Shown: positions 1 through 64,000 of the stretch, piece after piece | How positions within the stretch are numbered: position 1 is the stretch's first letter | Layout: each line of letters begins with the position of its first letter | Origin: Alphaproteobacteria bacterium | GTDB taxonomy: Bacteria > Pseudomonadota > Alphaproteobacteria > Ferrovibrionales > Ferrovibrionaceae | Assembly: GCA_026126215.1 (NCBI GenBank) | Contig: JAHCJQ010000001.1 | Span: 1 to 64,000, forward strand | Length of the DNA stretch: 64,000 bases | Reading direction: 5' to 3' | Made by a program: the position numbers and the translations under genes | The notes under the pieces: generated by a model | What the model was told of the DNA's origin: nothing | Seen by the model: only the letters and a program-made list of their open reading frames with translations | The model's database searches: none

Positions 1-541
1 GGTGCAGCTTGCGGATCTCGAGGCGCATCTGCACGCGCAGCTTGGCATCGAGATTGGACAGCGGCTCGTCGAACAGGAACACCGCCGGCTCGCGCACGAT
101 GGCCCGGCCCATGGCGACGCGCTGGCGCTGCCCGCCGGAGAGCTGGCGCGGCCGGCGGCCCAGCAGCTCGCCCAGTTGCAGGATGCCGGCCGCGCGGTTG
201 ACGCGGGCCTCGATCTCGGCCCTCGGCATGCCGCGGATCTTCAGGCCATAGGCCATGTTGTCGTACACGCTCATATGCGGGTAGAGCGCGTAATTCTGGA
301 ACACCATGGCGATGTCGCGGTCCTTGGGCTCGAGCTGGTTGACCACCTTGCCGCCGATGGCGATCTCGCCGCCGGTGATCTGTTCCAGTCCGGCGATCAT
401 GCGCAGCAGCGTCGACTTGCCGCAGCCCGACGGTCCGACGATGACGATGAACTCGCCATCCCTGATCTCCATGTCGACCCCGTGGATGACCTCGAGATCG
501 CCATAGGACTTCCTGACCTGCCGCAGACTGACTTCAGCCAT
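1..541 (-). CDS. ugpC: sn-glycerol-3-phosphate ABC transporter ATP-binding protein (partial)
   Basis: This is the ATPase subunit that powers a carbohydrate/glycerol-3-phosphate importer at the inner membrane. Only the first 180 residues are in the window; the rest runs off the left edge. The visible part has Walker [10 protein letters not shown] (36-44), the ABC signature LSGGQ (134-138) and Walker B FLFDEP (155-160), followed by the D-loop SNLDAK. The start ATG at 541 lies 9 bases after the ugpE stop, so the two are co-transcribed. The order B-A-E-C matches ugp operons, which favours ugpC over other MalK-like ATPases, but substrate cannot be proven from this half. Confidence 0.88.
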
Positions 542-550
542 TCCCGGTCC

Positions 551-1399
551 TCACTTCTCCGTCTCGACCAGTCCCTTGACGAACTGGCGCTGCATGAAGA
601 TCACCACGATGACCGGCGGAATCATGGCGAGGATCGCCACCGCCATCACCACGTTCCAGCGTGCCGCCGCATCGACCACGTTCACCATGCGCGAGATGCC
701 CATGACGATGGTGTAATACTCCTCCTTGGTGGTGATCAGCAGTGGCCAGAGATACTGGTTCCAGCCATAGATGAACTGGATCACGAACATGGCCGCGATC
801 GAGGTCCGCGTCAGCGGCAGCAGGATGTCCCAGAAAAAGCGCATCGGCCCCGCGCCATCGATGCGCGCCGCCTCCGCCAGCTCGTCGGGCACGCTCAGGA
901 AAAACTGGCGGAACAGGAAGGTGGCGGTCGCCGAGGCGATGAGCGGGATGGTGAGGCCCGTATAGGTATCCAGCATGGCCAGATCCGCCACCACCTTGTA
1001 GGTCGGCAGGATGCGCACCTCCACCGGCAGCATGAGCGTGATGAAGATCATCCAGAAGAACGTCATGCGCAGCGGAAACTTGAAATAGACGATGGCGTAG
1101 GCGGCGATGATCGAGATGATGATCTTCCCGATCGAGATCGCCAGCGCCATGATCAGGCTGTTCAGCATCATGCCGGCCACCGGTGGCGCGCGCGAGCCGA
1201 CCACGCCCTCGAAAAGGACTTCCTTGTAATTGGCGATCATGTGCTCGCCGGGGAAGAAGGGCGTCACGCCGGCCAGCATGGTCTGCTGGTCGTGCGTCGA
1301 CGCGACGAAGGTCACATAGACCGGAAAGGCGACGATCGCCGCGCCGAGAATCAGGATGAAGTGCGAGAGGAAGGTCAGGTACGGACGATTTTCGACCAT
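551..1399 (-). CDS. ugpE: sn-glycerol-3-phosphate ABC transporter permease UgpE
   Basis: A 282-residue inner-membrane permease of the MalG/UgpE class, one of the two channel halves of the importer. It is hydrophobic with about six predicted membrane segments and carries the cytoplasmic EAA loop (EAARIDGAGPMRFFW) that docks on the ATPase. The length is that of family members (about 280). It lies 13 bases downstream of ugpA and 9 bases upstream of ugpC on the same strand, so it is part of the ugpBAEC transcript. Confidence 0.9.
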   Translation of the reverse strand: MVENRPYLTFLSHFILILGAAIVAFPVYVTFVASTHDQQTMLAGVTPFFPGEHMIANYKEVLFEGVVGSRAPPVAGMMLNSLIMALAISIGKIIISIIAAYAIVYFKFPLRMTFFWMIFITLMLPVEVRILPTYKVVADLAMLDTYTGLTIPLIASATATFLFRQFFLSVPDELAEAARIDGAGPMRFFWDILLPLTRTSIAAMFVIQFIYGWNQYLWPLLITTKEEYYTIVMGISRMVNVVDAAARWNVVMAVAILAMIPPVIVVIFMQRQFVKGLVETEK

Positions 1400-1412
1400 G
1401 CGCCAGCTCCCC

Positions 1413-2294
1413 TCAGTAATGCACGCGGCGTTCGATGTAGCGGAACTGCGCCACCGTCAGCACCACCACGATCAGCATCAGCACCACCGACTGCGCCGCC
1501 GAGCCGCCGAGATCCTGCGCCCGGAAGCCGTCGTTATAGACCTTGAAGACCAGGATCTCCGTGGCCTTGGCCGGCCCGCCGCCGGTCACCGCATGGATGA
1601 TGCCGAAGGTATGGAAGAAGGCGTAGACGATGTTCACCACGAGCAGGAAGAAGCCGGTGGGCGAGAGCAGCGGGAAGACGATGCTCCAGAAACGCCGGCC
1701 CGGTCCGGCGCCGTCGATCGCCGCCGCCTCGATCAGCGATTTCGGGATCGATTGCAGGCCGGCAAGGAAGAAGATGAAGTTGTAGCTGATCTGGTTCCAG
1801 ACCGCGGCGAGGATGACGAGGAAGAGTGCCTGGTTGCCGTTCAGGATGTAGTTCCACTCGTATCCGATCACGCGCAGGAAGTAGGAGATCAGGCCGACGG
1901 TCGGGTTGAACAGGAAGCCCCAGAGAACGCCGGCCACCGCCGGCGCCACCGCATAGGGCCAGATCAGGAAGGTCTTGTAGGTGGTCGCGCCCTTGATCAC
2001 CCGGTCGGCCATCACCGCGAGCAGCAGCGACAGGCCGAGGCCGAAACCGGTCACGCAGACGGAGAAGATGACGGTGACGGAAAACGAGTTGAGGTAGGTC
2101 GGGTCGCTGAAGATGCGCTCGAAATTCTCGAACCAGATGAACTTGCTGGAAAGGCCGAAGGGGTCTTCCTGCAGCACCGATTGCAGCATGGCCTGGTAGG
2201 CCGGCCACATGAAGAAGATCAGGGTGATGGCGATCTGCGGCGCCACCAGCAGGTAGGGCAGCCAGAAATTGTTGAATACGACCCGCTTCTGCAT
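1413..2294 (-). CDS. ugpA: sn-glycerol-3-phosphate ABC transporter permease UgpA
   Basis: A 293-residue permease, partner of UgpE, of the MalF/UgpA class. It opens with the typical [12 protein letters not shown] first membrane segment and contains the EAA motif [15 protein letters not shown] before the last helices. It follows ugpB after a 113-base gap that holds a strong stem-loop (2355-2382), which probably lowers permease expression relative to the binding protein. The start ATG at 2294 is the only one that gives the normal family N-terminus. Confidence 0.9.
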
Positions 2295-2354
2295 CGCTCG
2301 ACCGTGCCCGCGCGCCTCAGACTTTCTATGTTTCCAAAAGGCCCGTCAGGCAAC

Positions 2355-2382
2355 ATCGCCCGCGCCTTTCGGCGCGGGCGAT
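2355..2382 (-). terminator. Stem-loop between ugpB and ugpA
   Basis: A perfect 12-bp stem (ATCGCCCGCGCC paired with its complement) closes a 4-base loop that reads GAAA, a stable GNRA tetraloop, in the leftward transcript. There is no U-run after it, so it is not a classical intrinsic terminator. A hairpin at this place, just after the binding-protein gene, is known in other ABC operons (malE-malF) to protect the upstream mRNA and set the ratio of subunits. That role is inferred here. Confidence 0.6.
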
Positions 2383-2407
2383 CCTGCCATGCTCCGGTAC
2401 GCGCCGC

Positions 2408-3733
2408 TTACTGGTTGGCCCTGTGGAAGTCGGCGAGCAGGCGGTTGCCCCGCTCGACGGCCGAGTCGAGCGCCTGCTTGGCGGTCTTCTTGCCGTCCCA
2501 CACCGCCTCCAGCTCCTCGTCCATGATGTCGCGGATCTGCACGAAGTTGCCGATGCGCAGACCCTTCGAGTTCGCCGTCGGCGTCTTGTTGGTGAGCTGC
2601 AGCACGGCGGTGTCGAAGCCCTTGCGCTGCTGGTAGAAGCCCTGGTCCTTGCTCAGAATGAACGAAGCGTTGGTGATTGGCACGTAGCCGGTCTGCTGAT
2701 GCCACTTGGCCTGCACTTCGGGCCGCGAGAGATAGGAGAAGAACCGGGCGACGCCCTTGTATTCCTCCTTCGGCTTGCCGGCGAGAACCCAGAGCGTGGC
2801 ACCGCCGATGATGGAGTTCTGCGGCGCGCCGGCGACATCGGGCCAGTAGGGCAGCATGGTGATGCCGATCTCGGTGCCCTGCATCGCCTTGATGAAGCCG
2901 TCCGCCGAGCCGGAAGAGCCCATGAACATCGGGCATTCGCCGGTCGAGAACTTCGAGTTCGGCTTACCCTCGCGGCCGCCATAGACGAAGATCTTGTTCT
3001 TCTGCCATTCCGCCATCTTGGAAATGTGCTTCACGCGCACCGGATCGTTGATGGTGAGCTTGATGTTGGTGCCGCCGAAGCCGTTCTCCATGGTGGCGAA
3101 GGGCAGGTTGTGCCAGGCACCGAAATTCTCGATCTGGATCCAGGTCTGCCACTGGGTCGAGAAGCCGCACTGGAAACCGCTGGCGATGAGTTTCTTGCCA
3201 TACTCCTCGACCTCGGGCCAGGTGCGCGGCGGCTTCTCCGGATCGAGACCAGCCTTCTTGAAGGCCGCCTTGTTCCAGTAGAAGACCGGCGTCGAGGAAT
3301 TGAACGGCATGGAGAGGAGCTTGCCGTCCGGCGTCGAGTAATAGCCGGTCACCGTCGAGAGATAGGCCGAGGGATCGAAGGGCTCGCCCGCATCCTTCAT
3401 GAGCTGGTGCACCGGATAGACCGCGCCCTTGGCGGCCATCATGGTCGCCGTGCCGACCTCGAACACCTGCACGATATGCGGATGCTGGCGGGCGCGGAAG
3501 GCCGCGATCGCGCCGGTCATGGTCTCGGTGTAGGAGCCCTTGTAGACGGCGTTGACCTTGTATTCCTTCTGCTCCTTGTTGAAGCCGTCCACCAGCTCGC
3601 TCACCCGGTCGCCCAAGGTGCCGCCCATCGCGTGCCAGAACTGGACCTCGGTCTGCGCCGCGGCGGAGCCGGCGAAGCCGAAGCTCAACGCCAGGGCGGC
3701 GGCGGACGAACAGAGAAAATGCTTGAGTTGCAT
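2408..3733 (-). CDS. ugpB: sn-glycerol-3-phosphate ABC transporter substrate-binding protein
   Basis: The periplasmic solute-binding protein (441 residues) of the ugp importer. The chosen start at 3733 gives a clean signal peptide (MQLKHFLCSS... cleaved near AAA-Q, about residue 25), and a GGGAGGTT ribosome site lies 7 bases upstream. The mature part begins TEVQFWHAMGG, the hallmark of family-1 extracellular binding proteins such as UgpB, and the length fits UgpB (about 440). The frame stays open further upstream, but that stretch has no family likeness. It is the first gene of the operon; a promoter is expected in 3734-3848, where I see no convincing -35/-10 pair. Confidence 0.9.
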   Translation of the reverse strand: MQLKHFLCSSAAALALSFGFAGSAAAQTEVQFWHAMGGTLGDRVSELVDGFNKEQKEYKVNAVYKGSYTETMTGAIAAFRARQHPHIVQVFEVGTATMMAAKGAVYPVHQLMKDAGEPFDPSAYLSTVTGYYSTPDGKLLSMPFNSSTPVFYWNKAAFKKAGLDPEKPPRTWPEVEEYGKKLIASGFQCGFSTQWQTWIQIENFGAWHNLPFATMENGFGGTNIKLTINDPVRVKHISKMAEWQKNKIFVYGGREGKPNSKFSTGECPMFMGSSGSADGFIKAMQGTEIGITMLPYWPDVAGAPQNSIIGGATLWVLAGKPKEEYKGVARFFSYLSRPEVQAKWHQQTGYVPITNASFILSKDQGFYQQRKGFDTAVLQLTNKTPTANSKGLRIGNFVQIRDIMDEELEAVWDGKKTAKQALDSAVERGNRLLADFHRANQ

Positions 3734-3848
3734 CGTATGGAACCTCCCGTTGGGATAGAATGCGTCAGGGATGCGGGTGCGCACTCTATGTTTGACTTGG
3801 TGACGGCATGGCGTCCCCTCGGTTAAACTTATATGACAGAAATATGGC

Positions 3849-4571
3849 GTGAGCGATAAGGAATTTTTTGCCGGCGCGGGCGCCTCCGGACTGGTGGAAC
3901 TGCCCGGACTTCCCTCGCCTTTGCCATGGCGGCGCTCGGCGCGCGCGGCGCGCTTCCTGCTGCGGGTGCGGCCCGCCGACGGCGAGGTGGAGCTGGTCAT
4001 CCCGCGCGGCGCCCCCGGCGGTCCGGCCCTCGATTTCGCCCTCGGCAACCTGGACTGGATCGGCGAACGGCGCGCCCGCGCGCGGAGCAGGCTCGCCTTC
4101 CGCGATGGCATGACCTTGCCTTTTCTCGGCGCGCCCCACCTTCTCGCGCACCTGCCGCTGGCTCTGGGCGGCGTCTGGCGCGAGGGCGCCACCATCTTCG
4201 TCAGCGGCCGGGCCGAACATGTGAACCGCCGGGTCGGCGACTGGCTGCGCGGCGAGGCCAGGCGCGCCATCCAGCCGGCGGCCCTTGCCGCCGCCGCGCG
4301 CGTCGGCCGGCGCATCCGGCGCATCAGCATCCGTGACACCGCGACCCGCTGGGGTTCGTGCAGCAGCGGTGGCGCGCTGTCCTTCTCCTGGCGGCTGATC
4401 CTCGCGCCGGCGGAGGTGCTGGCTTATGTGGTGGCGCATGAAGTCGCCCATCTGCGCGAAATGCATCACGGCCCGGCCTTCTGGCGGCTGGTGGAGCTGC
4501 TGCGGCCCGATGCCGCGACGCAGCGCGACTGGCTCAGGCGGCACGGCACGGAGCTGCAGCGCTACGGCTGA
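3849..4571 (+). CDS. M48-like metallopeptidase, YgjP/SprT-like (DUF45)
   Basis: A 240-residue protein of the YgjP/DUF45 family of putative zinc metallopeptidases. The signature parts are visible: TRWGSCSS (166-173), then WRLILAP, then the zinc motif HEVAH (197-201) followed by MHHGPAFW, the typical third-ligand region. It starts with GTG at 3849. Its biological substrate is unknown for the family. It is transcribed divergently from ugpB, and its last 10 bases overlap the 3' end of the convergent PBP gene. Confidence 0.85.
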   Translation: MSDKEFFAGAGASGLVELPGLPSPLPWRRSARAARFLLRVRPADGEVELVIPRGAPGGPALDFALGNLDWIGERRARARSRLAFRDGMTLPFLGAPHLLAHLPLALGGVWREGATIFVSGRAEHVNRRVGDWLRGEARRAIQPAALAAAARVGRRIRRISIRDTATRWGSCSSGGALSFSWRLILAPAEVLAYVVAHEVAHLREMHHGPAFWRLVELLRPDAATQRDWLRRHGTELQRYG

Positions 4572-6649
4572 TTCCTCGGGTCCGGGCCAAGATCGTCAGC
4601 GGGTCGTGAGCCCGCCGGGCGGGGCGCGGGCGCGGGCGCGCCGGGGCGGCCGAACTCGGCCAGGATTTTCTGCCAGATCGACTGCACGGCACTCTCCGCC
4701 GCGCCGGCCACCGACGGCGCTTGAGGTGGTGGCGCAAGCAGCGGCCGGACCGGCCGGCCGGCCAGCGCCGGCTGCATGAACGCCTTCCAGACCTCGGCTG
4801 GCAGGCTGCCGCCGGTGACGTTTTTCATCGCGCTGTTATCGTCGTTGCCGATCCACACGCCCGCCACCAATTCGCCGGAGAAGCCGATGAACCAGGCATC
4901 GCGAAAATCCTGGCTGGTTCCCGTCTTGCCTGCGGCCGGCCAGCCGAGGCGCGCCGCCCGGCCGGTGCCGCCCTCGACGACGCCGGCCATCATGTCCTGC
5001 ATGGTCGCCACCACCCAAGGGTCGAGCAGCCGGCCCGGACCGCCGCCCTGGCGGCGGAACAGGACGCGCCCATCGCGCGTGCGGATTTCGAGAATGCCGT
5101 GCGCCAGCACGCCCTGGCCACCATTGGCGGTCACGGCATAGGCGGCCGTCATGGCGAGCGGCGTCGCCTCGAGCGCGCCGAGCGCGATCGAGGGATGGGG
5201 TTGCATGTCGTGTCCGACGCCGAGCCGCCTTGCCATCTCGACGACGCGGCCGCGGCCGACCGCCTCGGAAAGCTGCACGGCGATGGTATTGACCGAACGC
5301 ACGAAAGCCTGCCTCAGGGTCATGTCGCCCTGGTGCTTGCCATCGAGGTTCTTCGGCTGCCAGTCGCCGACGGCGTAGGGGCGGTCGGTGAAATACTGCG
5401 TCGGCAGGTAGCCCGCCTCCAGTCCGGCGAGATAGACGAAATACTTGAAGGCCGACCCCGGCTGGCGGCGCGCCTGGGTGGCGCGGTTGAAGCTGCTCTC
5501 GCGCCAGTCGCGCCCGCCCACCATGGCGCGCACCGCGCCGTCCGGCGTCATCGCGACCAGCGCGCCCTGCCCCGCCTCGCGCGCCGCGCCCTGTTCGGCC
5601 AGCACCTTTCCGAGCGCACTCTCGGCCAGGGCCTGCAGCCTCGTATCGAGCGTGGTGGTCACGATCAGGTCCTGCCAGCCGCGCCCGACATAATCCTCGA
5701 CGTCCTCGAAGACCCACTCGGCGAAATAGCGCGAATTGCGCGGCGGCTGGCGCGTCCGGGCGAGGCTCGCCGGCCGCGCCCTTGCGCGTGCCGCCTCGCC
5801 TTCGTCGATCATCCCGGTTTCGACCATGTTGGCGATGACGATCTCGGCCCGGCGCTGCGCGGCGGCGAGATCGCGGGTCGGCGCCAAGCGCGAGGGTGCC
5901 TTGAGCAGACCGACCAGCATGGCCGCTTCCGCGAGGTCGAGCCGGCGCGCCGACTTGTCGAAATAGCGGTTCGCCGCCGCATCGATGCCGTATGCGCCGG
6001 CGCCGAAATAGACGCGATTGAGATAGATGGTAAGGATCTGTTCCTTGGTGTAGGTGCGCTCCAGCCAGAAGGAGAGCAGCACTTCCTGGAGCTTGCGCTT
6101 CAGCGTGCGGTCGGGATTGAGAAAGACGTTCTTGGCGAGCTGCTGGGTGATCGAGGAGCCGCCCTGCACCAGCCGGCCCGCCCGCAGGTTGGCGAAGACC
6201 GCGCGCATGAGGCCGATCGGGTCGATGCCGAAATGGGAATGGAAGCGCCGGTCCTCGGTCGCGATGAGCGCCGCCGGGACGTGCGAAGGCAGCTGACGGA
6301 CCGGAATGAACTCCCCGTAGAGATCGCCGAAGGTGGCAAGCGTCTGGCCATCGGCGCTGACCATGGTGACGGAGGGATTGCGCTGTACCTCGCCGATGCG
6401 CGTCACGTCCGGCAGGTCGTAGGCGAAATAGGCGATGGCGATGCCGGCACCCACCATGACCCAGATGGCAAGCACGGCGGCGACGACGGCAAGACGGCCA
6501 AGCAGCCCGCGCCCCCTGCGGCCGCGCCGCGCGCGCTTGCCGTCGGGCTGCTGCGGCCGCGACGCGGCGGTGCGCCTGTATTCGTAGGGTCCGCCGCCCT
6601 CGGCGTGCAGTTCGGGCCGGCGCTTCCGGGTGCTGCGTTTGTCAGCCAT
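4562..6649 (-). CDS. Class A penicillin-binding protein (PBP1-type glycosyltransferase/transpeptidase)
   Basis: A bifunctional peptidoglycan synthase of 695 residues. A basic cytoplasmic tail (1-50) and one membrane anchor (about 51-75) precede a GT51 glycosyltransferase domain with the catalytic glutamate in TEDRRF (131-136) and the GGSSITQQ motif (163-170). The transpeptidase domain has all three active-site motifs: SAFK (399-402), SVN (452-454) and KTG (575-577). It polymerises lipid II and cross-links the wall on the periplasmic side. The C-terminus is a proline-rich low-complexity tail. It is a single gene, with 10 bases of tail-to-tail overlap with the metallopeptidase gene. Confidence 0.93.
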   Translation of the reverse strand: MADKRSTRKRRPELHAEGGGPYEYRRTAASRPQQPDGKRARRGRRGRGLLGRLAVVAAVLAIWVMVGAGIAIAYFAYDLPDVTRIGEVQRNPSVTMVSADGQTLATFGDLYGEFIPVRQLPSHVPAALIATEDRRFHSHFGIDPIGLMRAVFANLRAGRLVQGGSSITQQLAKNVFLNPDRTLKRKLQEVLLSFWLERTYTKEQILTIYLNRVYFGAGAYGIDAAANRYFDKSARRLDLAEAAMLVGLLKAPSRLAPTRDLAAAQRRAEIVIANMVETGMIDEGEAARARARPASLARTRQPPRNSRYFAEWVFEDVEDYVGRGWQDLIVTTTLDTRLQALAESALGKVLAEQGAAREAGQGALVAMTPDGAVRAMVGGRDWRESSFNRATQARRQPGSAFKYFVYLAGLEAGYLPTQYFTDRPYAVGDWQPKNLDGKHQGDMTLRQAFVRSVNTIAVQLSEAVGRGRVVEMARRLGVGHDMQPHPSIALGALEATPLAMTAAYAVTANGGQGVLAHGILEIRTRDGRVLFRRQGGGPGRLLDPWVVATMQDMMAGVVEGGTGRAARLGWPAAGKTGTSQDFRDAWFIGFSGELVAGVWIGNDDNSAMKNVTGGSLPAEVWKAFMQPALAGRPVRPLLAPPPQAPSVAGAAESAVQSIWQKILAEFGRPGAPAPAPRPAGSRPADDLGPDPRNQP

Positions 6650-6762
6650 CGCGACTCGCGGTTGGGGGTCCTGCCTCGGGCGGGAGAGTTAGCCGCTCCG
6701 TCCGAACCTTTCAACCGCGTTCCATGCGCTCCGATCTGGGCGCTTTTGCGGCGCGCGCCGTC

Positions 6763-7758
6763 CTATTCCGCCGGCAGGCCGCGCGCGGCCTCTTCGCGGC
6801 GTGTCCTGAGCAGCGACCCGACGATGCCCGAGACCAGCAGGAACAGCGTCACGCCGAGCGAGAGGGCAGCCGGGACATGGAAGAAAAGTTCCGCGAACAG
6901 GATCTTTCCCCCGATGAAGACCAGGATCAGCGCCAGCGCGTATTTGAGATAGCGGAAGCGGTGCATCATGGCGGCCAGCGCGAAGTAGAGCGCGCGCAGG
7001 CCAAGTATGGCAAAGATGTTGCTGGTGTAGACGATGTAGGGGTCCTGGGTGATGGCGAAGATCGCCGGGATGCTGTCGACCGCGAAGACGAGGTCCGCCG
7101 CCTCGACCATGAGCAGCGCGAGGAAGAGCGGCGTCGCATACCAGACCAGGCGCGAGGGTTCCGCCGGATGGGGGCGGCGGACGAGGAAGCGATTGCCGAC
7201 GAAATCGCTGGTGACCCGCAGCCGTCGGCGCAGGAAGCGCAGCAGCGCATTGTCGCCGATCTCAGGCGTCCTGTCCGCCAGCGCCAGCATCTTGATGCCG
7301 GTAAAGAGCAGGAAGGCACCGAAGACCAGCAGGATCCAGTCGAATTCCTCGATCAGCCGGGCGCCGAGCCCGATCATGATGCCGCGCAGCACGATGACGC
7401 CGAGAATGCCCCAGAGCAGCACCCGGTGCTGAAAGATCCGCGGCACGGCGAAGTAGGTGAAGATGAGGGAGATGACGAAGATGTTGTCCATGGCCAGCGT
7501 CTTCTCCACCAGGAATCCGGTGATGAAGAGCTGGCCCGCCTCCGCGCCCATGCGCCACCACACGAAGCCGCCGAAGGCGAGCGCCATGGCGATGTAGAAG
7601 GCGGAAAGTATCAGGCTCTCGCGCACCTCGATTTCCCGTTCCTTGCGGTGCAGGACGCCGAGATCGAAGGCGAGCAGGACGATGACGAGGGCGATGAAGC
7701 CGAGCCATGCCCATGCGGGCTGGCCCAGGAAGGGCGAGAAAAGGAATTCGGGCAGCAT
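6763..7758 (-). CDS. TerC/Alx family integral membrane protein
   Basis: A polytopic inner-membrane protein (331 residues from ATG 7758) of the TerC family, whose members export or handle metal ions, notably Mn2+ in Alx/MeeF-type proteins. It has about nine hydrophobic helices and the conserved acidic membrane motifs EKTLAMDN and EAADLVFAVDS that are thought to bind cations. The frame is open to 7830, but the start at 7758 gives the normal family N-terminus and has GGAG just upstream. The 150-base leader is rich in inverted repeats (7794-7810 and 7861-7883), as expected if it is regulated through its RNA. Confidence 0.88.
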   Translation of the reverse strand: MLPEFLFSPFLGQPAWAWLGFIALVIVLLAFDLGVLHRKEREIEVRESLILSAFYIAMALAFGGFVWWRMGAEAGQLFITGFLVEKTLAMDNIFVISLIFTYFAVPRIFQHRVLLWGILGVIVLRGIMIGLGARLIEEFDWILLVFGAFLLFTGIKMLALADRTPEIGDNALLRFLRRRLRVTSDFVGNRFLVRRPHPAEPSRLVWYATPLFLALLMVEAADLVFAVDSIPAIFAITQDPYIVYTSNIFAILGLRALYFALAAMMHRFRYLKYALALILVFIGGKILFAELFFHVPAALSLGVTLFLLVSGIVGSLLRTRREEAARGLPAE

Positions 7759-7793
7759 CTGCTCTCCGGCGCGACGTTCTGGATCTTGTCTGG

Positions 7794-7883
7794 CGGCCGA
7801 GAGGCGGCCGCGAGGCAAGTCCGACATCACGGCGGGGTGCGCCGTCAGAGGGGCCCGGACTTCCTACGGAGGTTACGTAGGAA
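7794..7883 (-). promoter_or_regulatory. Structured leader upstream of terC-family gene
   Basis: The 5' region of the TerC gene contains two perfect inverted repeats: CGGCCG-5 nt-CGGCCG at 7794-7810 and an 8-bp stem TTCCTACG-7 nt-CGTAGGAA at 7861-7883. The second could also end the transcript of the 2Fe-2S gene, but no U-run follows it. TerC-family genes are often preceded by Mn2+-sensing yybP-ykoY RNAs; I could not find that consensus here, so this is only a candidate cis-regulatory region. Confidence 0.35.
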
Positions 7884-7911
7884 GCGCTGCCGGCCTTTCA
7901 AGGGGGAAATT

Positions 7912-8361
7912 TCAGCCGCCACCGGCGGCGCGGTGGATGGCCCGGCGCACCCGCGCGTAGGTGCCGCAGCGGCAGAGATTGCCGATGGCCGCGTCGATGG
8001 CGGCATCGTCGGGGCGCGCCGTCTCGGCCAGCAGCGCCGCCGCCGCCATGATCATGCCGGTCTGGCAATAACCGCATTGCGGAACTTCCTCGGCGATCCA
8101 GGCTTCCTGAATGCGGTGCAGGCCGGCCGCACCGAGCCCCTCGATGGTGACGATCTCCGCTCCTTCCAGGCTGCCCACGGCAAGCTGGCAGGAGCGCGCG
8201 GCGCGGCCATCGACATGCACCGTGCAGGCTCCACAGGCGGCAACGCCGCAGCCATACTTGGTGCCGGTCAGGTTGAGTTCGTCGCGCAGCAGCCAGAGCA
8301 GGGGCATGTCCGGCTCCACATCGAGCCTGTGCATCCGGCCGTTGATCTTCAGCGATACCAC
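7912..8361 (-). CDS. (2Fe-2S)-binding protein, isoquinoline 1-oxidoreductase small-subunit type
   Basis: A 149-residue iron-sulfur subunit of the xanthine-oxidase-type molybdenum hydroxylases, closest in layout to IorA/CoxS small subunits. It holds a plant-type ferredoxin cluster motif ([10 protein letters not shown] ... RSC) and a second all-helical cluster motif (CGYCQTG ... NLCRCGTY). The GTG start at 8361 has a GGAGG site 8 bases upstream and gives the typical VSLKING N-terminus. No molybdopterin-binding large subunit lies beside it, which is unusual. It sits 37 bases below hutD on the same strand and may ride on the hut transcript. Confidence 0.85.
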
Positions 8362-8398
8362 CTGCCGCCTCCGGGGGTGAAGCGTGTCCGGAGCCAGC

Positions 8399-8989
8399 CT
8401 AGCACGGCGCGAGGCTGGCCCGGAACAGCGGCGCGCCCGGCGCAACCTCGAGCATCAGGGCGAGCGCGCCTTCGCCCGAGATCACCAGGGTATCGCCCGG
8501 CCCGAGATCCTGTCGCCGCCCGCCAGGCAATCCGGCAAGCCGCGCCGCGCCGATGGCATGAAGCAACTCGGTCCCCCGCGCCGGCAGGGCCAGTACATGC
8601 CGGCCGGGCGCGATCACCGCGCAGGCGGCGCGATGTCGGGTGCGCTCGACCATCAGGTTGAAGTCGCGCACCGGGCCGGCGATCAGCCGGCAATCGGTGC
8701 TGACGCCGCCATCGAAAGCGAAGGGTGCGAATGGGCGCGCGATGCGCACTGGCGGCGCGCCAGCCACCGAGAGCAGAAACCCCCGCCCCTCCACCAGCAT
8801 GATGGTCCGGTCGATGCCGGGAAAGCGCGAGAAGGGGCCGGATTTCTCGACATCGGCCAGACTGAGCCGCCAGCCGAACCGGCCGTCCGCGCCGGCATCG
8901 CTGGCCAGTTCCGTGGTCCAGCCGCCGCCATTCTTCCACGGCACGCGGCGATGGCGGGCGGGGCCAATGAGCCGGAAGCGCCGTTCCAT
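8399..8989 (-). CDS. hutD: HutD/Ves family protein
   Basis: A 196-residue bicupin of the HutD/Ves family, found in many hut operons, where it is thought to limit or govern histidine catabolism; its exact reaction is not established. The family motif [12 protein letters not shown] is near the N-terminus. The start at 8989 gives the canonical N-terminus ([10 protein letters not shown]) and lies 7 bases after the hutU stop, which places it firmly in the hut operon. Confidence 0.83.
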
Positions 8990-8996
8990 GGCCCGC

Positions 8997-10673
8997 TCAG
9001 CTCCCGAGCGAGGGCAGGTCGAGCCCGTGGCGTCGCGCGCAGTCGATGGCGGTGTCGTAGCCGGCATCGGCATGGCGCATGACGCCGGAAGCGGGATCGT
9101 TCCACAGGACCCGGGCGAGGCGCGCCGCCGCCGCCGCGCTGCCGTCGCAGACAATCACCATGCCGGCATGCTGTGAAAAGCCGATGCCGACGCCACCGCC
9201 GTGATGAATCGAGACCCAGGTGGCGCCGGAGGCGCAATTGAGCAGCGCATTGAGCAGCGGCCAGTCCGCCACCGCGTCGGAGCCGTCCAGCATCGCTTCC
9301 GTCTCTCGGTTGGGGCTCGCCACCGAGCCGGAATCGAGATGGTCGCGCCCGATCACGACCGGCGCCTTGAGTTCGCCGCGCGCCACCATCTCGTTGAAGG
9401 CGAGGCCAAGCCGGTGGCGCTCGCCGAGACCGACCCAGCAGATGCGCGCCGGCAGACCCTGGAAATGGATGCGCCGGCGCGCCATGTCGAGCCAGTTATG
9501 CAGGTGCGCATCGTCCGGGATCAGTTCCTTGACCTTCTCGTCGGTGCGATAGATGTCCTCCGGATCGCCGGAGAGCGCCGCCCAGCGGAACGGGCCGACG
9601 CCACGGCAGAAGAGCGGCCGGATATAGGCCGGTACGAAGCCCGGAAAGTCGAAGGCGTTGGCGAGACCCATATCCTTCGCCATCTGCCGGATGTTGTTGC
9701 CGTAATCGAGCGTCGGCACGCCCATGGCATGGAAGGCGAGCATCGCCTCCACCTGGACCCGCATCGACTGCTTGGCCGCGGCCATGGTGCCCTGCGGATC
9801 GGCGGCGCGCCGCCCTTCCCAGTCGGCGAGGCTCCAGCCCGCCGGCAGATAGCCGTTCAGCGGATCGTGCGCGCTGGTCTGGTCGGTGACCGCATCCGGC
9901 CGCACGCCGCGGCGCACCAGCTCCGGGAAAATCTCCGCCGCATTGCCGAGCAGGCCGACGGAAAGCGCCTCGCCGCGCGCGCAGGCTTCGCGGATCATCG
10001 CCAGCGCCTCGTCCAGATCGCGCGACTGACGGTCGAGATAACCGGTCCTGAGCCGCATCTCGATGCGGCTTGGCTGGCATTCCACCGCCAGCATCGAGGC
10101 ACCCGCCATGGTCGCCGCCAGCGGCTGCGCCCCGCCCATCCCGCCAAGCCCCCCGGTCAGGATCCAGCGGCCGCGGAGATTGCCGCCATAATGGCGCCGC
10201 CCGACCTCCGCGAAAGTCTCGTAAGTGCCCTGCACGATGCCCTGGCTGCCGATATAGATCCAGGAGCCGGCGGTCATCTGGCCGTACATCATCAGCCCGG
10301 CGCGGTCGAGCGCGTTGAAATGCTCGAGCGTCGCCCAGTGCGCCACCAGGTTGGAGTTGGCGATCAGCACGCGCGGGGCGTCGGCATGGGTGCGGAAGAT
10401 GCCGACCGGCTTGCCCGACTGCACCAGCAATGTCTCGTCCTCTCCGAGTCGGCGCAGCGCGGCGACGATGCGGTCGAAGCTCTGCCAGTCGCGGGCGGCG
10501 CGGCCGATGCCGCCATAGACCACAAGTTCGCCCGGCCTCTCCGCCACTTCCGGATCCAGATTGTTCATCAGCATGCGCAGCGGCGCCTCGGTGAGCCAGC
10601 TCTTGGCCGAGAGCGCGCTGCCGCGCGGCGCGCGGATCGTTCGGGCATTGTCCAGTCTCTGCGGCAGGTTCAT
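8997..10673 (-). CDS. hutU: Urocanate hydratase
   Basis: A 558-residue urocanase. It converts urocanate to 4-imidazolone-5-propionate, the second step of histidine breakdown, with tightly bound NAD+ as an electrophile. Visible marks are the NAD-binding glycine-rich run [11 protein letters not shown], the C-terminal active-site region [22 protein letters not shown] that carries the catalytic cysteine, and full family length (about 555). Its start overlaps the hutC stop by 4 bases (ATGA), so it is translationally coupled to the repressor gene. Confidence 0.96.
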
Positions 10674-11404
10674 GGCGGCTTGCTCCCCGTTCTGTCGATA
10701 TCGTGCCCGATCGCCGCGCCCAGCCGGTAACGGCTGCCCGGATGCCAGAGCAGGGCGCGCGAGACCACCCGGTCCCCCGACCAGGTCCGCCGTTCCAGGC
10801 GCAGCGCCGGTTCGGTCCCGCCCATGTCCAGCCAGGCGCGGACATGGGTGGGCGGCAGCAACGCCTCCACCACATGCTCCGCCCGCGACAGCGGCGCGAC
10901 GCGGCTCAGGAATTCGTGCGGCGTGATGCGGGTGAAGTCATTCTCCAGATAGCCGGGCGCCATGGCCGGATCGACCCAGCGATCCTCGAGCTGGATCGGC
11001 CGCCCGTTCTCCAGATGCACGATCAGCGAATGGAAGGCGGCGGCGCCTTCCGCCAGGGCGAAGCGCGGCACGAGGTCGGGCGGCAGCGGCTCGCGGCGCA
11101 ACAGGCGGACGCGGGCCTCGTGGCGATGGCCACGGGCGCGGATCTCCTCGGCGATGTTGCGGATGACCAGCAGGTCGGAGGAGGGCGCAGGCTCTGCGAC
11201 GAAGGTTCCCGAGCCGCGCAGCCGGACCAGGCGGCCCTCGCTGGTCAGCTCGCGCAGCGCGCGGTTCGCGGTCATGCGACTGACGCCGTGCTGGCGTGTC
11301 AGTTCGTTCTCCGATGGCACGCGCTGGCCCGGCGGCCAGTTGCCGGAGACGATCTCGCGCAGGATCTGCGCCTTGAGCCGGGCATAGAGCGGATCAGGCT
11401 GCAT
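10670..11404 (-). CDS. hutC: Histidine utilization repressor, GntR/HutC family
   Basis: A 244-residue transcription factor with an N-terminal GntR winged helix (about 5-72; [21 protein letters not shown] is the recognition region) and a C-terminal UTRA ligand domain. HutC repressors release DNA when they bind urocanate. It is inside the operon it should control, and a matching palindrome lies at 12654-12667 between hutI and hutF. The start ATG at 11404 overlaps the hutI 3' end by 11 bases; an upstream open extension is not family-like. Confidence 0.9.
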
Positions 11405-12626
11405 GACGCACCTCGCCACCGATGACCAGGGCTGAAAGCGGGTTGGCGCCGAAGCGGTAGGCAAGTTCGGCCGGCGCACGGATCCGCCAGACGGCGAGGT
11501 CGGCGCGCTTGCCCGCTTCGAGCGTGCCGATCTCGCCCGCCAGGCCGAGCGCGCGGGCGCCGTTCCTCGTGAGGCCGGCCAGCGCCTCTTCCGGGGTCAG
11601 GCGGAACAGGGTGCAGGCCATGTTGAGCATGAGCAGCGGCGAGGTGGTGGGCGAGGAGCCGGGATTGCAGTCCGTGGCGAGGGCCATCGGCACGCCATGG
11701 GCGCGCAGCAGCGCCACCGGCGGCAGCCGCGTCTCGCGCAGGAAGTAGAAGGCGCCGGGCAGCAGCACGGCGACGCTGCCCGCCTTCGCCAGCGCCTGCA
11801 CGCCCGCTTCGCTCAGATACTCGAGATGGTCCGCGGAGAGCGCGCCGTGCCGCGCGGCAAGTTCGGCGCCGCCAAGATCGGAAAGCTGCTCGGCATGCAG
11901 CTTGACCGGCAGGCCCGCCTGGCGGGCGGCGCGGAAGACCTCGTCCACCTCGGCGGGCGAGAAGCCGATGCCCTCACAGAAGGCATCGACCGCGTCGGCG
12001 AGCCCGGCTTTGGCCACCGCCGGGATCATCTCGGCGCAGACGAGACGGATGTAATCGGCGGAGCGGCCGGCAAATTCCGGCGGCAGGGCATGGGCGCCGA
12101 GGAAGGTCGTGCGCACCCCGACACCAAGCTCGGCACCGAGGCGGCGGGCGACGCGCAGGCATTTCATTTCCGCGTCCTGGGCGAGACCATAGCCCGACTT
12201 GATCTCGACCGTGCTCGCCCCTTCGGCCATCAGCGCGGCAAGGCGCGGCCGGCTTTCGGCCAGCAGCTCTTCCTCGCCCGCGCGGCGCGTCGCCGCGACG
12301 GTGGAAAGGATGCCGCCACCGGCGCGCGCGATCTCCTCGTAGCTGGCACCCTGCAGACGCAGCTCGAACTCCCGCGCCCGGTCGCCGGCATGGACCAGAT
12401 GGGTGTGGCAGTCGACCAGGCCCGGCGTGATCCAGCCGCCCTCCGCATCGTGAAGACGCGCCGCCAGCTCCTGCGGCCGGCCGGGCAGGTCGGCGCGGCG
12501 GCCGATCCAGGCGATGCGCCCGCCGCGCACCGCCAGCGCGCCGTCCGCGATCGCGCCATAGGGCTCCGCCCCGGCCATGGTGGCGAGGTTCGCGTTAAGC
12601 CAGAGCCCGTCCCAGATCTTCGCCAT
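11394..12626 (-). CDS. hutI: Imidazolonepropionase
   Basis: A 410-residue amidohydrolase that opens the imidazolone ring to N-formimidoyl-L-glutamate, the third step of the pathway. The metal motif is seen in [15 protein letters not shown], followed by the family stretch [14 protein letters not shown] and the later KLHAEQLSD and ATDCNPG motifs. The frame is open far upstream, but the ATG at 12626 gives the normal N-terminus and length. It is the first gene of the leftward hut transcript. Confidence 0.94.
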
Positions 12627-12653
12627 GGCACCTTGCGTGCGGCCAGCTTCCAT

Positions 12654-12667
12654 GTTGTATATACAAC
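12654..12667. promoter_or_regulatory. HutC-type operator in the hutI/hutF divergent promoter region
   Basis: GTTGTATATACAAC is a perfect 14-bp palindrome in the 69-base gap between the divergent hutI and hutF starts. It contains TTGTATATACAA, the form bound by HutC repressors in pseudomonads. It stands out from the G+C-rich surroundings and would let one HutC dimer control both arms. Sequence is direct; the regulator assignment is inferred from the neighbouring hutC gene. Confidence 0.82.
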
Positions 12668-12695
12668 TTGGGGAGACTAACCGGGACCGGTCCAG

Positions 12696-14054
12696 ATGCG
12701 CAAGCTCCGTTTCGCCGCTGCCCTGCTGCCCGAAGGGGTGGCGGAGGATGTCACGATCGGGATCGGCAGCGATGGCCTGATTGGCACCATCGCTACCGGC
12801 CAGGGCGACGACGGCGCGGAACGGGAAGCCGGCCTTGCCCTGCCCGGCATGCCCAACCTGCATTCCCACGCCCATCAGCGCGCAATGGCCGGGCTGGCGG
12901 AACGTTCCGGCAATTCGGCGGACAGTTTCTGGACCTGGCGGCAGACCATGTACCGCTTCCTCGAACGGATGGGCCCGGAGGAATTCGAGGCAGTCGCCGC
13001 GCAGCTTTATCTGGAGATGCTGCAGGCGGGCTATACCTCGCTTGCGGAATTCCACTATCTCCATCGCGACCCCGCCGGCGCGCCCTACGGCGACCCGGCC
13101 GAAATGTCGCGTCGGGTCTTTGCCGCCGCCCGCGAGACCGGCATCGCGCTGACCCATCTGCCGGTGCTCTATGCCGCCTCAGGGTTCGGCGGCGCGCCGC
13201 TCGGCCCGGGACAGAAGCGCTTTGCCATGGACGCGGAAGGCGCGCTCGCCCTGCTCGCCGCGCTCGAGCCGGAATGCGGCCCGCTGCGCCGTCTCGGTCT
13301 CGCCCCGCACTCGCTGCGCGCCGCGCCGCCGGAACAGCTCGCGGCGGCGCTCCACGGACTGAAGCCTGGCCAGCCGGTGCATATCCACATTGCCGAACAG
13401 GTGAAGGAGGTCGAGGACTGCCTGGCCTGGTCGGGCAGGCGGCCGGTGGAATGGCTGCTCGACGCGCACGGGATCGACGCAGACTGGTGCCTGGTCCATG
13501 CCACCCATCTTTCCGCGGATGAGCTTGCCCGCCTTGCCGCGAGCGGCGCGACCGCAGGCCTCTGCCCGACCACGGAAGCCAATCTCGGCGACGGCTTCTT
13601 CGCGGCAGCGGACTATCTGGCGCAGGGCGGGACCTTCGGCATCGGATCGGACAGTCACATTTCCGTGAGTCCGGTCGAGGAGCTGCGCTGGCTCGAGTAT
13701 GGCGAGCGGCTGCGCCGGCGGGGCCGCGCCCTGCTGGCCGGCGGCTCCGACCGCTCCACCGGGCGGGCCCTGCTGGAAGGCGCGCTCACCGGCGGCGCGC
13801 GGGCGCTGGCGCAGCCGGTCGGGCGGCTCGCGCCCGGATCGCGCGCCGACCTGATCGTGCTCGATACCGACCATCCGCTGCTCGCCGGTCGCCGGGGCGA
13901 GGCGCTGATCGATTCCTGGATCTTCGCCGGCAACCGCAGCCCGGTGCGCCACGTCATGGTGGGCGGCGACTGGGTGATCCGCGATGGCCATCACGAAGCG
14001 GAGGAGAGGATCGGCGCGCGCTTCCGCCAGGCGATGCGCCGCCTGACAGAATAG
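12696..14054 (+). CDS. hutF: Formimidoylglutamate deiminase
   Basis: A 452-residue amidohydrolase that turns N-formimidoylglutamate into N-formylglutamate and ammonia, the branch of the hut pathway used with HutG. The metal-binding motif [13 protein letters not shown] follows the N-terminal beta domain, and the HIAEQ, HATHLS and GSDSHIS motifs occur in order. It is transcribed away from hutI under the shared operator and is followed 4 bases later by hutG. Confidence 0.93.
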
Positions 14055-14058
14055 GGAG

Positions 14059-14901
14059 ATGGCGATGACCGATATCTTCGAACTCCGGCGCGGACCGGGG
14101 ACGCTGCTGATCAGCGTGCCCCATTGCGGCATCAGGCTGATGCCGGGTCTCGAGCGACGTCTCGCCCCTTCGGCGCTGGCGCTGCCCGATACCGATTGGC
14201 ACGTGCCGCGCCTTTATGCCTTCGCCGAGGCACTGGGCGCCAGCATGATCAGCGCCCGCTTCTCGCGCTATGTCATCGACCTTAACCGCCCGCCGGACGG
14301 CGCGAGCCTCTATCCCGGCCAGGCTACCACCGGCCTCTGCCCGACCACGCTCTTTGACGGGACCCCGCTCTACCTGCCGGGACAGGAGCCCGACGAGGCC
14401 GAGATCGCCGCGCGCCGCGAGCAATACTGGCGGCCCTATCACGCGGCGCTGGCAGCCGAACTGGCGCGCATCCGCGCCGGACATGGCCATGCGCTGCTCT
14501 TCGACGCCCATTCGATCGCAAGCCGGGTGCCGCGCCTCTTCGAAGGCCGCCTGCCCGATCTCAATCTCGGCACTGCGCGCGGCGCAAGCTGCCCTGCGGA
14601 GATCGGCGCGCGCCTGCTCGCCGCCGCCACGGGCCATGGCTACAGCGCGGTGCTCGACGGCCGCTTCGTCGGCGGCCATATCACGCGCCATTACGGCCGG
14701 CCGGCCGAGGGCGTGTTCGCGGTGCAGCTCGAACTGGCGCAGATCGCCTATATGGAAGAAGGGCCGCCCTTCGCCTACGACGAGGCGAAGGCGTCATGCC
14801 TGGTCCCGGTGCTCAAACGCATCCTCGAGACCTACATCGCGGGCGGCGGCGGGCTCGTCCAGACCTCGTCCTCGTCGGCACCCCAGCGGCCAAGCATATA
14901 G
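14059..14901 (+). CDS. hutG: N-formylglutamate deformylase
   Basis: A zinc hydrolase of the N-formylglutamate amidohydrolase family, about 280 residues, which yields L-glutamate and formate as the last step of this pathway. The motifs VPHCGIRL, DTDWHVPRLYAF, LNRPPDG and FDAHSI match the family. Translation could begin at 14059 or at the ATG at 14065, which has the better spacing to GGGAG. The last 23 codons extend past the usual family end and overlap a small gene on the other strand. Confidence 0.92.
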   Translation: MAMTDIFELRRGPGTLLISVPHCGIRLMPGLERRLAPSALALPDTDWHVPRLYAFAEALGASMISARFSRYVIDLNRPPDGASLYPGQATTGLCPTTLFDGTPLYLPGQEPDEAEIAARREQYWRPYHAALAAELARIRAGHGHALLFDAHSIASRVPRLFEGRLPDLNLGTARGASCPAEIGARLLAAATGHGYSAVLDGRFVGGHITRHYGRPAEGVFAVQLELAQIAYMEEGPPFAYDEAKASCLVPVLKRILETYIAGGGGLVQTSSSSAPQRPSI

Positions 14902-15092
14902 GGCTCGAGGTTTTCCACATCCCATTCCTGCTCGATCGCGGCCGGCGGATCGGCCGGCAAGGGCGTCACCGGCTCGACCGCGGCGAAGGCCACCAGGAAC
15001 GGCACCGAGACCGCGGCCGCCACCATCCAGGCGACACCCACCGAGAAGACTCCGCCTACTGCCGAAGGAGCGCTGTCGCCCGGCATCTTCAT
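14832..15092 (-). CDS. Small predicted membrane protein, unknown function
   Basis: An 86-residue reading frame with one hydrophobic helix (about residues 15-40) and an acidic, proline-rich C-terminus. I do not recognise it. In favour of a real gene: a GGAG site 9 bases before the ATG at 15092, a plausible TM segment, and a position 32 bases after the flavoprotein gene at the end of a long same-strand operon. Against: its 3' part lies antisense to the end of hutG. If real, it could be a membrane partner of the flavoprotein. Confidence 0.4.
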   Translation of the reverse strand: MKMPGDSAPSAVGGVFSVGVAWMVAAAVSVPFLVAFAAVEPVTPLPADPPAAIEQEWDVENLEPYMLGRWGADEDEVWTSPPPPAM

Positions 15093-15124
15093 CACGCCTA
15101 CTCCACAAATCCTGTTGGTCTGGC

Positions 15125-16549
15125 CTAGATATAGGTGCGATTGGCCGTTTGACCAGACCGACCCAAGGCAGCCGCGGCACGGCCGGCGAGATAGCCGAAG
15201 GCCACGGCCGACAGCAGGCCGTTGCCCGAAAGATAGCCGTCGATGCCCGTTCCCGAGAGACCGCAGGCAGCGCCCCCGGCCGCGAACAGGTTGGGCAGCG
15301 GCGCGCCAGAGCGGCCGATCACCCGCGCCTCTCCGTCCACCACCAGCCCGCCCTGGGTGTGAAAGAGCGCGCCCGTCACCCTGACTGCGAAATAGGGCGG
15401 GGAGAGCGGCGGGCGGCTGGAAAAGTCACGCCCGAAAGGATCGCGCACGCGTCCCTCGGCGAAGGCGCGGACCTGCGCCAGCGTCTCCGCGAGCGCCGCC
15501 GCGGGCAGGCCGGTCAGCGCGGCGAGGTCCGGGAGATCGGCCGCCTCGCGCACCGCGCCGAGCGATACGGCCTTGCGATAATCCTCGAAATCGAGGCCAA
15601 GACGGTGCAGGCGTGCGTCATGGATGTTCCAGGCGAAACCGCCCGGCTGCGCCAGGACCCGCGCCGACTGTTCCGAGTAACCCTCATGTTCGTTCGAGAA
15701 GCGCCGGCCGAGCGCGTTGACCTGGATGCCGCCCTCCATCATCAGCGCCCAGGTGATCAGGATGCCGTGCGGCACAGCCACCGAACCATGACCCTGGCAG
15801 GCAGCCATGTGATCGAGTCGCGCGTCCAGCGCCTCGCCCCAGCGCACCGCATCGCCGCGGTTGCCGGTATGGCCGAAATACATCGCCTCCGCCATGCCGG
15901 GAATGTGTCGGCGCACCATCGCCGGATCACCGCCGAACCCGGAACAGGCAAGGATCAGCGCGCCGCAGCCGATGCGCTCGATAGCGCCGCCGGGCCGCTC
16001 GACGCCGACACCCCGCACCCGCCCCGCCCCGTCGGCATGGAGATCGCGCACCAGCGCTTCGGTCAGCAGGGGAATCTCCACTCGTTCGGCGGCGCGCGTC
16101 AGGGCGCCGACCAGCTCCGCGCCGGTGCGCGAGGGTGGCGCATGCATGCGCGGGCGCGAATGGCCGGGATAAAGGAACCCCTCCACCAGTTCGAAAGGAA
16201 TGTCATGACGCTCCCTGAGCCAGTCGACCGCCTCGGCCACCGCGCGGCAGGCGGCCGCGACGATCGCGGGGTCGTTCTCGCCATGTGCCTTGGCCTGGAT
16301 ATCGGCGAGCATGCGTTCGATGCTGTCCTCGACGCCGCGCGCCGCCTGGATCCGCGTGCCCGCCGCCGGCACCATGCCCGAGGAGAGCGCCGTCGATCCG
16401 GCCGGCAGCCGGTCGCGCTCCAGCACCACCACGTCGGCCCCCGCCTCGCGCGCCGCGAGCGCGGCGACCAGCCCGGCCGCGCCGGCGCCGACCACCAGGA
16501 CGGCTGCCTCGGCGCCGAACGCGACGCCTTCGGCCGGGCGGACGCTCAT
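15125..16549 (-). CDS. FAD-dependent oxidoreductase (fumarate reductase/KSTD-type FAD_binding_2)
   Basis: A 474-residue flavoprotein with the Rossmann motif VVGAGAAGLVAALAA near residue 20, an acidic ribose-binding end (VVVLERD), and a C-terminal FAD stretch AAGGAACGLSGTGIDGYLSGNG. This architecture is shared by fumarate reductase flavoprotein subunits and 3-ketosteroid dehydrogenases; the substrate is not evident. There is no signal peptide or haem-binding domain. Its start overlaps the isochorismatase-fold gene stop by 4 bases, so it belongs to the large catabolic operon. Confidence 0.82.
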   Translation of the reverse strand: MSVRPAEGVAFGAEAAVLVVGAGAAGLVAALAAREAGADVVVLERDRLPAGSTALSSGMVPAAGTRIQAARGVEDSIERMLADIQAKAHGENDPAIVAAACRAVAEAVDWLRERHDIPFELVEGFLYPGHSRPRMHAPPSRTGAELVGALTRAAERVEIPLLTEALVRDLHADGAGRVRGVGVERPGGAIERIGCGALILACSGFGGDPAMVRRHIPGMAEAMYFGHTGNRGDAVRWGEALDARLDHMAACQGHGSVAVPHGILITWALMMEGGIQVNALGRRFSNEHEGYSEQSARVLAQPGGFAWNIHDARLHRLGLDFEDYRKAVSLGAVREAADLPDLAALTGLPAAALAETLAQVRAFAEGRVRDPFGRDFSSRPPLSPPYFAVRVTGALFHTQGGLVVDGEARVIGRSGAPLPNLFAAGGAACGLSGTGIDGYLSGNGLLSAVAFGYLAGRAAAALGRSGQTANRTYI

Positions 16550-17157
16550 GCGCCCTCCAGCGCCCGGCGCATCTCGGCGATCGAGGCGAGCGTGACGATG
16601 CTGCCGAGCGAGACCAGCGTCGCATCGTGCACTTCGGCACGGAAGGCGGCACAGCCATCGGAAAGGACGATGCAGCGGATGTCGCGCACATGCGCATCGC
16701 GCACCGTCGAGGCGACGCCGCCATTGGTGACGATGCCGCCCACCAGCAAGGTGTCGATGCCCGCGCGCGCCAGAACGAATTCAAGGCGCGTCTGGTAGAA
16801 GGCGGAATAGGCCACCTTCTCGATGCGGAAATCGGCGGGCTTCAGCTCGTCCACCAGGTCGTGTCCGAAACTCCCCGGCGCGAAATCGCCACGGCCGAGA
16901 AACGGGCGCAGCCTGCGCAGATGCGCGCCGATCAGCGGCTCGCCATGACGGTCCGGCACCAGGGTGAAATGGGTGGAAATGACCGAGCCGCCCCTGGTGC
17001 GCAGCTCGCGCGCCAGGGGTGCGAGGCGCGCCGGCAGGGCGGAAATGTCCTTCGACGACTGCCCGCCGCGGGCATATGCGCCTTTCGGATGCAGGAAATC
17101 GTTCTGCAGGTCGACCAGCAGCAGGGCCGTGCGTCTGGAATCGAGCGCGCCGTTCAT
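16546..17157 (-). CDS. Isochorismatase-fold hydrolase lacking the usual nucleophilic cysteine
   Basis: A 203-residue protein of the isochorismatase-like superfamily. The acid (D16 in LLLVDLQNDF) and the lysine (K114 in RIEKVAYSAF) of the usual Asp-Lys-Cys triad are present. The segment that normally reads TN-x-C-V reads TNGGV, with G147 at the cysteine site, so it is unlikely to be a standard cysteine amidase such as N-carbamoylsarcosine hydrolase. True isochorismatases also lack this cysteine. It overlaps HyuA and the flavoprotein gene by 4 bases on each side and acts in the same pathway. Confidence 0.83.
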   Translation of the reverse strand: MNGALDSRRTALLLVDLQNDFLHPKGAYARGGQSSKDISALPARLAPLARELRTRGGSVISTHFTLVPDRHGEPLIGAHLRRLRPFLGRGDFAPGSFGHDLVDELKPADFRIEKVAYSAFYQTRLEFVLARAGIDTLLVGGIVTNGGVASTVRDAHVRDIRCIVLSDGCAAFRAEVHDATLVSLGSIVTLASIAEMRRALEGA

Positions 17158-19226
17158 GGCCCCTCCTTGCGCGAGACGATGAAATTGCCGAACCGGTCCA
17201 CCTCGCCCCGAAGATCGGGATCGAGGAAGATGGTGCTGTCCGGCTGTTCCAGCACCGCCGGTCCCTGGACGATCGCACCGATGGGCAGTTCGAGCCGGGC
17301 GAAAACCCGCGCCTCGTGCCAGGCGCCATCCACGAAGACCGGCCGGCTGCCCTTTGCTGCCGCCTGCAGGCTGGCATCGGCCCGGGGAGCGAGCAGGGTC
17401 AGGTCGAATTTCGGCCGCCGGCCCGTGACCGCGACGCGCATGTTGAGCACGCGCATCGCCACGCCATCCAGCAGCCGGCCGAAGGCGCGGCGATAAGCCG
17501 CCTCGAAGGCGGCGCGGATGCCATCGCGCGTCAGTCCGAGGCCGGTCAAGCCGGGCGCGGCATCGAGCGGCACGGCAACGGTGTGCGTCTGGCCGAGATA
17601 GGACATGTCGAGTTCGAAGCCCGCCACAGTGCCCTCGAACCCGACGCCGGCCTGGCCGAGCAGCCGCTCGCCCTCCGCCGCCAGGGCGCCCATCTCGTCA
17701 TCGAGCGCCGCCACGTCGAGCTGGTCGAGCAGCCGGTTGACGGTACGCACGAAGTCGTGGCGCATGTCGGCGATGACGCAGCCAAGCGCCGAGGTCACGC
17801 CGGGAAAGCGCGGAACCAGCGCGCTTTTCAGGCCCACTTCCTTGATCAGCGCCCCGGTATGCAGCGCACCGCCGCCGCCGAAGGGCATGGCGACGAAATC
17901 GCGCGGATTGTGCCCGCGCTCGATTGAGACCAGGCGGATGGCGCCGGCCATGCGCGAATTGGCGACGCGGATCACCGCTTCCGCAGCCGCCTCGATGCCG
18001 AGGCCGAGCGGTTCGGCCACATGAAGGCGGATCGCCTCGCGCGCCGTCTCCACATCGAGTGCGGCGAGCTTGCCGCCGATGGGCCGGGCGGCATTGATGC
18101 GGCCGAGCACGACGTTGGCATCGGTTACGGTCGGGCGCGTATTGCCAAGGCCGTAGCAGACCGGTCCCGGATCGGAGCCGGCGCTCTCGGGCCCGATCTG
18201 CAGCAGGCCGCCACGATCGATCCAGGCGATGGAACCGCCGCCGGCGCCGATGGTGGTGATCTCGATCATCGGCGTGCGCACGATCATGCCGAAGCCGATC
18301 GAGGTCTGCGCCGCCAGCACGCTCTCGCCGCCGGCGATCAGCGAGACATCGAAGCTCGTGCCGCCCATATCGCAGGTGATGACGTTCGGATGGCCGGCGG
18401 CGCGCGCGATATGGCCGCAGGCGATGACGCCGGCCGCCGGCCCGCTCAGCGCCGTGCGGACCGGCAGGCGGCCGGCGGTCTCGACGCTCATCACGCCGCC
18501 GTTGGACTGCACGATCAGCACTTCGCCGCCGAACCCGCCTTCGCGCAGCCGTGTCTGGAGGCGGTGCAGATAGTTGGCGACCACCGGTTGCAGGTAGGCA
18601 TTCAGCGAAGCGGTCGAGGCGCGCTCATACTCGCGGATCTCCGGCAGGATGCGACTCGAAACGCTGACATGCGGGTTGGGCCAGACATCGGCCAGCGCGG
18701 CCAGCGCTGCTTCCTCGTTGGCGCCATTGGCATAGGCATTGATGAAGATGATGCTCACCGCCTCGGCGCCATGGGCGAGCAGAAGCCGCGCCGCCTCGCG
18801 CACCTCCTCCGGGTTCACCGGCTCGAGAACGGTGCCATCGGCCAGCGTGCGCTCGCCCACCTCGAGGCGCAGATCGCGCGGCACGATGGGCACGAACTGG
18901 CCCCAGAGGCCCCAGGTGGTCGGCCGGTCGCGCCGTCGCATCTCCAGCACGTCGCGGAAGCCGCGCGTGGTGATGACGCCGGTCAGGGCACCCTTGCGCT
19001 CCAGCAGCGCGTTGGTGCCGACGGTCGTGCCATGCACCACCGTCGCGATGTCGGCAAGCCGGGCGCCGCCTTTCAGGCCGTCGATGAAGCCGCGCGCCTG
19101 GTCGCCGCGCGTCGAGGGCACCTTGGCGATCTCGAAGCGGCGCGCCGCCTCATCCAGGAAGAACACGTCCGTGAAGGTGCCGCCCACATCGACGCCGACC
19201 ACGAGCGAAGCACGGGGTCCCTTCAT
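17154..19226 (-). CDS. hyuA: Hydantoinase/oxoprolinase subunit A (HyuA)
   Basis: A 690-residue ATP-dependent cyclic-amide hydrolase subunit with the actin-like nucleotide-binding start VVGVDVGGTFTDVFF, then VHGTTVGTNALLERKG and CDMGGTSFDVSLI. Relatives act on N-methylhydantoin, 5-oxoproline or, in carboxylases, on ketones. The start at 19226 overlaps the hyuB stop by 4 bases (ATGA), as in most hyuBA pairs. The open frame continues upstream antisense to nothing useful and is rejected. Substrate is undetermined. Confidence 0.9.
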   Translation of the reverse strand: MKGPRASLVVGVDVGGTFTDVFFLDEAARRFEIAKVPSTRGDQARGFIDGLKGGARLADIATVVHGTTVGTNALLERKGALTGVITTRGFRDVLEMRRRDRPTTWGLWGQFVPIVPRDLRLEVGERTLADGTVLEPVNPEEVREAARLLLAHGAEAVSIIFINAYANGANEEAALAALADVWPNPHVSVSSRILPEIREYERASTASLNAYLQPVVANYLHRLQTRLREGGFGGEVLIVQSNGGVMSVETAGRLPVRTALSGPAAGVIACGHIARAAGHPNVITCDMGGTSFDVSLIAGGESVLAAQTSIGFGMIVRTPMIEITTIGAGGGSIAWIDRGGLLQIGPESAGSDPGPVCYGLGNTRPTVTDANVVLGRINAARPIGGKLAALDVETAREAIRLHVAEPLGLGIEAAAEAVIRVANSRMAGAIRLVSIERGHNPRDFVAMPFGGGGALHTGALIKEVGLKSALVPRFPGVTSALGCVIADMRHDFVRTVNRLLDQLDVAALDDEMGALAAEGERLLGQAGVGFEGTVAGFELDMSYLGQTHTVAVPLDAAPGLTGLGLTRDGIRAAFEAAYRRAFGRLLDGVAMRVLNMRVAVTGRRPKFDLTLLAPRADASLQAAAKGSRPVFVDGAWHEARVFARLELPIGAIVQGPAVLEQPDSTIFLDPDLRGEVDRFGNFIVSRKEGP

Positions 19227-20953
19227 GCGGCCACCGCCTTGCGCATGCGCGCGGTCGCCGCCTCGTCCACGCGGCCATCCGCATCGAGGCGCACGCCATA
19301 GTCCCGTTCCGCCGCCTCGCGCGTGACGTAACCAAGACGCACATCCTCCGCCACGCGTTCCGGCTCGCGCTCGCGCGCCGGACCGTAGCCGCCGCCGCCC
19401 GGCGTCTCGAGCCGCACGCGCTGGCCCTGGCGCAGGCGGATGCCGACCATCTTCGAGGCCATCGGCGGATGGCGCGGTCCCGCATCGGTCTCGTAGGTGA
19501 AGACATTGGGCAGGGCCGGCCCGCCGCTGGCGACGCCCGGCGGGGCGAAGCGCCCGCGCTCGCCGAACAGGAAGACATCGGCCGACTGTTCCAGCAGCGC
19601 AATCTCGTAGATGGCGCCGAGGCCGCCGCGATGGCGCCCCGGTCCGCCGCTGTCGGGACGCAGCGCCCATTGGGTGAAACGCACCGGATACGCGGCTTCG
19701 AGGATCTCGAGCGGCGGGATGGTGGCGGTCGAGATCGGTGCGTTGCCGTGATTGAGGCCATCGCCCTCCGGATGGCCGCCATGGCCACCGCCGAAGAAGC
19801 TGAACATCACCCAGCGCTGTCCGCTGCCGCGATGGCCGGCAAGCGATAGCGCGTTGATCGTGCCATAGGCGCAGCCATTGACCCGTTCGGGCGACGCCTG
19901 GGCGAAAGCCTGGAAGACGACGTCGATGACCCGGAGGATGGTTTCGGTATAGCCGCCGACCGGTCGCGGCGCGCGGACCGAAAGCAGGCTGGTCTCCGGG
20001 ATCACGAATTCGATCGGTTCCAGCACGCCTGCATTGGCCGGCACATCCCGGAAGATATGCTTGATCGCCACGTAGCAGGAGGCGATGGCGGTCGAGCGGG
20101 CGATGTTCACCGGACCGAGGCAGGCCGGCGAGGAGCGGGAGAAATCCAGGATCAGCCGGTCTTTCTCGATGACGAGATCGAGCGCGATCCTGAGCGGGGT
20201 GTCGTCGATGCCGTCGTTATCCAGGAAATCCTCTGCCAGATAGCGGCCCTTTGGCAGTTCGGCGATATTGGCGCGCATCAGCATGGCAGCGCGGCGCTGC
20301 AACTCCGCCATCGCCGCGCGCACCGTATCGTCGCCGAACTCGTCGAGAAGCTGGGCGAGCCGCCGGGCGCCGAGATCGAGCGCATTGATCTGGCCGTTGA
20401 GATCGCCATAGAGGCTGAGCGGCAGGCGCGAATTGGCCTTGAGGATGTCGACGATGTCGGTATTGAGCTCGCCCCGGCGGAAAAGCTTCACCGGCGGGAT
20501 CAGCATGCCCTCCTGGAATGACTCGGTTGCCACCGGATTGTAGTTGCCCGGCACGTTGCCGCCGACATCGTGCCAGTGTCCGACCGAGGCGAGGTGGCAG
20601 AACACCCTTCCCTCGCGGAAGAACGGGCGCACCAGCTTGAAATCGGAAAGGTGCGTGCCGCCATCGTAGGGGTCGTTGAAGATGTAGACGTCGCCATCGG
20701 CAAGGTCGCCGTCGCGGCGTGCCTTCTCAATCACCGCCCGCACCGCGAAGGACATGGCGCCGACGAAGATCGGCAGGCCCGACTTGCCCTGCACCAGCGT
20801 GGCGCCGGTCTCGGCATGGTAGAGGCCGTGGCTCGCATCGTGCGCCTCGGCGATGATCGGATTGAAGGCGCTGCGGAACAGCGTGGCATCCATCTCGTCC
20901 GCCACCTGTTCCAGCCGGCCCTTGAGGACGGCGAGGAGGATGGGATCGGTCAT
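19223..20953 (-). CDS. hyuB: Hydantoinase B/oxoprolinase family protein (HyuB)
   Basis: A 576-residue partner of HyuA. Marks of the family are the N-terminal MDATLFRSAFNPIIAEAHDAS, VYIFNDPYDGGTHL, HWHDVGGNVPG and the glycine-rich GGGGYGPA close to the C-terminus. HyuA/HyuB together open cyclic imides with ATP. Its start overlaps the stop of the PEP mutase-like gene by 4 bases. All gene junctions from here to 16546 are 4-base overlaps, which suggests tight translational coupling and fixed stoichiometry. Confidence 0.9.
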   Translation of the reverse strand: MTDPILLAVLKGRLEQVADEMDATLFRSAFNPIIAEAHDASHGLYHAETGATLVQGKSGLPIFVGAMSFAVRAVIEKARRDGDLADGDVYIFNDPYDGGTHLSDFKLVRPFFREGRVFCHLASVGHWHDVGGNVPGNYNPVATESFQEGMLIPPVKLFRRGELNTDIVDILKANSRLPLSLYGDLNGQINALDLGARRLAQLLDEFGDDTVRAAMAELQRRAAMLMRANIAELPKGRYLAEDFLDNDGIDDTPLRIALDLVIEKDRLILDFSRSSPACLGPVNIARSTAIASCYVAIKHIFRDVPANAGVLEPIEFVIPETSLLSVRAPRPVGGYTETILRVIDVVFQAFAQASPERVNGCAYGTINALSLAGHRGSGQRWVMFSFFGGGHGGHPEGDGLNHGNAPISTATIPPLEILEAAYPVRFTQWALRPDSGGPGRHRGGLGAIYEIALLEQSADVFLFGERGRFAPPGVASGGPALPNVFTYETDAGPRHPPMASKMVGIRLRQGQRVRLETPGGGGYGPAREREPERVAEDVRLGYVTREAAERDYGVRLDADGRVDEAATARMRKAVAA

Positions 20954-21828
20954 GGCCGCCTCTCGTGGTGGCTCGCGTCGTAGCTCTCGCCGGTGGCCAG
21001 CATCTCCCTGGTGCCGATCAGCGCGTTGAGCCCGTCGAAATCGAGCATCCGCTCCCGGAAGGGCTGGTTCGAGCCGTGCCGGCGCAGACTGGCGAAATAG
21101 TCCTGCATGTGGCGGGCGACGGCGCGCACCAGGCCGCCGGGGAAGATGGCGATGGCGAAGCCCATTTCTTCCAGCGCGCGCGCATCGCGGAGCGGCGTCA
21201 TGCCGCCTTCCACCATGTTGGCGAGCAGCGGCTTGCGCCCGCGGAAGGCCGCCACCACCCGTTCCATTTCCTCGATCGATCTGGGGGCCTCGACGAAGAT
21301 GATGTCGGCGCCGGCCTCCGCGTAGCGCTCTGCCCGCTCCAGCGCCGGCCCGAAGCCCTCGACGGCAATGGCATCGGTGCGGGCGATGATCAGCGTGCCC
21401 TGGCTCCGCCGCGCGTCCTGCGCCGCCTTGAGCTTGCCCACCATCTCGGCCGGCGGGATCAGCGTCTTGCCGGCGAGATGCCCGCAGCGTTTCGGCATGG
21501 TCTGGTCCTCGAGCTGGATCGCCGATGCACCCGCCTGCTCGAAACGGCGCACCGTGCGCATGACGTTGAGCGCATTGCCGAAGCCATTGTCGGCATCGGC
21601 GATGATCGGCAGCTCGACGCGCTCGCGGATGGCGGCCAGCGTCTCCACCACCTCACTCATGGAAACGAGGCCGATATCGGGCCGGCCGAAGCGCGTGTAG
21701 GCGATCGAAGCGCCGGAGAGGTAGAGCGCCTCGAAACCGGCCTGCGCCGCGATCAGGGCCGAAAGGGCATCGTAGATGCCGGGTGCTACCACCAGCCTGT
21801 TGGAACCGATACGCGCGGAGAGCGTCAT
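20950..21828 (-). CDS. Isocitrate lyase/PEP mutase superfamily protein
   Basis: A 292-residue Mg2+-dependent C-C or C-P bond enzyme. It has the active-site stretch ADADNGFGNALNVMRTV, the substrate-loop motif LEDQTMPKRCGH with the catalytic-loop cysteine, and IIARTDAI. Relatives include 2,3-dimethylmalate lyase, 2-methylisocitrate lyase and oxaloacetate decarboxylase; the motifs alone do not choose between them. It lies between the transporter genes and hyuB, so it probably cleaves a ring-opened intermediate of the imported compound. Confidence 0.85.
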   Translation of the reverse strand: MTLSARIGSNRLVVAPGIYDALSALIAAQAGFEALYLSGASIAYTRFGRPDIGLVSMSEVVETLAAIRERVELPIIADADNGFGNALNVMRTVRRFEQAGASAIQLEDQTMPKRCGHLAGKTLIPPAEMVGKLKAAQDARRSQGTLIIARTDAIAVEGFGPALERAERYAEAGADIIFVEAPRSIEEMERVVAAFRGRKPLLANMVEGGMTPLRDARALEEMGFAIAIFPGGLVRAVARHMQDYFASLRRHGSNQPFRERMLDFDGLNALIGTREMLATGESYDASHHERRP

Positions 21829-21832
21829 GATG

Positions 21833-22534
21833 TCAGACTCCCAGGTAGGATCTGCGAAGTTCCGGCCGCTCGATCAGGGCGGCAGCCGGACCGGAGAGCG
21901 AGATGCGGCCATTCTCCAGCACATAGGCACGGTGGGCGATGGTGAGGGACTGCATCACGTTCTGCTCCACCAGGATGACGGTCAGCCCCTCGCCGTTGAT
22001 GCGCCGCACCAGCTCGAACATCTCGTCGACGAGCAGCGGCGAGAGGCCGAGGGAGGGCTCGTCGAGGACGAGCAGGCGCGGCTCCGCCATCAGGCCGCGG
22101 CCGATGGCGAGCATCTGCTGCTCGCCGCCGGAGAGCGTGCCCGCCTTCTGCTGCAGGCGCTGGCGGAGCCGGGGAAAGACCGCGAGCGCGCGTTCCAGAT
22201 TGGCCTGGCGCCGGGGGCGGCCGCGCCGGTAGGAGCCGAGTTCCAGATTCTCCAACACGCTGAGATTGGGGAATACGCGCCGTCCCTCCGGCACCTGGAT
22301 CAGCCCGGCCTCGACGATGCGCGGCGAGGGCCAGCCGGCGATTTCCTCGCCGGCGAAGCGGACCGAGCCGGCAAAGGGGCGGTAGATGCCCGACAGGTTG
22401 TTGTTGAGCGTCGACTTGCCGGCACCGTTCGCGCCGAGCAGCGCCACGATCTCCCCCTCGGCCACGTCGAGGTCGATGCCGCGCAGCACTTCCACCTGGC
22501 CGTATCCGGCGCGCAGCCCCTTCACCTCAAGCAC
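21833..22534 (-). CDS. livF: Branched-chain amino acid-type ABC transporter ATPase (LivF)
   Basis: A 233-residue ATPase of the HAAT family, second of the two nucleotide-binding subunits. Walker A is GANGAGKST (34-42), the signature is LSGGEQQ and Walker B is LLVLDEPSLGL. The GTG start at 22534 has GGGAGGGG upstream and gives the usual LEVKGLRAGYG start; it overlaps the livG 3' end by 8 bases. LivF names the subunit class; the ligand of this system is unlikely to be leucine given its catabolic neighbours. Confidence 0.9.
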   Translation of the reverse strand: MLEVKGLRAGYGQVEVLRGIDLDVAEGEIVALLGANGAGKSTLNNNLSGIYRPFAGSVRFAGEEIAGWPSPRIVEAGLIQVPEGRRVFPNLSVLENLELGSYRRGRPRRQANLERALAVFPRLRQRLQQKAGTLSGGEQQMLAIGRGLMAEPRLLVLDEPSLGLSPLLVDEMFELVRRINGEGLTVILVEQNVMQSLTIAHRAYVLENGRISLSGPAAALIERPELRRSYLGV

Positions 22535-23279
22535 GGGCTGCCCCTCCCTCCCGGCCGGCCAGCCGCGCCGCGGCACCGCGGCCGAGATAGGCCTCCACCA
22601 CCTTCGGGTCGGCGGCGATTTCCGCCGGGCTGCCGCGCGCGATCAGCACGCCGTCGGAAAGCACCCAGGTCGTCTCGGCGAGCGAGACCACCGCCTGCAT
22701 GACATGCTCGATCAGCAGGATGGTGACGCCGGCGAGGCGAATGCGCCGGACCACGGTCACGATCTCCTCGATCTCGGTCGGATTGAGACCGGCCATTACC
22801 TCGTCGAGCAGCAGCAGCTTCGGATCGGTGGCGAGCGCACGCGCCAGCTCCAGCCGCTTGCGCCCTGCGATGGTCAATGCGCCGGCCGGCTGGTCGAGCA
22901 TCCTCCCCATGCCGATCTGCCGGCCGATCAGTTCGGCATGGGCCAGCGCCTGCGCCCGGCCCGGCCGGTGCAGATGCGCGCCGACGGCGATGTTCTCGCG
23001 CACGCTTAGGCCGGCAAAGGGCTGCACGATCTGGAAGGTCCGCGCCAGGCCGAGCCGGCAGATGCGCTCGGGCGGCAGGCCGGCGATGTCGCGGCCGAGA
23101 AAGCGCACCCGGCCGGCATCAGGCCTGAGGAAACCGGAAATGGTGGCGAACAGCGTCGTCTTGCCGGCACCGTTCGGGCCGATCAGGGCGGTGATGGAGC
23201 CTTCCTCGACGCGCATGGTGACATCGGCGACCGCCCGCAGGCCGCCGAAGCTCTTGCTCACCCCTTCGACCTCAAGCAT
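22527..23279 (-). CDS. livG: Branched-chain amino acid-type ABC transporter ATPase (LivG)
   Basis: A 250-residue ATPase with Walker A GPNGAGKTT (34-42), the family switch region RTFQIVQPF, and Walker B LLLLDEVMAGLNP. The signature region reads LTIAGRKRLELARAL, as is normal in LivG, where the signature motif is degenerate. It overlaps both neighbours by 8 bases. Confidence 0.9.
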   Translation of the reverse strand: MLEVEGVSKSFGGLRAVADVTMRVEEGSITALIGPNGAGKTTLFATISGFLRPDAGRVRFLGRDIAGLPPERICRLGLARTFQIVQPFAGLSVRENIAVGAHLHRPGRAQALAHAELIGRQIGMGRMLDQPAGALTIAGRKRLELARALATDPKLLLLDEVMAGLNPTEIEEIVTVVRRIRLAGVTILLIEHVMQAVVSLAETTWVLSDGVLIARGSPAEIAADPKVVEAYLGRGAAARLAGREGGAARA

Positions 23280-24240
23280 CGCGGCCGCCTCCGAGCAGGC
23301 GCGCGAGCGTGGTGCGGCCCATGCCGAACAGGCCGTTCGGCATGAACATCACCATGAGCACCAGCAGCACCCCGTAGAGCGCGAGGTCGAGCCCGGCCGC
23401 CTCGCCGAAAGCGAGCTTGGCGAGTTCGCTCACGCCATGCAGGGCGAATGAGCCGAGCAGGGGGCCGAAAAGGGTGCCCATGCCGCCCACGATCGGCACC
23501 AGCAGCGCCTCGACCGAGATCGCCGGGCCATAGGCGATGCCAGGATCGAGATAGAGGAAGAGCTGCGCATAGTAGCTGCCGCCCAGCCCGGCCAGCGCGC
23601 CGGAGAGCGTGATGGCGGCAAGCTTGGTGCGGAAGACGTCGACGCCCAGCGCCCGCGCCGCGTCCTCGTTCTCGCGCACCGCGACGAGCCGCGCGCCGAA
23701 GCGCGAATGTTCGAGCCAGAGCGTGAGCAGCAGCGCCAGGCCGACGAAGGCGAGGATCAGGTAGAAGTATCCCGTCCGGTCGGCGAACTGCATGTTAGCG
23801 GCGCCCGGATCGAGCGGGATCAGCAGGCCCACGCCCTTGCCGGTGATCGGCACCGTGTTGGCGAGGATGCGCAGGACTTCGGCGAAAGCGAGCGTGACGA
23901 GGGCGAAGTAGGAGCCGCGCAGGCCATAGCGGAAGGAGAGGAAGCCGATGAAGGCGCCGACCAGCCCGGCCGCCATTCCCGCCGCCGGCAGCGCGATCCA
24001 TGGATTGACGCCGTAATGGACGTGCAGGATGGCGCTGCAATAGGCGCCGGTGCCGAAGAAGGCCGCATGGCCGAAGGAGAACTGCCCGCCATAGCCGCCG
24101 AGGATGTTCCATGCCTGGCCGAGCAGGGCATAGAACAGCGCCATCATCACCCAGTTGCGCCAGAATTCCGAGCCGACCAGATGCGGCACCAGCGCCATGG
24201 CGGCGAGAAAGGCGACGATGGCGAGAAGCTGGCGGCGCAT
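23272..24240 (-). CDS. livM: Branched-chain amino acid-type ABC transporter permease (LivM)
   Basis: A 322-residue inner-membrane permease of the LivM class with about ten hydrophobic helices and the family stretch GGYGGQFSFGHAAFFGTGAYCSA. It forms the channel with LivH. It starts 4 bases after the livH stop. Confidence 0.9.
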   Translation of the reverse strand: MRRQLLAIVAFLAAMALVPHLVGSEFWRNWVMMALFYALLGQAWNILGGYGGQFSFGHAAFFGTGAYCSAILHVHYGVNPWIALPAAGMAAGLVGAFIGFLSFRYGLRGSYFALVTLAFAEVLRILANTVPITGKGVGLLIPLDPGAANMQFADRTGYFYLILAFVGLALLLTLWLEHSRFGARLVAVRENEDAARALGVDVFRTKLAAITLSGALAGLGGSYYAQLFLYLDPGIAYGPAISVEALLVPIVGGMGTLFGPLLGSFALHGVSELAKLAFGEAAGLDLALYGVLLVLMVMFMPNGLFGMGRTTLARLLGGGRDA

Positions 24241-24244
24241 CGCG

Positions 24245-25117
24245 TCAGGCCCTGTGCCCGAGCAGGCCGGTCGGGCGGAAGAGCAGGATGGCGATGAAGA
24301 TGAGGAAGATGCCGATCTGCCCCAGGCTCTCGCCGAGATAGAGGCCGCACAGGCTCTCGGTCACGCCGATGATCAGCCCGCCGATCAGCGCGCCGGCGAA
24401 GCTGCCCATGCCGCCAAGCACCACCACGGTGAAGGCGATCAGCACGAAGGTATGGCCGACGCCGGGACTGACATAGAAGCTTGGCAGCAGCAGGCAGGCG
24501 GCGGCGGCGACGCAGGCGGTGCCGATGCCGAAGCTCATGGCGAAGATATGGTCGACATCGATGCCGACCAGCCGCGCGCCCTGGCGCTCCTTGGCCAGCG
24601 CGCGGATGGCGCGGCCGAGATCGGTGCGGCTCATGACCCACCACAGCGCGAGCGTCACCAGGAGTGCGCCGGCAAAGGCCACGACCTTCGGCACCGCGAT
24701 GAAGGCGACGCCCAGATCGACCGTCTCGAAGGAATAAGGCGTCTCGATGGTGCGGGTGTCGGAACGCCAGAAGTAGCGGGCGAGGTTCTCGATTACGATC
24801 GAGACGCCAAGCGTCACCAGCAGGATGTTCTCGTCCCGGCCGTGGCTCGCTCGCGCGATCACGCCACGCTGCAGCAGATAGCCCAGCGCGAAGAAGCCCG
24901 GCACCACGACGGGCAGCGCCAGGTAGGGATCGATGCCGAGCCCCGCATGCAGGAAGAAGACGGCATACATCGCCAGCATGAGCAGGCTGCCATGGGCGAA
25001 ATTGATGATGTGGAGTACGCCGTAGATGAGCGTAAGGCCGAGCGCGATCAGGGCATAGACGGCGCCCGTGGTCAGCCCGTTCAGGATCGCCGGCAGCAGG
25101 ATCTGGAATTCGACCAT
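24245..25117 (-). CDS. livH: Branched-chain amino acid-type ABC transporter permease (LivH)
   Basis: A 290-residue permease of the LivH class, with the characteristic GLTLIYGVLHIINFAHGS motif in the first part and the VVLGGMGSFAGALIGG loop near the end. It is the first permease after the binding-protein gene; the 61-base gap between them holds a 13-bp stem-loop (25138-25169). Confidence 0.9.
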   Translation of the reverse strand: MVEFQILLPAILNGLTTGAVYALIALGLTLIYGVLHIINFAHGSLLMLAMYAVFFLHAGLGIDPYLALPVVVPGFFALGYLLQRGVIARASHGRDENILLVTLGVSIVIENLARYFWRSDTRTIETPYSFETVDLGVAFIAVPKVVAFAGALLVTLALWWVMSRTDLGRAIRALAKERQGARLVGIDVDHIFAMSFGIGTACVAAAACLLLPSFYVSPGVGHTFVLIAFTVVVLGGMGSFAGALIGGLIIGVTESLCGLYLGESLGQIGIFLIFIAILLFRPTGLLGHRA

Positions 25118-25137
25118 GGACCCTTGTCACATACGCG

Positions 25138-25169
25138 GCCGGCGCGGAGCAATCGGGCTCCGCGCCGGC
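25138..25169 (-). terminator. Stem-loop between the ABC binding-protein gene and livH
   Basis: A perfect 13-bp G+C-rich stem (GCCGGCGCGGAGC and its complement) around a 6-base loop, without a U-run. It directly follows the binding-protein gene, the same position as the hairpins at 2355-2382 and 60557-60580. The likely role is to stabilise the upstream message or attenuate the downstream one; this is inference. Confidence 0.55.
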
Positions 25170-25178
25170 AGGACGCCA

Positions 25179-26417
25179 TCACGCCGCCGGCATCGGGAAG
25201 ACTGGCTTTGCCGAGGCGAACTCTTTCGGGAAGATGAGCTGAATCTCGCGATTCTGCACCTGCGTGTTGACCGGCGCCGCGCCCTGGTTCTGGCCGTTGA
25301 CGAAGCGGGTCGGGCCGTAGGGCATGAAATGGTTGGCGAAGCCCGACGAGGCCAGCGCCTGGATGACGGCGGCGCGATCGCCGGTGCCGGCACGCTCCAG
25401 CGCCTCGGCCAGCAGGCGGACGCATTCGTGGTTGAGGAACAGCTCATAGGTGAAATACAGACCCTTCGCCTCCACCTTCTTCTTCAGTTCCTGCGCCACC
25501 GGGTTGCGCGGATCGTACCAGTGATTGCAGTCCATTATGTACTGCGCAGCGTCCGGGAACTCCTTGACGAAGCGCTGCGAGGAGGCGGCGCCGCCGAGGA
25601 TGGCGTAGATCGCTTTCGGCCGGACCTTCTGCTGCGCCATGGTGCGCGAGAAGAGCACGAACTCGTCGTAGTAGTTCGACGGAATGACGATGTCGGGCCG
25701 CTGGGCGCGGATCTTCAGCACGATGTTGTTGAAGTCGCGCGTCGGATTGGCGTGGCTGATCGTCTCGATGATCTGGAAGCCGCGGCCGGGCAGCTTCTCG
25801 TTCAGGACCTTGGCCATGCCGGTGCCGAAAGCGGATTCCTCGTGCACGATCATCACGGTCCTGGCCGGCTTGCCCGCCCCGTCGTTGATCGCGACCAGAT
25901 TCTCGATCGCGGTATCGACGATCTTGGAGAGGCCGGGGCCGAAGCGGAAAGTGTTGGCCAGCCCGCGCGTCACCACCTGGTCGACCACGCCGACATCGAC
26001 GATATGCGCGATATTGTGCTTGGCCGCCGCCTGCGTGGTGGCGAGCGCGATGCCGGAGGCGAAAGGCCCGACGATCGCCGAGACGCCGGCCTCGTTCATG
26101 CGCTCGACCTCGGCCGCCCCCACGTCGGGCTTGGACTGCGCATCGCCCAGCACCGGCTCGAGCTTCGCCCCGCCCATGGAACGGATGCCGCCGATCTCGT
26201 TGATCGTCTCGATCGCCATCATCGCGCCGGCCCGGGCCTGGTTGCCGGAGAAGGCGAGCGGCCCGGTCACCGGATGCAGGATGCCGACCCTGACCGGCCC
26301 GCGCTGCGCGCGGACGATCGAAGGAAAGCCCGATATGCCGCTCGCCAGTGCGGCACCGCCGGCGGCCGCGACGAAGGCGCGGCGTGAAATGCTCTTCTTG
26401 CGCTTGACCTCGGACAT
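25179..26417 (-). CDS. ABC transporter substrate-binding protein (LivK-like, Tat signal)
   Basis: A 412-residue periplasmic binding protein of the Leu/Ile/Val-BP family. The start at 26417 gives a twin-arginine signal (SISRRAFVAAAGG), which suggests export in folded form, and the mature part starts VRVGILHPVTGPLAFSGN, the family hallmark. It heads the liv-hyu operon. A -35/-10 pair fitting the strand lies at 26550-26577. Ligand unknown; co-location with hyuAB suggests an amide, hydantoin or lactam-like compound. Confidence 0.88.
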   Translation of the reverse strand: MSEVKRKKSISRRAFVAAAGGAALASGISGFPSIVRAQRGPVRVGILHPVTGPLAFSGNQARAGAMMAIETINEIGGIRSMGGAKLEPVLGDAQSKPDVGAAEVERMNEAGVSAIVGPFASGIALATTQAAAKHNIAHIVDVGVVDQVVTRGLANTFRFGPGLSKIVDTAIENLVAINDGAGKPARTVMIVHEESAFGTGMAKVLNEKLPGRGFQIIETISHANPTRDFNNIVLKIRAQRPDIVIPSNYYDEFVLFSRTMAQQKVRPKAIYAILGGAASSQRFVKEFPDAAQYIMDCNHWYDPRNPVAQELKKKVEAKGLYFTYELFLNHECVRLLAEALERAGTGDRAAVIQALASSGFANHFMPYGPTRFVNGQNQGAAPVNTQVQNREIQLIFPKEFASAKPVFPMPAA

Positions 26418-26549
26418 CGTTCCCTCTCCCTTGTTGCACCTGGACGCTTGGATCAGGCCGCGCGGCAACGTGCCGGCGCACATCTGCCCCGGCCGCCTCG
26501 CCGCATCGGATTGAAAAGCCGCATCCCGGCCCCCAGCCTTGATGTTATA

Positions 26550-26577
26550 AGTTTAGGACAGGTTTCCGCGCCGTCAA
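26550..26577 (-). promoter_or_regulatory. Candidate promoter of the liv-hyu operon
   Basis: Read on the minus strand: TTGACG (26577-26572), a 16-base spacer, then TAAACT (26555-26550). The -35 matches the sigma-70 consensus at 5 of 6 positions and the -10 at 4 of 6. It lies in the AT-richest part of the 269-base gap between the binding-protein gene and msrA, which holds no gene that I can see. Confidence 0.45.
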
Positions 26578-26686
26578 CAACGACCTCGGGTCCGCCATCA
26601 CTTTCGCGCCGGTACCTGTCGCAACCGCCCATTCCGCACTAGATTCCTGTCGCGGGGCGCGGAGCAGATCATCAGGGAGCAGGAAC

Positions 26687-27343
26687 ATGTGGTTCACATC
26701 GCGCAGCAAGGCCGTCATGCCGAGCAGGGAAGAAGCCCTGCCCGGGCGGGCGGAACCGATGCGGGTGCCGGCGCGTCACCATGTCAATGGCAATCGCATC
26801 CTGCCGCCGTTCCCCGAGGGCACCCGGCAGGCGATCTTCGGCATGGGCTGCTTCTGGGGCGCGGAACGGAAGTTCTGGGAAGCATCCGGCGTATATGCGA
26901 CCGCGGTCGGCTATGCCGGCGGGTTCACCCCCAACCCGACCTACGAGGAAGTCTGCAGCGGTCGCACCGGCCATAACGAGGTGGTGCTGGTCATCTTCGA
27001 CCCGGCGCGCATCGGCTATGAGGCGCTGTTGCGGATCTTCTGGGAGAACCACGATCCGACCCAGGGCATGCGCCAGGGCAACGATGTGGGCACGCAGTAT
27101 CGTTCCGGCATCTATTGCAGCGACGAGGCGCAGATGCGCGCGGCGGAGGCCTCGCGCGATCTTTTCCAGAAGCGGCTGCAGGAGGCGGGATACGGCCCCA
27201 TCACCACCGAGATCCTCGCCGCGCCACCCTTCTACTACGCCGAGGACTACCACCAGCAGTATCTGGCGAAGAATCCCGGCGGTTATTGCGGCCTGGGCGG
27301 CACGGGCGTGAGTTGCCCGGTCGGCATCGCTGCTCCGGCCTGA
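26687..27343 (+). CDS. msrA: Peptide-methionine (S)-S-oxide reductase
   Basis: A 218-residue MsrA that repairs methionine S-sulfoxide in proteins. The active-site motif GCFWG holds the catalytic C55; YAGG, GHNEVV and [11 protein letters not shown] follow, with resolving-cysteine candidates in the C-terminal [13 protein letters not shown]. It has no signal peptide. The ribosome site GGGAGCAGG precedes ATG 26687. It ends 1 base before the next gene and likely shares its transcript. Confidence 0.94.
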
Positions 27344-27344
27344 G

Positions 27345-27932
27345 ATGGGCCGCCCCGCCCGGCGCCGCTTCCTCGCCATCCTGCCCGCGCTGCTGCTATT
27401 GCCCTTCGCGGCGGCGCGGGCGGAGATGTCGCGGGACGATCTCTGGGAGGAGCTGCGCGCCGGCCGCGCCGTCGCCATGATCCGCCATGCCCTGGCACCC
27501 GGCACCGGCGACCCGCCCGCGTTGCGCATCGGCGACTGCGCCAGCCAACGCAACCTGTCCGACCGCGGCCGCGCCGATGCAGGGCGGCTTGGCGATCTGT
27601 TCCGCGCCAACGGCATCGCTTCGGCCGAGGTCCTCTCCAGCCGCTGGTGCCGATCCGCCGAGACCGCGCGGCTGCTCGGCCTCGGCCCGGTGCGCGAGAC
27701 GGAGATGCTCGATTCGCTCTTCGGCCGGTCGGCCGAGGCGCCGGCGCGCAACGCCGCACTGCTCGCGCATCTCGAACGCACCCTGCCGGGCGCGGTCCAG
27801 GTGCTGGTGACGCACCAGGCGAACATCAATGCCTTCGTCGACGGCCCCTTCGCCCGTGAAGGCGAGATCTTCGTCGTGCGGCCGGCCGCGCGGGCGAGCG
27901 AACGCCTGCTCGGCCGCATCCCGCCGCCATGA
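27345..27932 (+). CDS. Secreted histidine phosphatase family protein
   Basis: A 195-residue phosphoglycerate-mutase-like (histidine phosphatase) protein with an N-terminal signal peptide (about 1-26, cleaved after ARA). The phospho-accepting motif reads MIRHA (R47, H48), a variant of RHG, and the second catalytic histidine is in VTHQANI (H157). The substrate is unknown; periplasmic relatives include lipid-A-related and phytase-like enzymes. It overlaps tspO by 4 bases. Confidence 0.82.
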
Positions 27933-28420
27933 GGCCGGCCGCCCCCTCGCTGCCCCGGCAGGTCGCGGCGCTCGCCGCCTTCCTGCTGGCCTGCTTTCTG
28001 GTCTCCGGCATCGGCGGCGTACTCACCTCGCTCTCGGTCGGCACCTGGTATCAGGAACTGGAGAAGCCGCCCTACAATCCGCCCGACTGGATCTTCGCGC
28101 CGGTCTGGAGCCTGCTTTATGTGATGATCGCCGTGGCCGGCTGGCTGGTCTGGCGCCGGACGGATATCCTCGCGGCGCGGCCGGCCTTCGCGCTCTATGG
28201 CGCGCAGCTCGCCCTCAACCTGCTCTGGTCGGCGCTCTTCTTCGGCCTGCGCGCGCCGTTCCTCGGCCTCGTCGGCATCGTCGCGCTCTGGCTCGCCATC
28301 GCCGCGACCCTGATCGCCTTCACCCGGTACGAGCGGCTGGCGGCGGCGCTGCTCGCGCCCTACCTCGCCTGGGTCACGTTCGCCTTCTTTCTCAACCTCG
28401 CCATCTGGCGGCTGAACTGA
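27929..28420 (+). CDS. tspO: TspO/MBR family tryptophan-rich sensory protein
   Basis: A 163-residue membrane protein with five predicted helices of the TspO family, which binds porphyrins and is linked to tetrapyrrole and oxygen-dependent regulation in alphaproteobacteria. The family run [20 protein letters not shown] and the [16 protein letters not shown] helix are clear, and aromatic residues are frequent throughout. Its ATG overlaps the phosphatase stop (ATGA). Confidence 0.93.
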
Positions 28421-28487
28421 AGGCCGTTGCCGCGCGGCCCGCGCCGGCGCATCCTGTGGGCAGCGAACTCACCGCCGGAGCCCCTGC

Positions 28488-29198
28488 ATGTCGAATCGCC
28501 TGCGCCGCAAGGTCATGGCCCTGCCCGTGGCACTCGGGCTGGTATTTACATCCGGCTGCCAGACCCTGGCGCCCGATCCCTGCCCCTCCAGCCTGACCGG
28601 CTCCTACATCTCCGATGGCCTGCGCGACCTGCTGTTCCTGGCGATGGAGCGCATCATCGGCCAGCTCGGGCGCACGGACGGCTTCTATGGCGATGGCAGC
28701 GTGCGGGTCCCCCTGCCCGAGACCCTGCAGCGCACGCGCAGCGTCGTGCAGGCGCTGGGCGGCGCCGGCACGCTCGCCGATCTGGAACTGAGCCTCAACC
28801 GTGCGGCGGAAGACACCGTGCCGCGCGCGCGCAGCACGCTGGAGAATGCCATCACGCGCCTGCAGTTCCAGGATCCGGAGACCGTCTTCCGCGCCGGGGA
28901 GCGATCGGCCAGCCGGTATTTCCGCGAACAGGCCGTGCGCCCGATCAGCCTTGAGTTGCAGCCCGTGGTCGAGCAGAGCCTGGCCAATGCGGGCGCCTTC
29001 CGGGCCTTCGACGAACTGACCACCCGCTACGTCGGCATCGCCCTGCCGCGCCAGTTCCAGAGCGAGATGATCGGCCACGTGCTGCAAGAGGCGCTGGAAG
29101 CCATCTTCGACTACATGGCGCGCGAGGAAAGCATCATCCGGAGCGATCCGGCGCTCCGCTCGCAGCGGCTGCAATGCCTGTTCTCGCGACTGACCTGA
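28488..29198 (+). CDS. DUF4197 family lipoprotein
   Basis: A 236-residue predicted lipoprotein: a basic start, a hydrophobic segment and a lipobox FTSGC with the lipidated cysteine at 24. The body matches DUF4197 by its motifs DGSVRVPLPETL, LELSLNRAAE and ASRYFREQ. The function of the family is not known. It is on the same strand as tspO, 67 bases downstream. Confidence 0.78.
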   Translation: MSNRLRRKVMALPVALGLVFTSGCQTLAPDPCPSSLTGSYISDGLRDLLFLAMERIIGQLGRTDGFYGDGSVRVPLPETLQRTRSVVQALGGAGTLADLELSLNRAAEDTVPRARSTLENAITRLQFQDPETVFRAGERSASRYFREQAVRPISLELQPVVEQSLANAGAFRAFDELTTRYVGIALPRQFQSEMIGHVLQEALEAIFDYMAREESIIRSDPALRSQRLQCLFSRLT

Positions 29199-29275
29199 CG
29201 CCGGAAGCTTGCCCGCCGGGGCGACGCCCCTTAGACTGATGCCGGTTCGCGACTGTGTCCGGAGGGGGAATCCCG

Positions 29276-30022
29276 ATGCGCGCGCAAGGAATGATGGTCC
29301 GAAATGCCGGCCGGCTCGCCGCCGGCGCCGCGTTGGGGTTGCTGTCCATGACCTTGACCGGCCCGCTCGCCGCCGAACAGGTGGGCGCGGTCCGGGCGGT
29401 GCAGACCTATGCCTACGGCACGCCGCCGCAGGGCCAGCGCCTGCCCAAATATCCTCGCGACGGGGTCGTGGTCGACGAGTATCTGGAGACGGTCGAAAAG
29501 GGCGCCATGATCGTCCGCTTCCGCGACGATACGGAACTGACCCTGGGCGAGAATGCCCGCGTTCTCGTCGACCGCTTCGTCTTCGATCCGCGCACCAGCG
29601 AGGGCGAGCAGCTCGTCAGCGTCACGCGCGGCGCTTTCCGCTTCGTCTCCGGGCGCATGCGCAAGGAGGGCATCAGCATCGAGACGCCGGTGAGCACCAT
29701 CGGCGTGCGCGGCACCACCGTGGTCGGCGACCATGACGCCGATACCGATACCTCGCGCATCAGCGTGGTGGATGGCGAGGCGATCATCCGCCCCTTCTAC
29801 CAGGTCAATTCCATCGTGGTGCGGGCCGGGCAGACCATCCTGATTCGCCCGGGCGGCAGCAACGTGGTGCCGACCGCGGGCTTCCGCGCCACCAAGCAGG
29901 ACCAGGTGGACCGCCTCGGCCTGCAAAGCCAGCGCACCGGCTATATCGGCATGCGCGGCGGCAAGGCCGGGCAGCAGGGCGACCGTTACGAATCGAACTC
30001 CAGCAGTTCGTCGATTCCCTGA
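29276..30022 (+). CDS. FecR-domain periplasmic protein
   Basis: A 248-residue exported protein (signal peptide cleaved near LAAEQ) with a FecR-like domain: AMIVRFRDDTELTLGENARVLVDRF, GAFRFVSGRM, and TPVSTIGVRGTTV, the most conserved stretch. Unlike sigma-regulating FecR proteins it has no cytoplasmic part or nearby ECF sigma gene, so a structural or sensory role at the envelope is more likely. ATG 29276 has GGAGGGGG 7 bases before it. It ends in a serine-rich tail and is convergent with the porin gene. Confidence 0.8.
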   Translation: MRAQGMMVRNAGRLAAGAALGLLSMTLTGPLAAEQVGAVRAVQTYAYGTPPQGQRLPKYPRDGVVVDEYLETVEKGAMIVRFRDDTELTLGENARVLVDRFVFDPRTSEGEQLVSVTRGAFRFVSGRMRKEGISIETPVSTIGVRGTTVVGDHDADTDTSRISVVDGEAIIRPFYQVNSIVVRAGQTILIRPGGSNVVPTAGFRATKQDQVDRLGLQSQRTGYIGMRGGKAGQQGDRYESNSSSSSIP

Positions 30023-30052
30023 ACCCTTGAGTCCTGCGGGAGCCGACAGGGA

Positions 30053-31288
30053 TCAGAAATCGATCCGCGTTCCCAGCATGAAGACGACGCCCTCGTTGCG
30101 GGCGTCGTTCTTGCCTCCGGCGGTGCCGCGATCGACGCCGCGGAAATTCCGGTATTCCATGCCGCCGGCAAGCTGGATGCCCGGCCCGAGCAGGTAGGTG
30201 CCGCCAATGATGAAGCCGTCCATGCGGTCTTTCTGATCGAGCTTGCGGCTGCCGGTGGCGGCATCCGTCGTCAGCTCGACCCAGGTCCGGTGATACTGCA
30301 CGCCAAAGACCCAGGGCCCGGTCTGGTAGGTCACGCCGGCATTGAAATCCTGCTGGTTGGTCGGCGCGAGGCCGGTCGGCTCGAAGAAGAACTGGTCCGG
30401 CCCCTGCCGGTTGCCGAGATTGTCCCAGCGATAGCTGGTGCCGAAGGTGAAGCCTTCCCAGTTCGCCTGCAGGCCGAAGCCGAACTGGCGCCGGTCGCGG
30501 AAGGCGCCGCCCGGCTTGGCATTGGTCTGCTCCACATCGGCGAAGCCCGCGCCCGCATAGACGCCGTAGGCCACCTCGCCCAACAGACCGGCATGGGTGA
30601 TGGCGAACTCGATCGCGTTCTGCTGCTGGCCGATATCGCGCTTGGTCCTGAGCCCGGCATTGCCCGCGCAAACGCCCGCGCCGGTGATCTCGCAACTGTC
30701 GGGGGTGAGGGAGAAGCCGAACTGGAATCCCCATATCTGCGGCGTATAGAGTGAAAGCTTCTCCTCGTCGCCGGTCGCCCCCATGTTGATGAAGGTCGAG
30801 GCATCCGCCCGGTTGCGCCCCGGCAACACGGTGAGGAAAATCGGCGAGTTGAAACCGAAGCCGGGCACCGGGTCGGGCGCGCCATACCACATCTTGTTCG
30901 GCGCCGATTTGGTCTGGCCCAGTTCGAGCCGGCCATAGCGGATATGCTCGAAGAAGATGAAGGTCTCGTCGATCTGGTCGCCGGAGGTTTCGCCTTCGAG
31001 TTCCACCCGGACGCCGGCGATCAGCCCGTTATTGAGCTGGGTCGAGCCGAGAAAGAAGATCTCCGACTCGCGCGCGATACCATAATTGCGGATCTTTTGG
31101 CCGAGGCGGTTGTCGCCGTCGCGCTGCGTGCCGGCGACGACATACCCCATGAAGTAGCCGCCGACTTCGATGCGGATCGGCTGTTCCGCCGGTGCCGGCT
31201 GCGCCGCCGCCCCGGCGGCAAGGCAGAAAGCCGATGCCATGGTGGCACCGAAAAGTGACGCCGCGCGCGCCCGGCCGCTGGATAGCAT
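30053..31288 (-). CDS. Outer-membrane porin-like beta-barrel protein
   Basis: A 411-residue outer-membrane protein with a signal peptide ending AAGAAAQ and alternating beta-strand patterns throughout. Its terminal residue is phenylalanine (GTRIDF), the BAM insertion signal. The N-terminal VGGYFMGYV and the YGRLELGQTKSAPNKMWYGAP stretch resemble alphaproteobacterial general porins. Three cysteines in the middle are unusual for porins. It is monocistronic, with an AT-richer 101-base region upstream. Confidence 0.85.
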   Translation of the reverse strand: MLSSGRARAASLFGATMASAFCLAAGAAAQPAPAEQPIRIEVGGYFMGYVVAGTQRDGDNRLGQKIRNYGIARESEIFFLGSTQLNNGLIAGVRVELEGETSGDQIDETFIFFEHIRYGRLELGQTKSAPNKMWYGAPDPVPGFGFNSPIFLTVLPGRNRADASTFINMGATGDEEKLSLYTPQIWGFQFGFSLTPDSCEITGAGVCAGNAGLRTKRDIGQQQNAIEFAITHAGLLGEVAYGVYAGAGFADVEQTNAKPGGAFRDRRQFGFGLQANWEGFTFGTSYRWDNLGNRQGPDQFFFEPTGLAPTNQQDFNAGVTYQTGPWVFGVQYHRTWVELTTDAATGSRKLDQKDRMDGFIIGGTYLLGPGIQLAGGMEYRNFRGVDRGTAGGKNDARNEGVVFMLGTRIDF

Positions 31289-31389
31289 TGGAACAGCCCC
31301 CTGAGTCCAATGATTCGTTGCGTAAGTATGCTGGTTAGCCGAGGCAAATCAAGCGCGCTGACGCCCGGGTATGCTCTTCCCCCGGTTGC

Positions 31390-32844
31390 TCAACCAAACC
31401 CCGGCGGCGGTATAAAGGCCCGGTATTCGCGTTCCAGGTGACGGGCGAAGGCGATACAGGCGAGATCGCCGCCCTGTGGTCCCACGATCTGCACGCCGAC
31501 CGGCAAGCCATGCGCCGATTCTCCGGCCGGGGCCACGGAGGATGGAAGGTTGACCATACCGCTGAAACCCGCCCAGAAGAGCTGGTCGGTCACAGGCACC
31601 CGCTTGCCGTTCACGGCGATGGTGCGCTCGTGGCGCTCGCCCGCCTGATCGTGCGGGAAAGCGGCGGAGGAGGCCGCCGGACAGAGCAGCAGATCGTAGT
31701 CCCGGAAAAACTCTGCCCAGGCCAGCCGCATGCGGTGCCGCATCTCGTTGAAGCCGAGCCAGTCCCGATGCGTCATGACATTGGCGCGCAGCATGCGGGC
31801 GCGGTAGCTCTGGTCTTCGGGTGCGAACGCCGCGGCGGCCCTTTGATTGGCTTCCTGCTCCTCGTCGCTCTGGCGCCCCGAGGTCGCGGCACGCAGCAGC
31901 GCGATATAGACCCGCTGCGCCTCGCCGGTATCGATTCGCGGCCGCGCCGTCAGGCTGACCTTCGCCTTGCCGCGGACGAGGAAGCGGGCGAGTTCGGCCA
32001 GGATATCCTGCACCGCCCGGTCCACCTCGGCGTTCGGATCGTCCAGCATGACGGCGATGCGGAAGTCGCGAAGCCGGCTCTGGCGCGGCTTCGGCAGCCG
32101 GAGCTGCCAGTATGCGCCCTCGATCTCGTCGGGTCCGGCCATCACCTTGAGCGCAATCTCCAGATCCTCCGCCGATCTGGCGAGGGGGCCGATCACCGCG
32201 ATATCGGTGGGCGCCACCCGGCCGTCCAGCGCCTGGCCGCGCGGCGGGCAGATGCCCCAGGTCGGCTTGTGGCCGAAGACGCCGCAATAATGCGCGGGAT
32301 TGCGGATAGAGGCGCCGATATCGCTGCCGACCTCGAGACCGGTCAGCCCGGCCGCGAGCGCCGCCGCCGACCCGCCGGATGAGCCGCCGGGACTGAGGCT
32401 CCGGTTCCAGGGATTGTTCGTCGTGCCGTAAATCTCGTTGTAGCTCTGCCAGTCGGCCAGCATCAGCGGCACATTCGTCTTGCCGAAGAGGATGGCGCCG
32501 GCGGCGCGAAAGCGCCTGACCGCGAGCGCATCCTCGGCGGCCACGGCGTCACGATAGGCCGGCGCGCCCCACGTGGTCGGCAGGCCGGCCATGTCGAAGG
32601 ATTCCTTCACGGTCATGGGCACGCCATGCAGCGGGCCCCAGATCTCGCCCCGGGCAAGGGCCCGGTCGGCGGCCCGCGCGCGCTTGCGCGCATTGGCGAC
32701 ATCCATGGCGATGACGGCATTGAGCGCCGGGTTGTAGCGTTCGACCCGCGCCAGATAGTGCTCGAGCAGTTCCAGGCAGCCGATGCGGCGGCGGCGGATC
32801 ATACCGGCCAGCTTCTTCGCCGAGCTGAAGGCAATATCGGTCAT
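31390..32844 (-). CDS. Amidase (amidase signature family)
   Basis: A 484-residue amidase with the full Ser-cis-Ser-Lys set: K80 in GVPMTVKESFD, S155 in SPGGSSGGSAAAL and the nucleophile S179 in GSDIGASIRNPA. It hydrolyses an unknown amide in the cytoplasm. The start at 32844 has a GGGGGGAG ribosome site. It is divergent from otsB. The window also holds a hydantoinase operon, but nothing in position or spacing links the two. Confidence 0.88.
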   Translation of the reverse strand: MTDIAFSSAKKLAGMIRRRRIGCLELLEHYLARVERYNPALNAVIAMDVANARKRARAADRALARGEIWGPLHGVPMTVKESFDMAGLPTTWGAPAYRDAVAAEDALAVRRFRAAGAILFGKTNVPLMLADWQSYNEIYGTTNNPWNRSLSPGGSSGGSAAALAAGLTGLEVGSDIGASIRNPAHYCGVFGHKPTWGICPPRGQALDGRVAPTDIAVIGPLARSAEDLEIALKVMAGPDEIEGAYWQLRLPKPRQSRLRDFRIAVMLDDPNAEVDRAVQDILAELARFLVRGKAKVSLTARPRIDTGEAQRVYIALLRAATSGRQSDEEQEANQRAAAAFAPEDQSYRARMLRANVMTHRDWLGFNEMRHRMRLAWAEFFRDYDLLLCPAASSAAFPHDQAGERHERTIAVNGKRVPVTDQLFWAGFSGMVNLPSSVAPAGESAHGLPVGVQIVGPQGGDLACIAFARHLEREYRAFIPPPGFG

Positions 32845-32986
32845 TTCTCCCCCCAAACGTTGACAAATGCATCCTAGCGGAGAAAGCGCGGCCACGGCGC
32901 CGGGCAAGTTGAGCTTGCGCCGGGCGGGGATTGACTCGCACTATGACCCCGATGATGGGGACACGATCCAAGACCGGGGCAGGATC

Positions 32987-33757
32987 GTGAACGATCTGGC
33001 CCGCCCGGCCCCAGCCGCCCCGCCCGTAGTGGCACGCGACTGGGCATTGTTTCTGGACCTGGACGGCACGCTGCTCGACATCGCCGCGCGTCCCGACCTG
33101 GTGCAGGCGCCGCGCGGACTTGCCCGCTGCCTCACAGGCCTCGCCGATGCGCTCTCGGGTCGCCTTGCGGTGGTGAGCGGACGGCGCGTCGAGGTAATCG
33201 AGCGGCTGCTGGCGCCCTACCGCCCGGCCGCCGCCGGCCTGCACGGGGCGGAATACAGGATGCACCCGGGCGGGGCGCTCGAGCGCGTGCCGGCGCCTTC
33301 CGGCCTGATCGAGGCGCGGCGCCGCTTTCGCGCCATGGCGATGCGACTGCCCGGCACCTTGCTCGAGGACAAGGGGCTCTGCCTTGCCCTGCATTTCCGC
33401 ACCGCGCCGGATCTGGCGGAGAAGGTCGGTGCGGCGGTAGAGCGTTTCCGGCGCCGCCTGCCGCCCGCCTTCGAGGTGATCGGCGCGAAGATGGCCTACG
33501 AACTGCGGCCGCGCGGACTGCACAAGGGGCTCGCCATGCAGCGATTCATGGCGCTCGCCGGCTGGCGCGGCGCACGCCCGGTTTTCGTCGGCGACGATCG
33601 CACCGACGAAGATGGCTTCGCCTGCGCACGCGCGCTTGGCGGCATCGCGATCGGCGTCGGCATCGAGCCGGCCGGGGCCTGCTTCCGGCTGGCGGACCCG
33701 GCTTCGGTGCGGAACTGGCTTGCCCGTTCCCTGGAGGATCTCGCGGAGGACCGATGA
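32987..33757 (+). CDS. otsB: Trehalose-6-phosphate phosphatase
   Basis: A 256-residue HAD phosphatase that releases trehalose from trehalose-6-phosphate. The nucleophile motif FLDLDGTLLDI (D24, D26) and the C-terminal FVGDDRTDEDGF motif are intact, with KGLAMQRFM between. The GTG start at 32987 gives a normal N-terminus; an ATG at 32867 would add 40 unlike residues. Its stop overlaps the GH15 gene start by 4 bases, so otsB, the GH15 gene and otsA form one operon. Confidence 0.9.
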   Translation: MNDLARPAPAAPPVVARDWALFLDLDGTLLDIAARPDLVQAPRGLARCLTGLADALSGRLAVVSGRRVEVIERLLAPYRPAAAGLHGAEYRMHPGGALERVPAPSGLIEARRRFRAMAMRLPGTLLEDKGLCLALHFRTAPDLAEKVGAAVERFRRRLPPAFEVIGAKMAYELRPRGLHKGLAMQRFMALAGWRGARPVFVGDDRTDEDGFACARALGGIAIGVGIEPAGACFRLADPASVRNWLARSLEDLAEDR

Positions 33758-35556
33758 AGCGCGGACAGAACCTCGACCTTGGGGTCATCGGCAATTGCGT
33801 GATCGCCGCGTTGGTGGACCGCGCCGGCCGGCTGGTCTGGCTCTGCTATCCAAGGCTCGATGGCGACCCGGTCTTCTGTGGCCTGTTGCGCGGCGAGGAC
33901 GACGGGGAGGGCGTGTTCGAGATCGTGCTCGAGGACCAGGTCTCGGAAAGCCAGCATTACCTGCATAACACTGCGGTGCTGGTCACCGAACTCGCCGCCG
34001 CGGGCGGCGCGCGCATCCGCATCACCGATTTCATGCCGCGCTTCAAGCAGTATGGCCGGATCTTCAGGCCGATGCAGCTCATCCGCCGGGTCGAGCCGCT
34101 GGCCGGCTCGCCACGCATCCGCGTGCGCATCCGCCCGCTCTTCGATGCCGGCCGGCAGCGACCGGCCCGCACCTGGGGCTCCAACCATCTCCGCTTCGTC
34201 GCCGGCGCAAGCCCGCTGCGCGTCACCACCGATGCGCCGATCGCCTACCTGACCGAGGAAATGCCTTTCATGCTCGACGGGCCGGTCAACTTCATCCTCG
34301 GTCCGGACGAGACGCTGCCCGGTTCGGTCGGCGCCATCGCCCGCGACTTCCAGGAGCAGACGGAGGAATACTGGCTCGACTGGACCCGCTTCCTGTCCGT
34401 GCCCTTCGAGTGGCAGGACGCGGTGATCCGCGCGGCGATCACGCTCAAGCTCTGCTCCTACGAGGAGACCGGCGCCATCGTCGCGGCGCTCACCACTTCG
34501 ATTCCGGAGGCACCGGACAGCGCGCGCAACTGGGACTACCGCTATTGCTGGCTGCGCGATTCCTACTTCACCGTGCAGGCGCTCAACCGCCTTGGCGCCA
34601 CCCGCACGATGGAGGATTTCATCCGCTATATCGGCAATGTGGTGGCACTCGCGCCGGGCGAGCAGCTCCGCCCGGTCTATGGCGTCGTGCCGGGCCTCCC
34701 CCTAGAGGAACGCATCGCCGAGGCGCTGCCGGGCTATCGCGGCATGGGGCCGGTGCGCCTCGGCAATCAGGCAGCAGAGCAGGTGCAGAACGATTCGCAC
34801 GGCCATGTGGTGCTGGCCGCGGCACAGATGTTCTTCGACCAGCGGCTGCCGCGGCCGGGCGGACTTGACTTGTTCCACCGGCTCGAGGCGGAGGGCGAGA
34901 TGGCTGCGCGCCTCGCCCTGACGCCCGATGCGGGCATCTGGGAATACCGGGGGCGCCAGCGGGTGCACACCCATTCTGCGGTGATGTGCTGGGCTGCCTG
35001 CGACCGGCTGGCCAAGATCGCCCGTCATCTCGGCCTCGCCGAACGGGCTGAGCACTGGCAGGGCGAGGCGGAGCGCATCCGCGAGGCCGTGCTGGCGCGC
35101 GCCTGGTCGCCGGAGCGGGAGAGTTTCGTCGAGAGCCTGGGCGGCAGCGACATCGATGCCAGCCTGCTGCTGCTGCAGGAAGTGGGCTTCGTCGCCGCCG
35201 GCGATCCGCGCTTCATCAAGACCCTGCAGGCGGTGGAGAAGGAGTTGCGGCGCGGCCATCACCTCTTCCGCTATCACGCCAAGGACGATTTCGGCGCGCC
35301 GGAGACCGCCTTCAGCATCTGCACCTTCTGGTATATCGACGCGCTCGCCGCGGTCGGACGGCGCCAGGAGGCGCGCGAGCTGTTCGAGAACCTGCTCCGC
35401 TGCCGGAACCATCTGGGGCTGCTCTCGGAGGATGTCGATCCCGAGACCGGCGAGCTGTGGGGCAATTTCCCGCAGACCTATTCCATGGTCGGCCTGGTCA
35501 TCTCGGCCATGCGGCTGTCCAAAAGCTGGGAGGAGGCGTTTTGGCGCGGCTGGTGA
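33754..35556 (+). CDS. Glycoside hydrolase family 15 protein (glucoamylase/trehalase-like)
   Basis: A 600-residue GH15 enzyme. The N-terminal beta-domain start DLGVIGNCVIAALVDRAGRLVW and the (alpha/alpha)6 barrel motifs NWDYRYCWLRDSYFTVQAL are typical. The predicted general acid is E397 in DAGIWEYRG and the general base is close to E559 in LSEDVDPETGELWGNFPQ. There is no signal peptide, so it acts in the cytoplasm. Position between otsB and otsA suggests a role in trehalose turnover, perhaps as a trehalase, since GH15 trehalases are known in actinobacteria; a glucan or other alpha-glucoside substrate remains possible. Confidence 0.9.
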   Translation: MKRGQNLDLGVIGNCVIAALVDRAGRLVWLCYPRLDGDPVFCGLLRGEDDGEGVFEIVLEDQVSESQHYLHNTAVLVTELAAAGGARIRITDFMPRFKQYGRIFRPMQLIRRVEPLAGSPRIRVRIRPLFDAGRQRPARTWGSNHLRFVAGASPLRVTTDAPIAYLTEEMPFMLDGPVNFILGPDETLPGSVGAIARDFQEQTEEYWLDWTRFLSVPFEWQDAVIRAAITLKLCSYEETGAIVAALTTSIPEAPDSARNWDYRYCWLRDSYFTVQALNRLGATRTMEDFIRYIGNVVALAPGEQLRPVYGVVPGLPLEERIAEALPGYRGMGPVRLGNQAAEQVQNDSHGHVVLAAAQMFFDQRLPRPGGLDLFHRLEAEGEMAARLALTPDAGIWEYRGRQRVHTHSAVMCWAACDRLAKIARHLGLAERAEHWQGEAERIREAVLARAWSPERESFVESLGGSDIDASLLLLQEVGFVAAGDPRFIKTLQAVEKELRRGHHLFRYHAKDDFGAPETAFSICTFWYIDALAAVGRRQEARELFENLLRCRNHLGLLSEDVDPETGELWGNFPQTYSMVGLVISAMRLSKSWEEAFWRGW

Positions 35557-36968
35557 TCGTCTCGAACCGGGTCAGCCTGCCGCGCGAGCGCACGAGCCGT
35601 GCCGGCGGCCTCGCCATCGCGCTGCGCGAGGTGTTGCAGCGCCGGGGCGGGCTCTGGTTCGGCTGGAGCGGCGAGACGGCGGCGGAGACTTCGGCCCGGC
35701 CACGTCTCGTCGAGGGCGGTGCCGTGAATTATGCCTTGATGGATCTCGACCGCGCCGATCACCGCAGCTTCTATGTCGGCTATGCAAACTCTACGCTCTG
35801 GCCGCTCTGCCATTACCGGCTCGGCCTGATCGAATTCCGCCGCGAGGATTTCGAGGGCTACCAGCGGGTCAATGCCAGGTTCGCCGAGGCGCTCAGAGCG
35901 CTGCTCCGTCCCGACGATCTGGTCTGGGTGCATGATTATCATTTCATCCCGCTCGGGCGCGCGCTGCGCCGGCTCGGCGTGAACTGCCGGATCGGCTATT
36001 TCCATCACGTGCCGTTCCCGGCGCCGGAGGTGCTCTCGGCCCTGCCGGATCAGAGGGAACTGCTGGCGTCGCTGGCGCATTACGACCTGGTCGGATTCCA
36101 GACTGAGGGCGATCTGCGCTGTTTCCGCGCCAGCATGGAGCTGGAGCTTGGCGCGCTCGCCAGCGGCGGCTGGATGCAGGCGGAGGGGCGGCGGTTCCGC
36201 ATCATGGCGCTGCCGGTCTCGATCGATGTCGAGGAATTCCGCCGCATGGCGGAGGCGGCGGAGACGGAAGCCGAGACGGCTCGCCTGGTGGAGAGCCTCG
36301 GCGGGCGGCGGCTGGTGATCGGCGTCGACCGGCTCGATTATTCCAAGGGACTGCCGAACCGTTTCGCCGCCTATGGCGAGCTGCTGCAGCGCTTTCCCGA
36401 ATACCGCACCCGGGTCACCTTCCTGCAGGTGGCGCCGACCTCGCGCGACGAGGTGCCGCAGTATCGCGCGCTGCGGCGCGAGCTGGAGGCGCTGGCCGGG
36501 CGCATCAACAGCGACCATGCGGAGTTCGACTGGATGCCGCTGCGCTATCTCGCCCGCAGCCTCGGGCGGCGGACCTTGGCCGGCTTTTACCGGCAGAGCC
36601 ATATCGGCATGGTGACGCCGCTGCGCGATGGCATGAACCTGGTGGCCAAGGAATATGTGGCGGCGCAGCGCTCCGACGATCCGGGTGTTCTGATCCTCTC
36701 CCGCTTCGCCGGCGCTGCGCGCGAGCTTGGTGCGGCGTTGATCGTCAATCCCTACGACAGTGCCCGCATGGCGGAAAGCCTGCATCTCGGCCTCTCCATG
36801 GCACTGGCCGAACGGCGCGAGCGCTGGCAGGACATGATGACGGTGCTGCGCCGGAACAGCACCGCCAACTGGCAGGAGAGCTTCCTCGCGGCGCTCGCCG
36901 GCGCCGGAGCGGGAAACGGGGCCGGAGCGGGAAGCGGCACCGGTGCGGAGACCGGCGCGATCAGTTGA
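35541..36968 (+). CDS. otsA: Alpha,alpha-trehalose-phosphate synthase
   Basis: A 475-residue GT20 glycosyltransferase that joins UDP-glucose and glucose-6-phosphate. Seen: [11 protein letters not shown] at the N-terminus, [38 protein letters not shown] and the C-terminal [16 protein letters not shown]. The TTG start at 35541 has a strong GGAGGAGG site and overlaps the GH15 gene by 16 bases; GTG at 35553 is an alternative. The last 20 or so residues are a Gly/Ala-rich low-complexity tail not needed by the fold. It overlaps the convergent regulator gene by 8 bases. Confidence 0.93.
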
Positions 36969-37494
36969 TCCGGTTCTCGCCCGCCCAGCGCGCCAGCGCC
37001 TGGCGGTTTGGCACGCCGACCAGGCGATATAGCCGCTCCAGCATCGTCTTGACCGTGGAAGGGCGGATCTGCATGCGCTCTGCGATCTCGGCATTGCGCA
37101 GGCCGGCGCGTACGAAGGCGAGGAGCTGGCGCTGACGCATGGTGACCGGCCGGTGCGGGCCCTGATCGAGCCGGCTCACCGAGACCAGCAGCGGCGAACC
37201 GGTCATCCCCGGGGCGCAGACGGCGACGGAGAAGCGCAGGCCCATGCCGGGAAGCGTATGCACCGCGCTCCGCTTCGGCGCCGCCGCCGCATGACCGGCC
37301 AGCACGCGGAGGATGACGGGGGTCTGGGCACGCAGCAGGCCGGCCGCCGGGCTCTCTGCCAGCACCCGTCCCTGGCGGTCGAGCAGGAAGGCGGCATCCG
37401 TCCGCCCTGCCATGAGTTGCGTCACCGCGCCGGCGAGGTCGGTGGCGGGCAGGACCGGCGGCTTCGCCCCGGTGTTCTGGCTGCTCTCGTTCAT
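36961..37494 (-). CDS. LuxR-type helix-turn-helix regulator
   Basis: A 177-residue transcription factor. The N-terminal half looks like a PAS-type sensor (AFLLDRQGRVLAESPAA), and the C-terminal half is a LuxR DNA-binding domain (TMRQRQLLAFVRAGLRNAEIA, then RPSTVKTMLERLYRLVGV). No receiver domain is present. It begins 1 base after the stop of the giant repeat protein gene and is probably translated from the same mRNA, which suggests that it regulates that secreted protein or is fed back by it. Confidence 0.85.
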   Translation of the reverse strand: MNESSQNTGAKPPVLPATDLAGAVTQLMAGRTDAAFLLDRQGRVLAESPAAGLLRAQTPVILRVLAGHAAAAPKRSAVHTLPGMGLRFSVAVCAPGMTGSPLLVSVSRLDQGPHRPVTMRQRQLLAFVRAGLRNAEIAERMQIRPSTVKTMLERLYRLVGVPNRQALARWAGENRIN

Positions 37495-37495
37495 A

Positions 37496-40400
37496 TCAGA
37501 CGATCTGCATCACCACCGAATTGTCGATCTCAACGCTGCGCCCGTTGTCGCGGCTCGTGTAGGTGGTGGTGGAGCCGTTATTGACACTGGTCCAGCCGGT
37601 CAGCCCGAAACTCAGTTCAACCCGGTCGTCCGTGGAGCCCATGATCCGCAGCGTGCCCGAGGTCAGGTTGTTGGCGAGATTGTTGGCGTTGAGCCGCACC
37701 GTATGGGCGCCAGCGTAATTGAGGTCGATGACCTCGAACCCGGTCATGCGTGACTCGTTGCCCGTGGCCAGATTGACATCGACTCCGCTCCCCAACTGCA
37801 AGGTGTCGTTGCCGAGCTCGCCGGAAAAGATGCCCAGCAGACCCGTATTGGCATTGATGCGGATCAGGTCGTCGCCGGCGCCGCCCAGCAGCCGGTTGAT
37901 CTGTGTGCCCGCACCCTCGGAATTGATTGTGTCGTTGCCACCCTCCGACCGGATCTCCCAGCTCCGGCTGCTGTTCAGGGTGATGAGGTCGCTCTGGTTG
38001 GTGAGCTGCAGCACCTCGATCGTGAAATGGAACAGATCGTTCTGGGCATCGTTGGTGAACAGGCCGGTCACGAAATTGATGCTGACATTGCTCGAGGAGG
38101 TGATGTAGGAGGCATAGTCGTTGCCGGCAAAACCGACGAACGTGTCCTGGCCGGCGCCGCCGATCAGGGTATCGTTGCCGTTGGCGGCGATGGTGAGGCT
38201 GCCGAAGGCCCCGGTCACCACCACGTTGCCGGTGCCCGGCACCACGACCGATCCGCCGGCGGCATCGTCGACGGAGGCGACCACGAGGCTTGCCGTCTCG
38301 CCATTGTCCGGGTCGGTGTCGTTGCCGAGCAGGCCGGTCGCCCGCGTGCCGCGATTGACCGTCGCGTTCTCGTTCACGCCCACCGTGTCGTCCACGGCGG
38401 TCGGGTCGTCGTTCACGCCCTGCACGCGGATGGTCAGGGTGCCGAGCGAGGAGCGGTTGTTCAGATCGCGCAGGGTATAGGTGAAGACGTCATTCAGTAC
38501 CCCACCCTGGGGGGCCGCATCGTCGCGCGTATCGTCAAGAATGTAGGTATAGGTGCCATCGGCGTTGAGCAGCAGGGAGCCGAACTGACCCGCAATCTGC
38601 TGGCTTACATTGCCAGCCTGGCCATTGACCGCTGTTACCTGAAGCCGCGGATTCGCGGGATCGAGCCGGTCGATATCGTTGGTCAGAACATTGCCGTTGA
38701 TCGTGGCCCCGGTATCCTCCTGCGCATTCTCGACATCCGGCGTGCCGACCGGGCCGGAATTGCCGCGCACGGTGATGGTCAGGTTGGCGGTGCGGCTGAC
38801 CGTGCCGTCCGAGACCTGGTAGGTGAAGACCTGGTTGAGGGTCTGCCCGTCGCCCAGGGTCGGATCGTCGCCATAGGAATAGGAGTAGGTGCCGTCCGAA
38901 TTCATGGTCAGGCTGCCGGCGCCCACATTCACCACCTGCGAGCCGCCTTCCGCCACGGCGGTGAAGCCGCCGGTCGTGCCGGCGCGGATGCCGGTGACGG
39001 CAAGCGTATCGCCATCGACATCGGTGTCGGCGCCGTTGCCGTCGATATCGCCCTGGACCACGTCGCCCAGAACCGACGTTCCCTCGTCGACCGCGTTCGC
39101 ATCGTTCGCGGCCACCGGCGCGTCGTTCTGGCCGGTGACGGTGACGGTGAAGGTCGCCTGCGAGGTGGCGCCCTGGGCATCGCGGATGGTGTAGGTGAAG
39201 GTATCGAGCGCCGTCTCGCCCTGGGGCAGCGCCTCGGCAGCCGCGCCGTTGGCGGCATAGGTGTAGGTGCCGTTGGCGGCGATGGTGAGGCTGCCGAAGG
39301 CCCCGGTCACCACCACGTTGCCGGTGCCCGGCACCGCGACCGATCCGCCGGCGGCATCGTCGACGGAGGCAACCACGAGGCTTGCCGTCTCGCCATTGTC
39401 CGGGTCGGTGTCGTTGCCAAGCAGGCCGGTCGCCCGCGTGCCACCACTCACCGTCGCGTTCTCGTTCACCGAAGCCTGGTCATCCACGGCGGTCGGATCG
39501 TCGTTGGCACCGCGGACCTGGACCGATAGCGTTCCCGTCGAGGTGCGGCCGAGCGCATCGCGGATCGTGTAGCGGAACGTGTCGAGCACCGAGCCGCCCT
39601 GGGGTGCCGCATCGTCGCGCGCGTCGTCGGGATTGTAGGTGTAGGTGCCATCGGAGCGGATGGTGAGCGCGCCATACTGGCCGTCGAGGATCTGCTCGCC
39701 ACCGGCTGGTACCGCGTCGTTGCCGACACCCACCACGACCAGGGGGCCATTGCCGCGGTCGATATCGTTCGCCAGCACATCGCCGATGGCCGGCGTGCCG
39801 CTATCCTCGTCGGCCGTCACCGTGTCGTTGACCGCAGTGGCGCCGTCGCCGCCCCGGATGGTGATCGAAAGAGTCGCCACCGACGTCGCCCGCCCGTCGG
39901 ACACCTGGTAGGAGAAAGTCTGGATCCGGGTCTGGCCCGCCGCGAGCGCCGGATCGTCGCCATAGGAGTAGGAGTAAGTGCCGTCGGAATTGATGGTCAG
40001 GCTGCCGGCACCGCTGGTCACTACCTGCGAGCCGCCCGCCGCCACGGCGGTGAAGCCGCCGGCCGCGCCGGCGCGGATGCCGGTCACCGTCAGCGCATCG
40101 CCCTCGGCATCGCTGTCCCGGCCGGCGCCGCCGGCCGCGCCGAGAATGACGTCGCCGGTGACGCTGCCGCCCTCATCGACGCTGGCGGCGTCGTTGACCG
40201 CCGTCGGCGCATCGTTCACGCCATTGATGCGGATGGTCAGGGTCGCGGTCGCGGTTCGCCCGTCGGCGTCGCGCACCGTGTAGGTGAAAACCTCCTGCGC
40301 GCTCGCCCCCTGCGCCAGGCGATCCGCCGCGTCCGCATCGGCGGAGTAAGCGTAAGTGCCATTGGCGCGGATGGTGAGGGTGCCATAGGCGCCTTCGAGC

Positions 40401-41128
40401 GTGGTGGCGCCGCTGCCCGCGACCGCAACCGCGGTGGCATCCGGTGTGGAAGCCAGCACCTGGGAGACAGTCAGGAAAACCTGCTGCGTCGGATCGGCGT
40501 CGGTGTCGTTGCCCAATACGCCGCTCGCCCGCGTGTTGCGGCTGACCGTCGCGTTCTCGTCGATGGGTCCGACGACGTCGTCGACGCCGACCGGCGCATT
40601 GGTGCCGCCGGTGATCGGTCCGGTCGGACCATTGCCGCCATAGATCGAGGGCACGTCGGTCAGGATTGAAACGACCGAAACACCGGCAGATGGCGCGCCC
40701 AGGCCGATCCGGTCGCCGATCTCGCCGACGCCCTCCTGCCCCACGCCATCGATGCCCGCCGCGTCATAGCGGCGCACACCGGTGAAGCCAATGCGGAAAT
40801 GATGCTCGTTCTCCGGCCCCTCGGTCTGGGCCGTCTCGCCTGCGGCCGGCTGCAGGGCACCGAGGATCTGGCCCAGGGTTTCCTCGTCCAGCACCAGCTC
40901 GGCGACCGTGCGGCCCTGCTCGCGGTCGTAGAAACCCTCGAGAACGAACTGGCCCTCGCCCTCCACCTCGACCATCAGGTCGCGGCCTTCGAGCCGGAAA
41001 TCCGCCTTCTGGAGATCGGTGCCCTCGAACAGGACCTTGTCGCCGGTCTGGAGCCGCACGCGACGGGCCCTGGCACCTTCAAAGACCATCTGCTGCTCGT
41101 CGCGGAAAATCACGATGCGAATAGTCAT
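37496..41128 (-). CDS. Large VCBS-repeat protein with RTX-like C-terminus (probable type I secretion substrate)
   Basis: A 1210-residue acidic protein. After an N-terminal module of about 100 residues come several VCBS/cadherin-like repeats, each with NDTDPDNGE or NDIDR turns, ANGTYTY strands and DTFTYTIRDA ends. The last 250 residues hold RTX-like nonapeptides (GNDTLIGGAGQD, LLGGAGDDLI) and a beta-rich end. Such proteins are secreted by type I systems through C-terminal signals and act in adhesion or biofilm formation. No signal peptide is seen. It is co-directional with the tolC-like gene 84 bases upstream. The last VCBS unit breaks off directly into the RTX part (see findings). Start 41128 has GGAGGGAGAG upstream. 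Confidence 0.88.
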   Translation of the reverse strand: MTIRIVIFRDEQQMVFEGARARRVRLQTGDKVLFEGTDLQKADFRLEGRDLMVEVEGEGQFVLEGFYDREQGRTVAELVLDEETLGQILGALQPAAGETAQTEGPENEHHFRIGFTGVRRYDAAGIDGVGQEGVGEIGDRIGLGAPSAGVSVVSILTDVPSIYGGNGPTGPITGGTNAPVGVDDVVGPIDENATVSRNTRASGVLGNDTDADPTQQVFLTVSQVLASTPDATAVAVAGSGATTLEGAYGTLTIRANGTYAYSADADAADRLAQGASAQEVFTYTVRDADGRTATATLTIRINGVNDAPTAVNDAASVDEGGSVTGDVILGAAGGAGRDSDAEGDALTVTGIRAGAAGGFTAVAAGGSQVVTSGAGSLTINSDGTYSYSYGDDPALAAGQTRIQTFSYQVSDGRATSVATLSITIRGGDGATAVNDTVTADEDSGTPAIGDVLANDIDRGNGPLVVVGVGNDAVPAGGEQILDGQYGALTIRSDGTYTYNPDDARDDAAPQGGSVLDTFRYTIRDALGRTSTGTLSVQVRGANDDPTAVDDQASVNENATVSGGTRATGLLGNDTDPDNGETASLVVASVDDAAGGSVAVPGTGNVVVTGAFGSLTIAANGTYTYAANGAAAEALPQGETALDTFTYTIRDAQGATSQATFTVTVTGQNDAPVAANDANAVDEGTSVLGDVVQGDIDGNGADTDVDGDTLAVTGIRAGTTGGFTAVAEGGSQVVNVGAGSLTMNSDGTYSYSYGDDPTLGDGQTLNQVFTYQVSDGTVSRTANLTITVRGNSGPVGTPDVENAQEDTGATINGNVLTNDIDRLDPANPRLQVTAVNGQAGNVSQQIAGQFGSLLLNADGTYTYILDDTRDDAAPQGGVLNDVFTYTLRDLNNRSSLGTLTIRVQGVNDDPTAVDDTVGVNENATVNRGTRATGLLGNDTDPDNGETASLVVASVDDAAGGSVVVPGTGNVVVTGAFGSLTIAANGNDTLIGGAGQDTFVGFAGNDYASYITSSSNVSINFVTGLFTNDAQNDLFHFTIEVLQLTNQSDLITLNSSRSWEIRSEGGNDTINSEGAGTQINRLLGGAGDDLIRINANTGLLGIFSGELGNDTLQLGSGVDVNLATGNESRMTGFEVIDLNYAGAHTVRLNANNLANNLTSGTLRIMGSTDDRVELSFGLTGWTSVNNGSTTTYTSRDNGRSVEIDNSVVMQIV
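38177..38377 (-). repeat. 201-bp internal direct repeat, copy 1 (VCBS unit)
   Basis: This segment matches 39269-39469 over its whole 201 bases with about seven differences, four of them in one short patch. Both encode the same NDTDPDNGE to FGSLTIAANG part of a VCBS unit. Near-identity at the DNA level points to recent duplication or gene conversion. Copy 1 ends exactly where the reading switches to RTX motifs. Confidence 0.85.
39269..39469 (-). repeat. 201-bp internal direct repeat, copy 2 (VCBS unit)
   Basis: Partner of 38177-38377, 1092 bp (364 codons) away in the same orientation. Here the unit continues into a complete VCBS end (ANGTYTY ... DTFTYTIRDA), unlike copy 1. Confidence 0.85.
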
Positions 41129-41212
41129 GGTCCACTCTCCCTCCGGCCGATGGCCGGTCAAACGCGCCGCCCGGACTGTCCTGCCGCCCCCGGGCCGGGC
41201 GGTATCAGCCGC

Positions 41213-42565
41213 CTATTCCTGCAAGGGCTCGGGCACCTTGACATAGAGGCTTGCCAGGAGCTGGCCGCTTACCGCCAGAAGCTGGTAGTAGGTCAGGAAC
41301 AGCCTGACCTCCTCGTCGTGGTAGTTGACGCGCGAATTGAACTTCTCGTTCGTCACGTCGAGCACGTCGAGCAGCGAGCGGCGGCCGATATCGAACTGGC
41401 TCTTGTAGGATTCCAGCACGTCCGTGACCGTCTGGCGGTGCCGGCCGAGCGGTTCGAGCCGCGCGCGGCTGGTGCGCAGATCCTCGATGGCGACCCGCAC
41501 GTTCTCGCGCACGGCGCGCTTCTGCTCCGCCTCCGCCAGCTTCGCGGCGCTAAGCTCGCTCTCCGCGCGCCGGCTGCGCGCGAGATCCGAACCGCCGGAG
41601 ATCAGGTTGTAGCGCATCAGAAGGCGCGCATGCGCCTCGAGATTGCGCCCGCGCACCCCGCTCACATCGTCGGAGGCGGTGCCGCCGACCTCGACATCGA
41701 AGCGTGGATAGAAGGGGCTGCGGGCGACGGTGACGGAGGCTTCCGCTGCCTCCACCTGCCTGCCGGACGCGCGCACCACAGGGCTGTTGTCCTCGGCCAG
41801 CGCCAGCGCGCCGGATATCTCCGGCACGATCACCTGTTCCGCACGCAGCGGCGCCTCGAGACTGTTCGGGGCCTCGCCAACCACCTCGAGAAAACGCACC
41901 TTAGCCGCTTCGAGATCGCCGCGCCTTGTCTCGAGGTTGGCGATGGCAAGCTGCATGCGCGATTCGGCCTGCACCGCATCCGCCCCGGCGGAGGGGCCAA
42001 GCGCGCGGCGGCGGATATTGGTGACGATGTCGCGGTGATCGCGGACATTCTCCTCCGCCAGGCGCACGAACTCCATGTGGCGGAGGACGTCGAGATAGAC
42101 CTGAACGGCACGCAGCGCCACCTGCTCGCCGCTCGAGAGGAACTGCCAGCGCGCGCTGCCCGCCGCCGCCTGCGCCTGGTCGATGCGGCCCGACGTCCCG
42201 AAACCGTCGAAGACGAGCTGGCGGGCGATCAGGCTGACATCGCGCGCCGCCAGGCCGGTCGAGCCGACGCCGCGGGCGCGCGACGACGGATTCTCGGTCC
42301 ATTGGTAGCCGACGCCGCCGGAGAGATCGAGTTGCGGCAGGTAGCCGCCGCGCGCCTCGCCGATGCCATGACGTGCCGCGTCGGCGCGCGCACCGGCCTC
42401 GAGGAGCTGCGGATGATAGAACAGGCTGGCCTGCACCGCCTCGCGCAGCGTGCCGGAAGCCGCCGCCGTCGAGAGGGCGAGAAGGGCCAGCGGGGCCACC
42501 GCCATCGCACGCATTCCCGTGCCCGTCGCCACGCGCATGCCTACTCGCCTTCGCATCTGTCCCAT
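41213..42565 (-). CDS. TolC-family type I secretion outer-membrane protein
   Basis: A 450-residue TolC-family channel with a signal peptide (ends near TAAASG) and the two-fold repeated helical/beta layout: LREAVQASLFYHPQLLEA opens repeat one, LALAEDNSPVVRASGRQVEAAEASV opens repeat two, and the end carries YKSQFDIGRRSLLDVLDVTNE, the most conserved stretch. It spans the periplasm and outer membrane. Start 42565 has GGAG 13 bases upstream. It is followed by the VCBS/RTX gene, its likely cargo. The inner-membrane ABC exporter and adaptor are not in the window. Confidence 0.9.
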   Translation of the reverse strand: MGQMRRRVGMRVATGTGMRAMAVAPLALLALSTAAASGTLREAVQASLFYHPQLLEAGARADAARHGIGEARGGYLPQLDLSGGVGYQWTENPSSRARGVGSTGLAARDVSLIARQLVFDGFGTSGRIDQAQAAAGSARWQFLSSGEQVALRAVQVYLDVLRHMEFVRLAEENVRDHRDIVTNIRRRALGPSAGADAVQAESRMQLAIANLETRRGDLEAAKVRFLEVVGEAPNSLEAPLRAEQVIVPEISGALALAEDNSPVVRASGRQVEAAEASVTVARSPFYPRFDVEVGGTASDDVSGVRGRNLEAHARLLMRYNLISGGSDLARSRRAESELSAAKLAEAEQKRAVRENVRVAIEDLRTSRARLEPLGRHRQTVTDVLESYKSQFDIGRRSLLDVLDVTNEKFNSRVNYHDEEVRLFLTYYQLLAVSGQLLASLYVKVPEPLQE

Positions 42566-42998
42566 CGTTCCGCACTCCTTCGCCGGACCGCAGGTTCCGG
42601 CCTGCCGTGACCACGCCAAACCGGCGGACAGGGATGTCGTCCATGGATCGCCGGTCGAACTTGACCCTGTGGCGAAAGGATGAGTGTGGGGGCTGACGGG
42701 TCTAGACGCCGGTTGGCCTACGGCACGGAATCAGGGGCGATCGACTGTCCGCGAGAGCGTCCGCCGACTGGTAGGGGAGCGCGCAGGATTGATGGCGCCA
42801 ATGCGCGCGAGGCGCGTGTCCGTGGAGATTACCCACAGGGAATCGCGCCCGTCTTGCCGACGGACACTCGATATAGGCCGGTAACGGTCTCGCGACTGCC
42901 TGCGCCCACGCTACCGATTCCGCTTTCCAGGCGCCGCTTCACGGCTCCGCGACTCACGTCGAATTGATCGGGTCTTGGGCCGCGGATCGGCGAACGCT
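42566..42998. other. Intergenic region between the tolC-like and aldo/keto reductase genes
   Basis: These 433 bases hold no convincing gene. They should contain the promoter of the leftward tolC-VCBS-luxR operon and the end of the leftward aldo/keto reductase gene lies at 42999 going the same way. I see no clear -35/-10 pair, terminator, tRNA or repeat. Short open frames on both strands have no ribosome site and no recognisable product. Confidence 0.5.
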
Positions 42999-43841
42999 TC
43001 AGATCATTTCGAGCGGAACGGCGCGACTCGGCGGCGGGAAGATGCGATCGAGCGCCGCCAAGGTTTCCGGCTGCAGGCGGAGCCCCGCCGCGCGCCGGAT
43101 CTGGCGAACATGATCGGCCTGCACCGCCTTCGGGATCGGAATGATTCCCGGCCGGCGCAGGCACCAGGCCAGCGCCAGTTCGGCGGCGGTGGCGCCGAGA
43201 TCGCGGGCGATGGCGGCAAGCTTGCGGTCGCTCGCCAGCCTTCCCTGTTCGATCGGCGAATAGGCCATGAGCGGAATGCCATGTCCGGACTGCCAGGGCA
43301 TCAGGTCGAACTCGACGCCGCGCCGCGCCAGATTGTAGAGGACCTGATTGCACTGCACGGCGCCGCCGCCTGGCTGCGCCATCAGTTCCTCCATGTCCGA
43401 CCGGTCGAAATTGCTTACGCCCCAATGGCGGATCTTGCCGGCCCGCACCAGCCGCTCAAAGCCCGCGATCGTTTCGGCGAGCGGCACGCCGCCGCGCCAG
43501 TGCAGGAGATAGAGGTCGATGCGGTCGGTGCGGAGCCGTTTCAGGCTGCGCTCGCAGGCGGCGACGCAGCCCGCGGCGGTGGCATTGTGCGGATAGACCT
43601 TGCTCACGAGATAGACGTCATCGCGCCGGCCGGCGATCGCCTCCGCCACCACCTGCTCGGCCCCGCCTTCGCCATACATCTCCGCTGTGTCGATCAGCCG
43701 CAGGCCGAGATCGAGGCCGAGGCGCAGCGCCGCCGCTTCGCGCGCCCGCTCCACCGTCCGTTCGCCCATGCGCCAGGTGCCAAGGCCGAGCGCGGGCACC
43801 GCCTCGCCGCAGGCAAGTTTCGCGGTCGGCAGTTCCTCCAT
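42999..43841 (-). CDS. Aldo/keto reductase
   Basis: A 280-residue NADPH-dependent oxidoreductase of the aldo/keto reductase superfamily. The tetrad is visible: D and Y in LIDTAEMYGEGGAE, K in VYLVSKVYPHNA and H in LYLLHWRG. The cofactor end IPIPKAVQADHVRQI is also present. Substrate unknown. The start at 43841 has GGGAGGAA 6 bases upstream. It lies downstream of the histidine kinase on the same strand, 70 bases away. Confidence 0.88.
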   Translation of the reverse strand: MEELPTAKLACGEAVPALGLGTWRMGERTVERAREAAALRLGLDLGLRLIDTAEMYGEGGAEQVVAEAIAGRRDDVYLVSKVYPHNATAAGCVAACERSLKRLRTDRIDLYLLHWRGGVPLAETIAGFERLVRAGKIRHWGVSNFDRSDMEELMAQPGGGAVQCNQVLYNLARRGVEFDLMPWQSGHGIPLMAYSPIEQGRLASDRKLAAIARDLGATAAELALAWCLRRPGIIPIPKAVQADHVRQIRRAAGLRLQPETLAALDRIFPPPSRAVPLEMI

Positions 43842-43911
43842 CGCGTTCCTCCCGGATCTCCCGGGAGAAGTATCCCGATTTTCGCCCGGCCGGCAACGCG
43901 CCCGGCGCGCT

Positions 43912-45342
<1,431 letters not shown>

Positions 45343-45488
45343 GTCGGCCGGTACCCGCTCGTTCGTTGCGCGCGACGCGATTTCGGTAGGTCTCCAGTCT
45401 CGCACCTGAAGGGTTAAGGAAGTCTTAATGCCAGAGTGCGGCTCGCGCCCCGGTTGCGACCGGCAAGCCCCTTGCCATCCGGTACCGC

Positions 45489-46394
45489 ATGAAGCAGGTT
45501 CGCCCCATGAACATCGCCGCGCGGGGCCGGGCAATCCCGCCCCTCCTCTTCCTTATGGTGCTGCTGCTTGGCGGCTGCGCCTCGGCATCGCGCGAGATCG
45601 CCGAAGGCCAGCGGCAGAGCGCCCAGGAGAATGGCGGCTACGAAGGCACGGTGCAGCCGCTCGAGCAGCCGGTCGAACTGGCCTATGGCGCGGTGGCGCC
45701 CCTAGGCTTCCGCATCGAGCTGCTGGCCGAGCGCGACGGCGGCGAATCGCTCGACAGCCTGCTCGAAGGCCGGGTCCAGATCGCCGGCGCCGGCGAGAGC
45801 CTGGAGCTCGAGGCGGACTTGCTGGTCATGGAGATCAACGGCCGCAGCTTCGCCACCCGCGGCGTGGTGCTGGGCAGCGTGCGCCAGCGCCTCGGCCCGC
45901 GCGGCCCGTCCGGCCTGGCGGAGGGCGATTTCGCCGGCCTCTCCGCCGTCGCGCGGCGCGGCGACGAGCCGGTGCTGGATCAGATCGGCGCCATGGCGCG
46001 CGAGGACATTGCCGGGCTGGCGCAACAGCGCTTCCCCGACAGGCCGCTGGCGGAGGGCGACAGGCTGGCCGGGACCGACGAGGTGCTGGCGCGCTTCAAG
46101 CTGAGCGGACCCATCGCCCGGCTGACCAGCGACAGCGATATCGGCCTTCATGTTGCCGGCCGGACGGTCTGGCAGGGCCGGCCGGCGGTCTTCGCGCGCT
46201 ATCGCGGCGGCGCCGATCTGTTCCTGCCGCAGGACCCGCCGGCGGCGGCGCGGATGGAGGTGGGCGGTTACAGCGTCATCGACCTGGCGAGCGGCATCGA
46301 GCTGGAAGGGCTGGCCAGCCTGCAGGTCAAGGGCGTGGCCGGGGCGGCCAGCGGCCTCAACGCCGTGCAGCGCTCGCGCCTGCTGGCCGAATAG
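45489..46394 (+). CDS. Predicted lipoprotein of unknown function
   Basis: A 301-residue lipoprotein with signal peptide and lipobox LLGGC; it may start instead at ATG 45507, which would give a 23-residue signal. I do not recognise the mature domain, which is acidic and beta-rich. It is divergent from the histidine kinase. Its last 20 codons and 45 downstream bases recur at 51310-51418 on the far side of the foreign island, so this gene's 3' end was the insertion point. Confidence 0.65.
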   Translation: MKQVRPMNIAARGRAIPPLLFLMVLLLGGCASASREIAEGQRQSAQENGGYEGTVQPLEQPVELAYGAVAPLGFRIELLAERDGGESLDSLLEGRVQIAGAGESLELEADLLVMEINGRSFATRGVVLGSVRQRLGPRGPSGLAEGDFAGLSAVARRGDEPVLDQIGAMAREDIAGLAQQRFPDRPLAEGDRLAGTDEVLARFKLSGPIARLTSDSDIGLHVAGRTVWQGRPAVFARYRGGADLFLPQDPPAAARMEVGGYSVIDLASGIELEGLASLQVKGVAGAASGLNAVQRSRLLAE

Positions 46395-46439
46395 CCGGCC
46401 AAGCGGCGCCCTTGCAAGTTGCCGGCGGAGGACTAGGCT
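46331..46439 (+). repeat. Island-flanking direct repeat, left copy
   Basis: 109 bases that cover the 3' end of the lipoprotein gene and the following spacer. They recur at 51310-51418. The last 93 bases are identical and the first 16 contain three mismatches, all at third codon positions that leave the protein unchanged. The two copies frame about 4.9 kb of AT-richer DNA. Confidence 0.9.
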
Positions 46440-46505
46440 CAGGACTCATTGATCAACGCGAAAAGATGACGGTTTCGGCGATGACAATTGCCGAGAAGTC
46501 TTGGG
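46437..46505 (-). mobile_element. IS5-like transposase 3'-end remnant, left
   Basis: The sequence from GCTCAGGACTCAT on, read leftward, encodes a C-terminal transposase scrap (FSAIVIAETVIF) that resembles the ends of IS5-family (IS427-type) transposases. It matches the right remnant at 51233-51310 in the same orientation, with about a dozen differences and one 1-base indel. The rest of the element is gone. The outer edge at 46440 abuts the lipoprotein repeat. Confidence 0.6.
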
Positions 46506-46526
46506 CTGACGTGAGCCTCTGATCTC

Positions 46527-46967
46527 CTAGGATTCTTCGGAGAGTCCTAGGGTTTCATTTTTGGCCTCAGGCAGGCTGTTTTCCAGCTTGGATTTCAGTG
46601 CGAACTCGGCCGGCGACATGTTGCCGAGGGCCGAATGGGGTCTGCGGTGGTTGTAGACCTCCTTCCATGAGCCGATGGCCCCGCGTGTCTCGGACAATGT
46701 CGAGAACAACATTTCATTGAGGTACTCGTTCTGAAAGCGGCCGTTGAAGCTCCACACCCGGAGCTTCTTCTGGTGGGAATTGTCGTCCTCAAGCAACCAC
46801 AACCGGCTGTCATCGGACGCCTCCATGCACCCGAATTTGCCCTTCCACCTCTAGAACGTCGCTGAGCTGATGTCGTGCTTCCGGCCGACGTCGACAATGG
46901 ACACTGCGCCCTCCTGCTCACGCAGAGTCTCGATGATCTGCTCTTCCAAAAATCGTGAACGCTTCAT
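46527..46967 (-). pseudogene. IS3-family transposase remnant (orfA-orfB fusion with nonsense codon)
   Basis: Read leftward from ATG 46967, an IS3 orfA start (MKRSRFLEEQIIETLREQEG ... ISSATF) meets a TAG where the family has tyrosine, then reads RWKGKFGCMEASD. After a few dozen more residues it jumps straight to the C-terminal integrase part of orfB (WSFNGRFQNEYLNEMLF, YNHRRPHSALGNMSPAEFA). Most of the catalytic domain is missing. The copy is dead by both a stop and a large internal deletion. The 3' end carries an imperfect hairpin at about 46526-46552. Confidence 0.8.
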
Positions 46968-47136
46968 CTTTGGCCCTTCGCCCTTGGGGTGGATGCTGTT
47001 TCATCTTGGCGGTGTTCCCGTCCCTCACGTAAATGTCACATCGTGCACACGCTAAAAATGTTATCAAAGAGACACTTAGCACCTAGGCGTTAGGCGTCTG
47101 GCTTATAGCACAACCCAAGATAAAGAGGAGGAGAAC
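46968..47136 (+). promoter_or_regulatory. Upstream region of the diiron-enzyme gene
   Basis: 169 bases between the IS3 remnant and the first cargo gene. It turns AT-rich from about 47030. A 7-base tandem repeat, TAGGCGTTAGGCGT, lies near 47084-47097, and an ideal ribosome site AGAGGAGG sits 5 bases before ATG 47137. A promoter is expected here, but I cannot fix its -35/-10 elements. Confidence 0.4.
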
Positions 47137-47898
47137 ATGTCGTTAGCTTCCACCGCCGAGAATAACGCAATAGCCGACAGCCCCACCCGCACGCGGATTT
47201 ATTCCGAGACGAGCGATACCACAAAATATATTGATGATATTTACAAAGAAATACTAAGAAGTTGTGCTGTTGAACACCCATTTCTCAATTGGTTTGCTAA
47301 CAATAAACTTAGCAAAGATCAAGAAAAGATACTATTTTCTGAATGCTATTACTGGTTCAGACACATTCCATTTTATATTTCATCAATGGCTCAACTTACA
47401 AGAGATACAAAAATATTAAAGGAGATTAGTCTGAACGTATATGATGAGGTAGGCGGTGAAAGAAGTCATGCAGAGCTTTACATGAAATTTATTAATACTA
47501 TCGGTATTTCCAAAAGAGAAGTGCAAAGATACCACCCTACTGCCCAGGTTCTGGAGCTAAATGGAAGAATGGAGAAAATTTATTCTCGGCCTCCTATCGA
47601 AAAAGCCCTCGGTGCGATGTTTTTTGACGAAACGATGTCAGGAATTATGGTTTCCAAAATAAACGAAGGATTGAAAAACGCAGGCTACTCGAAAGATATT
47701 CGCTTCTTCTGGGAGATGCACATTAATGTCGAAAATGGTCATAGCAACTCCATTTTCAACGCAATCTATCCGTATCTAAAGAATGACGCTTCGCAGGATG
47801 CTTTTGAAGACGGTGTTCAAGAACTTAGCCGACTTGTTGAGTTATTCTGGGATGCCGTCGTAAGAAAATTGAATCTTCATCACATATTGCATACCTGA
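47137..47898 (+). CDS. Haem-oxygenase-like diiron enzyme (iron-containing redox enzyme, HDO superfamily)
   Basis: A 253-residue all-helical protein. It carries the spaced ligand set of haem-oxygenase-like diiron oxidases (UndA, BesC, SznF class): E69 in LFSECYYWFRH, E108 and H111 in GGERSHAEL (ExxH), E165 in FFDETMSG, and H195/E199/H202 in EMHINVENGH. Family members use O2 for fragmentation, N-oxygenation or decarboxylation of amino or fatty acids; the substrate here is unknown. Composition is strikingly AT-rich for this genome (16 of 60 bases are G or C at 47281-47340). It heads the cargo operon and is followed directly by the radical SAM gene. Confidence 0.85.
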   Translation: MSLASTAENNAIADSPTRTRIYSETSDTTKYIDDIYKEILRSCAVEHPFLNWFANNKLSKDQEKILFSECYYWFRHIPFYISSMAQLTRDTKILKEISLNVYDEVGGERSHAELYMKFINTIGISKREVQRYHPTAQVLELNGRMEKIYSRPPIEKALGAMFFDETMSGIMVSKINEGLKNAGYSKDIRFFWEMHINVENGHSNSIFNAIYPYLKNDASQDAFEDGVQELSRLVELFWDAVVRKLNLHHILHT

Positions 47899-47936
47899 AA
47901 ATTGCTCAAATTTTTCTGCCGCCGGTAGCGAGCTTT

Positions 47937-49565
47937 GTGATGCTTGTCATCTTGTTTGCAGTTCCCGCTCCAGGACAGTGCGTCAAAGGAGAATCGAAGT
48001 TCCTTGGCACGGTTCGTACCAATATGCACAAAGCATCGCTAACGGCGCTCGCGGCAAGTTTGAGAAACATGCTGACGATCGACGGGTTAACAGATGTTCA
48101 TATCAAGATCACTGATCTCCAAACCGCTGGCAGTGAAAAAATCAGATACGGCGAACTACGTCTTGGCAGCAATGTTGTTCTTGAGAAATACAGGGTTGGC
48201 GCTGACTTTTGGCAAGCGAACCACGACATTCTGGATGCAGAAATCGTCGGCATTAGTGCCAACTATACTCATTCGAGACTCATTATTGCCGACTTCCTCC
48301 GCCATGTCCGCAATGTGAACAAAGGTGCATTGACTGTTCTAGGGGGGACCGATGCTACTGGAGATCCAGAGTACTACATGAGAATCGGGGCGGATGTGGT
48401 AGTCCGCGGTGAAGGAGAGCTTTCCTTTCATCGGCTCGTCAAGGCAAAGTTGATGGGGGAAAGTTTTGAAAGCATTCCGAATATATACTATCATGATTCA
48501 AATTCTGGAATTATACACCGTAATAAAAGCACCTTTCTTAACAGTCAGACTTCGTTTGATGTCGAGAGACTACCCGTGCCCGCCTTGGATTTGGTAGACT
48601 TGTCAAAGTATAACGATACAGGAGAGGGGAATCCTCCCTATCCCTTTATTAGAGGACCTTTCATTAGTGTCGAAACGTCGCGTGGCTGCGCGCAGGCATG
48701 TTCGTTTTGCGCGACGCCAATCGCTAAGGGTCGCTTCCGGTTCATGTCATCGGAAGCAATAGAGAGGCATCTTAAGGCGTTCTGGGCTTTTGGAGTACGG
48801 ACGCTTCTTTTCCAAGAAGACAATGTTCTGTCGCGCGTGCATCGAGCAAGAGACGGCAATTCTGTCTTCCCAGACGGACGGAAGGCGACGATCGAAATGT
48901 TTACTATGGCCTATGATATGGGGTTCAACTGGGAGTTCACAAACGGACTTGAATTCGGCCAGTTTGAACACAAGGGCGAAATCGATCATGAGTTGATAAA
49001 TGTACTTTTCCGTCATGAAATTAGTAATGGCAAGGCTCGGGGATGCTATCGCGCCACGATGCCGCTGGAAAACCTCTCCGATGAGAGTTCCAGGCTGTTC
49101 AGGAAGCTTAAGCCTCTGGGTATTGTGAGGGATATTTGCGAAGCTGTTGTTGCAAGCGGCGTTCCAGCCTTGTCCTTCAATCTAATAATTGGGCGCCCCC
49201 AAGATGATGAAAGAACGTTGGCTCTTTCTTACAAAAGATGCCAAAGCATAAAGGAAACCTGTTTGAATATTAATAAAAATATAAGTATATATTTTAATGT
49301 TTATGTCTTATCTTTGCTGCCTGGAACCGTTGATTTTAGAAATTTCAAAGATCTTCTTGCCTTTGATATTGAAAGAGATCCGGAAGTGGTCACTTTTTAC
49401 CTCGGATCACTACAGACAAGATATTTCTCTCCACTGGAAATTACCCAAGCGAGAGGCACGATGGCTACATTGCTGAACGGCCGAGCTCTTGTTGAGAATT
49501 ACGACGAAAATTATTTCCTAACAAGCCATAGGTTCGAGAGATTGTTTGGAAAATCTTATGTCTAG
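47937..49565 (+). CDS. B12-binding-domain radical SAM protein
   Basis: A 542-residue (or slightly longer) cobalamin-type radical SAM enzyme. The N-terminal 200 residues form a B12-binding Rossmann-like domain (ILDAEIVGISANYTHSR, VLGGTDATGDPEYYM, VVRGEGELSFHRL) without an obvious DxHxxG motif. The radical SAM core has C251, C255 and C258 in SRGCAQACSFC, which bind the [4Fe-4S] cluster. No SPASM domain is evident. Such enzymes methylate unactivated carbons or drive ring rearrangements. GTG 47937 is the first conventional start, but the frame continues to a CTG at 47895 that overlaps the upstream stop and adds KIAQIFLPPV, a family-like first strand. Confidence 0.85.
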   Translation: MMLVILFAVPAPGQCVKGESKFLGTVRTNMHKASLTALAASLRNMLTIDGLTDVHIKITDLQTAGSEKIRYGELRLGSNVVLEKYRVGADFWQANHDILDAEIVGISANYTHSRLIIADFLRHVRNVNKGALTVLGGTDATGDPEYYMRIGADVVVRGEGELSFHRLVKAKLMGESFESIPNIYYHDSNSGIIHRNKSTFLNSQTSFDVERLPVPALDLVDLSKYNDTGEGNPPYPFIRGPFISVETSRGCAQACSFCATPIAKGRFRFMSSEAIERHLKAFWAFGVRTLLFQEDNVLSRVHRARDGNSVFPDGRKATIEMFTMAYDMGFNWEFTNGLEFGQFEHKGEIDHELINVLFRHEISNGKARGCYRATMPLENLSDESSRLFRKLKPLGIVRDICEAVVASGVPALSFNLIIGRPQDDERTLALSYKRCQSIKETCLNINKNISIYFNVYVLSLLPGTVDFRNFKDLLAFDIERDPEVVTFYLGSLQTRYFSPLEITQARGTMATLLNGRALVENYDENYFLTSHRFERLFGKSYV

Positions 49566-49599
49566 GTAGCCAGTCCTGAACCGACTGGACACCTCAGAG

Positions 49600-50586
49600 A
49601 TGCAGTACCTAGGCCGCCGGAAGAGCGGAGATCTCAGTGGCATGGTTGTTGGTATTCTCGCCAGCGCACTTGCTGGCGCGCTTTGGGCGCTCACTTTCGT
49701 TGCCCCCCTTGTCGCAGCTCCCTACTCGCCTTTCGATTTGACGATCGGACGATTCCTTGTCTTCGGTCTCACCTCATTGCTGGCGCTCCTTCCAAGTCGT
49801 TTCGCTGCGCTGCGCGGCCTTTCTTGGCGGCAGTGGGCACTGCTGGGGATGTTAGGTTTTGCCGGGAACGCTGGATACTACCTGTTCATGTCCTTCGCGG
49901 TACTGCGGGTCGGACCGGCCATCGTCGCGCTGATCATTGGTTGTCTGCCGGTGATCCTGACTATTGTGGGAAATCGAGGATCGCGGCGAGTTCCTTTGAT
50001 GAGAATTGCTCCCTCGCTGATCTCTATCATCGCCAGTCTCGCCCTTGTAAACGGTGCGGCTCTTTCGCAGCCCGAAATGGCTGGAGATCTTTCATCTCTA
50101 GTCATAGGAGTAGCCTCGGCCTTTGGGGCCGTCGCTCTCTGGACCTGGTACGGCCTGAGAAACGCGCTCGCCCTATCGGAATTCTCTACACTCTCTTCAG
50201 CGCAATGGAGCCTTCTCACGGGCGTAGGAACCCTTATCTCGCTTGGCCCTTTGCTGTGCATCGGGCTCGCCGCAGGTTGGTCAGCCGTACCTGCGATTGG
50301 TTTATCGGGGCCCGAAGCGCTAGGCATTCTGCTGTGGAGCGTGCTTTTGGGCATGCTGTCCTCATGGGCGGCGACGTGGGCGTGGTCCATTGCGACACGA
50401 CATTTGTCGGTATCCTTGGCGAGCCAACTTATTGTGTTTGAGACGATCTTTACGCTGATCTACGTGATGCTCCTGGATTGGCGCTTTCTTGATTGGAAAG
50501 AAGGAGTGGGCGCTTGCCTCCTGATCGCAGGCGTTGTCATGGCGATCCGGTGTTTTTCGCAAAGCAAATCTTTCGGCGTTCCCTAG
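49600..50586 (+). CDS. EamA/DMT family transporter
   Basis: A 328-residue inner-membrane protein with about ten hydrophobic helices arranged as two EamA repeats (first: ASALAGALWALTFVAPLVA ... FMSFAVLRVGPAIVALI; second: WTWYGLRNALAL ... LIVFETIFTLIYVML). Relatives export metabolites, amino-acid derivatives and drugs. It may start at 49600 or at ATG 49642. It follows the radical SAM gene by 34 bases, so export of that pathway's product is a fair inference. Base composition is between that of the diiron gene and the backbone. Confidence 0.85.
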   Translation: MQYLGRRKSGDLSGMVVGILASALAGALWALTFVAPLVAAPYSPFDLTIGRFLVFGLTSLLALLPSRFAALRGLSWRQWALLGMLGFAGNAGYYLFMSFAVLRVGPAIVALIIGCLPVILTIVGNRGSRRVPLMRIAPSLISIIASLALVNGAALSQPEMAGDLSSLVIGVASAFGAVALWTWYGLRNALALSEFSTLSSAQWSLLTGVGTLISLGPLLCIGLAAGWSAVPAIGLSGPEALGILLWSVLLGMLSSWAATWAWSIATRHLSVSLASQLIVFETIFTLIYVMLLDWRFLDWKEGVGACLLIAGVVMAIRCFSQSKSFGVP

Positions 50587-50717
50587 AGCAGATCCGAGAA
50601 AGAGCGGCTCAAGAACACCCCGAACTGAACATTGGAAGCGTCAGCACACGGGCGGCCGGTCTCGTGACGAGAGCGAGTGTATGCACGGGTACCGGTGCAA
50701 GCGTCGGAAGCATTTGA
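50550..50717 (+). CDS. Small Ser/Thr/Cys-rich open frame, unconfirmed
   Basis: A 55-residue frame from GTG 50550, overlapping the end of the EamA gene, with a charged helical first half (LEQIRERAAQEHPELN) and a second half rich in Ser, Thr, Gly and one Cys (RASVCTGTGASVGSI). It stops 14 bases before the GyrI-like gene. No clear ribosome site is seen. It could be chance; the split composition is what one would look for in a modified-peptide precursor, so it is recorded here. Confidence 0.2.
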   Translation: MFFAKQIFRRSLEQIRERAAQEHPELNIGSVSTRAAGLVTRASVCTGTGASVGSI

Positions 50718-50731
50718 ATTTGGAGGTGGAA

Positions 50732-51211
50732 ATGGAACGTCAGCTTGTCCATATAGAGTCGTTTCTTGTCGCCGGGGTCACAACACGAACAATAAACACG
50801 GACGAGGTCGACAGAAACACGATAGAGGTCCCGGAAACAGCCAAAATTCCCGGACTGTGGGCATCATTCCGGGAAAAGGGCCTTTCTCAGGGCTTGGCCT
50901 CCGTGATCGGCAGCGAGAGAATTTTCGCGGTCTACTCTGAGTATGAGTCGGACGATAGTGGCTTCTATGATGCGACGGTAGGAGTCCAAGTCGATACGGA
51001 AAATTTGCAAAGTCATACTGTGCGAGTTCTGAATGGATGGTACATGGTATTTAGCGGAGAAGGTCCAATGCCTCTCACCATGTACAGAATTTGGTCGGAC
51101 ATATGGGATTATTTCCGCAGTAACAGTCATGTACGAAGAAATTTCCAAACAGATTTCGAGGAGTACAGCGGATCGTGTCACGTAAGGATTTACGTAGGGG
51201 TGGAGACATAA
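50732..51211 (+). CDS. Stand-alone GyrI-like / AraC-effector-binding-domain protein
   Basis: A 159-residue single-domain protein of the GyrI-like small-molecule-binding fold. Typical marks are the N-terminal VAGVTTRTINTDE, PGLWASF, the FAVYSEYESDDSGFYDATVG strand region, GWYMVFSGEGP and DFEEYSGSCHVRIYV at the end. Stand-alone members include the integron protein Cass2, which binds cationic drugs, and GyrI. The ATG has a perfect GGAGG site 6 bases upstream. In this cassette it may bind the product for self-protection or act as a sensor; both are inferences. Confidence 0.8.
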   Translation: MERQLVHIESFLVAGVTTRTINTDEVDRNTIEVPETAKIPGLWASFREKGLSQGLASVIGSERIFAVYSEYESDDSGFYDATVGVQVDTENLQSHTVRVLNGWYMVFSGEGPMPLTMYRIWSDIWDYFRSNSHVRRNFQTDFEEYSGSCHVRIYVGVET

Positions 51212-51232
51212 TGCCACTCACCGCGTCCCCAA

Positions 51233-51310
51233 GCTCAGGACTCATCGGTCAACGCCAAAGAGGACGGTTGCGGCGATGAGAATTGCTGACAAGAAGGTGT
51301 AGGCGCATCG
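51233..51310 (-). mobile_element. IS5-like transposase 3'-end remnant, right
   Basis: Read leftward, 51310-51250 encode RCAYTFLSAILIAATVLFG, which matches the C-terminus of IS5-family (IS427-type) transposases, followed by a stop and the end-like GACTCAT ... GAGC sequence. It pairs with the left remnant at 46437-46505 in direct orientation. It fuses at 51310 to the second copy of the lipoprotein 3' end. Confidence 0.65.
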
Positions 51311-51418
51311 GGCGTGGCGGGCGCCGCCAGCGGCCTCAACGCCGTGCAGCGCTCGCGCCTGCTGGCCGAATAGCCGGCCAAGCGGCGCCCTTGCAAGTTG
51401 CCGGCGGAGGACTAGGCT
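51310..51418 (+). repeat. Island-flanking direct repeat, right copy (truncated lipoprotein gene 3' end)
   Basis: This copy of 46331-46439 keeps the frame of the last 20 codons of the lipoprotein gene, including its stop, then continues into the native downstream sequence that leads to tctC. Its three differences from the left copy are synonymous, which suggests that it once belonged to an intact allele in another strain. Confidence 0.9.
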
Positions 51419-51454
51419 GGCGGCCGGGAGAGAACACCTAAGGGAGAACCCGCC

Positions 51455-52432
51455 ATGCTCTGGAGCCGCCGCCAAGTCCTGGCGACAGGATTGCTGGCTT
51501 CCGCGTCCGCCGCCGCGCCGATCCGCACGGGCCTGGCCCAGGCGATCGAGCAGCTTCGCATCTTCGTGCCGGCCAATCCGGGCGGCGGCTGGGACCAGAC
51601 CGGGCGAAGCATGGAAATGGCGATGAAAAGCGCCGGGCTGATCAAGAGCGCGCAGATCACCAACGTGGGCGGCGCCGGCGGCACGGTCGGCCTGCCGCAA
51701 TTCATCAACCAGTGGAAGGGTCAGGGCAACGCCCTCATGGTGGGCGGCATGGTCATGGTCGGCGCCATCATCGCCAACAAGGCCCGCAACAACCTGACCG
51801 AGACGACGCCGATCGCGCGCCTCACCGGCGAGTTCCAGGTGGTGGTCGTCCCCGCCGCCTCGCCCTTCCGTTCGATGGCCGACCTGGTGGCCGCCTTCAA
51901 GGCGGACCCGGCGAAGGTCTCGTGGGCCGGCGGCTCGGCCGGCGGCACCGACCATATCCTCGCCGGCATGATCGCCAAGGCGGCGGGCGGCGATCCGCGC
52001 AAGGTCGCCTATGTCGCCTATTCCGGCGGCGGGCCGGCGCAGGCGGCGCTGCTCGGCAACCAGGTGAGCTGCGGCATCTCCGGCTGGGGCGAGTTCGGCG
52101 AGCAGGTGCGCGCCGGCAAGCTGCGCGCGCTTGGCATCTCCGCCGACAAGCGTCAGCCGGGCATCGACGTGCCGACGCTGCGCGAACAGGGCATCGACGT
52201 CGAACTCTTCAACTGGCGCGGCGTCTTTGCCCCGCCCGGCATCAGCGACGCCCAGCGCCAGTCGCTGCTCGACCTCGTCGACCGCATGGTCAAGTCGCCG
52301 GCCTGGGCCGAAATCCTCAAGCGCTACGACTGGACCGACATTTACCTGCCCGGCGACCGCTACCGTGCCTACATCGCATCCGAGACGGAGCGCATCCACG
52401 CCATCCTGAAAGATCTCGGCCTCGCGAGCTGA
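51455..52432 (+). CDS. tctC: Tripartite tricarboxylate transporter substrate-binding protein
   Basis: A 325-residue periplasmic binding protein of the TctC/Bug family with a twin-arginine signal (SRRQVLATGLLASASAAA). The mature part has FVPANPGGGWDQTGR, the conserved ligand loop, and VSWAGGSAGGTDHILAG. It captures a carboxylate for TctAB; the exact ligand is not readable from sequence. AAGGGAG lies 8 bases before the ATG. The gene starts 36 bases past the right repeat, so its promoter may have been changed by the insertion. Confidence 0.9.
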   Translation: MLWSRRQVLATGLLASASAAAPIRTGLAQAIEQLRIFVPANPGGGWDQTGRSMEMAMKSAGLIKSAQITNVGGAGGTVGLPQFINQWKGQGNALMVGGMVMVGAIIANKARNNLTETTPIARLTGEFQVVVVPAASPFRSMADLVAAFKADPAKVSWAGGSAGGTDHILAGMIAKAAGGDPRKVAYVAYSGGGPAQAALLGNQVSCGISGWGEFGEQVRAGKLRALGISADKRQPGIDVPTLREQGIDVELFNWRGVFAPPGISDAQRQSLLDLVDRMVKSPAWAEILKRYDWTDIYLPGDRYRAYIASETERIHAILKDLGLAS

Positions 52433-52448
52433 CCGCCGGCGCGCCGTC

Positions 52449-52928
52449 ATGGCGGGCGGACGCGCGTTCGGAGAGACGGTCATCGGCGCCGGCCTCGTCC
52501 TGCTCGCCGGCCTCGTCATCTTCGAGACGGCCGGCGCGCCGGCTTCGCCGCTCTATGCCCGCGTCGGGCCGCAGGCCTTTCCCTATGCGGTCGGCGCCTG
52601 CCTGCTTCTGCTCGGCCTCGCCCTGGTGCTCAGGGGGCTGTATGGTGGCGGGCGCGACAGCGCGGCGGAGCCGGGCCTTGCGCCGGTGCGGGCGCGGCCC
52701 GTCCTCTGGCTGCTGGGCGGGCTCGCCCTGAACGTGGCGCTGATCGGTGAGGCCGGCTTCATCCTTGCCTCGACCCTTCTTTTCCTCTGTGTCGCGCGGG
52801 CCTTCGGTTCGGAACGGCCGCTGCGCGACGGGCTGGCCGGCTTCGCGCTCGCGGGGATCGCCTATGCGGGCTTTGCCGGCCTGCTCGGCATCTCGCTCGG
52901 TCGCGGCCTGATCGAACGGCTCTTCTGA
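52449..52928 (+). CDS. tctB: Tripartite tricarboxylate transporter small membrane subunit (TctB)
   Basis: A 159-residue protein with four predicted membrane helices and the typical LYARVGPQAFPYAVGACLLLLG stretch of TctB proteins. It ends immediately before tctA with no gap. The order C-B-A is standard. Confidence 0.87.
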   Translation: MAGGRAFGETVIGAGLVLLAGLVIFETAGAPASPLYARVGPQAFPYAVGACLLLLGLALVLRGLYGGGRDSAAEPGLAPVRARPVLWLLGGLALNVALIGEAGFILASTLLFLCVARAFGSERPLRDGLAGFALAGIAYAGFAGLLGISLGRGLIERLF

Positions 52929-54413
52929 ATGGAGACGCTCGGCCAGCTCGCGCACGGCTTCGCGGTGGCGCTGACGCCGCTCAACCTGCTCTGGGCCTTC
53001 GTCGGCGTCTTTCTCGGCACCGCCGTCGGCGTGCTGCCGGGCCTTGGTCCCGCGCTCACCATCGCGCTGCTGCTGCCGATCACCTTCTCGGTCGATGCGA
53101 CAGGTGCCTTCATCCTGTTCGCCGGCATCTACTACGGCGCCATGTATGGCGGCTCCACCACCTCGATCCTGCTCAATACGCCGGGCGAGAGCGCCACCAT
53201 CGTCACCGCGCTCGAAGGCAACCGCATGGCACGGCGCGGCCGGGCCGGGCCGGCGCTGGCCACCGCCGCCATCGGCTCTTTCGTTGCCGGCACCGTGGGC
53301 ACGCTGGGCCTCACCTTCCTCGCCCCGCTGGTGGTCGAATTCGCGCTGCGCTTCGGCCCGGCGGAGTATTTCTCGCTGATGGTGCTGGCTTTCGTGACGG
53401 TCTCCGCCATGCTCGGCGCCTCGGCGCTGCGCGGCCTGGCAGCACTTCTGGTCGGCCTGTTTCTCGGCCTGATCGGCGTCGACCTGCAGACCGGGCAGGC
53501 CCGTTTCACCTTCGGCGTACCGGAGCTTCTCGATGGCATCGACGTCATCGTGGTGGCGGTCGGCCTGTTTGCGGTCGGCGAGACGCTGTTCCTTGCCGCC
53601 CATCCGCGACCGGCGGAGCAGGCGCCGCTCAAGGTTTCCGGCTCGCTCTGGATGACGCGCGATGACTGGCGGCGGTCATGGAAGGCCTGGCTGCGCGGCT
53701 CGGGGATCGGTTTTCCGCTGGGCTCGCTGCCGGCCGGCGGCGCGGAAGTGCCGACCTTCATCTCCTACTTCGTCGAGAAGAAGCTTTCGCGCAGGCCGGA
53801 GGAGTTCGGCCAGGGGGCGATCGAGGGCGTGGCTGGTCCGGAGGCCGCCAACAATGCCTCCGCCGCCGGCGTGCTGGTGCCGATGCTCTCTCTGGGCCTG
53901 CCGACCTCGGCCACCGCCGCGATCATGCTGTCCGCCTTCCAGAGCTATGGCATCAGTCCGGGACCGCTGCTGTTCCAGAACCAGGCCGATCTGGTCTGGG
54001 GACTGATCGCCAGCCTCTATATCGGCAATGCCATGCTGCTGGTCCTCAACCTGCCGCTGATCGGTCTTTGGGTCCGCATCCTCAGCGTGCCGGCGCCGCT
54101 GCTCTATGCCGGCATCCTCGTCTTCGCCACGATCGGCACCTACGGCATCAGCCAGTCGCCGGTCGATCTCCTGCTGCTCTATGCCATGGGCGGCATGGGC
54201 TACCTGATGCGCCGCTTCGATTTCCCCACCGCGCCGGTCATCATCGGCCTCATTCTCGGACCGCTGGCGGAACAGGAGTTCCGCCGCGCCATGACCATCT
54301 CCGGCGGCGATCTCACGGTCTTTCTGAGCAAGCCTCTCTCCGCCACGCTGCTGGCGCTGGCCCTCCTCGCCCTGATCGGACCGATGCTGCTGCGGCTCCG
54401 CCGTCGGGCCTGA
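52929..54413 (+). CDS. tctA: Tripartite tricarboxylate transporter large permease (TctA)
   Basis: A 494-residue permease with about twelve helices. Family marks: [41 protein letters not shown] and the second-half repeat [21 protein letters not shown]. It uses the ion gradient to move the carboxylate delivered by TctC. It ends 10 bases before the convergent aldo/keto reductase gene. Confidence 0.92.
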
Positions 54414-54423
54414 GCGCCATCGT

Positions 54424-55404
54424 TCAGTCGGCCGGTGGCGCCCGGAAGACATAGGGCGCCTCGAGGCTCGCCATCTCCTCGGCGCTCAGGCGGATCTCGC
54501 TCGCCGCCGCCGCATCGTCGAGATACTCCGGCCTGGTCGCGCCGATGATGGGCGAAGCGACGGCGGGCTTGGAAAGCAGCCAGGCGAGCGCCACCTGGGT
54601 CGGCTTGATGCCGCGCGCGGCAGCGATCGCCGCGACCTGGTCGGCAATGGCGAAATCGCAGTCGCGCAGTTCCATCCGGCGCGCGATCTGGTCTTCCTTC
54701 GCCCGCTCGGTCGCCCCGCCCCCGCCACGGGCGCGGTTTGCGGCGAGAAAGCCACGGGCGAGCGGGCTGAAGGGAATGAGGCCGACGCCCTGTTCGGCGC
54801 AGAGGCGATTCATCTCCCGCTCTTCCTCGCGCTGCACCAGGTTGTAGAGGTTCTGCATGGCTACCGGCCGGGCGAGGCCCTTCCAGTCGGCCAGCATGAT
54901 CATCTGCGCGAACTTGTACGCGGGCATGACCGAGCCGCCGACATGGCGCACCTTGCCGGCACGCACCATCATGTCGAGCGTCTCCATCACCTCCTCGAGC
55001 GGTGTCACCGTATCGAGGCGATGCAGCTGGTAGAGGTCGATATGGTCCGTCTTGAGCCGCCGGAGCTGCTGGTCGAGCGCATGCATCAGGTGCTTGCGGC
55101 CGATGCCGGCATCGTTGGGTTTCGCTCCCATCTTCATGCCGACCTTGGTCGAGATGACGATCTCGTGCCGCGGCGCGTAGGAGATCAGCGTCTCGCCGAT
55201 AATGCTTTCGCTCTCGCCTTCGTTATATGCGTCCGCCGTGTCGAAGAAGTTGATGCCGACATCGAGGGCGCGGCGGAAGAAGGGCTTGCTTTCCTCGAGA
55301 CCGAAAGCGCCCCAGGCGCGCCGTCCAGCGGCCCCCCAGGAATTGCCGCCGAGACAGACGGCACTCACCATCAGGCCGCTGCGGCCAAGTGCGACATAAC
55401 GCAT
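54424..55404 (-). CDS. Aldo/keto reductase (YajO/Tas-like)
   Basis: A 326-residue member of the aldo/keto reductase superfamily. D and Y of the tetrad are in NFFDTADAYNEGESE, K in VISTKVGMKMG and H in YQLHRLD; SPLARGFL is the cofactor loop. Layout and length resemble the YajO/Tas group that reduces aldehydes with NADPH. It is monocistronic and divergent from the ABC operon that follows. Confidence 0.9.
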   Translation of the reverse strand: MRYVALGRSGLMVSAVCLGGNSWGAAGRRAWGAFGLEESKPFFRRALDVGINFFDTADAYNEGESESIIGETLISYAPRHEIVISTKVGMKMGAKPNDAGIGRKHLMHALDQQLRRLKTDHIDLYQLHRLDTVTPLEEVMETLDMMVRAGKVRHVGGSVMPAYKFAQMIMLADWKGLARPVAMQNLYNLVQREEEREMNRLCAEQGVGLIPFSPLARGFLAANRARGGGGATERAKEDQIARRMELRDCDFAIADQVAAIAAARGIKPTQVALAWLLSKPAVASPIIGATRPEYLDDAAAASEIRLSAEEMASLEAPYVFRAPPAD

Positions 55405-55462
55405 GCATCTCCTCCAGCGCGGGCCGCGGCGGTTGCGCCGACCAAGGGACCGCGCACCGCAC

Positions 55463-55490
55463 TTGGCGCAAGTAACCGGATGGTTATAAT
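55463..55490 (+). promoter_or_regulatory. Promoter upstream of the ABC permease gene
   Basis: TTGGCG (55463-55468), a 16-base spacer and a perfect TATAAT (55485-55490). It is the best sigma-70-like match in the window, and it points toward the permease gene at 55556. Confidence 0.6.
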
Positions 55491-55555
55491 CCGGGAAGCA
55501 CGGGGGACGCCATGAAGAAGTCGGGAAAGCGCGGCGATGGTACGCGCCCAGGGCG

Positions 55556-56344
55556 ATGCGCGCGGTAAGCGAGGGACTGCGCCTGCTGCTCCGGCGCTAT
55601 GGCCCGGCCAGCGCGGCGCTTCTCCTCTTGCTGTTGCTCTGGCACTGGGCGGTGGTGGCTTGGGAGGTAAAGGAGTTCATCCTGCCGACACCACTGCGCG
55701 CGATCGCCGCCTTTGGCGATCCGAGCTACCACTGGGGGCAGCATATCCTCGTCACCACTTACGAAATCGTCGGCGCCTTCGCCATCTCGGCCGTGCTGGG
55801 GGTCCTGCTCGGCGTGATGATCGTGTGGAACCCGTGGGTCGAGCGCACGATGCTGCCGCTGCTCGTGCTCTTCAACACCCTGCCCAAAGTGGCGCTGGCG
55901 CCGCTCTTCGTCATCTGGATGGGCTTCGGCGTCTGGCCCAACATCGTCATAGCGGTGACCGTCGCCTTCTTTCCCGTGGTCATCTCGACCGCTGCAGGTC
56001 TGAGCCTGATCGAGCCGGAACTGCTCGACCTCGCGCGGGTGCTGCGTGGCGGACGGCTGCAGGTCTTCGCCAAGATCCGCTTCCCGAACGCGCTGCCGCA
56101 CATATTCTCGGGACTTAAAGTTTCGGCCAGCCTCGCCGTGGTCGGCGCCATCGTGGGTGAATTCGTGGCTTCCGACCGCGGCCTGGGCTCACTCATCATT
56201 GCTGCCGGCGTCACGCTCTCGACGCCGGCGATCTTCGCCGCGCTGCTTCTCATATCATTTCTCGGGCTGGCCCTGTTCGGGCTGGTCGCGATCGTGGAGC
56301 GGCTGGTCATGCCCTGGGAGTTCCGGAGCCAGGCAGGACGCTGA
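55556..56344 (+). CDS. ABC transporter permease (SsuC/TauC-like)
   Basis: A 262-residue inner-membrane permease of the nitrate/sulfonate/taurine class with about six helices and the EAA-like motif ELLDLARVLRGGRLQVFAKIRFPNALPHI cut across its centre. It is followed by its binding-protein gene. The ATPase gene for this system lies on the opposite strand at 57366-58151. An 18-codon reading frame at 55512-55568 overlaps its start. Confidence 0.87.
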   Translation: MRAVSEGLRLLLRRYGPASAALLLLLLLWHWAVVAWEVKEFILPTPLRAIAAFGDPSYHWGQHILVTTYEIVGAFAISAVLGVLLGVMIVWNPWVERTMLPLLVLFNTLPKVALAPLFVIWMGFGVWPNIVIAVTVAFFPVVISTAAGLSLIEPELLDLARVLRGGRLQVFAKIRFPNALPHIFSGLKVSASLAVVGAIVGEFVASDRGLGSLIIAAGVTLSTPAIFAALLLISFLGLALFGLVAIVERLVMPWEFRSQAGR

Positions 56345-56371
56345 CATTTTTCCGGAAGGGGAGAACGAGGC

Positions 56372-57358
56372 ATGTTGCGACTGGCATCAATTGCCGCGGC
56401 CCTGGCCATCATGGCCGGTTCCGCGCTGGCGCAGGAAAAGGCAACCCTGCAGCTCAACTGGTTTCCGAGCGCCGACCATACGCCGATCTACCTCGCCAAG
56501 CAGAAAGGCTACTACGCGCGGGAGAAAATCGACCTGACCATCGTGCGTGGACAGGGCAGCGCCGATTCCGCACAGAAGATACAGCTCAAGCAGGCGGAGT
56601 TCGGCATCGCCGACACCCCGACCGTCGTCACCGCGATCTCCAAGGGCGCGGATCTGCGCCTGGTCGGCATCGTCTTCGACAAGGGGCCGAGCAACATTTT
56701 CTTCCTCAAGTCCTCCGGCATCAAGGGACCGAAGGATCTGGTCGGCAAGAAGATTGCCGCGCCGCCGGGCGATTCGCACCGGCTGCTCTGGCCCTCCTTC
56801 GCCAAGGCGAACGGCATCGATCCCGCCACCATCGATCTCGTCAACGTGCAACCGCAGGGCAAGCAGGCGATCCTCGCCGGCAAGTCGGTTGATGCCGTCT
56901 TTGAACTCTATACCGGACGCGGCCTGATGGAGGCGGCGGTCGGCGCGGAGAATCTCGGCCACATGCTTTTCGCCGATCATGGCGTGGCCACCTACGCGCA
57001 TGCCTACTTCGTCCATACCGATCTGCTCAAGCAGAAGCCCGATCTGATCCGGGGCTTCCTCAAGGCCACCTACGAAGGCTGGCGGGATGCGCTGGAAAAC
57101 CCGCAGGCTGCCGTCGACGCGCTTGCGGCGGAGGTTCAGCAGGGTGTCGACAAGAAGGTCTATCTGCAGAATTTCGCCTTGGTGGCCGACCTGGTGGCGA
57201 CCGAGCGCACACGGAAGAACGGTCTCGGCTGGATGTCGAAGGAGGTCATGCAGGAGACCATCGACCTCACCTTCTCCGGCGGCAACATGCCGCGCAAGGT
57301 GACGCCGGATGAGGCCTTCACCAACGACTTACTGACCAAGATCACGCCAAAGAGCTAG
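56372..57358 (+). CDS. ABC transporter substrate-binding protein (NMT1/THI5-like)
   Basis: A 328-residue periplasmic binding protein: signal peptide ending SALAQ, then LQLNWFPSADHTPIYLAKQKGYY, the NMT1/THI5 hallmark. Relatives bind pyrimidine precursors of thiamine, riboflavin, nitrate or sulfonates. The typical LQLNWxPxxxHxPxYxA form is closest to the THI5/riboflavin-precursor branch, but this is only a hint. It lies 27 bases after the permease gene. A short stem (CTAGCC/GGCTAG) at 57355-57369 separates it from the convergent ATPase gene. Confidence 0.85.
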   Translation: MLRLASIAAALAIMAGSALAQEKATLQLNWFPSADHTPIYLAKQKGYYAREKIDLTIVRGQGSADSAQKIQLKQAEFGIADTPTVVTAISKGADLRLVGIVFDKGPSNIFFLKSSGIKGPKDLVGKKIAAPPGDSHRLLWPSFAKANGIDPATIDLVNVQPQGKQAILAGKSVDAVFELYTGRGLMEAAVGAENLGHMLFADHGVATYAHAYFVHTDLLKQKPDLIRGFLKATYEGWRDALENPQAAVDALAAEVQQGVDKKVYLQNFALVADLVATERTRKNGLGWMSKEVMQETIDLTFSGGNMPRKVTPDEAFTNDLLTKITPKS

Positions 57359-57365
57359 CCCCCGG

Positions 57366-58151
57366 CTAGGCCGATTCCGCCGCCTCTTCCTCCTGGAAAC
57401 CCAGGAGATCGTAGAGGCGGCGGCAATAGGCGCCGAATTCCGGCGTCGTCTTCATGGCGAGGCGGCGCGGGCGCGGCAGTTCGATATCGATCGCCGCCGC
57501 CATCTCCGCCGGGCGCGCCGTCAGCACGATCACGCGGTCGGCAAGAAACACCGCTTCCTGGATGTCATGCGTGATGAAGATGACGGTTTTGCGTTCCTCC
57601 ATCCAGACGCGCTGCAATTCCAGGTTCATGCGCTCGCGCGTCAGCGCATCGAGCGCGCCGAACGGCTCGTCCATGAGCAGCAGCTTCGGCGAATGGATCA
57701 GCGCACGGCAGATCGAAGCCCGTTGCTGCATGCCGCCGGACAGTTCATACGGGTACTTGCCCTCGAACCCATCCAGCCCGACAAGCTTGAGCAGGGCACG
57801 GGCACGCTGGCGAAAACTCTCGCGGCGCTCGCCGAGGAATTCCACCGGCAACAGCAAGTTGTCCTCGATGCTGCGCCATTTGAGCAGGAGCGGCTGCTGG
57901 AACACCATGCCGATATCGTGTCCCGGACGGAACTCATGGCCTTCGCCGCCAATGACCAGTTCGCCCGCCGTCGGCTCGATCAGGCCGGACATCATCTTGA
58001 GCAGGGTCGACTTGCCGCAGCCCGACGGCCCGACCACGGTCACGAACTCGCCGGCGGCCACATCGAAGCTCACCTTGGAAATTGCCAACACGCCACCATC
58101 GCTGGTGTCGTAGCGCTTCTGTACGTCGTGGACATGGATGAAGGGCTGCAT
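57366..58151 (-). CDS. ABC transporter ATP-binding protein (SsuB/TauB-like)
   Basis: A 261-residue ATPase with Walker [10 protein letters not shown] (41-49), signature LSGGMQQR and Walker B LLLMDEPFGALD. The SsuB/TauB layout fits the NMT1-type permease and binding protein at 55556-57358, but the gene is convergent with them, which is an odd split for one system. The start at 58151 gives the canonical length. Confidence 0.9.
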   Translation of the reverse strand: MQPFIHVHDVQKRYDTSDGGVLAISKVSFDVAAGEFVTVVGPSGCGKSTLLKMMSGLIEPTAGELVIGGEGHEFRPGHDIGMVFQQPLLLKWRSIEDNLLLPVEFLGERRESFRQRARALLKLVGLDGFEGKYPYELSGGMQQRASICRALIHSPKLLLMDEPFGALDALTRERMNLELQRVWMEERKTVIFITHDIQEAVFLADRVIVLTARPAEMAAAIDIELPRPRRLAMKTTPEFGAYCRRLYDLLGFQEEEAAESA

Positions 58152-58208
58152 GGTCGGCGCTCCCGCGGGCCATGGCGGCCTTCCGCCAGCATCGCGATTG
58201 CCGCAGGC

Positions 58209-58226
58209 GATTGCAACCCTGCAATC
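58209..58226. promoter_or_regulatory. Inverted repeat in the sodB/ABC ATPase divergent region
   Basis: GATTGCA-ACCC-TGCAATC, a perfect 7-bp inverted repeat between the divergent ATPase and sodB starts. A TTGACG at 58239-58244 lies 17 bases before a weak TAGGTA (58262-58267) toward sodB. The repeat could be an operator upstream of that promoter or an RNA hairpin. No regulator is nearby. Confidence 0.35.
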
Positions 58227-58357
58227 CCGCCTCGGCGGTTGACGTGGGTAACGGCAATGCCTAGGTAAGGAATGGCGGCGGGCCACGTTCTGCCCGCCCG
58301 CCTTTCATCCCTGACACGTCCCGAAATCAACCCGAAATCGATGGGGGATCCACAACC

Positions 58358-58951
58358 ATGGCGTTTGAATTACCGGCCCTGCCGTACGACACGTCCGCGC
58401 TGGAGCCGCACGTATCGGCCCGCACCCTGGAGTTCCACCACGGCAAGCATCACCAGGCCTATGTCACCAACCTGAATAACCTGCTCAAGGACGGCCCGAA
58501 TGCCGGGAAGGGTCTCGAGGAACTGATTCGCGAGAGCGCCGGCAAGGCGGACATGGTGGGCATTTTCAACAACGCGGCGCAGATCTGGAACCACACCTTC
58601 TTCTGGAGCTCGATGAAGCCCAAGGGCGGTGGCAAGCCGACCGGGGCAATCGCCGCGAAGATCGACAGCGATCTCGGTGGCTATGACAAGTTCGCGGAAG
58701 CCTTCAAGCAGGCGGCGCTCACCCAGTTCGGCTCGGGCTGGGCCTGGCTCGTGCTCGATGCCGGCAAGCTCAAGATCACCAAGACGGGCAATGCCGATCT
58801 GCCCATGGTCCATGGCCAAAAGGCACTGCTGACCATCGATGTCTGGGAGCATGCCTACTACATCGATTACCAGAACCGGCGGCCCGATTTCGTCGCCGCC
58901 TATCTCGAACACCTGGTGAACTGGGACTTCGCCAACCGAAATCTCGCCTGA
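58358..58951 (+). CDS. sodB: Superoxide dismutase, iron type
   Basis: A 197-residue cytoplasmic superoxide dismutase. The four metal ligands are present: H27 (LEFHHGKHH), H79 (IWNHTFFW), D161 and H165 (DVWEHAYY). Glutamine 75 in NNAAQIWNHT is at the position that favours iron over manganese. Length and start are normal for the family. It stands alone between two ABC importer loci, with a strong hairpin after its stop. Confidence 0.95.
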   Translation: MAFELPALPYDTSALEPHVSARTLEFHHGKHHQAYVTNLNNLLKDGPNAGKGLEELIRESAGKADMVGIFNNAAQIWNHTFFWSSMKPKGGGKPTGAIAAKIDSDLGGYDKFAEAFKQAALTQFGSGWAWLVLDAGKLKITKTGNADLPMVHGQKALLTIDVWEHAYYIDYQNRRPDFVAAYLEHLVNWDFANRNLA

Positions 58952-58959
58952 AGTCCGGC

Positions 58960-58992
58960 GCGGCGGAGGCGGGAGGCCGCCGCCTCCGCCGC
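58960..58992. terminator. Stem-loop between convergent sodB and ABC ATPase genes
   Basis: A perfect 13-bp stem (GCGGCGGAGGCGG and its complement) with a 7-base loop fills the 42-base gap between two convergent stops. It lacks a clear U-run on either side but is placed to act as a two-way transcription end or 3' mRNA protector. Confidence 0.6.
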
Positions 58993-58993
58993 T

Positions 58994-59770
58994 TCAGGTG
59001 ACCTTGAGGGACTCGACGCGGATCTCCTCGGTCAGCCGCGCCTTGTAGGCGGAAAATTCCGGCGAGGTCTTGATCGTGTAGTGGCGCGGATGCGGCAGAT
59101 CGATGGCCAGGTCGCATTTGATGCGCCCCGGCCGCGCCGTCATCACCACCACGCGGTTCGCCATGAAGATGGCCTCCTCGATATCATGCGTCACGAAGAG
59201 GACGGTCTTGCGATCCTGCTCCCAGATGCCGAGAAGAAGCTCCTGCATCAAGGAGCGTGTCTGGTTATCGAGGGCGCCGAACGGCTCGTCGAGCAGCAGG
59301 ATCTTCGGATCGTTGGCGAGCGCGCGCGCAATCGCGGTGCGCTGCTGCATGCCGCCCGAAAGCATCTTCGGATAATGGTGCTCGAAACCCGTGAGGCCGA
59401 CACGCCCGACATAGTGCGCGGCGATTTCCCGCTGGCGGGAGGGCGAAACGCCCTTCTCCCGCAGGCCGAAGCAGATGTTCTGCTGCACCGTCAGCCAGGG
59501 AAAGAGCGTGTAGGACTGGAACACCATGCCGCGCTCGGGTCCCGGCGCCAGCACCGGCTCGCCATCCAGCAGCACGCGCCCCGCGGTCGGCCGGTCGAGA
59601 CCGGCCACAATGCGCAGCAAGGTGGACTTGCCGCAGCCCGAGGGACCCAGGATGGTGATGAAGTCGTTGTCCTGCACCTCCAGGCTGGTGGGCTTGAGCG
59701 CCTCGGTCGGCGCCGCGCCGCGCACGCCCGGAAAGATGCGGTTGACGCCGTCGATGATCAGCTTGCTCAA
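58994..59770 (-). CDS. ABC transporter ATP-binding protein (nitrate/sulfonate/taurine type)
   Basis: A 258-residue ATPase with Walker [10 protein letters not shown] (42-50), signature LSGGMQQR and Walker B LLLDEPFGALD. It is the last gene of a leftward binding protein - permease - ATPase operon; its start overlaps the permease stop by 4 bases. Confidence 0.9.
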   Translation of the reverse strand: MSKLIIDGVNRIFPGVRGAAPTEALKPTSLEVQDNDFITILGPSGCGKSTLLRIVAGLDRPTAGRVLLDGEPVLAPGPERGMVFQSYTLFPWLTVQQNICFGLREKGVSPSRQREIAAHYVGRVGLTGFEHHYPKMLSGGMQQRTAIARALANDPKILLLDEPFGALDNQTRSLMQELLLGIWEQDRKTVLFVTHDIEEAIFMANRVVVMTARPGRIKCDLAIDLPHPRHYTIKTSPEFSAYKARLTEEIRVESLKVT

Positions 59771-60543
59771 GCAAGGCTCCAGGGAAAGAGCCGGCGGTTC
59801 GCCGCCTTGAACAGGAAGTCGGAGACGAGGCCGATGCAGCCGATCACGATGATGCCGAAGATGATCTGGCCGGTATTGAGCAGCGCCTGGCTGTCCACGA
59901 TCATATGCCCGATGCCCGACGAGGAGCCGATCAGTTCCGCGACGATCACGTAGGTCCAGGCCCAGCCCAGGACGAGCCGGAGGATTTCGGCGATGTCGGG
60001 CGCGCTGGCGGGAATGAGCACGCGGCGGATGATGCCGCCATCGCGCGCGCCGAGCGTATAGGCCGCCTCCACCAGGTCACGCCGGACGGAGCCCACCGTC
60101 ACCGCCACCATGAGGATGATCTGGAACACCGAGCCGATGAAGATGACCAGCAGCTTCTGCGTCTCGCCGATGCCCGCCCACAGGATCAGCAGCGGGATGA
60201 AGGCGGAAGCCGGCAGATACCTGGCGAAGGAAACGAAGGGTTCGAGAAACGCCTCAACAGCCTTGTAGGTGCCCATCAGAATGCCGAGCGGCAGCGCGAC
60301 GATCGCCGCGAGCACGAACCCGCCGACCACACGCCAGACGGTGATGGCGATGTCGTAGGCAAAATCGAACTCGACGAAGAGATTGATCGCCTCGCGCACC
60401 ATCGTCGCCGGATCGGCGAGGAAAGTGGGCGGGACGTGGCCGCCGAAAGTGGCGATGCTCCAGGCGCCGACGAACAGCACGAAAAACGCGATGCCGAGAA
60501 TCACCTTCGCCGCGCCGGAAACCGGCTGGAGGGGCTTGAACAT
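59767..60543 (-). CDS. ABC transporter permease (SsuC/TauC-like)
   Basis: A 258-residue permease with about six helices and the docking motif VEAAYTLGARDGGIIRRVLIPASAP split over two lines of the family pattern. It pairs with the ATPase at 58994-59770. The 51-base gap before it, after the binding-protein gene, holds a perfect 10-bp hairpin. Confidence 0.88.
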   Translation of the reverse strand: MFKPLQPVSGAAKVILGIAFFVLFVGAWSIATFGGHVPPTFLADPATMVREAINLFVEFDFAYDIAITVWRVVGGFVLAAIVALPLGILMGTYKAVEAFLEPFVSFARYLPASAFIPLLILWAGIGETQKLLVIFIGSVFQIILMVAVTVGSVRRDLVEAAYTLGARDGGIIRRVLIPASAPDIAEILRLVLGWAWTYVIVAELIGSSSGIGHMIVDSQALLNTGQIIFGIIVIGCIGLVSDFLFKAANRRLFPWSLA

Positions 60544-60556
60544 GGTCGGACCGATG

Positions 60557-60580
60557 CCGGCCGGGCGCAGGCCCGGCCGG
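60557..60580 (-). terminator. Stem-loop between ABC binding-protein and permease genes
   Basis: CCGGCCGGGC-GCAG-GCCCGGCCGG, a perfect 10-bp stem with a 4-base loop and no U-run, again directly downstream of a binding-protein gene. Probable mRNA-stabilising or attenuating element. Confidence 0.55.
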
Positions 60581-60594
60581 TCCCTGGCGGCTGG

Positions 60595-61542
60595 TCAGAG
60601 GAAACTCGGGTCCATGATCGCATTAAGGTCGGGGATCTGCCGGATGATTCCGACCTCGAGCAGCAGCGCGGCCGCTTCCTTGCTGAAGGCCTGCAGTTCG
60701 CCGGCGAAGAACTTCTTGTTCGCCTCGCGATCCTGCCAGCGCAGGTAGGAGGCTGACTTGGCGAACTGCTCGCCGGTCTGCTTCACGTCCGCGCCCATGA
60801 TCTCATGGGATTTCTTCGGATCGGCCTTGATCATGTCGAGGGCCTGGAAATAGCTCTCGACCATCGCCTTGACCGCCTTCGGATTCTCCTTGATGAGCTT
60901 CGGCGTGCAGCCGAACGTGTCCATCACCACCGGATAGTCCAAGGTGGTGGCGATGATCTTGCCGGCCTCGGGCTTGTCGCGCACGGTGGAAAGATATGGC
61001 TCGTAAGTCATGGCCGCGTCGTTCTGTCCGACGACGAAGGACTGCGCGGCGGCGGCCGGTTCCAGATTGACGATATTGACGTCCTTGAGCGTCAGCCCGT
61101 TCTTCTTCAGCATCCAGGCGAGAACAAAATAGGGCGAGGTGCCCGGCGCCGAGGCGGCGACCGTCTTGCCCTTGAGGTCGGCGATCCTCTGGATGCTGTT
61201 CCTGACCACCATGCCGTCGGCGCCATAGGACTTGTCGAGCTGCACCACCTGCGTGATCGGCACGCCATTGGCATTCCAGACGATGTAGGTCTCGACCGTG
61301 GTCGCCGCGCACTGGATGTCGCCCGAGGCGATGGCGAGATGGCGGTCCTTCTGCGGAATCTTGCGGATCGTCACATCGACGCCGTTCTTCTTGAAGATGC
61401 CCGCCTCCCGGGCAAGGGTCAGCGGCGCGAAGCCGGTCCAGCCGCTGATGCCGATGGCGACCTTCGTCTCCTGCGCCAGCGCCGTCTGCGAAAGGCCCAG
61501 GGCACAGGCAACGGCCAGCCCGAGGCAGCTCAGTCGGTTCAT
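60595..61542 (-). CDS. ABC transporter substrate-binding protein (NMT1/SsuA-like)
   Basis: A 315-residue periplasmic protein with a signal peptide ending TALAQ and the family opening KVAIGISGWTGFAPLTLAREAGIF. The layout suits nitrate/sulfonate/taurine-type binding proteins; the ligand is unresolved. The start at 61542 has GGGGAG 8 bases upstream. An upstream open extension to 61713 lacks a signal sequence and is rejected. Confidence 0.87.
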   Translation of the reverse strand: MNRLSCLGLAVACALGLSQTALAQETKVAIGISGWTGFAPLTLAREAGIFKKNGVDVTIRKIPQKDRHLAIASGDIQCAATTVETYIVWNANGVPITQVVQLDKSYGADGMVVRNSIQRIADLKGKTVAASAPGTSPYFVLAWMLKKNGLTLKDVNIVNLEPAAAAQSFVVGQNDAAMTYEPYLSTVRDKPEAGKIIATTLDYPVVMDTFGCTPKLIKENPKAVKAMVESYFQALDMIKADPKKSHEIMGADVKQTGEQFAKSASYLRWQDREANKKFFAGELQAFSKEAAALLLEVGIIRQIPDLNAIMDPSFL

Positions 61543-61740
61543 TTTCAGTCTCCCCTGCAGCACTTGTCCGCCGGCTTCGCCCGATCGGTTCACCCGATGC
61601 GGCCGGCGATCTGGCCAGACTTTAGAAGATTCCCGGCCATTCACAAGCCGGCTCACGGAGCCTTTAAGTGAATCACAACGCTTTGGCGAATAGCCTTGCG
61701 TGGCTGGCTCCATGCCTTATCCGTTAACCATGGTTTCGTG

Positions 61741-62055
61741 ATGTCCGCTGCCCCCCAAAGATCTGAGCCTTTCCTCGACAGGCCCGCCCCGGAACGCCCC
61801 GGCCCGAGGCCGGCGCCGGTGTCCCGGCCGGTCCTCCGCGCGCCGCGCCATGCGGACCTGCTGGCCGAGGATATCGAACTCTGGAGCCGCATGGTCCATG
61901 AGCTGCGCGAAGCGCTCCGCCCGCTGGCCGAACTCTCGCTCGCCAGCCTGCCGGAGGGCACGCCGGACGAGCTGCAGGTGATCCAGATCGGCGCCACCTC
62001 GATCACGCTAGGCGATCTGCGCCGCGCCAAGCGCCTGTTCGACGCCTCCGCCTGA
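61741..62055 (+). CDS. Conserved-looking small protein of unknown function
   Basis: A protein of about 104 residues (ATG 61741; the frame is open to 61696). The first third is proline/arginine-rich and disordered; the rest is a helical stretch (LLAEDIELWSRMVHELREALRPLAEL) followed by ITLGDLRRAKRLF. I do not recognise the family. It is divergent from the ABC binding-protein gene and 67 bases before the oxidoreductase gene. Confidence 0.5.
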   Translation: MSAAPQRSEPFLDRPAPERPGPRPAPVSRPVLRAPRHADLLAEDIELWSRMVHELREALRPLAELSLASLPEGTPDELQVIQIGATSITLGDLRRAKRLFDASA

Positions 62056-62122
62056 CGGCGGGGATGACCCCGGCCGGCCGATCCCCTAAACTTCGCGGGT
62101 CCGTTCCGCCCGGGGTCGTTCC

Positions 62123-63310
62123 TTGTCCGAAACCTGCGATGTTGCCGTCATCGGCGGCGGCGTTATCGGCACCGCCATCGCCTTCCACCTGACGCGCCTT
62201 GGCGCCGGGCGCGTGCTTCTGTTCGAGCGCGACCAGATTGCCGGCGGCACCACTGCGCAGTCGAGCGGGCTGCTCAGGGCCCACTATTCTGTTCCGGAAA
62301 ACATGGCCATGGCGCGAGCCTCACTCGCCATGTTCGAGGATTTCGCCGGCCTGATCGAGGACGGCGAGGCCTCCGCCGGCATGGTCCGCTGCGGCTATCT
62401 GATCGTGGCGCCGACCGGCGAGCGCTCGCGCGCGGTGCGCGATGCAATCGGGCGCCAGCGCGAGCTTGGCATCGAGGCGAGCCTTGTCGACGCGGCGGCG
62501 GCGCGCGCGCTGCATCCCTGGCTGTATCTCGATGATGTGGATGCGATCGGCTACGAGCCGGGCGCGGGCTTCGCCGACCCTAACCTGGTGGCGAGCTGGT
62601 TCGCGCGCGGCGCCAGGCGGCGCGGCGCCCAGATCCGTCCCGGTGTCGCGGTCACCGGGCTGCTGCGCTCGGGCGGCCGCGTCTGCGGCCTGCGCACGGC
62701 CGAAGGCGAAGTCGGCGCCGGCGTCACCATCGCCGCGATGAACGTCTGGAGCGGGGCGCTGGCGCGCTGGGCTGGCGTCAAACTGCCGATGACCATCACC
62801 CGGCACGACCTTGCCAGTTTCGAGACTGGCGAGCCCTATACCACGCGCTTTCCCATGGTGAAGGATCTCGCCTCCGCCGGACTGATCTACACGCGCTCGA
62901 CCTCCGGCAGCCAGATCCTGGTCGGCACCGGCGACGAGGGCATCGAAGTTTCGGCGCCAGAGGGATACGACGCGGACATCTCCCTCGACTGGATCGCCGA
63001 GCAGGGCGCGGCACTGGCGCACCGGATGCCGAAATTCGCGGAGGGCCGTTTCGTCACCTCCTGGTCGGGACTCTACGACACGACGCCGGACTGGAATCCG
63101 GTCCTCGGTCCGGTTCCCGGCCTGGACGGGCTGCTGGTCGCCTTCGGCTTCTCCGGCCATGGCTTCAAGCTCTCGCCCATGATCGGCCGCCTGCTCGCCC
63201 AGACGGCGCTCGGCCTGCCGACCGACCTGCCGCTCGCGCCCTACCGTTTCAGTCGGTTCGCGGAGAACGCGCCGCTGCGCGGCAGCTATGGCGCGGGGGC
63301 AGTGTCCTAA
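62123..63310 (+). CDS. FAD-dependent oxidoreductase (DAO family, sarcosine-oxidase beta-like)
   Basis: A 395-residue flavoprotein of the D-amino-acid oxidase family. The dinucleotide motif DVAVIGGGVIGTAIAFHL opens the protein, with an acidic FERD after it, and the C-terminal FAD motif GLLVAFGFSGHGFKLSP is complete. It probably oxidises a secondary or D-amino acid. The start is TTG at 62123. It ends 4 bases past the convergent TRAP permease stop, so the two overlap tail to tail. Confidence 0.87.
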   Translation: MSETCDVAVIGGGVIGTAIAFHLTRLGAGRVLLFERDQIAGGTTAQSSGLLRAHYSVPENMAMARASLAMFEDFAGLIEDGEASAGMVRCGYLIVAPTGERSRAVRDAIGRQRELGIEASLVDAAAARALHPWLYLDDVDAIGYEPGAGFADPNLVASWFARGARRRGAQIRPGVAVTGLLRSGGRVCGLRTAEGEVGAGVTIAAMNVWSGALARWAGVKLPMTITRHDLASFETGEPYTTRFPMVKDLASAGLIYTRSTSGSQILVGTGDEGIEVSAPEGYDADISLDWIAEQGAALAHRMPKFAEGRFVTSWSGLYDTTPDWNPVLGPVPGLDGLLVAFGFSGHGFKLSPMIGRLLAQTALGLPTDLPLAPYRFSRFAENAPLRGSYGAGAVS

Positions 63311-64000
63311 TCCTCTCCGGGCTGCGCCGCCGGGACGCGGTGCAGGAACCAGTTGCCGCCGAGCGCCAGGGCCGCGATGGCGCTGCCGATCGCGATGGCG
63401 CGCAGATCGTTGGAGACCAGCAGCAGGCCGGCGATGGTCAGGGCGACCTTGGCCCAGCCGGAAACCTCGCCACGGAAATAGCCGATATAGGCGACCGACA
63501 TACAAAGGATGGAGAGAATTCCGCTCGCCATCGCCAGCGCGAACTCGTTCCAGGTGAAGTTCACCAAAAGCATGCTGGGCGCATAGACGAACATGAAGGG
63601 CACCAGCGCCTTGCCCATGGACAGGCGGAAGGCCGTGGTGCCGGTGCGCATCGGTTCCGAGCCGGCGATGCCGGCGCCTGCGAAAGCGGCGAGCGCCACC
63701 GGCGGCGTCACGTCGGCGAGCACGCCGTAATAGAAGACGAAGAAGTGCGTGACCAGAAGCGGCACGCCGAGATCGTGCAGCGCCGGTGCCGCGATCGAGG
63801 CGAGAATGATGTAGGTCGGCGTGGTCGGGATGCCGGCCCCCATGATGATGCAGGCGAGCGCCACGAAGACCAGCGCGAAGAACAGCGTCACGCCGTTACG
63901 GCCGATCCAGCCGGTGAAATCCATCGCCAGGACCAGATCGGCGAGGGAGCCGGCGATCTGCAGGACGGCCGCGGAGAACTTGAAGCCGATGCCCGACAGC
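63307..64000 (-). CDS. TRAP transporter fused permease (partial)
   Basis: The C-terminal part (about 230 residues) of a DctM-type TRAP permease; the frame stays open to the window edge, so the gene continues outside. The stretch ACIIMGAGIPTTPTYIILA and VFYYGVLADVTPPVALAAFAGAGIAGS are diagnostic of the fused 4TM/12TM permeases that work with TAXI-type binding proteins. It is ion-driven uptake of an unknown acid. It overlaps the DAO-family gene by 4 bases. Confidence 0.88.
   Translation of the reverse strand, partial: LSGIGFKFSAAVLQIAGSLADLVLAMDFTGWIGRNGVTLFFALVFVALACIIMGAGIPTTPTYIILASIAAPALHDLGVPLLVTHFFVFYYGVLADVTPPVALAAFAGAGIAGSEPMRTGTTAFRLSMGKALVPFMFVYAPSMLLVNFTWNEFALAMASGILSILCMSVAYIGYFRGEVSGWAKVALTIAGLLLVSNDLRAIAIGSAIAALALGGNWFLHRVPAAQPGED

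Follow-up and report, generated by a model that had tools for sequence, protein, structure and literature searches.

In a 64,000-nucleotide stretch of an alphaproteobacterial genome (Ferrovibrionaceae; GenBank assembly GCA_026126215.1; the whole stretch is hereafter termed the window) we identify a gene coding for an HDO (heme-oxygenase-like diiron oxidase) enzyme of the BesC clade, which has as its downstream neighbor a gene for a cobalamin-binding-domain radical SAM enzyme, with no adjacent BesD-type halogenase. This is a BesC-clade HDO in a non-bes context; that the cobalamin radical SAM enzyme is its partner is plausible but unproven. We tentatively propose, at somewhat less than an even chance, that the low-GC island carrying both genes encodes a compact two-enzyme pathway for a free, modified and exported amino acid.

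The gene pair and its low-GC island

The features of the region, in window positions, are:

46331-46439, + strand: left copy of a 109-bp direct repeat, equivalent to the 3' end of the gene at 45489-46394 (repeat search)
46437-46498, + strand: left copy of a 62-bp island-end repeat, 85% identical to the right copy and in the same orientation
46506-46968, - strand: decayed IS3-family insertion sequence beside the HDO gene (PF13683/NF033516 matches)
47137-47898, + strand: HDO gene, BesC clade, 253 aa (Pfam PF14518/PF03070)
47940-49565, + strand: cobalamin-binding-domain radical SAM gene, 541 aa from the ATG at 47940 (PF02310, PF04055)
49600-50586, + strand: EamA/DMT-family transporter gene (PF00892, E = 3e-11)
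50732-51211, + strand: gene for a Cass2/GyrI-like small-molecule-binding protein (PF14526, E = 1.8e-16; PF06445, E = 1.8e-10)
51233-51293, + strand: right copy of the 62-bp island-end repeat, 85% identical to the left copy
51310-51418, + strand: right copy of the 109-bp direct repeat, which closes the island (repeat search)

A preliminary description of this DNA had read the pair as head-to-tail genes for an HDO and a B12-binding radical SAM enzyme, and this reading is borne out: both ORFs are intact and lie on the same strand with a gap of 38 nt (47137-47898 and 47937-49565). Their products exceed the curated Pfam cut-offs (Haem_oxygenas_2, E = 1.7e-15; B12-binding, 7.7e-12; Radical_SAM, 4.5e-9), the HDO protein also matching TENA_THI-4 above its cut-off; hence, these genes are not chance ORFs. 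From the GTG at 47937 the radical SAM ORF codes for 542 aa; the alternative ATG at 47940 (541 aa) appears to be the likelier start, with which the alignment to family members is compatible. The residue numbers used below for this protein (Cys 251/255/258 and Asn109) are counted from the GTG. The EamA gene starts 34 nt past the radical SAM stop on the same strand, and the start ATG of the Cass2/GyrI-like gene was read from the sequence. By Pfam domain search, none of the four island genes codes for a carrier, ATP-grasp or adenylation protein (0/4), in line with the earlier remark that no such gene is present. The preliminary description was silent on the BesC kinship, the absent halogenase and the low-GC island with its flanking direct repeats.

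Between 46.4 and 51.3 kb the GC content drops from about 0.70 to 0.37-0.58. The 109-bp direct repeats that flank this segment are 97% identical to each other and reproduce the terminal (3') part of the gene at 45489-46394; they are far longer than the usual target duplication of a transposon. The 62-bp repeat, which has two copies only in the source assembly and does not occur elsewhere in the assembly of a sister species, possibly represents remnants of an element's ends. In blastn searches the IS3 remnant matches IS3 copies of rhizobial plasmids over more than 1.1 kb, split into two pieces, which indicates that the element is internally deleted. The sister species (MAG TGS_PRO5; L006/L009) has the island at the same site, and between HDO codon 5 and the right repeat its copy is identical to that of the window, while the flanks are 94.7-97% identical. 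This difference suggests recent gene flow; a mixed assembly is the less likely explanation. Both genomes are fragmentary. Eight substitutions between the two genomes are concentrated within 55 bp around the HDO start (47094-47148), the rest of the island being identical. Taken as a whole, the set from the HDO to the Cass2/GyrI-like gene appears to be a small, foreign, low-GC island that moves as one block. An integron cassette origin was rejected because the island lacks attC-like core pairs; the Cass2/GyrI-like family is named for integron cassettes, yet the island has no attC site. A viral or phage origin was likewise rejected, as viral contigs contained no relatives of either protein.

Family placement and metal ligands of the HDO protein

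The product of 47137-47898 is firmly placed as an HDO of the BesC clade. It matches PDB 7twa (apo BesC from Streptomyces cattleya) with E = 2e-69 and 237 bits, and other HDOs of known structure reach at most about 37 bits, CADD (37 bits) being next after BesC. It is 43-50% identical to S. cattleya BesC and three Frankia homologues (46-50% to BesC alone). A scan of genome contigs with two strict peptide patterns recovered the sister genome together with three loci of Frankia (44-47% identity). Phylum sweeps covered a sample of two phyla, and among 396 actinomycete genomes the Frankia BesC-clade HDOs show 46% identity versus 27% or less for all other HDOs. The only plasmid homologues were S. cattleya BesC and one Burkholderia HDO with 23% identity. 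A family tree, suggested earlier as a check, places BesC, its Frankia homologues and the window HDO in one group apart from other HDOs (support 100/99), the window HDO having a long branch and an unusual composition. Against the NCBIfam BesC model NF042919 it scores 268.6 bits, below the equivalog cut-off of 500. Its AF2 model (pLDDT 71.9, pTM 0.73) adopts a heme-oxygenase-like all-helical fold, and a Foldseek search against PDB returned four BesC chains at the top (TM 0.79 by query and 0.89 by target, rmsd 2.1 A), followed by CADD, FlcD, UndA and HrmI.

Alignment to BesC and to CADD (PDB 1rcw), whose ligands are E81, H88, E142, H174, D178 and H181, predicts E104, H111, E165, H195, E199 and H202 as the diiron ligands of the window HDO; the BesC positions were themselves transferred from CADD by alignment. 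As aligned, these residues conform to the motif published for HDO dimetal sites, E-H-E-H-(D/E)-H (PMC11363339). All six positions are intact, and a disabled HDO was rejected on this ground. The ligands listed in the preliminary description stand with respect to H111, E165, E199 and H202, whereas H195 had been left out, E69 aligns with CADD D46 at a non-ligand position, and E108 fits less well than E104. The latter is invariant and its spacing to H111 is that of CADD; hence, it is our preferred, not proven, candidate, although E108 is acidic (E or D) across the whole BesC clade. Since some other HDOs use an E/D-x2-H spacing, such as the D76-x2-H79 of AetD, which E108-x2-H111 resembles (PMC10654658), E108 may also be considered a candidate ligand. 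In the AF2 model residues 98-108 are of low confidence (below pLDDT 50).

Helices 154-181 and 189-213, which bear ligands, are the region of highest identity to BesC (72-75%): 75% for the helix carrying E165 and 72% for that carrying H195, E199 and H202, compared with about 46% over the whole protein. Close to the ligands, the window HDO departs from the BesD-linked clade at four positions, with F163 in place of A, G169 in place of S, N197 in place of D and N200 in place of V; these changes could relate to a different substituent on the substrate.

Partner genes: halogenase and cobalamin radical SAM enzyme

All four relatives of the window HDO (S. cattleya BesC and the three Frankia proteins) are either encoded directly behind a BesD lysine halogenase or have BesD in the same genome. 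In two Frankia loci (L010 and L012) HalD (PF23169; E = 1e-88 and 1e-86) is encoded immediately upstream of the HDO gene, and L012 additionally has a gene for a Cys/Met-type PLP enzyme downstream of it; in the L011 genome, too, HalD lies close to the HDO gene, and L015 holds both. In S. cattleya the gene preceding besC in the bes cluster is of the BesD type. A search with PF23169, which recovered the Frankia positive controls, found no BesD/HalD match in the source genome or the sister genome. Judging from this search, BesD is likely but not certainly absent from the source genome; the genome is 84% complete, so a BesD gene elsewhere might have been missed. In the literature collection that we searched, no paper pairs an HDO with a cobalamin radical SAM enzyme. 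The BesD-BesC gene pairs of three Frankia genomes (L010, L011 and L012) are an observation in their own right, as these organisms may possess beta-ethynylserine-like pathways.

The radical SAM protein contains PF02310 at 90-167 (45.6 bits versus a cut-off of 32.1), with the full N terminus aligning to the family, and PF04055 at 245-425. The CxxxCxxC motif is present as C251-x3-C255-x2-C258, the very cysteines named earlier. Among NCBIfam models it reaches no equivalog cut-off, the best being TIGR04013 with 70.4 of 251 bits, and it lies far below the cut-off of every methyltransferase equivalog. A profile built from generic B12 radical SAM relatives aligns with AprD4, OxsB, TsrM, CysS and TokK, and Asn109 thereby falls on OxsB Asn186, not on the Trp of TokK and CysS. 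OxsB is a non-methylating cobalamin radical SAM enzyme, in which Asn186 positions a water under the cobalt (PMC13331322); Asn109, a single residue, hints that simple methyl transfer should not be assumed. Searches of 397 other Pseudomonadota genomes recovered no relatives at E = 1e-18; those of Actinomycetota yielded only generic B12 radical SAM relatives as partial matches (24-35% identity). Plasmid matches reach at most about 31% over parts, and the nearest generic relatives show 20-30% identity over part of the protein. An AF2 model made from the single sequence was unusable (pLDDT 34.5). The source genome encodes CobS (cobalamin synthase), which makes cobalamin assembly plausible.

Proposed pathway, alternatives and known systems

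BesD chlorinates free L-lysine at C4 (PMC10187165; PMC13108848), and BesC, which fragments both 4-Cl-lysine and plain lysine, acts like BesD on free amino acids (PMC10187165); a peroxodiiron(III) species is the putative agent by which BesC removes the C4 hydrogen (PMC10187165; PMC13108848). Given this use of free lysine derivatives and the membership of the window HDO in the BesC clade, we favor a free-amino-acid pathway, which supports the earlier preference for a free amino acid over a tethered substrate. By homology to BesC, we have moderate confidence that the window HDO would convert a substrate of the lysine type into an allylglycine-type (2-amino-4-pentenoate) product, formaldehyde and ammonia: with O2 it would form a peroxodiiron(III) species, which would take a hydrogen from C4, and the terminal CH2NH2 would be expelled as the two small products. 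With weaker confidence, the cobalamin radical SAM enzyme would stand in for BesD, the tailoring enzyme of the beta-ethynylserine pathway; in the simplest case it would modify an unactivated lysine carbon ahead of cleavage, or else the cleavage product afterwards, and the EamA protein would export the product. The Cass2/GyrI-like protein might bind the product or its mimic, as a possible sensor or sequestering protein.

The direct basis of this proposal is the family, the clade, the ligands by alignment, the fold, the gene order and the absence of BesD from the assembly; from these we infer which substrate is used, in what order the steps run, what the radical SAM enzyme catalyses, and how the EamA and Cass2/GyrI-like proteins contribute. 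We likewise infer a joint function of the HDO and radical SAM enzymes from their adjacency in one independent locus, the sister block being near-identical, as recovered by the pattern scan and the two-phylum sample; as the patterns were strict and two phyla were sampled, other such pairs may exist. In a more specific version of the proposed pathway, which we consider decidedly unlikely as stated, the radical SAM enzyme would methylate free L-lysine at C4, the site chlorinated by BesD, and the HDO would cleave the resulting 4-methyl-lysine to 2-amino-4-methyl-4-pentenoate, which is methallylglycine or 4,5-dehydroleucine. Such a route would parallel the bes pathway, with methyl in place of chloro. 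In 1948 Dittmer et al. reportedly described both allylglycine and methallylglycine as microbial growth inhibitors (reference 37 in PMC11568248).

The HDO might instead act first, converting L-lysine to L-allylglycine, with the radical SAM enzyme then modifying allylglycine, for example by C-methylation or ring formation. BesC itself fragments plain L-lysine (PMC10187165), the HDO gene leads the operon, and the OxsB residue matched by Asn109 belongs to a non-methylating enzyme (PMC13331322). However, tailoring precedes cleavage in the bes pathway, the sequence of enzymatic steps cannot be read from the order of the genes, and a single aligned residue is not enough to assign a reaction; we regard this order of events as doubtful.

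It is unlikely that the two genes are unrelated cargo of a mobile island, the HDO alone supplying allylglycine as an antimetabolite and the radical SAM enzyme having some other job. The decayed IS3 and the direct repeats do mark a mobile region, the pattern scan and the genome samples of two phyla revealed the pair at no further locus, and GC3 is unequal between the genes (0.40, 0.47 and 0.61), so they may have different origins, a point that also counts against the two-enzyme pathway. Yet the genes share one strand with gaps of 38 and 34 nt, both ORFs of the pair are intact, and terminator-like sites are not above the shuffled background. It is very improbable that the BesC kinship misleads and that the HDO has switched to desaturation, N-oxygenation or ring formation, acting on another amino acid: the score of 268.6 bits, far under the BesC cut-off of 500 and a further point against the two-enzyme pathway, the near-ligand changes at 163, 169, 197 and 200, and the varied HDO reactions of PolF and MboA (PMC12614342, PMC13185094) would all fit it, but the ligand helices are 72-75% identical to BesC and the clade has 100/99 support.

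If the two-enzyme pathway is correct and the pair works together, a radical SAM enzyme would take over from the halogenase in preparing the substrate for BesC-type fragmentation, and the bes pathway would prove to be exchangeable at its C4 tailoring step. Amino acids of the allylglycine type, useful chemical handles and growth inhibitors, would then be accessible by a short route.

Among known systems, the radical SAM protein shares an N-terminal B12-binding domain and a CxxxCxxC radical SAM core with OxsB, TokK, CysS, TsrM and TIGR04013, and an Asn at the Asn186 position with OxsB, while remaining under every curated equivalog cut-off. The HDO shares its fold and the E-x6-H ... E ... H-x3-D/E-x2-H spacing with CADD, the self-sacrificing p-aminobenzoate synthase that cleaves its own tyrosine, but differs from it in clade and chemistry (about 16-20% identity). 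As in the Frankia BesD-BesC pairs (L010, L011 and L012), a BesC-clade HDO is found in a short amino-acid cluster; the HalD gene (PF23169) directly upstream and the downstream PLP enzyme gene of L012 have no counterpart in the island. The closest counterpart is BesC itself (4-chloro-allylglycine synthase, S. cattleya, PDB 7twa), with which the window protein shares the HDO fold, the six aligned ligands, 46-50% identity and, likely, free amino acid chemistry; BesC follows the BesD halogenase in the bes cluster, whereas the window HDO is accompanied, in place of a halogenase, by a cobalamin radical SAM gene, and its score is below the BesC equivalog cut-off.
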